A stretch of 40,358 bases of DNA from an uncultured bacterium (GTDB taxonomy: Bacteria > Cyanobacteriota > Vampirovibrionia > Gastranaerophilales > Gastranaerophilaceae). Every line of letters starts with the position of its first letter. Position 1 is the first letter of the stretch. Of the stretch, positions 1-40,358 are shown in pieces. Position numbers and translations under genes: made by a program. The DNA lies in the NCBI GenBank assembly GCA_902794035.1, contig CADBFN010000017.1:1-40358 (forward strand), in the 5' to 3' direction. The notes under the pieces were generated by a model, which was given only the letters and a program-made list of their open reading frames with translations, was not told where the DNA came from and did not search any database.

Positions 1-489
1 TGAAGGATCGCTTGGGGATGAGATTGAACCATAATCCATATCATACTGAGCCTGAGCAGAGATTGCCGCCTGATTTAAGGTAGATAATTCTTTTTTAAAC
101 TGAGTAGAAAACTTTTTACTGTTTGAATTTTGGATTAGTGTAGGGATTGTTAATGCAGCCACTACACCCACTATGCCAATGGTTATCATTATTTCCGCCA
201 AAGTGAAGGCACATTTTTTTAATCTGTCATTATGAGGAGCAAAGCGACGTAATAATCCCATTGGTTCAATGGCGTTCGCAATTGATTTGATGGGATTGTT
301 ACGAAAATCAGAGATTTTTTCACAATGGCAGTTTAAGAATTCAGGATCACAGACAAAATTTGATAATTCAGGAGATTCTTCGCTACGCTCAGAATGACGG
401 GGTTCTAAACCACTGAAATGCTTGCTATGAGAGGCTTTTACCCCCCCCCCAACGAGGTTGAAACGCTTGCTATTACTGCTTTTTGACAT
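1..489 (-). CDS. Pilin-like protein (type IV/II pseudopilin class), 3' part outside the window
   Basis: The frame is open from ATG 489 to the window edge (163 codons, no stop). Residues 95 onward read FTLAEIMITIGIVGVVAA, the hydrophobic N-terminal helix of class III-methylated pilins, with Glu at +5. The cleavage site is KKCA|F, so Ala replaces the usual Gly at -1. The following segment (STQFKKELSTLNQAA, then AQAQYDMDY) closely matches the pilin-like gene at 20379. The odd part is the roughly 94-residue leader instead of the usual 6 to 20: it is translated from dispersed repeat DNA (228-330 and 371-400) and contains a G10 tract. A purine-rich ribosome site, AGAGAGGA, lies about 9 nt before ATG 489. 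An in-frame ATG at 261 would give a leader of about 18 residues but has no ribosome site. Function (pilus or pseudopilus subunit) is inferred from the N-terminus only. Confidence 0.75.
   Translation of the reverse strand, partial: MSKSSNSKRFNLVGGGVKASHSKHFSGLEPRHSERSEESPELSNFVCDPEFLNCHCEKISDFRNNPIKSIANAIEPMGLLRRFAPHNDRLKKCAFTLAEIMITIGIVGVVAALTIPTLIQNSNSKKFSTQFKKELSTLNQAAISAQAQYDMDYGSISSPSDPS
228..330. repeat. Degenerate palindromic repeat, GTCATTGCGAG family
   Basis: The two ends are imperfect inverted copies. The left end reads GTCATTATGAGGAG followed by AAGCGACG and AATAATCCC. The right end, read on the minus strand, is GCCATTGTGAAAA ... CGTAACAATCCC. It resembles the better-preserved copies at 19632, 21277, 21664 and 21703. 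It lies inside the pilin-like gene and keeps that reading frame open. Confidence 0.6.
371..400. repeat. Dispersed repeat half-unit (minus strand CGTCATTCTGAGCG)
   Basis: On the minus strand this reads CGTCATTCTGAGCG then TAGCGAAGAATCTCC, a second type of dispersed repeat, also translated into the pilin-like leader. It lies about 30 bp from the G10 tract and about 40 bp from the end of the first repeat. Confidence 0.55.
431..440. repeat. Homopolymer tract C10 (G10 on the coding strand)
   Basis: Ten consecutive C on plus, read as GGG GGG GGG G at codons 14-17 of the minus-strand pilin-like gene. It is the only G/C run of this length I noticed in the window, in strongly AT-rich DNA. It lies between two near-identical ATAGCAAGC(G/A)TTTCA copies on the minus strand. 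Gain or loss of one base would put the pilin out of frame. Confidence 0.9.
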
Positions 490-534
490 AATTTAAAATC
501 CTCTCTTTTTCATAATTCTACTTATTTTATTATT

Positions 535-557
535 TATTTTTTTCAGGATTTTGTCAA
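535..557 (-). promoter_or_regulatory. Promoter for the pilin-like gene (minus)
   Basis: On the minus strand a perfect TTGACA (557-552) is followed after a spacer of about 17 nt by AATAAT in an A/T-rich stretch. The ATG is at 489, leaving room for an untranslated leader with AGAGAGGA. Confidence 0.5.
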
Positions 558-596
558 GACAAAAAAATAAATAATATATTTGTTATAAACTTACTA

Positions 597-625
597 TTGA
601 CATAAAAAATAAAAATTTATAATAT
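597..625 (+). promoter_or_regulatory. folK promoter, leaderless geometry
   Basis: TTGACA at 597-602, a 17-nt spacer, TAATAT at 620-625, then exactly 6 nt to ATG 632. There is no Shine-Dalgarno sequence. The expected start of transcription falls on or next to the A of the start codon. Confidence 0.6.
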
Positions 626-631
626 TTACTT

Positions 632-1144
632 ATGGCGATAGTATATTTAAGTTTAGGTTCAAACAAAGGAGACAGAATCGGTTTTGTCCAGCAGGCAGCA
701 AGTTTGCTCGGAATGGACGAAGGAATTTCTATTGTCAGAAGCTCTGCATTTTATGAAACAGAACCATGGAATATGAAAACAGAAACATGGTTTGTAAACG
801 CAGTTGTTGAAATAAAAACCAAATATTCCCCAAAAGAATTATTAAAAGTCTGTCAGGAGATTGAAAAAAAATTAGGCAGAGAACACAGACAAGGCAACGA
901 TTACGAAGACAGAACCATAGATATTGACATATTATTTTATAATAATGATATAGTTAATGAAACTGACTTGATTATTCCGCATAAATATGTACATCTGAGA
1001 GCATTTAATTTAGTTCCCATGCTTGAACTTAATGCGGATTACGAACACCCCGTTCTGCATAAAACAATAGTACAGATGCACGAAGATTTAGAAAACCCTG
1101 AAATGGTATTTTTATATGGAACAAGAGTTGATTTCGACTTCTGA
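632..1144 (+). CDS. folK: 6-hydroxymethyl-7,8-dihydropterin pyrophosphokinase
   Basis: Transfers pyrophosphate from ATP to 6-hydroxymethyl-7,8-dihydropterin in cytosolic folate synthesis. At 170 residues it has the usual FolK length. The family signatures occur in order: SLGSNKGDR near the N-terminus, YETEPW around residue 42, FVNAVVE, then LGREHRQGNDYEDRTIDIDI with the ATP/Mg-binding DxD, and IPHKYVHLRAFNLVPMLEL. The typical RWGPR segment is looser here (RQGNDYEDR). It starts without a ribosome site, directly downstream of a -10 box. Its last 29 nt overlap the next gene in another frame, which suggests a shared transcript. No other folate genes are in the window. Confidence 0.95.
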   Translation: MAIVYLSLGSNKGDRIGFVQQAASLLGMDEGISIVRSSAFYETEPWNMKTETWFVNAVVEIKTKYSPKELLKVCQEIEKKLGREHRQGNDYEDRTIDIDILFYNNDIVNETDLIIPHKYVHLRAFNLVPMLELNADYEHPVLHKTIVQMHEDLENPEMVFLYGTRVDFDF

Positions 1145-2291
1145 TAAAACCGTTGCCATAATCGGGGCGGGGCCTGCAGGATGTATGTGCGCAAAAATAC
1201 TGACAGATGCAAATATTGATGTGTCATTATTTGATAAAGGAAAGTTTTTAAGGACGATACTACCAACAGGCGGGGGGCGATGCAATCTGGCTCATGCCAT
1301 ATACGATTTTAAAGAACTTGCAAAAAACTACCCCAGAGGCGAAAAATTTTTATACTCTGCCTTTTCAAAATTCGGAACTTCAGAAACAATAGATTTCTTT
1401 AATTCTATAGGAATAAAAACATACACTCAGGATAACAACCGCATATTCCCTGTTTCAAACTCATCATCACAAGTAAGAGATAAAATACTCAAAGCAATAA
1501 ATAATTGTCATTTCATAAAAGAGAACGTGACCCAAATAAAACCTTTAAAATCAGGTTATGAAGTAATCACCGAAAAAAGTAACTATTACTTTGATAAGGT
1601 AATAGTTGCAACAGGCGGGCACAGTAAATATGATTTGCTGAAAAATTTTGACATTAAAATTATACCCCCAACTCCATCTCTTGCAGGGCTTACGACAGAA
1701 GAAAATTTTACTGATATAGCAGGTGTAAGCATTAAAAATGTGAGTACCTGTATCAATAAAAATCAAATTGACGGAGATATTATTTTTACGCATAAGGGAA
1801 TTTCAGGACCGCTGATTTACACAATTTCATCTGTTTATGCAAGAAAAGAACTCCCATACATAATTACACTAAAATTGACAAATGAATTTGATTTTCAAAA
1901 GTTACTAAACGAAAATCCGCATAAAGAAATTAAAAATTTAATATCAAATTTTGTACCAAAGTCATTTGCACAATTTTTATTAGAAAAATTGAGCATAAAT
2001 AGCGAAATAAAAGCTTATAATATCAACGGCAAAATGCGTGATGCAATATATAACAAACTTATATCATACCCGATAAAAATAACGGGGAAGGTTCCCGATA
2101 GTGAAGTAGTAACCTGCGGCGGAATTAATCTTGATGAAGTAAATTCCAAAACAATGGAAGCAAAAAAATATATGGGGCTGTATTTTTGCGGAGAAATATT
2201 AGATATTGACGGGTTCTGCGGAGGATTTAACCTGCAAAATTGCTGGAGCACGGGATTTGTTGCCGCAAAATCTGTTTTAGAATCAATATAA
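1116..2291 (+). CDS. NAD(P)/FAD-dependent oxidoreductase, HI0933/BaiN-like family
   Basis: Flavoprotein of the HI0933-like family, 391 residues, the usual length. Visible features are the Rossmann dinucleotide motif GAGPAG (about residues 17-22), the signature GGGRCNLAH (about 52-60), VIVATGGHSKY in the middle, and the C-terminal FAD-closing block FCGEILDIDGFCGGFN followed by LQNCWSTGFVAA. The substrate is unknown: family members reduce quinone- or enoate-type compounds, but nothing here decides it. The start at ATG 1116 lies inside folK (29-nt overlap). A TTG at 1128 would keep the Rossmann fold and reduce the overlap. Confidence 0.88.
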   Translation: MEQELISTSDKTVAIIGAGPAGCMCAKILTDANIDVSLFDKGKFLRTILPTGGGRCNLAHAIYDFKELAKNYPRGEKFLYSAFSKFGTSETIDFFNSIGIKTYTQDNNRIFPVSNSSSQVRDKILKAINNCHFIKENVTQIKPLKSGYEVITEKSNYYFDKVIVATGGHSKYDLLKNFDIKIIPPTPSLAGLTTEENFTDIAGVSIKNVSTCINKNQIDGDIIFTHKGISGPLIYTISSVYARKELPYIITLKLTNEFDFQKLLNENPHKEIKNLISNFVPKSFAQFLLEKLSINSEIKAYNINGKMRDAIYNKLISYPIKITGKVPDSEVVTCGGINLDEVNSKTMEAKKYMGLYFCGEILDIDGFCGGFNLQNCWSTGFVAAKSVLESI

Positions 2292-2333
2292 TTAAAAGAG
2301 CAAAATATTTTTTGTTCAAACATTAATATCCCT

Positions 2334-3746
2334 GTGAATATTCAGAGCATAAGTTTCAATACTTATTACAATATACCGCAAATTCAGCAAATTAAGCACA
2401 ATGCGGTTAGTAATCCTGTGCATATAAACAGCACTTTGCCATGCGATTGCGTATCGTTTAGCGGAGTATCTCATGGCGGTGATATATTAAAAAAACTATC
2501 TGCGTACGGTATTCCTGACATGTACACAGGACAAATTCTGCTTAATCCAAAAATCATTGAAAAATGGCAAAATAAAGGGGTATTCAATTACCCGATAGGA
2601 AGACTTACTGAAATAATTTCAAATTATGAACACTCATTAATGCCAATAGACAAACAATTCTTTCATATAATAAAAGGAATAGCAAAAACATCTCCTGATT
2701 TAACATTATCAGAAGCGACAAAAGAACTTTATCCAAAACATAAAAAGTTACTTTTAAGGGCTCAGCAACCGATTTTTGAAGGAATAATCAGACTTGCATG
2801 TGATTTACCAAAAGATTTATATGAAGAATTCTCTGAATTAATGAATATAACTAATAAAAGGTTATTAAATGATCCTGTCGTTTTGCCGTTTAGTGAAAAA
2901 GAATTTTTATACAAATTAAAAAGAATCGGAGATAATATAACAATTAAAGGAAATAAAGGGGAAATTCACGCTATAAATAAACTTATTAGCAGTGCAAGAG
3001 CAATTTTTAACAGTGAACAAAGAGGACAAAAAATCTTCGGTAAAAAAATTAAACAAAAATTAGAAACCCAAATGCTTCCGGAGAATTTAAAAAGAAATTC
3101 GACTAATTTTGCAAAATTCAAAGAAATCTTTGAAAATTCCCCGCTTAGAAAAAATGAATACATAATACGCCTTCTTGAAAATACGAGTGCTAAAATTCAT
3201 GGATTTCCTTCATACGCACAATTTGAGAGAAAATCATTTATTCACGAATTAAAAAAGATTACAAGAAAACTTAAAAATCGTAAATTTGCACAAGAATTTA
3301 CTGAATTATCATTAAAATTGCCGACTTCAAAAGATAATGTATCAGCTTTTATCGTTAAATATGCAGAGGAAAACAATAACAAAATCGGGACAAATATGCT
3401 TATTGGGGCATCTTGTTCGGTTGATCACCTTTTGGCAAAGAAAAACGGAGGAGCCAGCAAGCTTGCAAACTACGGACTGACAAGCGCCGAAACTAACAGA
3501 CAAAAAACAAATATTTATTTTGATAAGTGGCTGAAAATACATCCGGAAACAAGACAAAACTGCCAAAAGTATGTCGATAGACTTATAGAACTATATAAGC
3601 AGGGAATTTTTGAAAAAATCAGCAAAGAAGAAAATAAACACAAACGACTTGATAAATCATATATTGAAGATTTTGCAGCCACAATTTATGATATGTCGCC
3701 TGAAAATAACAGAATTATACTTGATATAAGTAAATTATATGAATAA
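2334..3746 (+). CDS. Uncharacterised protein with C-terminal HNH-like motif
   Basis: A 470-residue protein with no family I recognise as a whole. The start is GTG 2334; the N-terminus MNIQSISFN and a second VSFSG at residues 40-44 match the SFxG pattern of other proteins here (13645, 14502, 32575). Residues 362-396 read VDHLLAKKNGGASKLANYG followed by NRQKTN. This has the D-H ... N ... N-R-x-K spacing of HNH nucleases, without the CxxC zinc knuckles many of them have. The middle is helical and lysine-rich. A small nuclease or DNA-binding role is possible but unproven. It begins 42 nt after the flavoprotein gene. Confidence 0.7.
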   Translation: MNIQSISFNTYYNIPQIQQIKHNAVSNPVHINSTLPCDCVSFSGVSHGGDILKKLSAYGIPDMYTGQILLNPKIIEKWQNKGVFNYPIGRLTEIISNYEHSLMPIDKQFFHIIKGIAKTSPDLTLSEATKELYPKHKKLLLRAQQPIFEGIIRLACDLPKDLYEEFSELMNITNKRLLNDPVVLPFSEKEFLYKLKRIGDNITIKGNKGEIHAINKLISSARAIFNSEQRGQKIFGKKIKQKLETQMLPENLKRNSTNFAKFKEIFENSPLRKNEYIIRLLENTSAKIHGFPSYAQFERKSFIHELKKITRKLKNRKFAQEFTELSLKLPTSKDNVSAFIVKYAEENNNKIGTNMLIGASCSVDHLLAKKNGGASKLANYGLTSAETNRQKTNIYFDKWLKIHPETRQNCQKYVDRLIELYKQGIFEKISKEENKHKRLDKSYIEDFAATIYDMSPENNRIILDISKLYE

Positions 3747-3756
3747 TTTTCTGTGT

Positions 3757-3762
3757 TATAAT
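3757..3762 (+). promoter_or_regulatory. Extended -10 promoter of rfaE2
   Basis: TGT followed by TATAAT (TG at 3754-3755), the extended -10 form. AAGGA at 3771-3775 is the ribosome site, 7 nt before ATG 3783. Confidence 0.55.
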
Positions 3763-3782
3763 AATACCAAAAGGATAAAATT

Positions 3783-4250
3783 ATGGGTCAGGTTATAAAC
3801 AGAGAACATATTGCAGAATTTGTAAATACATTGCATAAAAGTAATAAAACAGTAGTAGCAACAAACGGCTGCTTTGATATTTTGCATGTCGGACATGTAA
3901 GATATCTGCAAAAAACAAAATCTTTTGCCGATTATTCTATTGTTCTTCTGAATTCAGATAAATCAGTTAAAAGTATAAAAGGCCCATCAAGACCTATTAA
4001 CAACGAAAATGACCGTGCAGAAATTTTATGTGCACTTTCCTGCGTTGACTATGTCGTGCTATTTGATGAAGATTCTCCTGCTGCTCTATTAGACGAAATT
4101 AAACCTGATGTTTATACAAAAGGTGCTGATTACACAATGGATACGCTGCCTGAGGCAGATATTATGAGAAAAAATAATACAAGAGTTGAATTTATAACAT
4201 TTGTTGAAGGTAAATCTACAACAAATGTCATAAATAAAATGCGTTCATAG
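3783..4250 (+). CDS. rfaE2: D-glycero-beta-D-manno-heptose 1-phosphate adenylyltransferase
   Basis: Makes ADP-heptose from heptose-1-phosphate and ATP for the LPS inner core. At 155 residues it corresponds to the separate adenylyltransferase domain (domain II of HldE). Visible motifs are TNGCFDILHVGHVRYLQ (nucleotidyltransferase HxGH, about residues 28-44), GPSRPINNENDRAEIL, KGADYT, and STTNVINKM at the C-terminus. It has its own promoter and ribosome site and runs head-on into the TonB-like gene with only 7 nt between. The partner kinase and other heptose genes are not in the window. The family is certain; the exact sugar follows from the family rather than from this sequence. Confidence 0.9.
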   Translation: MGQVINREHIAEFVNTLHKSNKTVVATNGCFDILHVGHVRYLQKTKSFADYSIVLLNSDKSVKSIKGPSRPINNENDRAEILCALSCVDYVVLFDEDSPAALLDEIKPDVYTKGADYTMDTLPEADIMRKNNTRVEFITFVEGKSTTNVINKMRS

Positions 4251-4257
4251 CAACTCT

Positions 4258-4722
4258 TTAAAACTGATTTGCTTTAAGAGTGAAGTTAAAATTGATTGTA
4301 ACCTGATCTCTTGGGAAAGACAAAGGTAACGGCGGAAGCGGTGATGAACGTCTTAACGCAGTCAATGCAGAATCATCAACCTCTTTGACTCCTGAAGACT
4401 GAACTATTTCTTCATCTACAACGTGCCCGTTTTTAAGAATAGTAAACTTTACAATAACTTCTGTATCTTTATTTACTGCTGGCGGCTGCCATTTACCACT
4501 TATCTGTTTGTGCATTTCAGTTAAATAAGGCTGAAATTCAGGGCTCGCAGAACCAACTGATTTTTGTCCCTGTTCAGTACCGGCAGCAGGCTTGGATGCT
4601 CCTTTTAATTCATATGAATGTCCGCCTAAAACTATTGCGAAAGTTAATATCAAAAATGCTGTTCCGATAAAAATGAGAAAGATTTTAGTCATTTTATCCA
4701 TACCTTTTTTTTGCTCAGCCAT
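4258..4722 (-). CDS. TonB/TolA C-terminal domain protein
   Basis: A 154-residue protein with a short cytoplasmic N-terminus, one membrane helix (about residues 12-33: IFLIFIGTAFLILTFAIVLG), a short Gly/Ala/Gln linker (about 40-60), and a TonB-type C-terminal domain (about 62-150: YLTEMHKQISGKWQPP, then VKFTILKNGHVVDEEIVQSS and ALTALRRSSPLPPLP). Such proteins link the inner membrane to outer-membrane receptors or the Tol-Pal system. The linker is much shorter than in true TonB (no Pro-rich span), so it may not cross the periplasm. It has AAGGAG before the ATG and sits 11 nt after mtnA. No ExbB/ExbD is in view. Confidence 0.8.
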   Translation of the reverse strand: MAEQKKGMDKMTKIFLIFIGTAFLILTFAIVLGGHSYELKGASKPAAGTEQGQKSVGSASPEFQPYLTEMHKQISGKWQPPAVNKDTEVIVKFTILKNGHVVDEEIVQSSGVKEVDDSALTALRRSSPLPPLPLSFPRDQVTINFNFTLKANQF

Positions 4723-4733
4723 AATTTTTCTCC

Positions 4734-5789
4734 TTATTCAAATAATTTTGCTATAGATTTTGTATAATCAGGTCTTAAAATACCTTTTTCAGTAATTATA
4801 CCTGAGATAAGCTCGTGCGGTGTAACATCAAAACCAGGATTTATTATATTCACACCATCTGCACAAATCTTTTTACCATTAATTGTTGTAACTTCATCAT
4901 GAGAACGTTCCTCAATAATTATTTCATCCCCTGTCTTTATAGAAGTATCAATTGTAGATAACGGAGCAGCAACATAAAACGGTATGTTATGGTATTTTGC
5001 TGCAATAGCTACAGTATATGTACCAATCTTGTTGGCAGCATCTCCATTTGCGGCAATTCTGTCCGCACCGACGCAGACCATATCAATCATACCTTTTTTC
5101 ATAAAATATGAACACATACCGTCAGTAATCAAAGTTACAGGAATCCCATCCATTACAAGTTCAAGAGTAGTAATTCTTGCTCCCTGCTGACGCGGTCTTG
5201 TTTCATCCGCAAAAACCTGAATCGTAGGATCATTTGCAAACGCAGAACGAACAACCCCCAATGCAGTACCATATCCGACAGTTGCCAAAGCTCCCGCATT
5301 ACAGTGAGTCAGTATTGTTGCTCCTTTTGGAACAACTTCTGCACCATAATCACCAATTTTTTTGTTTATTTCAATATCTTCAAGTTCAAGTTTTTTACCG
5401 TTTGATTTTAAATCCTCTATTAAAGTTTTTATATCCGTAGCACAATTTTTGATAATATTTTTTTGCTTTTCAACAGCCCAGTATAAATTTACTGCAGTTG
5501 GACGTGAAGTAACGATGTAATCAGCCTTTTTTAGAAGCTCATTTTTAAAATCAGAGAATGAAAGATTTTGTTTTTCTAATTCCAATGCATACAAAACAAC
5601 ACCATGAGCACCTGCAATTCCGATTGCCGGAGCTCCTCGTACAATCATAGTCTTGATTGCATCATACATTTCATCTCCGGTTTTAATTTCAACATATTTA
5701 AATTCATACGGGAATTTTGTCTGATCAACCATCTTTGAACAATTATCAACCCATTCTATCGTTTTTATTTTTGATTCAAATTTTGCCAT
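4734..5789 (-). CDS. mtnA: S-methyl-5-thioribose-1-phosphate isomerase
   Basis: Isomerises methylthioribose-1-phosphate to methylthioribulose-1-phosphate in methionine salvage. It has 351 residues, normal for MtnA. Visible motifs are MIVRGAPAIGIAGAHG (substrate loop), SRPTAVNLYWA, LTHCNAGALATVGYGTALG (catalytic Cys), DETRPRQQGAR, GADRIAANGD (catalytic Asp) and NKIGTYTVA. I chose ATG 5789 over the upstream in-frame ATG at 5822: AGGAAGG sits just before 5789, and the longer form would overlap the upstream gene. No other methionine-salvage gene is adjacent, though a nitrilase-family protein is nearby on the other strand (7476). Confidence 0.95.
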   Translation of the reverse strand: MAKFESKIKTIEWVDNCSKMVDQTKFPYEFKYVEIKTGDEMYDAIKTMIVRGAPAIGIAGAHGVVLYALELEKQNLSFSDFKNELLKKADYIVTSRPTAVNLYWAVEKQKNIIKNCATDIKTLIEDLKSNGKKLELEDIEINKKIGDYGAEVVPKGATILTHCNAGALATVGYGTALGVVRSAFANDPTIQVFADETRPRQQGARITTLELVMDGIPVTLITDGMCSYFMKKGMIDMVCVGADRIAANGDAANKIGTYTVAIAAKYHNIPFYVAAPLSTIDTSIKTGDEIIIEERSHDEVTTINGKKICADGVNIINPGFDVTPHELISGIITEKGILRPDYTKSIAKLFE

Positions 5790-5799
5790 TTTTACCTTC

Positions 5800-6258
5800 C
5801 TAACTCTGAGATTTTTTTTCATATATATCGCGTATAAAATTTATTATATAATATGTCATAAATCCTGAAAAAGAATTTGTCGTTGCGGAAAGAACACCGA
5901 CAAAAATCACAACGGTAACAAAAAGCCATACAGGAGAATTTATAATCATCGCAGTTAAAAAATAATTAGAAGAATATTTTATCGTTAAAAATAAAATTGC
6001 AACAATTACTGCATAAGCAAATGAAAATGTAATATTAGAGAAAAAACCTGATACCGCACCGTTTATTATACTGTCTTTGGGAGTGGTTAAATCTGCCTTA
6101 CCCGCCATAATTAACAAAACTAAAACAACCGGAGCCGTAAAGAACATGTAACCAAACAATGCAATCCCCCCGATATACGGAATAGCTGACAACAAGCCAA
6201 AAACTGCACCAACTGACAAGCTTAAAATGGTTATACTCTTAAAAATCTCTCTGTTCAT
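5800..6258 (-). CDS. Small integral membrane protein, unknown function
   Basis: A 152-residue protein with about four hydrophobic helices (roughly residues 9-34, 38-54, 73-93 and 104-130), a short charged N-terminus (MNREIFK) and a charged tail (RDIYEKKSQS). I recognise no family. It is the first gene of the minus operon with mtnA (10 nt later, with the mtnA ribosome site in the gap) and the TonB-like gene. It has no ribosome site: on the minus strand TAATAT lies exactly 6 nt before the ATG, so its mRNA may be leaderless. Confidence 0.7.
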   Translation of the reverse strand: MNREIFKSITILSLSVGAVFGLLSAIPYIGGIALFGYMFFTAPVVLVLLIMAGKADLTTPKDSIINGAVSGFFSNITFSFAYAVIVAILFLTIKYSSNYFLTAMIINSPVWLFVTVVIFVGVLSATTNSFSGFMTYYIINFIRDIYEKKSQS

Positions 6259-6264
6259 AAAAAT

Positions 6265-6293
6265 ATATTACCATTTTTACAACAAAAATACAA
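6265..6293 (-). promoter_or_regulatory. Leaderless-type promoter of the membrane protein-mtnA operon
   Basis: On the minus strand: TTGTAT, a 17-nt spacer ending in TGG (extended -10), TAATAT (6270-6265), then 6 nt to ATG 6258. Confidence 0.5.
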
Positions 6294-6357
6294 TTTGCAG
6301 ATTTAATAAATTCCTGTTACATACATTCACATAATAGAAAAAATAAAAATTTTGTGC

Positions 6358-6363
6358 TATTAT
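6358..6363 (+). promoter_or_regulatory. Extended -10 promoter of the 6394-8288 genes
   Basis: TGC directly followed by TATTAT. The 5' leader then carries TTAGGA about 9 nt before ATG 6394. Confidence 0.45.
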
Positions 6364-6393
6364 AACCATAGTAGAAAATTAGGAATGTGTGTC

Positions 6394-7473
6394 ATGACTC
6401 ATATGAATGAAGAAAAAGTAATTGGAATACCCCGTGCAATGTCGTTTTATCACAATTATCCGTTTTATTACGGTTTTTTTGGTGATTTGGGGATAAAAAT
6501 CGTATTATCAGATGTAACAACAAAACAAACAATGTCAGAAGGTGCAGGTCTTGTTGTTACCGAAACATGCCTGCCGATAAAAATTTATGTCGGGCATATT
6601 TTAAATTTATTAAAAAAAGGGATAAAAAATATCTTTGTACCATCACTTCAGTCTGTAGATACAAAAATATACAACTGTTCAAAAATCAGAGGATTGCCTG
6701 ATTTAATCAGAAATGTTGTAAAAGAAGATTTTAATATGATTGAAGCAACTCTTGATAAATCAGAAAAGAATCAGGGATTATATGAATTTTTATCTGAATG
6801 TGTTAAACCTTTTGGCATCACAGATAAAAATTTAATCAAACGAGCTTCAAAAGCAGGCTGGAGATGTTATAACAATTTTCATGTTATGACAAAATCAGGA
6901 ATGCCGTATTCTAAAGCATTGAGCTATGCTCTGCAGGGCAAAGTTGTTATAGGAAACGAATCTAAAGAATATCCTATTTCAATTGCTCTGGTAGGTCACG
7001 GATATAATATTTATGACGAACGAGCATGTATGAAAATCGTTGATAAATTAGAAAAAATGGATGTAAAAGTTTGCACTGCATTGCAATTATCATCAGAACA
7101 GTTAGACGAAGGTATTCAAAGCTTAGGTAACGAAAAATACTGGGCTAACGAAGATGAAATGACAGGAACTGCAGGACATTACCTTAAAGATAATAAAATT
7201 GACGGTATTGTCACAGTGACAGCTTTCGGGTGCGGCCCGGATTCATTGATGGTAGAACGTATTACAAGAAAAGCAAAACAATTTGGCAAACCTTTACTTA
7301 ACCTTACAATAGATGAACAAACAGGGGAAGCCGGTTTTGTTACAAGACTTGAAGCCTTTGTAGATATGCTTTTCCGTAAAAAACGTGCTTCTATTGTTAA
7401 TAAAATTAATATTGATAAAAACGAGCATAATCAATATACATTGAATACTAATATGATAGAAACAAAATCTTAA
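6394..7473 (+). CDS. Acyl-CoA dehydratase activase-related protein (DUF2229 type)
   Basis: Resembles the DUF2229 part of 2-hydroxyacyl-CoA dehydratase activase-like proteins. Its start IGIPRAMSFYHNYPFYYGFF, then TETCLPIKIYVGHILNL and FVPSLQSV, are characteristic, as are a conserved Cys in TCLP and GCGPDSL near the C-terminus. At 359 residues it lacks the ATPase (activase) domain that larger family members carry. The substrate is unknown. I chose ATG 6394 because AGGA stands 9 nt upstream; the in-frame TTG 6352 overlaps the -10 box. It is followed 2 nt later by a nitrilase-family gene, probably co-transcribed. No dehydratase subunits are in view. Confidence 0.78.
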   Translation: MTHMNEEKVIGIPRAMSFYHNYPFYYGFFGDLGIKIVLSDVTTKQTMSEGAGLVVTETCLPIKIYVGHILNLLKKGIKNIFVPSLQSVDTKIYNCSKIRGLPDLIRNVVKEDFNMIEATLDKSEKNQGLYEFLSECVKPFGITDKNLIKRASKAGWRCYNNFHVMTKSGMPYSKALSYALQGKVVIGNESKEYPISIALVGHGYNIYDERACMKIVDKLEKMDVKVCTALQLSSEQLDEGIQSLGNEKYWANEDEMTGTAGHYLKDNKIDGIVTVTAFGCGPDSLMVERITRKAKQFGKPLLNLTIDEQTGEAGFVTRLEAFVDMLFRKKRASIVNKINIDKNEHNQYTLNTNMIETKS

Positions 7474-7475
7474 TT

Positions 7476-8288
7476 ATGACAGGAATATTAGCAGTTCAAT
7501 TTTCTCCCAAAAAAGGAGATAAAAAGTATAATTTAAATAAAGTTGCCGAATATATAGATTCAAATTCTCACAATCGTTTGGATTTGGTAGTATTGTCTGA
7601 ATTTTTTTCAACAGGCATAAGCCATGACGCATTTGTACAAATGGCTGAAGACGAATTTGGCGGAGAAACAATTAAATTTTTATCCGGACTCGCAATAAAA
7701 TACCATACCAATATTATTTGCGGAACAGTAATAGAAAAATGCGAAGATAAATATTACAATACAACTTTTGTACTTAACAGAGAGGGACAAATTGTCGGCA
7801 AGTACCGTAAAATACATCTGTACAACTATATGGGCGGAAAAGAAGGTGAACTTATAACAGCGGGTGATAAAACTGTTGTTGTTGATTTAGATTTCGGTAA
7901 AATCGGTTTGGCAATTTGTTTTGATATACGTTATCCACAAATGTTCAGAGAACTTGCTCAAAAAGGGGCTGAAATAATCGTACTGCCGACAGCATGGATA
8001 ATTCCGAAAGAAGTTTTTGAAAATGAACAAACAAGAAATTATGCCCGAGATATGTGGATTGCAATGAACAGAACAAGAGCATATGACAATATGATTTATA
8101 CGGTAATATGCGATAACACAGGCAGAGTTGATTCAGATCTCAGTACTTTAGGGTGCTCAATGATAATTTCTCCGATGGCAGAAGTACTTGCAGATGCAAA
8201 ATTTGAACAAACTGCTATATATTCACAGGTCGATTTGGGAATTGTTAAACTTCTTAAATCTCAATACCCCATAACAAGTATTGATTAA
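7476..8288 (+). CDS. Carbon-nitrogen hydrolase (nitrilase superfamily)
   Basis: A 270-residue single-domain amidase of the nitrilase superfamily. The catalytic triad is visible: E42 (LSEFF), K112 (YRKIHLY) and C148 (AICFDIRYP). The overall pattern (HLYNYMGGKEGE, ICFDIRYPQMFRELA, NRTRAYDN) is nearest the omega-amidase/Nit2-like or aliphatic-amidase branches. Substrate is uncertain: an omega-amidase in methionine salvage or 2-oxoglutaramate hydrolysis beside glnA would fit but is inference. It has no ribosome site and starts 2 nt after the previous stop, suggesting coupled translation. Confidence 0.85.
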   Translation: MTGILAVQFSPKKGDKKYNLNKVAEYIDSNSHNRLDLVVLSEFFSTGISHDAFVQMAEDEFGGETIKFLSGLAIKYHTNIICGTVIEKCEDKYYNTTFVLNREGQIVGKYRKIHLYNYMGGKEGELITAGDKTVVVDLDFGKIGLAICFDIRYPQMFRELAQKGAEIIVLPTAWIIPKEVFENEQTRNYARDMWIAMNRTRAYDNMIYTVICDNTGRVDSDLSTLGCSMIISPMAEVLADAKFEQTAIYSQVDLGIVKLLKSQYPITSID

Positions 8289-8298
8289 TCATGTTTGT

Positions 8299-8306
8299 TA
8301 TATAAT
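8299..8306 (+). promoter_or_regulatory. Putative extended -10 for panD
   Basis: TGT followed by TATATAAT in the 38-nt gap before panD. GAGGT at 8316-8320 is the ribosome site. Confidence 0.4.
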
Positions 8307-8326
8307 ATTTCTTGCGAGGTATAAAT

Positions 8327-8683
8327 ATGCAATTAGAATTTTTATATTCAAAAATACACAGAGCTACAGTAACAGATGCAAACCTTAATTATGTAGGTTC
8401 TATAACTATAGATAAAACATTGTTAGATGCAGCAAATATGAAAGAGTGGCAAAAAGTTGAAATTTTGGATGTAAATAACGGGGAAAGATTTCAGACTTAT
8501 ATAATTGCAGGTGAAGAAAATTCCGGTTGCATATGCTTAAATGGTGCAGCTGCAAGAAAAGTTCAAAAAGGAGATAAAGTTATCATTGTAACTTATGCCC
8601 AAATGGATGAAACCGAAGCTAAACACCACAAACCTACCATCGTTATTGTTGATGAAGATAACAAAATACTGCAAACTAAATAG
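8327..8683 (+). CDS. panD: Aspartate 1-decarboxylase (pyruvoyl enzyme)
   Basis: Makes beta-alanine from L-aspartate for pantothenate and CoA. At 118 residues it is of normal length. The self-cleavage site Gly24-Ser25 lies in NYVGSITID and would generate the pyruvoyl group on Ser25. K9 ([10 protein letters not shown]), the conserved NGER, and [19 protein letters not shown] are also present. I chose ATG 8327, with GAGGT 6-7 nt upstream, over an in-frame TTG at 8312. No panB or panC is adjacent. Confidence 0.95.
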
Positions 8684-8703
8684 CCTCTTTATATAATCTT
8701 TAC

Positions 8704-8737
8704 TTGACCTTTTTTGAATAAAATTTTATGCTATATA
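8704..8737 (+). promoter_or_regulatory. glnA promoter region
   Basis: TTGACC (8704-8709) and an extended -10, TGC followed by TATATA (8732-8737). The 22-nt spacing is long, so the -10 may act alone. About 55 nt of leader precede ATG 8799. I see no clear glutamine-riboswitch core in it. Confidence 0.4.
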
Positions 8738-8798
8738 AGTTAATAGGCACGATTTGAATAATCGGCTGATATATTACGATAAAAGAAAAGAGGGACGT

Positions 8799-10163
8799 AT
8801 GACAGAATTTACGCACAAAAGGGGTGACGGTAAAACTTTTACCGCAGACGATATTAAAAAACTGATTCCTGAGCATAATATCAAATTTATTAAACTTCAG
8901 TTTGTCGATATCAACGGTCAGGTAAAAAATATAACACTACCGTCTGAACAAATTGATAAAATCCTTAATAATGAAATTATGTTAGACGGTTCCTCTATAA
9001 AAGGTTTTAGAAGTATTGAAACTTCAGATATGTTTTTCCATCCGGATTTAACAAGCTTTCAGATTTTGCCTTGGAGAGAACATGAAGGCGGAAATTCTGC
9101 GCGCTTGATATGCGATATTTATAATGTCGATGGGACACCATTTGAAGGCTGCCCTAGATGTAACCTGAAAAGAGTTATGCAGGCTGCGGAAAAAATGGGA
9201 TTTTCTATGAATATCGGGCCGGAAGCGGAATTTTTCTTATTCGCGAAAGATAAAGACGGAAAAATCACAACAACGACTCAAGACCACGCAGGATATTATG
9301 ACGTTGGTCCTGAAGACTTAGGGGAAGATGTTCGTTCTGATATAGTTTTGACCCTTCAGGAAATGGGCTTTGACATTGAAGCATCACATCACGAAGTTGC
9401 AGACGGTCAGCACGAAATCGATTTTAAATACTCTGATATTTTAACCGCGGCAGATAATGTTGCAACATTCAGAATTGCAGTTCGTGCAGTTGCGGCAAAG
9501 CATAATTTACATGCAACATTTATGCCAAAACCAATATACGGAATAAACGGTTCGGGGATGCACTGCAATATTTCGTTGTTTAAAGACGGTAAAAATGCTT
9601 TTTATGACGAAAATGCAGAATATCAATTATCTGATGTTGCAAAATACTCTGTAGGCGGAATGCTGAAACATGTCAAAAGCTTTACTGCCGTAACAAATCC
9701 GCTTGTAAACAGTTATAAACGTTTAGTTCCGGGGTATGAAGCACCTGTTTATTTAGCATGGTCATTAGCAAACAGAAGTGCCTTATTGAGAGTCCCTGCA
9801 AAACGCGGAGTTTCAACAAGAGTAGAACTTCGCTCACCTGATCCTTCATGCAACCCTTATTTAGCATTCGCGGCAATCCTAGAAGCCTGCATGGATGGTA
9901 TCAGAAACAAAATTGATCCTCCTGCTCCTGTAGAAAGCAATATTTATAAACTAACAGCAAAAGAGCGTAAAAAACAACGTATTGACTCACTTCCGGGAAG
10001 TCTGGCAGAAGCTTTGGAACATTTGGATAAGTCAATAGTTACAAGAGCCGCATTAGGCGAACACATATTTGGGGAATTTATGAGTTCTAAAAAGAAAGAA
10101 TGGGATTCCTTCAGAACTTATGTTTCTCAATGGGAATTGGACAAATATCTTGCAAGATACTAA
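8799..10163 (+). CDS. glnA: Glutamine synthetase, type I
   Basis: Forms glutamine from glutamate, ammonia and ATP in the cytosol as a dodecamer. At 454 residues it fits the shorter GSI-alpha class. Visible motifs are MLDGSSIKGF (latch region), GPEAEFFLF (metal-binding Glu), EVADGQHEIDFKY, NGSGMHCNISLF (ammonia/ATP site), NSYKRLVPGYEAPVY, and RVPAKRGVSTRVELRSPDPS. The KPxxxNLYxLP adenylylation motif of GSI-beta is absent; the matching stretch reads SNIYKLTAKERK, so control by adenylylation is unlikely. I chose ATG 8799 (GAGGG upstream) over TTG 8754. A strong palindromic terminator follows. Confidence 0.97.
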   Translation: MTEFTHKRGDGKTFTADDIKKLIPEHNIKFIKLQFVDINGQVKNITLPSEQIDKILNNEIMLDGSSIKGFRSIETSDMFFHPDLTSFQILPWREHEGGNSARLICDIYNVDGTPFEGCPRCNLKRVMQAAEKMGFSMNIGPEAEFFLFAKDKDGKITTTTQDHAGYYDVGPEDLGEDVRSDIVLTLQEMGFDIEASHHEVADGQHEIDFKYSDILTAADNVATFRIAVRAVAAKHNLHATFMPKPIYGINGSGMHCNISLFKDGKNAFYDENAEYQLSDVAKYSVGGMLKHVKSFTAVTNPLVNSYKRLVPGYEAPVYLAWSLANRSALLRVPAKRGVSTRVELRSPDPSCNPYLAFAAILEACMDGIRNKIDPPAPVESNIYKLTAKERKKQRIDSLPGSLAEALEHLDKSIVTRAALGEHIFGEFMSSKKKEWDSFRTYVSQWELDKYLARY

Positions 10164-10172
10164 ATATAACAA

Positions 10173-10200
10173 AAGGTCGGTTTTAAAACCGACCTTCTTT
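10173..10200. terminator. Bidirectional terminator after glnA
   Basis: A perfect 24-nt palindrome (10173-10196), AAGGTCGG then TTTTAAAA then CCGACCTT, followed by CTTTATTT. It lies between glnA (plus) and the convergent CopG-type gene (minus). Confidence 0.85.
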
Positions 10201-10212
10201 ATTTGATATAAT

Positions 10213-10401
10213 TTATTTTAAAATTTCATCTAACAATGCTGCATTTTTTGACGCACTTTCAATTTGAGTTTTTGATAATCTGCGCATATAATTTTTTAAA
10301 GCTTCTCTTATTAATTCACTTCTTGAAAGCCTTTCACTATCCGCAAGTCCATCAACCCTGTTTAAAAATTCATCAGGCATTGTAACTAAAACTTTCGCCA
10401 T
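10213..10401 (-). CDS. Ribbon-helix-helix (CopG-type) DNA-binding protein
   Basis: A 62-residue protein with the RHH fold: an N-terminal strand KVLVTMPDEFLNRVD, then LSRSELIREALKNYMRR. It should bind DNA as a dimer. AAAGGG before ATG 10401 supports the start. Such proteins are often antitoxins, but no toxin-like ORF adjoins it; it may regulate itself or dapL, whose promoter is about 60-90 bp away on the opposite strand. Nearby TATATCATGA and ATCATGAATATA sequences between the two genes could be operators (inference). Confidence 0.85.
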   Translation of the reverse strand: MAKVLVTMPDEFLNRVDGLADSERLSRSELIREALKNYMRRLSKTQIESASKNAALLDEILK

Positions 10402-10460
10402 ATAAAACCCTTTCTTAACACCTGTTACTTTTTACATGATTATATCATGAATATATCCTA

Positions 10461-10492
10461 TTGACAAGCAGATTGAATGTTTATGCTATAAT
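10461..10492 (+). promoter_or_regulatory. dapL promoter
   Basis: TTGACA (10461-10466) and an extended -10, TGC followed by TATAAT (10487-10492). The 20-nt spacer is longer than optimal. AAGGAGAA stands before ATG 10521. Confidence 0.55.
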
Positions 10493-10520
10493 TTTCTTAG
10501 CAAAAATAAGGAGAATTGAG

Positions 10521-11702
10521 ATGAAAGTGAATAAAAATTATCAAAATATAGCGCAGAGTTACCTTTTTTCAACTATAGCAAAAAAAGTTAATGAATACGC
10601 AGCTGCGAATCCTGATAAAAAAATTATAAGACTTGGAATTGGAGATGTTACTCTGCCATTGTGCGAATGCGTAGTAGAAGCATTGAAAAAGGCTTCTGAT
10701 GAAATGGGAGTAAAAGAAACATTTAAAGGATACGGACCGGAGCAAGGATATGAATTTGTAAAAACAGCCGTTCAGGAATATTACAAAACACATGGTGTGG
10801 AATTAGAAAATGACGAAATATTTATCTCTGATGGGGCAAAATCAGATTTAGGCAACATTTTAGACTTATTTGATAAAGATAATACCGTTTTGGTTCCTGA
10901 TCCTGTTTATCCTGTTTATGTAGATACAAACACCATGAACGGGAGAAAAATAGTTTATATAAATGCTAATGCGGATAATGAATTTCTACCGCTTCCTGAT
11001 GAAAGTATAAAAGCAGACATTATATATATATGTTCTCCAAACAATCCGACTGGTGCGGTTTATAATAAAGAACAACTGAAAAAATGGGTAGATTACGCTA
11101 ATAAAAATGAAGCTGTAATCCTTTTTGATTCTGCGTATGAATGCTTTATTACAGATGAAAATCTGCCAAGAAGTATTTATGAAATTGAAGGATCAAAAAC
11201 ATGTGCCATAGAATTTTGTTCTTTATCCAAAATGGCAGGATTTACAGGCACCAGATGCGGATGGACAGTTGTTCCAAACAGTTTGGTTTTTGAAGATATG
11301 AGCCTTAATAAAATGTGGTTAAGACGTCAAACTACAAAATTTAACGGCGTTTCATATATTGTACAAAAAGGCGCTGAAGCGGTGTTCAGTAAAGAAGGTC
11401 AAAAACAAATTCAGCAAAATCTTACTTACTACAAAGAAAATGCCAAATTAATCTCAGATGTTCTCAAAAAACACAATATATGGCATATTGGCGGTAAACA
11501 TTCCCCTTACATCTGGCTAAGATGTCCAAATAACATGAAATCATGGGAATTTTTTGATTATTTATTAGAAAATGTACAAATTGTAGGAACTCCGGGTTCA
11601 GGTTTTGGAAATAACGGTGAAGGATATTTCCGTCTGACATCTTTTGGCAGCCGCGAAAATACTATCGAAGCCGTTGAAAGACTTGATAAATTTTTAAGCT
11701 GA
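10521..11702 (+). CDS. dapL: LL-diaminopimelate aminotransferase
   Basis: PLP enzyme converting tetrahydrodipicolinate and glutamate directly to LL-diaminopimelate, for lysine and cell-wall meso-DAP. At 393 residues it is of normal length. Visible are RLGIGDVTLPLC (DapL-like start), FKGYGPEQGYEFVK, FISDGAKSDLGNILDLF, VPDPVYPVYVDTN, CSPNNPTGA (PLP ring region), SDSAYE-like FDSAYECF, EFCSLSKMAGFTGTRCGW (Schiff-base Lys) and the C-terminal PGSGFGNNGEGYFRLT with the carboxylate-binding Arg. I chose ATG 10521 (AAGGAGAA upstream), not TTG 10461, which is part of the -35 box. DapL occurs in cyanobacteria, chlamydiae and plants, which fits the proposed lineage. Confidence 0.95.
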   Translation: MKVNKNYQNIAQSYLFSTIAKKVNEYAAANPDKKIIRLGIGDVTLPLCECVVEALKKASDEMGVKETFKGYGPEQGYEFVKTAVQEYYKTHGVELENDEIFISDGAKSDLGNILDLFDKDNTVLVPDPVYPVYVDTNTMNGRKIVYINANADNEFLPLPDESIKADIIYICSPNNPTGAVYNKEQLKKWVDYANKNEAVILFDSAYECFITDENLPRSIYEIEGSKTCAIEFCSLSKMAGFTGTRCGWTVVPNSLVFEDMSLNKMWLRRQTTKFNGVSYIVQKGAEAVFSKEGQKQIQQNLTYYKENAKLISDVLKKHNIWHIGGKHSPYIWLRCPNNMKSWEFFDYLLENVQIVGTPGSGFGNNGEGYFRLTSFGSRENTIEAVERLDKFLS

Positions 11703-11808
11703 AATATTTAGCCTTAATAGACAATGCATACGAATAATATAGGTAATGCAACCTTCTGTTAAAACTTTTAAAATGATTTTGTACATCTTAAAAGTCAAAG
11801 GAGGAATT

Positions 11809-12105
11809 ATGAAAAAGATATTACCTGTGTTCGCACTATTGGCATTTTTGGCAGTACCTCAGGGCGCATTTGCATGGACTTATGACGGCATCGGCAGCCT
11901 CAATCCGTTTACAAACTTCGGACGAGGCTTTGGCGGAGACGGCTGCGGCTGTAAAGTTGAACGATGTCAAACCCGTAAACTTACAAAATGTGAAAAATTA
12001 CATGGAGTAAAGCTTATCAGAGGAACAAACTGCGGATGCGCCGCTCCTGTAGAGCCAATTTATATGGAGCCAAGCAACTGCGCAGGGTGCCGCAGAGCAT
12101 TCTGA
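11809..12105 (+). CDS. Small secreted cysteine-rich protein, unknown family
   Basis: A 98-residue precursor. A classical signal peptide (MKKILPVFALLAFLAVPQGA, cleavage after AFA) is followed by a mature chain of about 75 residues with eight cysteines, paired as CGC, single, single, CGC, then CAGC spacing. It also has a Gly/Phe-rich start (NPFTNFGRGFGGDG). Eight cysteines suggest four disulfides or metal binding. I know no matching family. AAGGAGG, 6 nt before ATG 11809, decides the start against an in-frame upstream ATG at 11746. It lies alone between dapL and a bidirectional terminator. Confidence 0.8.
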   Translation: MKKILPVFALLAFLAVPQGAFAWTYDGIGSLNPFTNFGRGFGGDGCGCKVERCQTRKLTKCEKLHGVKLIRGTNCGCAAPVEPIYMEPSNCAGCRRAF

Positions 12106-12110
12106 CACAA

Positions 12111-12140
12111 AAAAAGATGCGTCTATGACGCATCTTTTTT
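12111..12140. terminator. Bidirectional terminator between convergent genes
   Basis: 13-bp stem AAAAAGATGCGTC / GACGCATCTTTTT with loop TAT. It has T-runs on both strands and serves the Cys-rich gene (plus) and the kinase gene (minus). Confidence 0.88.
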
Positions 12141-12144
12141 ATTT

Positions 12145-12981
12145 CTAATATTCTATATCCCTTAAAGCTTTAAATATTTTATCAGTGATTTCCTGTATAT
12201 ATTCCTGACTGACCAATCCGTTTATTATGGCATCTGAAATCTGATATGTCGGGCGGATATACTGCTGAGCGGTTCTATTTACATCTGCAAATTGCAAATC
12301 AGCTGCAGCTCCTTCTTTACCTCTTTGTTTTGCTCTCCTGTACCAGCGTTCTTTTATAACTTCTAAAGGAGTAAACACATAAACTTTTACATCCATAATA
12401 TCGCGAATACCTTCATTTAAAACATATAAACCTTCAGTCAAAATAACTTTTGCAGGTTTTTTCTCATCTACATCCGGAGTAGATTCACATGTCACAAAAT
12501 CGTATCTCGGCGATTTTATAGTCATGCCTTCTTTCAATGCCGCAAGATGCTGCTGCATTAACGGTAAATTTATCGCATCAGGGGTATCAAAACTAAAACC
12601 GGTTTTGAATAATTCCTCATAACTTCCGGCTTCTTTCAGTTCTCTTGATGTATCTTTGTAATAATCATCACATCTGATTACTGTATATATACCTTCTTTT
12701 TTATCCTTTACACAAGCCTTTATAGTATTATCAACAAAAACAGTTTTACCGGAAGCACTTTCACCTGTTATACCAATCAAAAACGTCTTTTTCTTGTCAA
12801 GGACAACCTTTCTTGCAATATTCATTATCAGATTATCAGAAATCTTTAAGAATAACGGTTGTTCCTGCTTTTTGTCTTTTTCCAGTATTTTATTCAAAGC
12901 TTCAACTATACTCGAAATAATTTCCATATCTCTGCGACTGGAATAAAAATCATAATTTGTTAATTCAAAATCCCTAATCAT
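12145..12981 (-). CDS. Uridine kinase-like P-loop kinase
   Basis: A 278-residue protein of the uridine kinase/phosphoribulokinase group. Walker A is GITGESASGKTVF (about residues 86-98); CDDYYKDT (about 123) is the substrate-side Asp motif; PRYDF and ILTEGLYVLNEG (Walker B-like) follow, then YRRAKQRGKEG (lid arginines). About 75 N-terminal residues precede the kinase domain, more than in standard Udk, so the substrate may not be uridine. I chose ATG 12981 (AAGGG 6 nt upstream) rather than ATG 13002. It is monocistronic and diverges from the small gene at 13138. Confidence 0.82.
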   Translation of the reverse strand: MIRDFELTNYDFYSSRRDMEIISSIVEALNKILEKDKKQEQPLFLKISDNLIMNIARKVVLDKKKTFLIGITGESASGKTVFVDNTIKACVKDKKEGIYTVIRCDDYYKDTSRELKEAGSYEELFKTGFSFDTPDAINLPLMQQHLAALKEGMTIKSPRYDFVTCESTPDVDEKKPAKVILTEGLYVLNEGIRDIMDVKVYVFTPLEVIKERWYRRAKQRGKEGAAADLQFADVNRTAQQYIRPTYQISDAIINGLVSQEYIQEITDKIFKALRDIEY

Positions 12982-13137
12982 ATCATTCCCTTGTAACAAC
13001 ATATATTTATTCTAATGCAAGATAAAATATTCTTCCACAAATCTTTTAATTTTGTAACAAAAAATTTATATTATTAAAGTTTTTACAAAGCAACGACGAT
13101 TAGATATATGTAACAAGTTTTAGAGGAGTTATATTTT

Positions 13138-13311
13138 ATGTATCAAGACACAATTATGGATGACTCTGTAAGAGAAGCGCAAGAAGCAGGGTTAAACAGT
13201 TTGAAGTGCGAAGTAAAATCCGTTGAAGCATTAATCGAAAATTTCTTATCACAAATACTAGAGTGCACTTCTACTTTATCAGAAAGAGATTTCTGTGTTT
13301 GTGGATTTTAA
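13138..13311 (+). CDS. 57-residue protein of unknown function
   Basis: ORF from ATG 13138 to TAA 13311. Strong ribosome site AGAGGAG about 9 nt upstream and a strong terminator just after the stop, so it looks like a true independent gene. The product begins MYQDTIMDDSVREAQEAG, is acidic and helical, and ends in ERDFCVCGF. It has four cysteines, two in a terminal CxC. No signal peptide or membrane helix. I recognise no family. The C-terminal CVCGF tail could bind metal or be a processing or modification site (speculative). Confidence 0.7.
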   Translation: MYQDTIMDDSVREAQEAGLNSLKCEVKSVEALIENFLSQILECTSTLSERDFCVCGF

Positions 13312-13326
13312 CTTGATTTAAGACGC

Positions 13327-13365
13327 AAAAAAGGTTTCTGTTTTTAACAGAAACCTTTTTTGTTT
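13327..13365. terminator. Bidirectional terminator between the 57-residue gene and rpsU
   Basis: 16-bp perfect stem AAAAAAGGTTTCTGTT / AACAGAAACCTTTTTT with loop TTT. T-runs on both strands. Confidence 0.9.
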
Positions 13366-13382
13366 TTACTTATTATAAAATC

Positions 13383-13556
13383 TTAAACTTTTCTTTTGCG
13401 AGCAGCTTCAGATTTATGTTTTCTTTTTACGCTTGGTTTCTCATATCTTTCACGTTTTTTAACTTCAGAAAGAATACCAGCTTTTTGAATCTTTTTCTTA
13501 AAACGTCTTAATGCGCTTTCAATTGATTCGTTTTCGCCTACTTTAACTTCTGCCAT
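13383..13556 (-). CDS. rpsU: 30S ribosomal protein S21
   Basis: A 57-residue basic protein: [20 protein letters not shown], then [20 protein letters not shown], and [17 protein letters not shown]. This is the S21 pattern with the ALRRFK helix and basic tail, at normal length. It binds the 30S platform and aids initiation. The ribosome site AGGTGGTG lies about 11 nt before ATG 13556. It shares a bidirectional terminator with the convergent 57-residue gene. Confidence 0.95.
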
Positions 13557-13644
13557 TTTATATTTTCACCACCTTTAATGACTTATTGTACCTGATAAAT
13601 ATATAACAAAGTAAAATAAAATTCAAGTATTTAGGGTATTTTGA

Positions 13645-14502
13645 TTACTGATTTTTCAAAAATTTAGCTTTCGCTGCTTCATAAGAGCCTGTCATAGCGG
13701 TTGAAAAGAGAAAATCCTTTCCGTTATCTGTTGTTTTAGCAGCTTGTGGTTCTTGTACAGGGGCAGCTTTTTTATTGGCACCTGTAAGCATATTACCAAG
13801 CCAGGTTGCAACAGGGGTAACCGCAACAGGACCTATAAATCTGTAAACTGATCCAAAGATGATTAATGATTTTAATACATCAAGACCTTTTAATTTACCT
13901 ACTAAATTTTCATCCTTTAATGACTTTTCAACATAGTGAATAAGGTTTGGCTTTTTAAATTTCTTTAATTCTATATCTTCAGGATGTTTTTCGGTATATA
14001 TTTTTTTGATTTTTTCCTGATGGACTTTAATTCTTTTTTCTAACTCTTCAGGAGTTATATTCAGTTTTTTAGCAGCATATTTCATTGAAACATGTTTATT
14101 CCAAGGTGCAACAAGTTTTTCACTTACAAAATATGCAATTGCAGTAGAAGCAACAAGAGTTAAGCCCTGATTTATTGCAAGAGTTGTTCTTCTGTCTTCA
14201 TCCATATCTTTGTTACGGAGAGTCTGAAGCATATACATGCCGGAAATTACATAAGAACCGATTGCCTGCATATGATCTACAATTCTTCCGATATCACTTC
14301 TGTGGAATAACCAGTTTGAAATCTTTGATGATATCAAAGGAGCTGTATAATATTTTGCAATTTTATCAGTACCTTTATCAAAAAGTTTGGTTAAAGGATT
14401 TAAAAATGCTGATTTTTGGGGAACACTGCCCTGAAAAGACGGATTCTTTTTCAGATAATTGCTATTGGAATAATTTGGAACAGAGGTATTTAATGTAATC
14501 AT
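13645..14502 (-). CDS. Lineage-specific membrane protein with N-terminal SFQG motif
   Basis: A 285-residue protein, family not recognised. The N-terminus (MITLNTSVPN ... NPSFQGSVP, motif at 21-25) matches the SFxG pattern of other proteins here and is not a Sec signal. Hydrophobic stretches are near residues 82-96, 107-126 and 217-240. Between them lies a charged helical segment (AAKKLNITPEELEKRIKVHQ). The tail is Ala/Pro/Gln-rich. It is translationally coupled to the upstream gene through TAATG, with GGAGG inside the end of that gene. Confidence 0.65.
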   Translation of the reverse strand: MITLNTSVPNYSNSNYLKKNPSFQGSVPQKSAFLNPLTKLFDKGTDKIAKYYTAPLISSKISNWLFHRSDIGRIVDHMQAIGSYVISGMYMLQTLRNKDMDEDRRTTLAINQGLTLVASTAIAYFVSEKLVAPWNKHVSMKYAAKKLNITPEELEKRIKVHQEKIKKIYTEKHPEDIELKKFKKPNLIHYVEKSLKDENLVGKLKGLDVLKSLIIFGSVYRFIGPVAVTPVATWLGNMLTGANKKAAPVQEPQAAKTTDNGKDFLFSTAMTGSYEAAKAKFLKNQ

Positions 14503-15503
14503 TATTTATTACCTCCTTCCTTATTTACCTGCTGAGCCTGAGCAGGTTGTTGAACCTGAGCAGCGGCAGGTTTGCTTTTTTCCAGACCAAATACGTGTTT
14601 TAGTATAGGCGGAATAAGTGCAACCGTAAGCATTGCTTTCAATATACCGAATACGAATACGTCAGGCGCCATATTCAAAGCTTTATAAACTTTATCAAAA
14701 TCTGCAGCTTTATTTAATTTTACAAATTTACCGGCTTCATCAAATTCAAAGAAGTTTTTAAGGAATCTTTCCCTTACAAATTTTGTTCCTTCCATTAATT
14801 TTTCTTTTGTGAAGTTTTTCAAATTATAATCTTTATAAACTTTTTCAAAATCAATTTCTGAATTTATCGCCGTTAATCGGGTAAGTTTACCGTCTTTTTC
14901 TTCAAAAGAGCCAAATTGTTTTAAGAATTCAGGTTCAAGATGTGATGTGCCTTCTAATATACTTTCTGCAGTTAATTTTTCTTCAGGAATATTTTCCATT
15001 CCCGCCAATTTTTTAAGTCTGCGTGTAACAAGTTTAACATCATTACTTTTTTCTATTCTGTCCATTATCAACATTGCATCATGTTCTTTTACTTTCTTAG
15101 AAGCAATGCCCAGAGGATACATAATAATACTTGCGAATGCAAAACCTATTAAGCCTGATGCCATTGAATGACCTGAAGCATATATTTTATCTTCTTTATT
15201 TTTCTTTCCAGGTAAAGACATGATTGCCAACGGTCTCGGGCCTAAAGCAAGAACTAATGCAACTAAATTCTGAACGATTGTTGTATGGTTATTGCAGGCA
15301 TCAAGTAAGCCATCAAGCATTCTTGACGAAAACTTAGCGGCAGATCCAAAACTCACTGAACTGCCGCTATAATATCCTCTATTCTCTTTTTCACAATTAT
15401 TTTTACACAACTCTCCGCGCAAACCCATAATCCCATTCTCGGGAACAGACTTGAGCCTGTGCTGATTCGTTAACACGGGATAATTTATATTTTCTACTTT
15501 CAT
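14502..15503 (-). CDS. Lineage-specific membrane protein with N-terminal VSFGS motif
   Basis: A 333-residue protein, family not recognised. The N-terminal region of about 50 polar residues ends in SSVSFGSAAK (motif at 50-54). Hydrophobic segments lie near 77-93 and 112-136. A long charged region follows, with two similar stretches (KLTRLTAINSEIDFEKVYKD and KFVKLNKAADFDKVYKALN), a likely internal duplication of about 60 residues. A third hydrophobic stretch is near 285-303, and the tail is Ala/Gln/Pro-rich. AAGGTG precedes ATG 15503. It forms a two-gene operon with 13645-14502. Confidence 0.65.
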   Translation of the reverse strand: MKVENINYPVLTNQHRLKSVPENGIMGLRGELCKNNCEKENRGYYSGSSVSFGSAAKFSSRMLDGLLDACNNHTTIVQNLVALVLALGPRPLAIMSLPGKKNKEDKIYASGHSMASGLIGFAFASIIMYPLGIASKKVKEHDAMLIMDRIEKSNDVKLVTRRLKKLAGMENIPEEKLTAESILEGTSHLEPEFLKQFGSFEEKDGKLTRLTAINSEIDFEKVYKDYNLKNFTKEKLMEGTKFVRERFLKNFFEFDEAGKFVKLNKAADFDKVYKALNMAPDVFVFGILKAMLTVALIPPILKHVFGLEKSKPAAAQVQQPAQAQQVNKEGGNK

Positions 15504-15665
15504 GCTACACCTTAATTAGTAATTGATACATTCATTTTAAAACAAAACAATTTATTTGTTGTTAGATATTTAATAATTTGTTACAATTTAATATATTTAT
15601 GAATTTTAAAATATTGCAAAAAACCCTTATTTAGAGTAGTCTAAAAAGGTTGAGAGGGCAGTATA

Positions 15666-16631
15666 TTGAGTGAGGATATAAATTTTAATCCCGAATTTGT
15701 GGTAAAAGAGGCTAAACTTCTTGAAAATACAGATTATAAATCAGTTATTACACAAATAGACAATCTGAAATCGAAATATAATGGTGAACATTTGGTTTCA
15801 ATATATAATTATCTGCTTTCAAAATCGCAGAGTCCCGATATACTTATGCACCTTATCAGATTGTGTGATGAACACAGAAACCCTTCTACTTTAGAGTTTT
15901 TAGTGGATTTGCTTCTGCTGAGAAATATTAATAGTGAAGAAGAGGATATTAAAGAAAAATTTTTGAACGTCAGAATAATGTGTGCCAAAGCAATAGGAAA
16001 CCAAAAAAATACTGACGTTGTATCCTCTCTTTTATATTGTTTGCATAATAAAAATGAAAATTACAGAATAAGATTAGCCTGTGCAGACGCATTAGGCAGA
16101 ATTGGAGACCGGTATGCTGTTGCACCTTTGATAGAAGTTGCGAAAGATGAAACCGAAAAATCAATATACTTAAGAGAAAGTGCAGTCAGCGCACTCGGGT
16201 TACTGGGGGATGAACGAGCCTTAGATCCTTTGGTGCATATTTTGGAAACAAAACAGGGAATCATGGACAAATTTTCATTTCTGAAAGAACGTGCAATTGA
16301 AGTATTGAATAAAATTGGTTTCGGAGGAAATGAAAGGGTATTTAAAGCAATAAAATCGTCATTATCTGACCAATCACCTCAGGTCAGAATAGAAGCAATT
16401 GAAGCACTGATGAACAGCGAACACCCTGACTCTTACGATATTATAAAAAACGTACTTGATAACGACAATGACGAAGAAGTTAAGAAAAACGCACTGATTG
16501 CTCTATACAATTTAACAGACAGAAATATATTAGATGAAGTAATAGCTTCTGATAAATACTCTGATAAATTAAAAATGTCTGCAGTTGAAATCATAAATGA
16601 ATACGAAAGTGAAGAAGATAATGAAGAATAA
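15666..16631 (+). CDS. HEAT-repeat protein
   Basis: A 321-residue alpha-solenoid with at least five HEAT/PBS-lyase-like repeats, for example RLACADALGRIGDRYAVAPL, ESAVSALGLLGDERALDPL, ERAIEVLNKIG, VRIEAIEALMNSEHPDSYDI and VKKNALIALYNLTD. No signal peptide. It is probably a scaffold or an assembly or modification factor. The start is TTG 15666 with AGAGGG 7 nt upstream; no better start exists. The end overlaps queC by 11 nt, so both share a transcript and coupled translation. Confidence 0.85.
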   Translation: MSEDINFNPEFVVKEAKLLENTDYKSVITQIDNLKSKYNGEHLVSIYNYLLSKSQSPDILMHLIRLCDEHRNPSTLEFLVDLLLLRNINSEEEDIKEKFLNVRIMCAKAIGNQKNTDVVSSLLYCLHNKNENYRIRLACADALGRIGDRYAVAPLIEVAKDETEKSIYLRESAVSALGLLGDERALDPLVHILETKQGIMDKFSFLKERAIEVLNKIGFGGNERVFKAIKSSLSDQSPQVRIEAIEALMNSEHPDSYDIIKNVLDNDNDEEVKKNALIALYNLTDRNILDEVIASDKYSDKLKMSAVEIINEYESEEDNEE

Positions 16632-17292
16632 ATCTATAATATTATTATCCGGCGGATTAGATTCGCTGGTAAGTCTCGGACTGGCAAAAGAGGAACTTAA
16701 TATAACATTAGCCATTACTTTTGATTACGGGCAGAAATCCGCTAATGACGAGATCTCAGCTTCAGAAAAGATCTGCAAATATTATAATTTGAAGCATGAA
16801 ATTATAAAACTCGATTTTCTTGAAAAAATTACAAATACAGCGCTTGTATCTTCATCACAAATCCCTTCCGGACAATCTCTGAAAGATGAAAAACAAAGCG
16901 CCAAATCCGTATGGGTTCCAAATAGGAACGGTTTATTTTTGAATATCGCAGGGGCATATGCAGATTCTTTTGGCTATAATCACATTGTAATTGGGGCAAA
17001 CAAAGAAGAAGCACAAACTTTCCCTGATAATACAAAAGAATTTATAGATTCTGTAAATCAGGAATTTAAACATTCTACAAATGTACACCCCAAAGTTGTT
17101 ACACCCTTGATAAATTATGTAAAAAATGATATAGTCATGTTGGCTTTGTCTAATAATATACCGCTTGAATTAACTATGAGTTGTTATCAGGGCGGTGGTA
17201 GGCATTGCGGGATATGTGAGTCATGCACAAGATTAAAGCATGCTCTGGAATTTAACAACGCAAACGAATATATAGAAAAGATTTTTGGTTAA
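16621..17292 (+). CDS. queC: 7-cyano-7-deazaguanine synthase
   Basis: ATP-dependent conversion of 7-carboxy-7-deazaguanine and ammonia to preQ0 in queuosine synthesis. At 223 residues it is of normal length. Visible are the PP-loop LLSGGLDSLVSL (SGGxDS), FDYGQKSANDE, VPNRNGLFLNIA, GANKEEAQTFPD, and a C-terminal zinc site C...CGICESC (CYQGGGRHCGICESCTR). I chose ATG 16621 rather than 16597: it gives the typical short N-terminus and an 11-nt overlap with the HEAT gene. queD lies far away at 39011; queE is not in the window. Confidence 0.96.
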   Translation: MKNKSIILLSGGLDSLVSLGLAKEELNITLAITFDYGQKSANDEISASEKICKYYNLKHEIIKLDFLEKITNTALVSSSQIPSGQSLKDEKQSAKSVWVPNRNGLFLNIAGAYADSFGYNHIVIGANKEEAQTFPDNTKEFIDSVNQEFKHSTNVHPKVVTPLINYVKNDIVMLALSNNIPLELTMSCYQGGGRHCGICESCTRLKHALEFNNANEYIEKIFG

Positions 17293-17296
17293 ACTA

Positions 17297-17851
17297 ATGA
17301 AAACTTTATATATAGACAAAGAAATAAAATATATCGGGTCGCAGCTTGCCCCTCACTGGATTTACAAAAATTTTAAAATTCAGGGAGATGCGATTGTCGC
17401 CTTTTGCGGTGAATGCGAAGTTAAATTGTCAGAAATGGTTGATATTGAAGATGTAATTAATAAAGAACCGATTTACAGCAAATACATGCTAAGTTTTATT
17501 TCGGAACAATTCAATACTGAGCTTGTTGAAGGAGTATTTCGCCAAAGATTGTTAATAACTATCATAAAAGAAACGCTTGAAAAAAGAGGCTTCAAAGCAG
17601 AAAGAAACGGAGATGATTTGTTTGTAAATAACAAAAAATTATCGGTTTCAATCGCGACTAAATCTCTTACATCAGTACTAATCCATACCGGATTAAATAT
17701 ATTATCTCAGAATGCACCGATTGATGTATCAGGATTAGAAAGTGACATGGGAATAAAAGACATAAAAGAATTTGCAAAAGAAGTAATGGAGAGATATTCT
17801 CTTGAACTTGAGGACATTATACTTGCAAGTACAAAGGTCAGAGGTGTTTAA
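17297..17851 (+). CDS. DUF366 family protein
   Basis: A 184-residue protein matching what I recall of DUF366: SQLAPHWIYKNFKIQGDAIV, AFCGECEVKLSEMVDIEDVI, then KYMLSFISEQFN and FRQRLLITI. No biochemical role is known to me. It follows queC by 4 nt, so a link to deazapurine or tRNA metabolism is possible but only contextual. I chose ATG 17297 over TTG 17285, which lies inside queC. Its TAA overlaps the ATG of the SPOR gene as TAATG. Confidence 0.7.
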   Translation: MKTLYIDKEIKYIGSQLAPHWIYKNFKIQGDAIVAFCGECEVKLSEMVDIEDVINKEPIYSKYMLSFISEQFNTELVEGVFRQRLLITIIKETLEKRGFKAERNGDDLFVNNKKLSVSIATKSLTSVLIHTGLNILSQNAPIDVSGLESDMGIKDIKEFAKEVMERYSLELEDIILASTKVRGV

Positions 17852-18591
17852 TGTTAAAAAATACAGGCAGAGCAAAATCCAACAGAGAACCATCTAACAA
17901 CAACGGAACTCATTTTTCTTATGAAGATTACAGAAAAAAAGTTAAAAAGACTTCATACAAAGATTTTATTGTATTCTTGTCAGTACTGATAATCGGCATA
18001 CTTATTTTCTTAGGATTTGCAAAGATTTTATCACCTAATGTAGATGTTGAAATTGCAGATAAAGAAGAATATTCGGATATAGAAGAGGATAACACGCAAC
18101 AGGGAGTAATAGACGAACGCCTGAAACACTTGCAGGCAGAAGACGATGCAAAAGCAGAGGAATCTCCAAAAGAAGATTCATTATTTGTTCCTGAATTAGA
18201 TGAAGCGATTGTTCTTCCTACACAAATCAAGAAAACTATCGGCGAAATGGAAGACGAAATGCTTAATGACAAAAATATAAAGGAAAAAGTTGAGGCTCCT
18301 AAAAAAGAAAATCCGACAGACATTAAACCTCCTGCACATCACGAAACAAAAGCACCTGCACCTGTTGCCGTTTCATCATACAGGGTTGTGGTAGGAAGTT
18401 ATGCAACAGAAAAACAAGCCGAAGTTGCTAAATCAATAATGTCAGATGCAGGACTGGGAGTAAATCCTATAATAAAGAATATTGGCGGAACTTACACACT
18501 GCAGGTCGGGGTATTTTCTACAAAAGAAAAAGCTCAGCAATCTGTTAATAATCTGCTGAAAAATAATTTCCCTGCAAGAATTTCAGAATAA
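17851..18591 (+). CDS. SPOR-domain envelope protein
   Basis: A 246-residue protein: cytoplasmic N-terminus (HFSYEDYRKKVKKTSYKDF), one membrane helix (about residues 40-61), an acidic then Pro/Ala-rich periplasmic linker, and a C-terminal SPOR domain (about 172-246: YRVVVGSYATEKQAEVAKSI, then YTLQVGVFSTKEKAQQSVNN). SPOR domains bind denuded septal peptidoglycan, so a role in division or wall turnover is likely. It is coupled to DUF366 by TAATG. Confidence 0.88.
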   Translation: MLKNTGRAKSNREPSNNNGTHFSYEDYRKKVKKTSYKDFIVFLSVLIIGILIFLGFAKILSPNVDVEIADKEEYSDIEEDNTQQGVIDERLKHLQAEDDAKAEESPKEDSLFVPELDEAIVLPTQIKKTIGEMEDEMLNDKNIKEKVEAPKKENPTDIKPPAHHETKAPAPVAVSSYRVVVGSYATEKQAEVAKSIMSDAGLGVNPIIKNIGGTYTLQVGVFSTKEKAQQSVNNLLKNNFPARISE

Positions 18592-18654
18592 TTTTATCAA
18601 TAGTTCGAATGCTACAAAAGCTCTCAGGACATGGGTTTTAGTATTGTTAATTTA

Positions 18655-18710
18655 TGTAACAATATATATTTTATATATCAAAAATATATAAAATATTGTT
18701 TTTATTTATT
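18655..18710 (+). terminator. Possible weak terminator after the SPOR gene
   Basis: A/T-only inverted repeat (CAATATATATTTTATATAT against ATATATAAAATATTG, with a few unpaired bases) followed by TTTTTATTTATTT. Weak because it has almost no GC pairs. Confidence 0.3.
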
Positions 18711-18746
18711 TATAGAGTGCTTAAGGTCTTACAAGGAGACAAAACT

Positions 18747-19394
18747 TTGGTAGATGAAAAAATAACAATTTCACCAACAGTAAAAACAGCTTTTCAAAAC
18801 TTTCGAACAGCTGTGAAAAGACTGCCTCATATGCAATCTAATAAGTCACATAAAACAGATGAAAACGATGCATATATGTCTTCCGGCGAAGATCCGCTTC
18901 CGCCTGATAAACGTTTGAGAGCGGCAGCTACAAAATTAAATGCAGAAAATGAACTTACATTAGCTGTTGTAACCAACTATTGTGCAGAATTAGATAACAA
19001 TTTAAATCTTCCGCAGATGTATAGCGCATATCAAAACTACAAATTAGACGATCTGGAGCTTACACCAACATCAGAAAATACAGTTCAAACTTCATATAAA
19101 GGTAAGCAAATAGAAATCAAATATAGTTTGCTTGATGATGGAAGTAAGCAGTATGAAATAAATTACGAAGACGGTTCTAAGGTTAAATACGTTTCTTTTG
19201 CACAAGGCAGCAAAATGGAAATTAATGGTGAGGAATTTGAAATGCCGCAGGGTGCAGTTCTTGAAGAAAAATCTATTCCCGGCAAGGTTTTTAGCAAATT
19301 AATACAAACACCTGATATGAGAAGAAACTTTATAAATATGCCTGATATTTTAAATGAAGCAGAGCAAACCTTAAAAACGAATAATTCGGTATAA
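18747..19394 (+). CDS. Uncharacterised soluble protein
   Basis: A 215-residue protein, family not recognised. The start is TTG 18747: AAGGAG stands 8 nt before it, and there is no nearby ATG. The N-terminal third is basic and helical (FQNFRTAVKRLPH), followed by DPLPPDKRLRAAATKLNAE. The middle holds a beta-rich stretch of paired short repeats (QIEIKYSLLDDGSKQYEIN, then YEDGSKVKYVSFAQGSKMEI). No signal peptide or membrane helix. It may be transcribed from its own promoter in the AT-rich gap upstream. Confidence 0.65.
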   Translation: MVDEKITISPTVKTAFQNFRTAVKRLPHMQSNKSHKTDENDAYMSSGEDPLPPDKRLRAAATKLNAENELTLAVVTNYCAELDNNLNLPQMYSAYQNYKLDDLELTPTSENTVQTSYKGKQIEIKYSLLDDGSKQYEINYEDGSKVKYVSFAQGSKMEINGEEFEMPQGAVLEEKSIPGKVFSKLIQTPDMRRNFINMPDILNEAEQTLKTNNSV

Positions 19395-19484
19395 ATAGCC
19401 TTTAATTTGAAGATTTTGTACGAAAACTGCTGTCATTAGCACAAAAATCGACAGTTGCTTAAGCAAGTAGCAAGTAGCAAGCAA

Positions 19485-19713
19485 GTAGGTTGGGTGAAAC
19501 CCAATAATAAATTTATAGTGCAATTATAGGGACAAAAAGAGCAAATGAGCGGATATTTTTGTTACCAAAACTGGACTTTCCGGACATTTATACTCACTCA
19601 ATTTCCGACCTTAATAAATCGGCAAAAGCTAGATTGCTTCGCCTTTACAGGCTCGCAATGACATTTTGAACTTCCGAGCAAATGTCCTGAAAAAAGGTAT
19701 TCACCCAACCTAC
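19485..19713. repeat. Nested inverted-repeat element (MITE-like), about 229 bp
   Basis: Perfect 14-nt terminal inverted repeats GTAGGTTGGGTGAA (19485-19498) and TTCACCCAACCTAC (19700-19713). Inside is a second pair, GGACATTT (19582-19589) and AAATGTCC (19680-19687), and a short palindromic unit at 19632-19664. It has no coding capacity. The nesting suggests a foldable, non-autonomous element. Confidence 0.65.
19632..19664. repeat. GTCATTGCGAG-family repeat unit
   Basis: Reads GATTGCTTCGCC then TTTACAGG then CTCGCAATGACA. Same family as the copies flanking the GIY-YIG gene. Confidence 0.6.
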
Positions 19714-19746
19714 GTACTTTTTTGCAACTTTTGCTCATTTTAGCAT

Positions 19747-19775
19747 AAAAAAAAACTTTCAGAAATCTCTAAAAG
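19747..19775 (-). terminator. Terminator of tRNA-fMet
   Basis: On the minus strand: 8-bp stem CTTTTAGA / TCTGAAAG (one G-T pair), loop GATT, followed by nine T. It starts about 14 nt after the tRNA CCA end. Confidence 0.75.
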
Positions 19776-19788
19776 CCTTTATTTTAAA

Positions 19789-19865
<77 letters not shown>

Positions 19866-19917
19866 TTATTTAGTTTACATTTGCGATTTACTCCTCGCAG
19901 TCTGGTTCCCAGACTTT

Positions 19918-19957
19918 CCTCTCCTCGAACGATACTTAATCGTTCTCGTCGGCAGAG
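19918..19957. repeat. 40-nt structured repeat, copy A
   Basis: Flank CCTCTC, left arm CTCGAACGAT, loop ACTTA, right arm ATCGTTCTCG, flank TCGGCAGAG. Seven contiguous base pairs form around the loop. Copy B is at 21232-21271 with identical flanks and length. Confidence 0.65.
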
Positions 19958-20292
19958 TATCCCGCGATATTCAATTTATATATATAATACTATTACATAA
20001 TTTTTATTTTGCAAGTACTCATACTCTTAATATTTATTAACAAATCCGATAAGCAACTATAATAAGCATTTTTTAGTTTTATATAAACTTAAATTAATAC
20101 TTTAGAATTAATTTTTAATAATTAATGTTATTTGTTATAATGATTTGGGATTAATCCAAGTATAAATAAAAATTCAAATATTAATCATTATATTTAAAGA
20201 TGAATTTTACATATTTTAAAGGCATAAAGACAACATTTAGGAGAAATGGCATGACATAATTCAAAAAAATTTCAATAAAATCATTCAAATAA

Positions 20293-20321
20293 TTGACAAA
20301 ATTTGAAAATATGAGTATTAT
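20293..20321 (+). promoter_or_regulatory. Strong sigma-70-type promoter of the pilin-like gene
   Basis: TTGACA (20293-20298), a 17-nt spacer, TATTAT (20316-20321). AAGAAAGG stands about 10 nt before ATG 20379. Confidence 0.7.
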
Positions 20322-20378
20322 ACTTGTAAAGTAATACAAATTAGTTATAGTATTAAAAAAAAAGAAAGGTTATGAACT

Positions 20379-21155
20379 ATGAACAAAAAATTCGGTTTTA
20401 CTTTGGCGGAAGTATTGATTACTTTGGGTATCATCGGTGTAGTTGCTGCAATGACTATTCCTACATTGATTCAAAACACAAACAGTGTAAAATTCGCTAC
20501 TCAATTTAAAAAAGATATTTCAACATTATCTCAGGCAGCTTTGATGGCTCAGGCTCAGTATGATACTGACTATGCTACTACTACTCACAAATGCGGTGAT
20601 GTTCCGGATTCAAGTACAGGAGCAGCTGCAGGTGCTAAGCTTGCTGTAGGTGCTGAAACATTGTCAGCTGGCGGATATTCATCAATTTGCGCCATATTAA
20701 ACACAACATTAGCAGGTAAGACTGCTCTAGGTTTAGGTAGTTCAGTTAAGAGTTCAGCCGACTCATCAAAGAGCTATACTTGGGCTTCAAAGAAAACTTT
20801 AGGGGAATTATCTAATTATTATGTATATTCATTAGCTGACGGCTCCTTAGTTGGTGTAAATAAAGATGCCAAAGGTTGCTCTTTAGAAGTAGGTGCTACA
20901 CTTGATAACACTGTATTATCCGGAACTGGAGCTTTAAAAGATTGTGTTGGTTTTATTGATGTAAACGGTACAGCATTACCAAACAAAGAAACAGTATGTG
21001 AAACTGAGAACCAAACAGCATTGAATCCTTCAAGTTCTTGTACTGTAACAAGTAAAGCATCTCAAATAGGTGACTTATTCCCAGTCGTATTCCACGATGG
21101 TACAGTAGAACCTGCATCAAACGCTGCTAAAGCAGTTTTGACAAGAGGTAAATAA
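20379..21155 (+). CDS. Pilin-like protein (type IV/II pseudopilin class)
   Basis: A 258-residue prepilin. Leader MNKKFG is cleaved before FTLAEVLITLGIIGVVAA (Glu +5), the assembly and membrane helix. Then IPTLIQNTNSVKFATQFKKD, matching the truncated pilin-like gene at 1-489. The globular part is Ala/Ser/Thr/Gly-rich with six cysteines that could form disulfides, and ends in FHDGTVEPASNAAKAVLT. A strong promoter and a strong terminator make it a single-gene unit. Processing by a prepilin peptidase and export through a type IV pilus or type II-like machine are family knowledge; neither is encoded here. Its codon use is richer in GCT and GGT than its neighbours', as for a highly expressed protein. 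Confidence 0.9.
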   Translation: MNKKFGFTLAEVLITLGIIGVVAAMTIPTLIQNTNSVKFATQFKKDISTLSQAALMAQAQYDTDYATTTHKCGDVPDSSTGAAAGAKLAVGAETLSAGGYSSICAILNTTLAGKTALGLGSSVKSSADSSKSYTWASKKTLGELSNYYVYSLADGSLVGVNKDAKGCSLEVGATLDNTVLSGTGALKDCVGFIDVNGTALPNKETVCETENQTALNPSSSCTVTSKASQIGDLFPVVFHDGTVEPASNAAKAVLTRGK

Positions 21156-21175
21156 TTAAGTTTAACTTAATAATC

Positions 21176-21211
21176 AAAACAGAGAAGGACAATAGTTCTT
21201 CTCTGTTTTTT
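21176..21211 (+). terminator. Terminator of the pilin-like gene
   Basis: 15-bp stem AAAACAGAGAAGGAC / GTTCTTCTCTGTTTT (one G-T pair), loop AATA, ending in a T-run. Confidence 0.88.
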
Positions 21212-21231
21212 ATTTAAAACAGCTGGATTAT

Positions 21232-21271
21232 CCTCTCGAAAAACAATACTTGATTGTTTTTCTCGGCAGAG
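21232..21271. repeat. 40-nt structured repeat, copy B
   Basis: Flank CCTCTC, left arm GAAAAACAAT, loop ACTTG, right arm ATTGTTTTTC, flank TCGGCAGAG. The 10-bp stem is perfect. Same length and flanks as copy A (19918-19957), but the stem sequence differs in paired fashion. It lies 5 bp before the palindrome at 21277. Confidence 0.65.
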
Positions 21272-21276
21272 TGCTA

Positions 21277-21310
21277 TCACTCGCAATGACATAATGCATG
21301 TCGTTGCGAG
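21277..21310. repeat. Palindromic repeat flanking the GIY-YIG gene, left copy
   Basis: 34 nt identical to 21721-21754. It contains CTCGCAATGACAT, AATGC, ATGTCGTTGCGAG, a 13-bp stem with one G-T pair. The repeat family extends to about 21340 (GATTGACCGACGAAGCAACC). Confidence 0.85.
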
Positions 21311-21322
21311 AAGGTCAAAGGA

Positions 21323-21351
21323 TTGACCGACGAAGCAACCCAGCCTATAAT
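21323..21351 (+). promoter_or_regulatory. Promoter of the GIY-YIG gene, leaderless geometry
   Basis: TTGACC (21323-21328), a 17-nt spacer, TATAAT (21346-21351), then exactly 6 nt to ATG 21358. The -35 lies inside the repeat extension. Confidence 0.65.
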
Positions 21352-21357
21352 ACGATT

Positions 21358-21654
21358 ATGAGCGTATCAAATCAATATTATGTTTATATTTTATTCAGTA
21401 AAAAGAATGGTACTCTATATGTTGGTGTAACTTCCGACCTTGCCAACAGAGTTTGGCAACACAAAAATAAATTAGTAAAAGGATTTACTCATAAATATAG
21501 TGTTGATAAATTGGGTTATTATGAAGTATCTAATGATATTAATTCTGCAATAGCAAGAGAAAAACAACTAAAAGGTGGTAGTCGTAAAGCAAAACTTGAT
21601 TTGATAGAAATACACAATCCTAATTGGAATGATTTGTACTATGAAATAATTTAA
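21358..21654 (+). CDS. GIY-YIG nuclease family protein, between palindromic repeats
   Basis: A 98-residue single-domain GIY-YIG protein of the small UvrC-like (COG2827/YhbQ) type. YYVYILFSKKNGTLYVGVTS carries the YVY...YVG core, followed by LANRVWQHKN (conserved Arg and His), KYSVDKLGYYE, AREKQLKGGSRKAKLDLIE (catalytic Glu region) and NPNWNDLYYE. I chose ATG 21358 because a -35/-10 pair stands 6 nt before it; the frame could extend to ATG 21298, but those 20 codons are repeat DNA. It is flanked by identical 34-nt palindromes (21277, 21721), suggesting it belongs to a mobile repeat unit. Cellular role unknown. Confidence 0.88.
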   Translation: MSVSNQYYVYILFSKKNGTLYVGVTSDLANRVWQHKNKLVKGFTHKYSVDKLGYYEVSNDINSAIAREKQLKGGSRKAKLDLIEIHNPNWNDLYYEII

Positions 21655-21663
21655 AATAGCTGG

Positions 21664-21690
21664 ATTGCTTCGCTTCGCTCGCAATGACAT
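21664..21690. repeat. GTCATTGCGAG-family repeat unit, right side, inner
   Basis: GGATTGCTTCGCTTCG then CTCGCAATGACATG, directly after the GIY-YIG stop. It is preceded by TAGCTGG, comparable to CAGCTGGATT on the left side (21220). Confidence 0.65.
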
Positions 21691-21720
21691 GATTTGATAG
21701 CCGGATTACTTCGCTTCGCT

Positions 21721-21754
21721 TCACTCGCAATGACATAATGCATGTCGTTGCGAG
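21721..21754. repeat. Palindromic repeat flanking the GIY-YIG gene, right copy
   Basis: 34 nt identical to 21277-21310. Preceded by GCCGGATTACTTCGCTTCGC (21702-21721), another family unit. The rsmH promoter lies about 40 bp further on. Confidence 0.85.
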
Positions 21755-21789
21755 CGATAGCACCCTGCCTCACAATAATATGTTGTTCA

Positions 21790-21798
21790 TGCTAATAT
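21790..21798 (+). promoter_or_regulatory. rsmH promoter, leaderless geometry
   Basis: Extended -10: TGC then TAATAT (21793-21798), exactly 6 nt before ATG 21805. No clear -35 and no ribosome site. Confidence 0.5.
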
Positions 21799-21804
21799 AA
21801 CTAT

Positions 21805-22740
21805 ATGCAGAATTTTAATCATTATACAGTTATGAAAAACGAAGCCGTTGATGCCCTAAACTGCCAAAACGGTAAAATTTATGTAGATTGTACGCTTGGC
21901 GGAGGGGGGCATAGCGAACTCATATTGCAAAGAATTTCGCCCAATGGGCGTCTTATTGCTTTTGACATAGACCAGGACGCAATTGATGCCGCATCTGAGA
22001 GATTAAAAGATTACAAAAACTTAACAATTGTAAAATCTTCTTACACAAATATTAAACAAGTGTTACATAATTTGGGGATAGAAAAGATTACCGGAGGAGT
22101 TTTGTTTGATTTGGGCGCGTCTTACCACCAACTGACAAAGCAGGAAAGAGGTTTTTCATTTTCCAAAGAAGCCCCTCTTGATATGCGTTTTAACAAAGAG
22201 GCTGATTTTAGTGCTTATGATGTTGTTAATACCTACAAAGAAGAAGATTTGGTCCGTATATTTTCAGAATATGGAGAAGAACATTTTTCAAAACGGATTG
22301 CTAAAGAAATTGTTACAAAAAGAAAAATTAAAAAGATTGAAACCACAACAGAACTTTCTGATTTAATTATAAACTGCACTCCTCATGTAAAATCCAAAGT
22401 TCACCCTGCAACAAGGGTTTTTCAGGCTATAAGAATTGAAGTAAACAGTGAGTTACAAAATGTTAAACAGACATTAAATGATATATTGGATTTATTGGAA
22501 TTTAATGCTATAATCAGTGTAATAAGTTTTCATTCTCTTGAAGACAGAATAGTAAAACAAATATTCAAGTATAATTCTACCCGTTGTCATTGTGACAAAA
22601 CTCAGGCGATTTGCAACTGTCCGCCACCAATGCTTGAATTAGTGAATAAAAAACCAATAATCGCATCAGAAAAAGAAATTAAAGAAAACCCGCCTTCAAG
22701 AAGTGCAAAACTAAGGGTCGCAAAATATATAAAAAAGTAG
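21805..22740 (+). CDS. rsmH: 16S rRNA (cytosine(1402)-N(4))-methyltransferase
   Basis: SAM-dependent N4-methylation of C1402 in 16S rRNA. At 311 residues it is of normal length. Visible are HYTVMKNEAVDAL, the SAM site DCTLGGGGHSELIL, FDIDQDAIDAA, GVLFDLGASYHQLT (usually DLGVSSxQLD), RGFSFSKEAPLDMRF, HPATRVFQAIRIEVN, ISFHSLEDRIVKQIFK, a Cys pair region CHCDKTQAICNC, and NPPSRSAKLRVAKY. It starts without a ribosome site. It heads a likely division and envelope operon, with an FtsL-like gene 7 nt after it. Confidence 0.96.
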   Translation: MQNFNHYTVMKNEAVDALNCQNGKIYVDCTLGGGGHSELILQRISPNGRLIAFDIDQDAIDAASERLKDYKNLTIVKSSYTNIKQVLHNLGIEKITGGVLFDLGASYHQLTKQERGFSFSKEAPLDMRFNKEADFSAYDVVNTYKEEDLVRIFSEYGEEHFSKRIAKEIVTKRKIKKIETTTELSDLIINCTPHVKSKVHPATRVFQAIRIEVNSELQNVKQTLNDILDLLEFNAIISVISFHSLEDRIVKQIFKYNSTRCHCDKTQAICNCPPPMLELVNKKPIIASEKEIKENPPSRSAKLRVAKYIKK

Positions 22741-22747
22741 AAAGTAT

Positions 22748-23212
22748 ATGAGTGCAAATATTAAAGTCTCAAATCCAAATATAATAACAGGTAAAAACAC
22801 TCAGCCTGTAACTAATACAATTGCATCCACAGTAGTAACAGGAGATTTTTACCGCCAAAAACCTATAACAGTAAGGGAAATGGTTACACGCAGGATTAAT
22901 AAAACCTTGTGTATATGTTTGTTATGTACTATTGTTGTTACATTCATAAGCTACTATATTGCAATGAATTTCGAGGCTAAATTAAATTCTTTAGATCGCG
23001 AAATTGTAAGAATAAATACAGAAAATCTTGATTTACAGACTGATTTAGACAGATACAAATCATTTAATAATGTTGATAGTAAAATTGGAGAATTTAAGCT
23101 TCTTCAGAAGGCTGATAAGGTTTTGGAAATAACCGCAATGAATTCTTCTGACGTACAAACAGCCGGCAAAAAGGGGCATAAATCAACATTTAATTGGGCG
23201 ATTGGTTATTAA
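22748..23212 (+). CDS. FtsL/DivIC-like membrane protein
   Basis: A 154-residue bitopic protein: polar N-terminus of about 50 residues (unusually long), one membrane helix (about 53-75, LCICLLCTIVVTFISYYIAM), then a coiled-coil-prone stretch (KLNSLDREIVRINTENLDLQ, then TDLDRYKS) and a short tail. Topology, coiled coil and position right after rsmH are the FtsL pattern of many bacteria. Sequence similarity alone would not prove it. Expected role: divisome scaffold with FtsB/FtsQ-like partners, which are not in view. Confidence 0.6.
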   Translation: MSANIKVSNPNIITGKNTQPVTNTIASTVVTGDFYRQKPITVREMVTRRINKTLCICLLCTIVVTFISYYIAMNFEAKLNSLDREIVRINTENLDLQTDLDRYKSFNNVDSKIGEFKLLQKADKVLEITAMNSSDVQTAGKKGHKSTFNWAIGY

Positions 23213-23223
23213 TTAATACAAAT

Positions 23224-24855
23224 ATGATTAAAGAGGAATTACAATTATTATTTAACAAAGACGACAGAGCTTTTGATGAGAATAATATTGATTATTCGCT
23301 ATTTAAAAAATTTGATGAGTTTTTAGTATCAAAAATTGATAATTCCTTCAATCAGGAAGTTTTCAGCGTATATAAAAAATTTGTTGATATGAAGCAGGAA
23401 GCTCCTGACAGTATGAAAACGGTATTATTTTCTACTATCAGAAACTACGCAAATGATGAATTATCAAAAAAAGATTACATTGGCGCATTGGTTTTGTTTC
23501 GTTTTCTTATAGTAAAATCCGCTTTAGATTCATTGGATTACATAAATATTGCAAAATGCCTGATTTGTGTTTCTGATACAGCATTATATAAAGATTTTCT
23601 GCAGTTATACGAAAACAAAGAAGATAATAAATTGTTAGCATACATTGAACTTGCTGATATTTATAAAACAATAAAAGACTACGAATCTGCAATAAATTGC
23701 TATGAAAAATTTTTATCAAAAGACCCGACTAAAATATCTGTCTATACAATTACTGCAGATTTATACTCAAAACTCAACGGCAGTGAATCCTTAGGCAAAC
23801 AAACAGAACTTTATAAAAAGGCATATACAATTGATCCGAATAACCGTTTAATCCTGCATGGTCTTGCTTACGGGTACGAAAAACTTGGAAACAAAGACAA
23901 AGCAAAAATATTTTATGAAAAACTTTTGGAAAATAATCCTACTGAAAATGATTATTACAACTACGGCGGTTTTTTAATCAGCTGCGGGGATTTCGCAAAC
24001 GGGCACAAATACTTTACCCACAGATTTAATATTGATGATATTAATTTAAAGTATCCTGCAGATGAAGCAAAAAAATGGGATTTTAAATCAGATATATCTG
24101 ATAAAACTTTGCTAATACACTATGAGCAAGGGTTTGGAGATACAATTATGTATTGCAGGTTTGTTCCGCAAATGAAAAATATTGCCCAAAAAGTTATCTT
24201 TGTTGTTCAAGAAGAGCTTTATAATCTAATTTCAACATCAGAAATATTCAAAGATATTGAAATTATAACAGATGAGAAATCAGCAGATTATGACGTAAAT
24301 ATGGCACTTTTAGATGTGCCTTTAGTTGTTAATGCGGATTCTGATAACTTACCATACACAACAGGATATTTAAATATTCCACAATATAAACCTGCAGAAG
24401 ATAATAACAATAAATTTAAAATCGGTCTGTCATTAAGCGGAAGCAAAACCGCCAACTACTCAGGCAGAGATATTGACGTTGAAAAAATTTATAATTTATT
24501 AAAAGACATTCCAAACATTACTCTGTATAATCTCCAGAAAGAAGATAAGGAATGCGACGGGATTGTTTCTTTAGGCAAAACATTTAAAGATTTCACTGAC
24601 AGTGCCTGCGCCGTATGTAACATGGATTTAATTATATCAACTGATAATGTAATTCTTAACCTGTCAGGAGCTTTGGGTGTTGAAACAATCGGTTTATTTA
24701 ACAAAGAAACAAATTACCGCTGGTTTAAATCTGAAGGGGAAAACGTCGGCTGGTACGAAAGTGTTAAACCTTTGCAAAACAAAAAACAAAATGATTGGGA
24801 TAATACAATATCAGAACTTGAAAATATCATACAGCACAAATTAAAACTAAACTAA
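23224..24855 (+). CDS. TPR protein with glycosyltransferase-like C-terminal domain
   Basis: A 543-residue protein. The first half holds TPR units (LLAYIELADIYKTIKDYESA, INCYEKFLSKDP; GLAYGYEKLGNKDKAKIFYE, KLLENNP). After WDFKSDISDKTLLIHYEQGF comes a GT-B-like domain: GFGDTIMYCRFVPQM, IDV...TLYNLQKE, and NMDLIISTDNVILNLSGALG near the nucleotide-sugar end, followed by VETIGLF. This TPR plus heptosyltransferase-like (GT9-related) build is known from uncharacterised surface-glycan or protein-glycosylating enzymes. Donor and acceptor unknown. I chose ATG 23224; the in-frame TTG 23194 lies inside the FtsL-like gene. No ribosome site. Confidence 0.78.
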   Translation: MIKEELQLLFNKDDRAFDENNIDYSLFKKFDEFLVSKIDNSFNQEVFSVYKKFVDMKQEAPDSMKTVLFSTIRNYANDELSKKDYIGALVLFRFLIVKSALDSLDYINIAKCLICVSDTALYKDFLQLYENKEDNKLLAYIELADIYKTIKDYESAINCYEKFLSKDPTKISVYTITADLYSKLNGSESLGKQTELYKKAYTIDPNNRLILHGLAYGYEKLGNKDKAKIFYEKLLENNPTENDYYNYGGFLISCGDFANGHKYFTHRFNIDDINLKYPADEAKKWDFKSDISDKTLLIHYEQGFGDTIMYCRFVPQMKNIAQKVIFVVQEELYNLISTSEIFKDIEIITDEKSADYDVNMALLDVPLVVNADSDNLPYTTGYLNIPQYKPAEDNNNKFKIGLSLSGSKTANYSGRDIDVEKIYNLLKDIPNITLYNLQKEDKECDGIVSLGKTFKDFTDSACAVCNMDLIISTDNVILNLSGALGVETIGLFNKETNYRWFKSEGENVGWYESVKPLQNKKQNDWDNTISELENIIQHKLKLN

Positions 24856-24867
24856 AATAAAATAATC

Positions 24868-24876
24868 TGCTATAAT
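24868..24876 (+). promoter_or_regulatory. Extended -10 promoter of the 24909 gene pair
   Basis: TGC then TATAAT (24871-24876). AGAGG (24896-24900) is 8 nt before ATG 24909. Confidence 0.55.
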
Positions 24877-24908
24877 ACATATAGCAAATTTATTAAGAGG
24901 ATATGAAT

Positions 24909-25946
24909 ATGAAAAAGATATTAGCAATTTTAATGATACTATGCTGTGCCTTGCCAACATTAGCGAAAGTAAGACACAATGAAGAAATTATAACCCCGCT
25001 GACTCAGCTGGAAAAACGCCAGTTTCAGACAAGAACTTATAATACACAAGATAACATTCTTGCAATGAAATCCATTTTGAATGTATTACAGGATGAAGGA
25101 TTTATCGTGTATAACGTAAACTCTTTGTTAGGTTTCATATATGGCGTAAAAGATTTTGACATGAAAGATCCTAATATAGATATTTCAAAAGAATTTGGAG
25201 TTACGAAATCAAGATTAAACTACAACGGAGTAAATGTTGCGACATTAGAAGTCAGCGTAAATGTTACTCCATACGGCGAAAAATCAAGAATCAGAGCAAA
25301 CTTTAAACGCAAATTGCTAAATCAATACGGAAACGCTCAAATGATCAACGATATTGATGAAGCAGAATTTTATGATGAATTTTTTGCAAAAGTTGATAAA
25401 GCTTTGAACATGCAAAAAGAAATTCAGATTAAATTAACACCTGAAAATGTAAATAAACCGGCTCAGGAAATTGAAGAAACCAAACCCACAGTAACAAAAA
25501 CAACAATTAAAGAAGAAAAACAAGATACAGAAATCATTGAAACCACTAATTTAGAAGGGACAACTAAAATTGAAGAAAACAATCACACTGGGACTGAAGA
25601 AGAAACTATAACAAATGAAGTTACAGATATGCAGCAGACTTCAGAAGAAGAAACTATTACAAATGAAGCTGCAAATGCTCCGCAGACTTCGGAAGAAGAA
25701 TCAATTCCTGACGACAATCAAAATATTGCTCCTGATGAGGAAAATCAAGAATCTGCCACTTCTGAAAAAGAGTTGAAAAAACTTATGAAACAGGCAAAAG
25801 AAGAAGCAAAGCAAGCGGAAAAAGAAGCTAAAGAAGCAGCAAAAGAAGCCCACAGAATTGAAAAAGAAACAGTCAAAGCTCAAAAAGAAGCATTGAAAGA
25901 AATGAAAAAAGAAGAAAAACAATCTGAGGAAAACATAACTGAATAA
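24909..25946 (+). CDS. Exported protein with domain shared with the next gene and a long charged C-terminal helix
   Basis: A 345-residue protein: signal peptide (MKKILAILMILCCALPTLA, cleaved before KVRHNE), a folded domain at about 30-160 (KRQFQTRTYNTQDNILAM, then VLQDEGFIVYNVNSLLGFIYG), a low-complexity Thr/Glu region with a 16-residue unit repeated twice (EEETITNEVTDMQQTS and EEETITNEAANAPQTS, then EEES), and an almost uninterrupted Lys/Glu/Ala helix (about 285-340). The folded domain resembles that of 25946-26551, and a similar pattern occurs in outer-membrane lipoproteins of other Gram-negatives. A lipobox is possible (ILCC) but imperfect. The function is unknown. I chose ATG 24909 over 24903 from ribosome-site spacing. 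Confidence 0.7.
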   Translation: MKKILAILMILCCALPTLAKVRHNEEIITPLTQLEKRQFQTRTYNTQDNILAMKSILNVLQDEGFIVYNVNSLLGFIYGVKDFDMKDPNIDISKEFGVTKSRLNYNGVNVATLEVSVNVTPYGEKSRIRANFKRKLLNQYGNAQMINDIDEAEFYDEFFAKVDKALNMQKEIQIKLTPENVNKPAQEIEETKPTVTKTTIKEEKQDTEIIETTNLEGTTKIEENNHTGTEEETITNEVTDMQQTSEEETITNEAANAPQTSEEESIPDDNQNIAPDEENQESATSEKELKKLMKQAKEEAKQAEKEAKEAAKEAHRIEKETVKAQKEALKEMKKEEKQSEENITE

Positions 25947-26551
25947 TGAAAAAATTATTTTGTTTATTTTTAATAACTTTAATAGCACTGATATCTTGCA
26001 ATCGCGTATCAGCAAAACTTATGCCTAAAACTTCAAAAGAAGTTTTAACCCAAAGACAAACCGGATATTATGATACGGATACAAAATCTGTGATGAATGC
26101 TGTTGTCGCAACCCTTTATGACAATGATTATATAATAGAAGATTATGACGAAACACTTGGTTTTATACGGGCAAAAAAGACTTTAAAAGCTGCATATACA
26201 AATAAAAAAAGAGTTGCAGGCTGGTCTGTAGTACTTGCAGCTGCGACCGCATATACGGTATTTTCTTACGGTTCCACTGCCGCAACAATGTATAGTCCTT
26301 CAAGACGAATTGCTACAGAATTAAAAGATAAAACTGTTGTTATTGATGCAAATGTATATATAAACAAAATTGACGAAAATAAAACAGAAGTAAAATTTTT
26401 GCCGGTTGAAAAAGTATTACAAAATGCGGATGGGTTCGCTTTTAATCAGATGGCACCTTTAAAAGTAATCAGAATATATAAAGCTTATCCATACAAAGAG
26501 TTTTTCTCTCAGGTAGAAAATAATTTACAGGACATAAATAGCTTAATTTAA
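25946..26551 (+). CDS. Probable lipoprotein, related to the preceding gene product
   Basis: A 201-residue protein. The N-terminus MKKLFCLFLITLIALISC fits a lipobox (LISC), with an alternative cleavage at VSA. The domain LTQRQTGYYDTDTKSVMNAV, then LYDNDYIIEDYDETLGFIRA parallels the upstream protein. A hydrophobic Ala/Gly stretch (WSVVLAAATAYTVFSYGSTA) follows, then a beta-rich end. Its ATG overlaps the previous TAA (TAATG), so the two products are probably made in fixed ratio and may act together in the periplasm or outer membrane. Function unknown. Confidence 0.7.
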   Translation: MKKLFCLFLITLIALISCNRVSAKLMPKTSKEVLTQRQTGYYDTDTKSVMNAVVATLYDNDYIIEDYDETLGFIRAKKTLKAAYTNKKRVAGWSVVLAAATAYTVFSYGSTAATMYSPSRRIATELKDKTVVIDANVYINKIDENKTEVKFLPVEKVLQNADGFAFNQMAPLKVIRIYKAYPYKEFFSQVENNLQDINSLI

Positions 26552-26658
26552 CTTTTTTTTACAATAATAAATGTAAATATACGTCTTTTATTGTATATGT
26601 TTTTAGTTTATTTATTGTAAAATATTTATGACACGGAATTAACAGAGATTTAATAATA

Positions 26659-27987
26659 ATGAGAGATAGCAGAAGTTATAGAAGGACAAGAAGAGTTAAA
26701 TCCCCAAAGCGTTCAGACAGCCCTTATGAAGATTACAGAGCCGGAAGATCGAAAAAATCACATTTTTCATTAAAAAAAATTATGGCAGTAATGATTATAC
26801 TTTTGTGCCTTATTTTTGTTTTTAATTTATTTATAAGCGGAAACGATTCAAACAAAAAATCAATTTTTGCATCAATATTCCCGTTTTTAAACAATTCACA
26901 GGGAGAAACGGATTTTTCTCTGCCTTTTGGGCACCGAAGAACCAATATTTTGCTTTTAGGAGTTGATTCAAACGGTTCAGACAGTGATTTATGGCAAGGA
27001 ACAAGAACTGATACAATAATTTTAATGAATATTGATCCGCGCAGCAAAACTGTTAATGCCGTATCAATACCGAGAGACAGTAAAGTATATCTGCCAAACG
27101 GACAAGGGGTCCAAAAAATAAACGCCGCTCACGCAATCGGCGGAATAAGAATGACCGTTAAAACAGTTGAAGACACTTTGGGGGTAAAGGTTGACAGATA
27201 TATAATGTTTCACGATCAGGGCGTAAGAGCAATTGTCAAAGCACTAGGCGGTGTAGATATTTATGTTGAAAAAGACATGAAATATGATGATTACTCAGGA
27301 AAACTCCATATAAATATTACTAAAGGAAAGCATCACTTAACAGATAAAGATGTTGTGGAGTATTTAAGATTCAGACATGATGCTATGGGAGATATAGGAA
27401 GAACTAAACGCCAGCAATGGTTTTTAAGAGGCTTACTTGCCGATTTGAAAAAGCCTGAAACTCTTTTAAAAATTCCAAGATTGGTATCTGTTGCAAATAA
27501 ATACGTCAGAACAGATATGACTCCTTATGAAATGAGCCAGTATGCAAATTTGGCCACACATTTTGATATGGACAATATTGAAGTTGCAATGCTTCCTGGA
27601 GGACCTAATAAGCATGGATATATAAGCTACTGGATTTTAGACCCTGAAAAAACACAGGATGTTATTAACAGACTAATTTATCGCAAAAAATTTGAAGGGC
27701 AGAAAGAAAAATATAAAGCAAGTATTGTAAGTTCTGCAAAACGTAAAAATGATATGAAAGAACTGAAACAACTTCTTGAAGATAACAATATTGATGTAGT
27801 ATGCACAGGAGTTGTTTCTTCAACGCATTCGCAATTTATTGCCCATTCCCAATACGTTACAATTGATTATTATGCAGATTTAAAAAAACAAATTCCTCAG
27901 GTTAAATCACGCCAATTTGTATATGAGCCAAATAATTACCATTGTGCGCAATCAGATTTTACAATTGTAATCGCAGGCGAAAACTAA
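26659..27987 (+). CDS. LytR-CpsA-Psr (LCP) family protein
   Basis: A 442-residue protein: basic cytoplasmic N-terminus (RRTRRVKSPKRS, YEDYRAGRSKKS), one membrane helix (about 38-57), LCP domain (LLLGVDSNGSDSDLWQGTRT, DTIILMNIDP, SIPRDSKVYLP, INAAHAIGG, FRHDAMGDIGRTKRQQ with the phosphate-binding arginines), and a C-terminal LytR_C-like domain (KASIVSSAKRKNDMKELKQL, then NNIDVVCTG). LCP enzymes transfer polyprenyl-linked glycans to peptidoglycan or proteins; the substrate here is unknown. Short gap upstream with no clear ribosome site. DUF3137 and lemA follow. Confidence 0.92.
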   Translation: MRDSRSYRRTRRVKSPKRSDSPYEDYRAGRSKKSHFSLKKIMAVMIILLCLIFVFNLFISGNDSNKKSIFASIFPFLNNSQGETDFSLPFGHRRTNILLLGVDSNGSDSDLWQGTRTDTIILMNIDPRSKTVNAVSIPRDSKVYLPNGQGVQKINAAHAIGGIRMTVKTVEDTLGVKVDRYIMFHDQGVRAIVKALGGVDIYVEKDMKYDDYSGKLHINITKGKHHLTDKDVVEYLRFRHDAMGDIGRTKRQQWFLRGLLADLKKPETLLKIPRLVSVANKYVRTDMTPYEMSQYANLATHFDMDNIEVAMLPGGPNKHGYISYWILDPEKTQDVINRLIYRKKFEGQKEKYKASIVSSAKRKNDMKELKQLLEDNNIDVVCTGVVSSTHSQFIAHSQYVTIDYYADLKKQIPQVKSRQFVYEPNNYHCAQSDFTIVIAGEN

Positions 27988-28023
27988 TAATATTTCACGA
28001 AACTCCTGAAAGAGAGGTCATTA

Positions 28024-29190
28024 ATGAACAACATTCCAAGAATTGGCGACAAAATTATAAATGGCAAACTTGTTAGAAAAACAGAAACAGATTTAACAAA
28101 TTTGATGCCTAAGAAAACACAGACAGATAATATCGCAGAAAATAATATAAAAGAAGAACAAGTGTCAAATGATGAAATTAATGACAACACAGATATCAGT
28201 CAAGAAAGTCCAACAGAAGATACTGAACCGGAACAAACAACAAAAAGCACACAATCATCCGAACCTGAAGTCAAAGAATATTCTATAAACACATTTAAAG
28301 CTAATTATGAAAACAGATTAAATGCTATAGTAATACCAATGCTTTCAGAATATGAGCAGGAACGCAAAACCCGTTTAGTCGGGGCTTGTGCAGCGTCAGG
28401 AACATTAGGTTTTTTGGCGGCAATTGATTTCTTTTTTGTAGATGCCGATAAACATGGGGATATATTTTGGGCATTAGTTGCCGCAGCTACAGGTTCTTGG
28501 TTTTGGATAAAGAAGTCTTTTGAAAAAAAGATTAAACGCAAAGTTATGCCTATATTAATGAGGGCGGTTCCTGATTTTTCATGGGAAGAAAAACCGCCTG
28601 TAACAAAAGATGATATGAATGAAGCTAAAATCTTCCCGCTTATTCCGAAATGCTCTGTTAAATCTGACGATTGTTTTAAAGGGAAATACCGCGGTGTAAA
28701 TATTGATGTTACCGAATGCGAATTTATTTACGGTAAAAAAACTGTTTTTAAAGGTGCTGTTATAAAAATCGATATGAACAAAAATTTTGAGGGTACAACA
28801 GTAATCCGCCCCAAAAAAGAAATCGAGTTTAAACACATTAAAGATTTGAAAAAAGCTAAACTTGAAAAAATTGAACTTGAGGATATTGATTTCAACAAGA
28901 CTTATGAAATATATTCTACAGACCAAATAGAATCAAGGTATTTACTTACAACAAGTTTTATAGAAAGATTTAAAAATATTACAATGGCATTTAATTCAAA
29001 AGTGGCATTCTGTGCATTTAATGGGAAACATGTTTATATCGCTCCTTACTGCAAAAAGGATTTATTTAGCATAGGCAGTTTAATTAAACCTGTTGCTGAT
29101 CCAAATCAGTTTATGAAATTGTTTAATGAATTCGTTTCGGTTCTGGAGCTTGTTGATCATTTCAAACTTGACAAGAAACTAGGATTGTAA
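28024..29190 (+). CDS. DUF3137-like membrane protein
   Basis: A 388-residue protein: polar acidic N-terminus (about 1-85), two adjacent membrane helices (about 118-135 and 144-162) and a soluble C-terminal domain (IPLIPKCSVKSDDCFKGKYR, then YEIYSTDQIESRYLLTTSFI, and the end NEFVSVLELVDHFK). The spacing of these blocks fits DUF3137, which often stands beside lemA, as here (52 nt away). Function unknown. AGAGAGGT before ATG 28024 supports the start. Confidence 0.7.
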   Translation: MNNIPRIGDKIINGKLVRKTETDLTNLMPKKTQTDNIAENNIKEEQVSNDEINDNTDISQESPTEDTEPEQTTKSTQSSEPEVKEYSINTFKANYENRLNAIVIPMLSEYEQERKTRLVGACAASGTLGFLAAIDFFFVDADKHGDIFWALVAAATGSWFWIKKSFEKKIKRKVMPILMRAVPDFSWEEKPPVTKDDMNEAKIFPLIPKCSVKSDDCFKGKYRGVNIDVTECEFIYGKKTVFKGAVIKIDMNKNFEGTTVIRPKKEIEFKHIKDLKKAKLEKIELEDIDFNKTYEIYSTDQIESRYLLTTSFIERFKNITMAFNSKVAFCAFNGKHVYIAPYCKKDLFSIGSLIKPVADPNQFMKLFNEFVSVLELVDHFKLDKKLGL

Positions 29191-29203
29191 AACCTAAAAA
29201 ATA

Positions 29204-29212
29204 TGTTATAAT
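29204..29212 (+). promoter_or_regulatory. Extended -10 promoter of lemA
   Basis: TGT then TATAAT (29207-29212). A possible TTGTAA -35 overlaps the stop of the previous gene (16-nt spacer). GAGG stands 8 nt before ATG 29243. Confidence 0.5.
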
Positions 29213-29242
29213 GGTAATAGTAATTTTAATGAGGATTTTATT

Positions 29243-29890
29243 ATGATGAGTTTATTATTCAGTATTCCGTTAGTTGCTGCAGATGCAACAAGAACAACAG
29301 GAAATGGAGGTTTTCATATGAATGCCGGTTTAATTATTCTTTTGGTAATAATTGCATTATTATGCATACTTTATCCAATGTATGTTCGTCTAATACAGCT
29401 AAGAAATAAGACTAAAGAAGCTATGAGCGGTATAGATGTTCAGCTCAAAAAACGTTATGATTTGATTCCAAATATTTTGACAATAGCGCAAAAATATATG
29501 GAACACGAAAGGGGCTTATTTGACGAAATCACAAGATTGAGAAGTGCTGCAGCTGGAATTAAATCTGATGCTGATACAATTGGTCAAAAAATCAATCTTG
29601 ATAATCAAATAGCAGCAAAAATGGGACAGTTGATGGTAAATGTTGAAAATTACCCTCAATTAAAAGCTGATGGCACAATGATGCAGGCAATGCAGACATA
29701 TTCTGAAGTGGAAGAACATATTGCAGCGGCAAGAAGATTTTATAACAGCGCAGTGAATGAATTAAACAACGCAGTGGAAATCTTCCCAAGTTCATTGATT
29801 GCAGCAATGATAGGTATAAAATCTTATCCGTTCTTTGAAACTGATGAACAGTCAAGACAATCAGTCAATGCAACCGATTATTTAAAATAA
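29243..29890 (+). CDS. lemA: LemA family protein
   Basis: A 215-residue protein with one membrane helix (about 29-48), then the helical LemA core: NKTKEAMSGIDVQLKKRYDL, IPNILTIAQKYMEHE, ENYPQLKADGTMM, EEHIAAARRFYNSAVNELNN, FPSSLIAAMIGIKSYPFFE. LemA proteins project helices into the periplasm; the role is poorly known. A second start, ATG 29318, has an excellent GGAGG 7 nt upstream and gives the usual short LemA N-terminus. The first 25 residues (IPLVAADATRTTGNGG) may therefore be optional or a signal-like extension. A terminator follows. Confidence 0.9.
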   Translation: MMSLLFSIPLVAADATRTTGNGGFHMNAGLIILLVIIALLCILYPMYVRLIQLRNKTKEAMSGIDVQLKKRYDLIPNILTIAQKYMEHERGLFDEITRLRSAAAGIKSDADTIGQKINLDNQIAAKMGQLMVNVENYPQLKADGTMMQAMQTYSEVEEHIAAARRFYNSAVNELNNAVEIFPSSLIAAMIGIKSYPFFETDEQSRQSVNATDYLK

Positions 29891-29910
29891 ATAAATTTTA
29901 TATTATAATG

Positions 29911-29940
29911 AGGACGGGTTATAAAAATCCGTCCTTTTTA
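29911..29940 (+). terminator. Terminator after lemA
   Basis: Stem AGGACGG / CCGTCCT (29911-29917 and 29929-29935) with an 11-nt loop and a TTTTTA tail. It ends 2 nt before the tRNA-Arg gene, so that tRNA needs a promoter within lemA or this stretch, or read-through. Confidence 0.8.
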
Positions 29941-29941
29941 T

Positions 29942-30015
29942 GTGTCCGTAGCTCAGACGAATAGAGCGTGGGTCTCCGAAGCCCAAGGTCGGGGGTTTGA
30001 CTCCCCCCGGGCATA
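29942..30015 (+). tRNA. tRNA-Arg (CCG)
   Basis: 74 nt without encoded CCA. Acceptor GTGTCCG / CGGGCAT (G1-T72 and T4-G69 wobble), D arm GCTC/GAGC, anticodon stem TGGGT/GCCCA with loop CTCCGAA (anticodon CCG), variable AGGTC, T arm GGGGG-TTTGACT-CCCCC, discriminator A. Oddities: D loop AGACGAATA has A at position 19 and the T loop has T at position 56, so the near-universal G19-C56 pair would be A19-U56. A T-run follows directly. Confidence 0.9.
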
Positions 30016-30022
30016 TTTTTTA

Positions 30023-30757
30023 TTAGACTGGAATTAAAATCCTTGCTCCTGGTCTTATATTTCTTGTAATTCCGTCAGATACAGCCTTACCATTACCTAA
30101 TGTTATTTCAGTATGTCCATATTGGCTATTGTACCCTGCAACACCCTTGTCATAACACAATATACATCCTGCAGGTAATTTTTTCAAATCAACACCCTGA
30201 GCAGAAATTTCTTTAAAATTACCGGAGGATTTATAGGCATCAGCCATTCCATATCCATGAACACCCTGTTTATACGATCCTAAACCTGCATTAGCGATTG
30301 CTTTCTTTACATAAGTAGCACAACGTTTTAAAAATCTGCCGGGAGCACCATTTATTGCCGCCTGAGCAAGTTTTTGACCTTTTTCAGCACAATAGTCTGA
30401 AAGTTTACCGGTACAACGAACAACACTTTTACCTACAGATGTAATTTTACTTTTTGCAGATTGATAGAATGAACTTGCACCGGTTTTAAAACTATTCCAA
30501 ACATTAGTATAATTAAATGTTGGTAAAGTGAAATTCGAAAAAGTCGGTAGTGAGAAATTAAACCATCCGCCAAAGGGATTTGAAACAGATGAAATTCCCT
30601 GACTAACAGGATTTACAAACGGAATGTAAGGACTTGATGTTACACTCCCAAATGGCATATATTGGAACAATGGTGTATTCACCGAAGTAAATGCAGGCAA
30701 CTGAAAAGAGCTGACATTCTGATTAAATATTGGCGGTATGTTATTAAACTGAATCAT
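30023..30757 (-). CDS. CHAP/NlpC-like cysteine peptidase with Phe/Pro-rich N-terminus
   Basis: A 244-residue protein. N-terminal half: aromatic and Pro-rich repeats (LPAFTS, MPFGSV, YIPFVN, LPTFSN, LPTFNY), then a basic helical linker. C-terminal half: a papain-like amidase fold with the nucleophile in KRCATYVKKAIANAGL (about residue 142), GMADAYKSSG, LPAGCILCYDKG, and the histidine in QYGHTEITLGNGKAVSDG. Such domains cut peptidoglycan cross-links. There is no Sec signal; the start MIQFNNIPPIFNQNVSSF recalls the SFxG N-termini nearby. I chose ATG 30757 over ATG 30811 from the typical N-terminus and AGGGG upstream. Confidence 0.75.
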   Translation of the reverse strand: MIQFNNIPPIFNQNVSSFQLPAFTSVNTPLFQYMPFGSVTSSPYIPFVNPVSQGISSVSNPFGGWFNFSLPTFSNFTLPTFNYTNVWNSFKTGASSFYQSAKSKITSVGKSVVRCTGKLSDYCAEKGQKLAQAAINGAPGRFLKRCATYVKKAIANAGLGSYKQGVHGYGMADAYKSSGNFKEISAQGVDLKKLPAGCILCYDKGVAGYNSQYGHTEITLGNGKAVSDGITRNIRPGARILIPV

Positions 30758-30889
30758 TCCAAAATATCCCCTTATGTATATATAAAGTATATTTTTTTTA
30801 GATAATTGCATGTATTTCAGCTTTTGTAACGAAATGTAAATCAGATTATTGCCACATTATAATATACTGATTTAATTTGTAATTTTTTG

Positions 30890-30895
30890 TATAAT
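30890..30895 (+). promoter_or_regulatory. ruvC -10 box, leaderless geometry
   Basis: TATAAT exactly 6 nt before ATG 30902. No ribosome site; the -35 is weak (CTGATT at 30867-30872). Confidence 0.5.
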
Positions 30896-30901
30896 AAATG
30901 T

Positions 30902-31381
30902 ATGAAAATTTTAGGTATTGATCCCGGAATGGCAATTGTCGGGTACTGCATATTAAATTATGACGGAAAGAATTTAGAGCTGGAGCATTCTGGTTCTATC
31001 CAAACCCCTAAAGAAAATAAAGAAGGGGAAAGATTAAATGAAATTTTTAAAGACATAAATACTATTATTGAAAAATATAATCCTGATGTTTGTGCAATAG
31101 AAAAATTATTTTTCTTTCGCAATCTCACAACTGTAATGCCCGTTGCCCATGCCAGAGGAGTAATATTACTTGCACTTGCCCAAAAATCAATCCCTGTACA
31201 TGAATATACCCCAATGGAAGTAAAGCAAATTCTTACAGGTTACGGCAGAGCTTCAAAAAAGGATGTCGAACAAATGGTTAAAATCTCACTTGGAGTCGAA
31301 AATTTACCTAAACTTGACGATACGGTAGATTCAATTGCAATCGCAATCTCTTATACAAGAAAAGATGCTATTTTAAAATAA
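30902..31381 (+). CDS. ruvC: Crossover junction endodeoxyribonuclease RuvC
   Basis: Holliday-junction resolvase acting with RuvAB. At 159 residues it is of normal length. Catalytic acidic residues are visible: D7 in LGIDPGMAIVGY, E in CAIEKLFFFRNLTTV, and the pair in LDDTVDSIAIAIS. YTPMEVKQILTGYGRASKKD VEQMV is the DNA-contact region (K and G/R-rich). I chose ATG 30902 over TTG 30887, which overlaps the -10 box. It converges with anmK with only 5 nt between stops and no terminator that I can see. Confidence 0.95.
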   Translation: MKILGIDPGMAIVGYCILNYDGKNLELEHSGSIQTPKENKEGERLNEIFKDINTIIEKYNPDVCAIEKLFFFRNLTTVMPVAHARGVILLALAQKSIPVHEYTPMEVKQILTGYGRASKKDVEQMVKISLGVENLPKLDDTVDSIAIAISYTRKDAILK

Positions 31382-31386
31382 TCACC

Positions 31387-32517
31387 CTAGCATGTAATTT
31401 TACCCATAACAACACGTTTAGCTGCACCTGTACAGCAAGGCAGATTATTTGGAATACCGTAATATGCGCAATAACCAAGCAGGGCAAAAGCCATAACTTC
31501 TTTGAAATTATTTGAAATTCCGTAATCTTCGCATGTTTTTAAATCAATATAGGAAGGCAGGAAAGTTCTTAAAAATTTCATTAACGTTTTATTATACGCA
31601 CCTCCTCCGCATATAACGGCTTCATGTATTCCGACATTTGGATAAATAAATCTTTCATAAGACTCAGCTATTGTTTTTGCCGTAAGAGCCGTAACGGTAG
31701 CGATAATATCTTTCGGATCTTTTGGGGCATATTTCAGGGCATTTTCAATATATTTTGTATTAAAATATTCTCTGCCTGTGGATTTTGGAGGTTCAATGAG
31801 GTAATATTCATCCTGCAAAAGACATTCCAGCCAATTATCAGATACAACACCTTCTGCAGCAATTTGGCCATCTTTGTCATAAGGGAGTGAAAAATATTTA
31901 TTAGCACAATAATCTGTCATAATATTGCCAAGTCCCGTATCAAAGCCAAAAGTGTCATAATCTTCTGATACAACAGTCACATTAGAAATTCCGCCTATAT
32001 TTTGGATTGCAAAATTTTTCTTATACTTGCCTTTAAACCACTTCTCATCGGCAAAGCAAACCAATGGAGCACCCTGACCACCCTGAGCCATATCGGCTTC
32101 TCTGAAATTTGAAACGACCATACATCCTGTTTTCTGAGCAATAACAGAACTTTCTCCGATTTGTAACGTACTTTTTAAAGATATATTATCAATACACTCA
32201 TCAAACGGGTAGTGAAAAATTGTCTGACCATGACTTGATATAAAATCAGGTTTACCAAATTCTCCTGTAAGAATATTTGCAGCATCAGCAAAGCATTCAC
32301 CAATAGCGAAATTCATCTGGCAAATATCAGATACCGTTGCTTCGTTTCTAAAAATCTGAAATATCTTTTCTCTTATATGCGGAGGATATTTGTAATTTAT
32401 ACCTTTAATAAGTTTCACGCTCAAATCAGGATAAACTTCACACAACCCTGCATCGATACAGTCGCAGGAAGTGCCCGACATCAAACCTATAACTCTTTTT
32501 ACATCTAATTCTGTCAT
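31387..32517 (-). CDS. anmK: Anhydro-N-acetylmuramic acid kinase
   Basis: Converts 1,6-anhydro-MurNAc and ATP to MurNAc-6-phosphate in cell-wall recycling. At 376 residues it is of normal length. Visible are VIGLMSGTSCDCIDAGLCEV (ATP loop with the SGTSxD motif), FISSHGQTIFH, LQIGESSVIAQKTG, VSNFREADMAQGGQGAPLV (catalytic Asp), NIGGISNVTV, FDTGLGNIMTDYC and AVICGGGAYNKTLM. I chose ATG 32517; an upstream ATG at 32547 overlaps the promoter (TGC then TATATTATAAT on minus). No murQ or other recycling gene adjoins. Confidence 0.95.
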   Translation of the reverse strand: MTELDVKRVIGLMSGTSCDCIDAGLCEVYPDLSVKLIKGINYKYPPHIREKIFQIFRNEATVSDICQMNFAIGECFADAANILTGEFGKPDFISSHGQTIFHYPFDECIDNISLKSTLQIGESSVIAQKTGCMVVSNFREADMAQGGQGAPLVCFADEKWFKGKYKKNFAIQNIGGISNVTVVSEDYDTFGFDTGLGNIMTDYCANKYFSLPYDKDGQIAAEGVVSDNWLECLLQDEYYLIEPPKSTGREYFNTKYIENALKYAPKDPKDIIATVTALTAKTIAESYERFIYPNVGIHEAVICGGGAYNKTLMKFLRTFLPSYIDLKTCEDYGISNNFKEVMAFALLGYCAYYGIPNNLPCCTGAAKRVVMGKITC

Positions 32518-32574
32518 AATCTTAGTATTAAAATTATAATATAGCAAACGGCTAAAGTCTATTTATTAAGCGAA

Positions 32575-34296
32575 TTAGTGCTGCTTATAAACCTTATCGG
32601 AATATAACTGTATTTGCGGGGTATCAATTTCGAAAGCATGTATTCTGCCAGGACCAAGAACAACAGAAACACTTCCGTCATTTACCTGAAATTTACTTTC
32701 CTGACCATATTTTGGCAACAAATTATTTAATTTTTGGCTGGCTTTTAGTGTAGGGACCTGTACCTTACAAGCTACAGGATGATTTACATCTTTATTTGCC
32801 AATACCAAAACAGTTCTGCCATCTCTGTGACGTGCAAAGGCAATTACCTGATCTTGTTTATCTTTTTCCTTATTTAAAATAATGTATGAACCACGACGCA
32901 TTATATCATCATATTTATCTCTGAATTTGAAACATTCAGTCATAAATTTACCGATTTGAGGATTTTTGCCTCCAGGGCGTCTTGACAGATTGAATATATC
33001 TAATTTACCCTGATGTGCAGTCATTTCATGATTATCAGTCATTGTTACAGGATTATATATGTTTCTGTAATCATATAAATAATCATCTCCTGACTGGAAT
33101 CCATCAACGATATAAGGATTCATCATAGGTAAAGTTGCCTGAAGGCCGGAAGTTAAATTACAATAAACTTCTCCGCCATGGAACATTGGGGAAACATCAT
33201 CATGCGTTGCAAAAGAGCCGATTAAAGATTTGCCTGTATCAACTCTGTATGACATATTCAGATTATCTATGACATAATCATGCAAATCTTTTGCCTTTGA
33301 CCACTCATGGAAAATATGATATTGTCCGTAATATGCGTCAAAACCTGCCCTTAAAGAATCTTCAGGTCTGTCAAACGGCATATTTGCCTGAGGAGAAGCA
33401 TCTTCATATGTGTAAGTTTCAGCTAACCACGCAAATTCAGGATCTCTTTTTCTGGAATATGGTATTATAATATCCCAAAATTCAACAGGCTTAGCTCTTG
33501 CAACATCAGCTCTGATACCATCGACACCTGCATCAATCATCATATCAACAAATTGTCTGTGGTATTCAAGTAATTTTGGATTTAATGTTCTTTTACCTTC
33601 ATCATCCCAAGGCTGAAACATTCTGATATCTTCCCAGCCTTGCGGAGTTTTTGGAATACCGTTTTCAATAGCCATAAGTTCAGGTTTTTCTTTGTACAAA
33701 TTGTAAGATGCACAACTAGGCATATCAATCATAACCTTGATATCACGTTTATGACATTCATCAACAAATGCCTTAAACTGTTCTTTGTCTGAACGCGGAT
33801 CATTTTTATCTATTAACACAGGATCAATTTTCAACAAATCTTCAGGAGAATAAACAGAACCTGCGGTACCCATTGCATTGTCTTTACCGGGTGGATTTAT
33901 AGGTAATATATGTAATGTATTAAAACCCTGAGCCTTTACTTCATCTAATCTTGATATTGCGCCTAAAAATGTTCCGGCTTTTTCTTTACCGTCAATATAT
34001 TCATTACCGTTTTTATCTTCAGCGGTAAAAGTACGAGGCAAAATTGCAAGAATTTTTGCGCTATTTGTAGTAAACAATGTTCTCAGATTATTTTTATAAT
34101 TATGAACCCCTTCTGACGGCTTTGAAACAACTGCAGGAGTATTAATAACAGCCTGTGAGTCAAGATATTGCTGAATCAAATTTGTTGAAGACGGCCCTGA
34201 AAAAGACACACTGCCTGTTAAATTATTTTCCTTTTTACTTAATGACGGAGAATAAACCTTCATAGCTATTAAATTTGTACTAACATTTGATATCAT
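32575..34296 (-). CDS. GH13 (alpha-amylase superfamily) protein with N-terminal SFSG motif
   Basis: A 573-residue protein. After a polar N-terminus of about 80 residues without a signal peptide (VSFSG at 30-34; TNLIQQYLDSQAV at 38-50), a GH13 barrel begins at KILAILPRTFTAEDKNG. Catalytic residues: D264 (GIRADVARA), E293 (WLAETYTYED), D366 (FATHDDVSP). In region I (IDMPSCASYN) the usual His of DxxxNH is missing. An all-beta C-terminal domain (VIAFARHRDGRTVLVLANKD) ends near 560. Substrate unknown: an alpha-glucan hydrolase or transferase. It is coupled by TAATG to the 873-residue gene and is last in the three-gene operon. Confidence 0.85.
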   Translation of the reverse strand: MISNVSTNLIAMKVYSPSLSKKENNLTGSVSFSGPSSTNLIQQYLDSQAVINTPAVVSKPSEGVHNYKNNLRTLFTTNSAKILAILPRTFTAEDKNGNEYIDGKEKAGTFLGAISRLDEVKAQGFNTLHILPINPPGKDNAMGTAGSVYSPEDLLKIDPVLIDKNDPRSDKEQFKAFVDECHKRDIKVMIDMPSCASYNLYKEKPELMAIENGIPKTPQGWEDIRMFQPWDDEGKRTLNPKLLEYHRQFVDMMIDAGVDGIRADVARAKPVEFWDIIIPYSRKRDPEFAWLAETYTYEDASPQANMPFDRPEDSLRAGFDAYYGQYHIFHEWSKAKDLHDYVIDNLNMSYRVDTGKSLIGSFATHDDVSPMFHGGEVYCNLTSGLQATLPMMNPYIVDGFQSGDDYLYDYRNIYNPVTMTDNHEMTAHQGKLDIFNLSRRPGGKNPQIGKFMTECFKFRDKYDDIMRRGSYIILNKEKDKQDQVIAFARHRDGRTVLVLANKDVNHPVACKVQVPTLKASQKLNNLLPKYGQESKFQVNDGSVSVVLGPGRIHAFEIDTPQIQLYSDKVYKQH

Positions 34297-36917
34297 TATT
34301 TATTCTCCTTGACAATTTTGTCTTTTGGCATTCTTCCCATAAAAAACTGGGAAAGAACTGTTATGCCTAACAATGCAGCACCCAGACCGCCAAACATACT
34401 TAACCATGTTTTACTGTTAAATTTTTGTTTGAAAAGTTTTGCAAACATATCATCAGTTGCACTACCTAAAAGATTAAACCTGAATTCCGTTGAGGATTTC
34501 TTCCCGCCTGCAACCTTATGATTTTTCTTGATAAAATATTCATCTCCGCCAAGATAACTCAGCAATTCATTTCTGTATTGTTCAAAATTCTTGTAAAACA
34601 TTGAGTTTTCTATTTTGGATTTTGTTTTAGGACTTAATCTATCACCATACATTAATCTCATAGCTGAATCATAAAAAATTCGGTCATGAGGATTATCAAC
34701 AAGTTGTTCTACACCTTTTTTGCCGTAAAACTCATTGACAACTTTTCCCATTTCTGTTTTTATGTCAGAAAATCTTAATTTTCTCTGCTCATCAGTTAAA
34801 TTATCAGGATTTAACTCAGGATCTCTCAGGAAAAAGAATTTTACCGCATAATCTGAAGATCTGCCACCTAATAATAACTGCTTAGACATTTCAACCATTT
34901 CTTCTCTGACAGAGCGAGGAAAATCAACATGCTTTATAAGTTCACCCTTGGCATTAGTAAAGTTATACTCTTTTACGGAGTCTAAAGTATTATCAGATAC
35001 TCTTTTGAAGAAATCCAATGTATTCAAAAGTCTGTAAAAAGAGCTTTTAACCCCTCTGACTCTGTCCTGAACATATGATAATTGCAAATCTTTCAATGTA
35101 TGTGTATCAATTTCACCTTTTGAACGATCTACATCATAACCTGTAAGTCTTTGAACCGTATATTTTAATTTACGTTCCTTCAATTCTTTTGCAGCTTCAT
35201 CAAAAGTTGTATCGACATAAGTTTTATACGGATTTTTTTCGTCTGCATTATATTTGTCATACTGAGCAAATTCGGTTCTTGATTCAAGGAAATTCAATTT
35301 TTCGATAATTTTATCCATAACTTCACTGTATTTTTCATCATTGGAAGCTATAGTTTCCAATTTGTCACGCAAAAGGGCATTTACTAAATTTGTATCCATT
35401 CTTGTTTTTTTGATTTCACTGTCAGTAATACCAAGAACCTTCAACATATCATCATCTAAAATAGAATTCCATGTATTTGCAAGATATGTTTCCTGAGCCT
35501 GAGCAGATTTCAGATAAGCATATTTATTTAATACTCTTTGTCTTGCGTGGAATGTATTTAATGTTTTATTAATTTCTTTTAAATCTTTTACTGCCTGTTC
35601 AGATAAAACAGAAGACGGATTTGCTCTGAATATTCTGTCTAAGCCACTATTTTCGAATACTTCATCCACAAAGAATCTTAAGCTTTCAGCATTGTTATTT
35701 TCAGGATTTGCCTGTTTAATAATATTAATTTTATCATCAATTGCATCAGCAAAAGCTTTTACATAAGAAGAAAATTCAGTTTCACCATGAATATGCTCGC
35801 CTGAAGCAAATATATTTCTCTTGCCGTCATCAAGCTTTGCTATGACATCATCAGCTCCCGGTATTATTTTATCTAAATCACCGACAGGAATATTTTTTAA
35901 TTGTTCTCTGAAGAAATTACCTAAATCATCAAATGTATTTCTGGTAACATCATAACCTTTTTGTAAAATAATATTTTTCAAATCTCTTGAAATAGCTTTT
36001 GCAGTGATACTATCCATCCCTGATGAAAGAGTTTCACTTATCTGCTTGAATAATTCAGGAGTTACCGTTTTACCCTTATTTGAATCCAACAAAGTTTCTA
36101 AAGCTTTATTTTTATCAGAAAAATCATATTTACCGATTTCTGTGTTAAAATTACTCAAAAGTGCATTTGCTTTTTTATTAATCTGACCATCCTGATAGTT
36201 ATGAATAGGATTTTTGAGTAAATCACATATCAATGCACTCATAATCGGTGTTGCAAAACCTGCTGTCAGCATCCACATTGTATTATTTTGAAGTGCAATT
36301 TTACGCATTTTTTCCTGTATAAAATCGCGGCGATTTTTCATATCTTTAGGAACTCTTAATCTGTCGCCAATTTTATTAATTTCTTCATCTGAATATAAAT
36401 CCCAAGGAATAAATTGGTGATCCTGAAATACCGGTTTTTTAGTACCATAATTATCACGATATTGTTGTCTTATATCAAAACCATGAATTAAATATGCAGG
36501 AAGCTGCAATGCAAGTTTAGGCCAAATATCCATTGCTGCAAAGAATGAAACAAGCCCTACAAATTCCATAACTTTTGATAACGGTGCAGATTTTCTTGAT
36601 AATAAATAAGTTGCAATAGTAAGTCCGCCTAACTTCATCCCCATATCATTCAAATGCCCAAGTTCATTATCATTTGCGGTTCCTTTAACTGAATGAGCCA
36701 ATGCTTTTGCACTATATTTCATATCCTTGAAAAATTCAGAAGGAAGATCGAAAAGAGAATTTCTGACAAGATGCCCATTACTTGGCAAAGGTTTGATAAA
36801 TGTACGATTAGACAACTCTTTATGAACATCAAATGTTTTCTTTACATTATCAGCATGATATTGCTGTACGGCCTGAGAATTATTCTGTAAGTATGACTGG
36901 ATTAAATTAGTTCTCAT
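34296..36917 (-). CDS. Large lineage-specific membrane-associated protein (873 residues)
   Basis: Family not recognised. The N-terminus MRTNLIQSYLQNNSQAVQQY resembles a stretch in the GH13 neighbour. Hydrophobic segments lie near 107-123, 130-152, 222-245 and at the C-terminus (about 843-866, MFGGLGAALLGITVLSQFFM). Between about 250 and 835 lies a long, charged, mostly helical region. The first part shares a pattern with the next gene product: LxLPxxxIxGxD, then WDLYSDEEINKIGDR against WDLYGDPNKKGELNKRYDK, then AxPxM or a similar helix. No signal peptide. TAATG overlaps on both sides mark strict translational coupling. Confidence 0.7.
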   Translation of the reverse strand: MRTNLIQSYLQNNSQAVQQYHADNVKKTFDVHKELSNRTFIKPLPSNGHLVRNSLFDLPSEFFKDMKYSAKALAHSVKGTANDNELGHLNDMGMKLGGLTIATYLLSRKSAPLSKVMEFVGLVSFFAAMDIWPKLALQLPAYLIHGFDIRQQYRDNYGTKKPVFQDHQFIPWDLYSDEEINKIGDRLRVPKDMKNRRDFIQEKMRKIALQNNTMWMLTAGFATPIMSALICDLLKNPIHNYQDGQINKKANALLSNFNTEIGKYDFSDKNKALETLLDSNKGKTVTPELFKQISETLSSGMDSITAKAISRDLKNIILQKGYDVTRNTFDDLGNFFREQLKNIPVGDLDKIIPGADDVIAKLDDGKRNIFASGEHIHGETEFSSYVKAFADAIDDKINIIKQANPENNNAESLRFFVDEVFENSGLDRIFRANPSSVLSEQAVKDLKEINKTLNTFHARQRVLNKYAYLKSAQAQETYLANTWNSILDDDMLKVLGITDSEIKKTRMDTNLVNALLRDKLETIASNDEKYSEVMDKIIEKLNFLESRTEFAQYDKYNADEKNPYKTYVDTTFDEAAKELKERKLKYTVQRLTGYDVDRSKGEIDTHTLKDLQLSYVQDRVRGVKSSFYRLLNTLDFFKRVSDNTLDSVKEYNFTNAKGELIKHVDFPRSVREEMVEMSKQLLLGGRSSDYAVKFFFLRDPELNPDNLTDEQRKLRFSDIKTEMGKVVNEFYGKKGVEQLVDNPHDRIFYDSAMRLMYGDRLSPKTKSKIENSMFYKNFEQYRNELLSYLGGDEYFIKKNHKVAGGKKSSTEFRFNLLGSATDDMFAKLFKQKFNSKTWLSMFGGLGAALLGITVLSQFFMGRMPKDKIVKENK

Positions 36918-37948
36918 TATCCGACCACACTTTCTTTATTTGCATCAAACACATCTTTTTCAGAAACTTTTGATGGTTTATTTTTAATATGAATTGTATT
37001 TAACACTCCAAGTATTGTAGCAGCAGCAGCTAACCCGACAACAGCTTTACCTGAATATTTTTCAAATTTGCCTGTTGCACCTGAAGGAGACCAAAATTCT
37101 TTGGCACTATCAACTAAACTATCTCTAAACACTTTTATGGAATGAGAAAAATCTTTTGTATTCCAGAATTTTCCCGTTGCAACTTTAAAATAGCTTTCCC
37201 ATGGTTTTTGGAACGCAAGTGCAACACCAGCTGCAGCCCATAAATAAGAAGAAATTGTCCTAGCCAGATTAGATTTTACAAGAACTTCTTTATACATTGG
37301 TTTTACGGCCTGATCAGAGTCATTTAAATTAGTCCCTAAGCCGTTACGTTTAGCTATTTTATCATAGCGTTTATTTAATTCGCCTTTTTTATTCGGATCA
37401 CCATATAACAAATCCCAACGGGTAAATTCGACACTTTCGCCAACTTTATGATATTCATAGCTTGTCAAATCAAAATCGTTTTTATTTTCAGGTAACTGAT
37501 GGTTTACCTTAACATACGGCAATTGCGTATCAACACCTGTAATCCATTTTACAGGAAGATTTACAAGAGATTTTGATAATGTTTTAGCCAAAGCATAAAA
37601 TATTACTCCCAAAGCCATTTTATTCCCAAGTTTGTACGCCGCTTTTTGATCAAAGCCCTCAAAATGTTTTGCAGCGGAATTGAAAACAGACATCAACGTC
37701 AAACTTCCGACTATATAGGGAACTGTTCCCATTGTTAAAAATTCATAAAAATCAGAATTTATACTCCCTTTAAGTCCTCTTGCAGGGTAAACGGTAAATG
37801 CTTTGGTAAATTTATCCATCGCAATCCTTGAGCGGGTAACAATATTATTATTCAGCAGAGTATCACTTTTAGGAAGTGATTTTTCCTGCGAATCTGATGC
37901 TTTAAATTGAGTTTTTTTGTCGTCGAAACTACTAACCGGTAAAATCAT
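36917..37948 (-). CDS. Lineage-specific membrane protein, first gene of the GH13 operon
   Basis: A 343-residue protein, family not recognised. The N-terminus MILPVSSFDDKKTQFKASDS carries an SFxG-like element (TQFKA, 13-17). About four hydrophobic segments: near 70-90 (MGTVPYIVGSLTLMSVF), 112-126, 234-250 (YLWAAAGVALAF) and 303-322 (AVVGLAAAATILGVL). Between the second and third is a soluble loop (VDTQLPYVKVNHQLPENKN, then WDLLYGDPNKKGELNK) that resembles the corresponding loop in the 873-residue protein, so the two share ancestry. GGAG stands 6 nt before ATG 37948. Confidence 0.68.
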   Translation of the reverse strand: MILPVSSFDDKKTQFKASDSQEKSLPKSDTLLNNNIVTRSRIAMDKFTKAFTVYPARGLKGSINSDFYEFLTMGTVPYIVGSLTLMSVFNSAAKHFEGFDQKAAYKLGNKMALGVIFYALAKTLSKSLVNLPVKWITGVDTQLPYVKVNHQLPENKNDFDLTSYEYHKVGESVEFTRWDLLYGDPNKKGELNKRYDKIAKRNGLGTNLNDSDQAVKPMYKEVLVKSNLARTISSYLWAAAGVALAFQKPWESYFKVATGKFWNTKDFSHSIKVFRDSLVDSAKEFWSPSGATGKFEKYSGKAVVGLAAAATILGVLNTIHIKNKPSKVSEKDVFDANKESVVG

Positions 37949-38038
37949 GTCAACTCCGCTATACGATATTTAGAATGCGTATCAAGATTAATTTTTGTCA
38001 TTTTATTGAATTAAATTTACAATTTTTAATATTATTTT

Positions 38039-38884
38039 TTAGCTAAAAAAATAGAAAAAAGCCGCAGTAAAAATGCCCACTATGATGCAATACCAGGCAA
38101 ATATATTTAAAGAAAATTTTGAGATAAATTTCATAAAATATTTAATACAAAAATATCCCACAACTGCAGAAACCAATGTTCCCAAAATTATAGCAGCCCA
38201 ATTATAAGTGACAGCCTCCGCAACATCAATTTCGATAAGCGGATAAACCATTGAAGCCCCAAGTATAATCGGAATACTTAACAAAAAAGAATATCTTGCC
38301 GCGCATTCTCTGTTTAATCCTGAAAACAGACCTGTCGCAATAGTCCATCCTGAGCGGGAAAACCCGGGCAGTACAGCCAACCCCTGTGTCAGTCCGATTA
38401 AAATTGACTGTTTTAAATTTGGCATATCTGATTTTTCTGACCTTTTTTTAGACAGATATTCACTATAAAATAAAACAAAACCTGTTAAAATCAAAAGGCA
38501 ACCGACCAAAGCAGGATGATATACCAAATGTTCAGCGACATCATTTACAGGGTATGCCAAAACTATTGTAACAATTGTACCTATAATAATATATAAACCA
38601 AGTTTTGCATCCTTGTCAGAAAAATCTTTATTTATTAAAGCTTTAAACAACGCTTTGCAAATCCGCCATATATCTTTTCTGAAAAATATTATAACAGCAA
38701 TCAATGTCCCCAAATGAAGCATTATATCAAGAAAAATTTCTTCATTAGATTGTTGCGTAATCTCAATATTTTTAAAAACCTTATAAAAATTTGAAGTAAA
38801 AACTAAATGAGCAGAACTCGATATTGGCAGGAATTCACTTAATCCCTGCACTATTCCCATTAAAACTGTCTGTAAAATCGGCAT
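38039..38884 (-). CDS. uppP: Undecaprenyl-diphosphatase
   Basis: Integral membrane phosphatase that recycles undecaprenyl pyrophosphate, the lipid carrier for peptidoglycan and LPS sugars. It has 281 residues and about eight helices. Both active motifs are present: GIVQGLSEFLPISSSAHLVF at the N-terminus and GLTQGLAVLPGFSRSGWTIA (PGxSRSG) in the second half. Start at ATG 38884 with GGAG upstream. A repeat element separates it from queD. Confidence 0.96.
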   Translation of the reverse strand: MPILQTVLMGIVQGLSEFLPISSSAHLVFTSNFYKVFKNIEITQQSNEEIFLDIMLHLGTLIAVIIFFRKDIWRICKALFKALINKDFSDKDAKLGLYIIIGTIVTIVLAYPVNDVAEHLVYHPALVGCLLILTGFVLFYSEYLSKKRSEKSDMPNLKQSILIGLTQGLAVLPGFSRSGWTIATGLFSGLNRECAARYSFLLSIPIILGASMVYPLIEIDVAEAVTYNWAAIILGTLVSAVVGYFCIKYFMKFISKFSLNIFAWYCIIVGIFTAAFFYFFS

Positions 38885-38901
38885 TTATTATCTCCTAATA
38901 A

Positions 38902-38996
38902 GTGAGAAGTGAATCGTGAGAAGTGAATAGTCGATTTCTGTGATTTTACACATTTTATAAATTTTATGGCTGTAAAGAGCTATTCACTATTCACTT
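38902..38996. repeat. Short repeat element between queD and uppP
   Basis: A 13-nt direct repeat GTGAGAAGTGAAT (38902-38914 and 38916-38928) and an inverted pair AAGTGAATAG (38921-38930) / CTATTCACTT (38987-38996). It fills most of the 126-bp gap and could fold in the transcript before uppP. Confidence 0.65.
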
Positions 38997-39010
38997 TTTA
39001 GCATTAACTT

Positions 39011-39373
39011 TTACTCCTCTTCAAAATATGAACAACAAGAAGTTTGAGTTTCCCAAACTGAAATTTTGTGTAACTGAACAATTTTTTCTTTAAGCTTTGA
39101 ATAAATATATAAAGCAATCATTTCACTTGACGGACTTTCACCTTTAAAATCAGGCAATTCATTTATATCTTTATGATCAAGTCCTTCCAAAACGTCGTTC
39201 AGTTCTTTTTTTAATACTTTATAATCAATCAGAATATTACTTTTATCAAGAGCTTCACCTCTAACAAATGCTTCAACCATCCAATTATGACCGTGTTGAT
39301 TTTCGCATGCTCCGTCATAGTTTAACAAATGATGAGCTGCCGAAAAAAAGGCTTGTGTTTTAATCTCGTACAT
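39011..39373 (-). CDS. queD: 6-carboxy-5,6,7,8-tetrahydropterin synthase
   Basis: Converts dihydroneopterin triphosphate to 6-carboxytetrahydropterin, first committed step to queuosine. It has 120 residues. Zinc histidines: FSAAHHLL, and the pair in CENQHGHNW, which also carries the catalytic Cys. DYKVLKKELNDVLEGLDHKD holds the catalytic Asp-His, and PSSEMIALYIY the purine-binding Glu. The C-terminus is ETQTSCCSYFEEE. AGAGGAG lies between the kdsC stop and this start, so the two are co-transcribed. Confidence 0.95.
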   Translation of the reverse strand: MYEIKTQAFFSAAHHLLNYDGACENQHGHNWMVEAFVRGEALDKSNILIDYKVLKKELNDVLEGLDHKDINELPDFKGESPSSEMIALYIYSKLKEKIVQLHKISVWETQTSCCSYFEEE

Positions 39374-39384
39374 ATATTTCTCCT

Positions 39385-39882
39385 CTAACTATTTTCAAAC
39401 TGCGCTTCATAAATCAAATCGCATAATTCTCTGACCGCACCTTTGCCACCGTCTTTTGAAGCAACGAAATTGCAGACATCTTTTACTTTTTTTACAGCAT
39501 CGGCCGGGCAGGCAGCGATTGCAACTTTTTCAAGAATCGGGATATCGGGTTCATCATCGCCCATATAAGACACCTGAGAAAAATCAAGTTCATACTTTTG
39601 CATAATAGCTTCCAAAATAGGAAGTTTATTTTTTACCCCCTGATAAACTTCGCTAAAACGTAAATCAACGGCTCTGCGATCAACGGTTCCGTTTCTTCTC
39701 CCTGTTATTACGGCAGTCAATAAGCCGTTACGAACCATTTTAGCAAGTCCGTGCCCGTCTTTTGCATTAAATGTTTTGTATTCAATACCGTTTTCATCAT
39801 AAGTTATGCTGCCATCAGTCATAACACCATCGACATCAAAAACGAGTAATTTTATATTAGATGCTTTTTGCTTTAAATCCAT
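39385..39882 (-). CDS. kdsC: 3-deoxy-D-manno-octulosonate 8-phosphate phosphatase
   Basis: HAD phosphatase producing free KDO for lipid A/LPS. At 165 residues it is of normal length for KdsC without a cap domain. Motifs: LLVFDVDGVMTDGSI (nucleophile D16, D18), FNAKDGHGLAKMVRNGL, AVITGRR (motif II Thr), LPILEAIMQKY (Lys region), SYMGDDEPDIPIL (motif III/IV) and the KdsC tail DGGKGAVRELCDLIY. Start ATG 39882 with TTTAGGGA upstream. With rfaE2 it indicates an LPS-bearing envelope. Confidence 0.93.
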   Translation of the reverse strand: MDLKQKASNIKLLVFDVDGVMTDGSITYDENGIEYKTFNAKDGHGLAKMVRNGLLTAVITGRRNGTVDRRAVDLRFSEVYQGVKNKLPILEAIMQKYELDFSQVSYMGDDEPDIPILEKVAIAACPADAVKKVKDVCNFVASKDGGKGAVRELCDLIYEAQFENS

Positions 39883-40358
39883 TCCCTAAACCTTTTTATC
39901 AATTATACTACAAACATTTAAGCAATAATAATAATTTACAAATATTAAATTACATAAAACATATTATCGGAATTTGTTTTAAACATATTTTTTATGCTAG
40001 TCTGCTTTTCTTTTTTGTTGCGAGGAAAAAAGAAAAGCAGACGGAAAAGAAAAACACGCTAAATCACAGCAATGCCAACAGGCATTGCACCGCTCATAAA
40101 ATATAAGTGCAAATAGTATTTACGTTTTTGTCCTAATGGACAAAAATCTCTTAGCGCGCCTAAGGACAACGGCGCGCACTTGCAAGAAGTCCGACCTTTA
40201 CGCAGTGAGCAATAAATGTTATGCGAAAGAGTGTCAAAGGCGGATTTGTTTGAGCGATAAGCGAGTTATCCGCCTTGTACTTGAGCATATACAATTTATT
40301 AGCGAACGGAGTTCAGGTCGTGGTTTTGAGGCACTTTTGACATCAAAAGTGCCCCTGT
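39883..40358. other. Gene-free right edge with hairpin array
   Basis: 39883-39999 is AT-rich upstream DNA of kdsC. From 40000 six perfect inverted repeats follow in 359 nt: 40000-40042 (17 bp), 40069-40088 (8 bp), 40125-40146 (9 bp), 40154-40177 (7 bp, GCGCGCC/GGCGCGC), 40237-40276 (9 bp, AAGGCGGAT/ATCCGCCTT) and 40330-40353 (10-11 bp, GGCACTTTTG/CAAAAGTGCC). The part after 40150 is clearly richer in G+C than its surroundings. No ORF here looks like a real gene. The array probably continues beyond the window. Confidence 0.7.

Follow-up and report, generated by a model that had tools for sequence, protein, structure and literature searches.

The stretch of DNA analyzed here (hereafter the window, 40,358 nucleotides from an uncultured bacterium of the family Gastranaerophilaceae) contains a small gene for a GIY-YIG nuclease enclosed by repeated palindromes, and the question raised by this locus is whether gene and repeats together form a mobile unit. 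The basic arrangement had been proposed from the sequence alone and holds on closer analysis: a 98-residue GIY-YIG protein is encoded between two 34-nt stretches (21277-21310 and 21721-21754) that are identical at 34/34 positions, and GIY-YIG is the sole Pfam match of the gene product (2.9e-16). Each stretch had been described as a 13-bp palindrome; indeed, the 34-nt unit folded as DNA forms a 13-bp stem (z -6.05), and 0/200 shuffles are equally stable. This palindrome is now better described as the junction of two C/TGTC-tagged REPs lying head to head, rather than as a single repeat, and it is the inner inverted pair 21299-21343 / 21660-21689 that encloses the gene, with its heads outward and its tails toward the gene (Table 1). 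The further adjoining units of the repeat family announced in the original prediction are present at 21660-21689 and 21701-21735. Of its two degenerate distant relatives, both are real, at 226-258 (+) and about 19629-19663 (-), the latter being nearly intact and not degenerate.

Table 1. Features of the nuclease locus and of the dispersed repeats, numbered as in the window.
Feature	Position	Strand	Remarks
Dispersed REP relative	226..258	+	
Lone dispersed REP, nearly intact	about 19629..19663	-	upstream of pilin gene
Outer left REP, head half TGTCATTGCGAG	21278..21291	-	facing REP-b head to head; within the identical 34-mer
Inner left REP (REP-b)	21299..21343	+	TGTC head, CCAG tail toward gene; z -2.83
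Sigma-70-like promoter	21323..21351	+	-35 inside REP-b; 11/12 matches
GIY-YIG nuclease P0001, 98 aa	21358..21654	+	ATG 21358 to stop 21654; Pfam GIY-YIG
Inner right REP (REP-c), TGTCATTGCGAGCGAAGCGAAGCAATCCAG	21660..21689	-	tail toward gene
Second right REP (REP-d)	21701..21735	-	
Outer right REP half (REP-e)	21743..21769	+	head to head with REP-d

The repeats of the window carry C/TGTC at their start and CCA(G) at their end. The stem of REP-b is GTTGC...GCAAC with a nested hairpin inside; the predicted folds of REP-c alone and of REP-d are no more stable than those of shuffled sequences (z 0.64 and 1.61, respectively). The motif GTCATTGCGAG, allowing at most one mismatch, occurs six times in the window against 0.32 expected, and the genome to which the window belongs holds 16 exact copies and none of the reversed pattern. 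It had also been noticed that the -35 box of the gene is supplied by the repeat: TTGACC (21323-21328) does fall inside the REP hairpin and is followed, after a 17-nt spacer, by TATAAT (21346-21351), in a promoter scan that returned 4 sites in total vs 3.9 in shuffles, i.e. no excess. As transcription is expected to begin about at the ATG, the nuclease message is likely leaderless.

These repeats fit the CGTC-tagged REPs, which Di Nocera 2013 (PMC3733652) describes as having a CGTC/TGTC head, a stem starting with AT and a CCA tail, and as forming dimers; the same paper counts dRS3 of Neisseria and RPE-4 and RPE-6 of Rickettsia among them. The YGTC head, the AT-starting stem, the CCA tail and the dispersed copies are shared with the repeats analyzed here, as are hosts such as Micavibrio, Bradyrhizobium, Rickettsia and Azospirillum lipoferum among others. 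On the other hand, that survey found the CGTC repeats without association to a transposase gene ("apparently lack a dedicated transposase"), whereas a GIY-YIG gene is the associated enzyme here, and the present set of repeats is wider, including TCA-tailed and GAACTTG-loop types. The term GIY-YIG has 0 occurrences in PMC3733652. A C/TGTC head and a CCA-like tail around a hairpin are found in the window type and in many others, several types having TCA-like tails. The stem of 8-9 bp and loop of 4-5 of the superfamily agree with the Nitrosomonadales unit (8 bp, loop 4); in REP-b and REP-c of the window, by contrast, the outer stem measures 5 bp and the inner part is longer.

The nuclease belongs to the GIY-YIG superfamily by its conserved catalytic residues and fold, as judged from Pfam, AlphaFold2 and comparison with solved folds. 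Residues Y10, Y21, R31, E68 and N87, which we take to be the catalytic positions of GIY-YIG enzymes, are intact in 141 of the 143 rows aligned. The AlphaFold2 model, built from 40 sequences, reaches a pLDDT of 94; 1zg2 (UPF0213) is the sole solved fold below E 0.001, followed by weak matches to the structure-specific nuclease Slx1 (E 0.03 and above), and sequence comparison places 1zg2 and 1ywl first. The score of the window nuclease against TIGR01453 is 22.4, for a cut-off of 56.05. The UPF0213/YhbQ-type small GIY-YIG proteins (1zg2, 1ywl) share fold and size with the window nuclease but are about 30% identical to it, and in the same genomes REPs are seldom found beside their genes. The nuclease is intact and under purifying selection: dN/dS lies between 0.04 and 0.17 in the 10 of 12 pairs for which it was computable, two of these ten having dS above 1.

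Close homologs of the window nuclease, referred to as A-type (cut at E 1e-15 in the relatives of the window and at 3e-20 in the family of a Lysobacter antibioticus record discussed below), have a patchy presence, with a homolog in 41 of 98 relatives and none in 57. Their flanks were scored for a GTC hairpin lying no more than 250 bp from the gene, using the same code for nuclease and controls. The relatives provided 73 A-type loci, among which the 68 copies with at least 200 bp on both sides were scored (L044, the same gene pair as L021, is left out of the 68). A flanking hairpin was detected on at least one side of 63/68 copies and on both sides of 35/68. For the approximately 30%-identical GIY-YIG paralog (UPF0213-like) in REP-rich genomes, the corresponding counts are 1/12 and 0/12 (12 of 14 loci used), and for rsmH of the window's genus 7/29 and 0/29. 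A separate set of paralogs, sharing up to four loci with the former, gave a hairpin in 1/11, counted from 17 loci of which 6 were not recovered by tblastn. In the relatives, hairpins number 4.8 per kb up to 250 bp from the gene and 0.74 per kb beyond 500 bp, the background of the detector being 0.65 per kb in mononucleotide-shuffled sequence. At the relatives' loci L019, L034, L048, L068 and L085 no hairpin was found by the detector; at L068 the reading frame runs into an apparent REP, and L034 and L048 have short REP-like pieces common to their flanks.

The association extends well beyond the phylum of the window. A scan of genomes with 20 A-type proteins retrieved at least 573 relatives, against 40 in a scan of viral contigs. 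The best 80 of the at least 573, chosen by score and not at random, were analyzed further; those labelled outside the window's phylum span 18 named phyla. Full flanks were available for 76 of the 80: at least one side carries a hairpin in 73 of these, and both sides do in 61 (74 and 63, respectively, under an alternative definition of the flank), the exceptions by the detector on neither side including L123 and L157, and hairpin density is 6.8 per kb near the gene and 1.4 far from it. In 45 of 59 loci the nearest hairpins point their tails toward the gene on both sides, and the left and right stems agree at 6.3 of 7 positions (4.9 when permuted). Finally, the 16 plasmid copies counted (from 33 plasmid records) divide into 9 flanked by REPs on both sides, 2 flanked on a single side and 5 on neither by the detector, the latter being L188 (a single loose match), L192, L193, L195 and L197. 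That the association between this nuclease subfamily and REPs is real can be regarded as practically certain.

The original prediction would have been contradicted by repeats equally common in genomes devoid of the gene, and they are not. The median number of GTCATTGCGAG copies is 20 in the 41 genomes with an A-type gene and 1 in the 57 without (p 4.5e-9); within the window's genus, five or more copies are present in 18/22 genomes with A-type vs 1/24 without; and GTCATTCWGAG and TGTCAYNCNGAACTTG are likewise commoner in genomes with A-type (p 2e-6 and 8e-5, respectively). A second clade, the Lysobacter family, which is unrelated to that of the window and carries a separate repeat, agrees: the full hairpin pattern is present in 35/40 genomes with A-type vs 19/79 without, with medians over these 119 genomes of 11 and 0 (p 2e-11). 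All these p values are too small because genomes within one clade are not independent. Exceptions exist in both clades. Of the 57 relatives without the nuclease, 19 hold at least 20 repeats of the three counted types, and a search of these 19 genomes with the PF01541 profile found no A-type gene; the matches were mainly the UPF0213-like paralog and UvrC, with a few weak or long ones, and one genome had none. Conversely, two relatives with the nuclease (G051 and G087) have fewer than 10 repeats, and in the Lysobacter family 5/40 nuclease genomes are without the pattern and 7/79 nuclease-less ones hold five or more.

Moreover, nuclease and repeat are matched in type. In 34 of 38 genomes the REP type that flanks the gene is the commoner of the two types counted (p 1.3e-6): GCGAG in 18/19 genomes with GCGAG-type flanks, and CCYGC in 16/19 with CCYGC-type flanks. 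This test comprised 49 of the best 80 genomes, 11 of which have neither flank type and stand outside the 34/38. Among A-type genomes of the relatives, flank type goes with a greater number of that repeat for two types (p 0.007 and 0.002), the WGAG type giving no significant result among nuclease-bearing relatives (p 0.14). A tree of the nuclease, built from 147 of 153 rows after removal by hand of six that were duplicate, partial, broken or divergent, requires 23 changes of REP type over 128 labelled rows, against a mean of 68.8 for shuffled labels; the labels derive from our own regular expressions, with 'other' counted as a type, and many forks of the tree are unresolved because the alignment has few columns. 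When each nuclease is compared with its nearest relative in a different phylum, the REP type is the same in 65/119 cases, where 30 are expected and the maximum of 5000 permutations is 52; once the window's phylum is left out, the agreement weakens to 26/51 (14.2 expected, at most 27 in 5000 permutations). For these comparisons L104-L107, L173 and L179 were assigned to the window's phylum by hand. In the genome of the window itself, the three A-type genes are accompanied by three distinct REP families, one per gene (16, 30 and 12 copies by three patterns), G029 likewise has three nucleases with three REP types, and 34 of 44 pairs of copies within one genome differ in REP type. A cognate element of nuclease and REP is what we consider very probable.

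The ends of this element can be approached through miniature forms. Two genomes of the Lysobacter family provided 18 short inverted REP pairs (a selection from a longer list for that family) with spacers of 36-121 bp, and 2 gene-bearing pairs with spacers of 321 and 322 bp. Short and gene-bearing pairs have the hairpin and the next inward bases in common, the inner termini of the short pairs being CCA-GYG on the left in 17/18 and CRC-TGG on the right in 18/18; many short pairs match the gene-bearing form further inward, e.g. CCAGTGACTTTG...CAAAGTCACTGG, giving a terminal inverted repeat of roughly 30-36 bp. Over 137 elements the spacers are bimodal, 71 being shorter than 150 bp and 66 of 250 bp or longer with none between, although the longer peak arises partly by choice, because most loci were picked for the gene. 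Outside GTC, complementarity of the two sides reaches 0.85 at the Y and drops to 0.43 one base further on (0.46 and 0.32 when permuted), and this fall places the outer end of the element at YGTC. None of the 137 elements showed a target duplication of 5 bp or more; 3-bp matches of the flanks number 5 vs 1.9 expected, the maximum of 300 permutations being 6. We do not propose palindromic target sites, since the flanks outside the Y are only weakly complementary (0.43 vs 0.32 at -2, lower beyond).

We further compared sites with and without the element. In the window's genus, rsmH was found in 44 of 46 genomes, and at the 29 other rsmH loci the nuclease gene is present in 0/29 of the upstream stretches covered; conservation of the gene here in strains that lack the repeat was not seen. 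G040 has the same order of pilin, terminator and rsmH with neither gene nor repeat, and carries an 86%-identical nuclease elsewhere in its genome; the alignment of the two copies extends from 77 bp upstream to 43 bp downstream of the gene and stops there, and the same element is thus located at unrelated sites in sister species. What is left at the rsmH sites of G002 and G004 we read as a decayed REP. Sites without the element, of the kind that the original prediction had proposed to look for, were found in this genus and also in Azospirillum and Sphingobium. In Azospirillum lipoferum 4B, repeat, gene and repeat lie between sufB and sufC; at 11 other Azospirillum places, among the matches listed, both sides are present and the middle is absent, and sufB and sufC adjoin in all three of those places that were read. 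The insertion points in Azospirillum and Shinella cannot be placed exactly because the flanking intergenic DNA has diverged. In Sphingobium the element lies between fnrL and a response regulator, and seven plasmids match across it, two of these copies having been read (L194, and L199 with a broken gene). At the same site TomTYG64 and, imperfectly, TomTYG74 hold a single palindrome that combines the left half of the left REP with the right half of the right REP, and TomTYG72, TomTYG65 and S. herbicidovorans are without such a REP, the first two with another short palindrome. The palindrome of TomTYG64 and TomTYG74 could represent either excision between the REPs or an unoccupied target. Finally, G067 carries two 93%-identical copies (L059 and L061; dS 0.20) on two contigs at unrelated sites, their likeness ending about 250 bp upstream and 42 bp downstream of the gene; a mixture of strains is possible in this case because the genome is a draft with 7% contamination.

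The original prediction of a repeat-nuclease-repeat unit resembling REP/RAYT systems, with a GIY-YIG enzyme instead, is supported by the flank counts and by co-occurrence, the association being wider than this locus. With the observed association, inverted architecture, shared termini, cognate pairing and presence or absence at sites, we consider it probable that the locus represents a single-gene mobile element, formed by an inverted pair of YGTC-headed REPs around their cognate GIY-YIG nuclease and accompanied by non-autonomous REPs. Mobility is suggested by the presence and absence at given sites and by the same element at unrelated sites, and the nuclease would probably be what spreads the repeats. 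No covalent intermediate is formed when GIY-YIG enzymes hydrolyse DNA, and movement should therefore depend on host repair; a homing-like, repair-dependent route appears more likely than strand transfer by the nuclease. The enzyme would recognise the YGTC hairpin, either single-stranded or extruded as a cruciform, and cut at its base. Healing of the break by the host through joining of the REP halves would result in excision, and repair or recombination by the host, copying from another REP-bearing copy, might lead to gain at REP-like or hairpin-forming sites. The dispersed REPs and the short inverted pairs would be non-autonomous relatives on which the nuclease acts in trans, and by the same cut in pairs that lack the gene REPs would be able to spread.

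The main rival, which partly overlaps with this explanation, is homing into pre-existing REPs: the repeats would be older and moved otherwise, and a free-standing homing endonuclease would insert into REP palindromes, splitting them. The gene-less palindrome of TomTYG64 (imperfectly that of TomTYG74) does resemble an unoccupied homing site, and REPs are reported to be targets of insertion sequences (Tobes and Pareja 2006). However, the gene-less miniature inverted pairs have their inner termini in common with the gene-bearing form, and the abundance of repeats goes with the nuclease, something that pure homing into repeats already in place does not call for; we hold this rival to be unlikely. 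Somewhat less probable still is a host repair nuclease that processes REP cruciforms or stalled forks and is kept beside its substrates, moving none of them. The purifying selection on the nuclease and the position of Slx1, next among solved folds after 1zg2 although weak (E 0.03 and above), would agree with such a role, and small UvrC-like COG2827 genes have been proposed as repair enzymes (PMC1839093; Caulobacter crescentus has three COG2827 genes, one of them with an SOS box). Against this rival, the patchy presence, the several copies per genome with different REP families, the same copy at unrelated sites and the sites without the nuclease look mobile, not housekeeping. The idea that REPs crowd intergenic gaps and that the nuclease sits in one of them by chance, against which a single locus alone would be insufficient, is refuted by the controls, the enrichment being found beside this nuclease subfamily and not beside the approximately 30%-identical paralog or rsmH, and its probability is negligible.

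Returning to the single-gene mobile element, we compared it with known systems, and it differs in a defining respect from each kind considered. By the descriptions in PMC6006769, PMC8266576 and PMC3116915, it shares with the RAYT/TnpA-REP systems (REPtrons) a nuclease gene bracketed by its matching REP family, short inverted REP pairs as miniature forms (REPINs), several enzymes per genome with different REP families, and a patchy distribution. In contrast, RAYTs are HUH tyrosine (Y1) transposases and their REPs bear a GTAG tag, whereas GIY-YIG is the sole Pfam match of the gene here and the tag is CGTC/TGTC (YGTC); moreover, REPtrons do not seem to transpose as a unit, according to PMC6006769, whereas the gene-bearing unit is found here at different sites. 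GIY-YIG homing endonucleases have the catalytic domain in common with the present nuclease and, probably, a spread through host repair, but here no intron or intein was noticed, there is little beyond the catalytic domain, and the element has its own terminal inverted repeats and several copies per genome. Like the MITEs of DDE insertion sequences, the short elements share terminal inverted repeats with a gene-bearing form, but no DDE enzyme is present and the target duplications of 5 bp or more are lacking in the 137 elements.

Among the matches listed, no link between GIY-YIG and REPs was found in titles and abstract openings of the open literature (subscription papers and preprints lying outside this search), nor was there any match in the open literature for GIY-YIG together with REP-associated. 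CGTC REPs and the GIY-YIG domain are known; their pairing and the element appear to be new. On balance we favor, with some reserve, an unrecognised class of autonomous elements present in many phyla, having an approximately 98-aa GIY-YIG nuclease as sole protein and YGTC REPs as ends, spreading by nuclease cutting and host repair with no transposase, and giving rise to the CGTC REPs, with Neisseria dRS3 and some Rickettsia palindromic elements among them. REPs belong to the common bacterial repeats, and what spreads those of the CGTC kind was not settled by the 2013 survey; with a dedicated nuclease this spread becomes directly testable, and REP biology gains a second, unrelated enzyme class. 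If true, this would be a bacterial mobile element that does without its own transposase, recombinase and reverse transcriptase. The element may account for many genes annotated merely as "GIY-YIG nuclease family protein", and could explain the spread of widespread "orphan" DNA repeats.

Several individual loci deserve mention. Nuclease frames often extend into the downstream REP (L068, L041, L078, L076 and others), giving tails like IDPETSSG, and that of L068 ends in ILRYAQND, a peptide that is familiar from many annotated genomes and presumably corresponds to repeats read as protein. Two equal-scoring A-type genes 552 bp apart with repeats around them (L021/L044, G063:C1:123866-124702) apparently form a tandem array of the element. 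The nearest nuclease among named records (83%) is L104, titled uncultured Acinetobacter, which is probably a mislabelled Gastranaerophilales genome. A Rickettsia endosymbiont genome (G114) contains 240 copies of GTCATTGCGAG and 334 of GTCATTCCYGC, with an adjoining A-type nuclease (L134). In a Neisseria gonorrhoeae chromosome filed as a plasmid (L186), an A-type nuclease lies among CGTCATTCCCGC hairpins, which we take to be the dRS3 repeats of Neisseria. On a plasmid of Planktothrix agardhii (L185), nuclease and REPs are located between an MmeI-like gene and drmA of a DISARM locus, and a related plasmid differs from it at this place.
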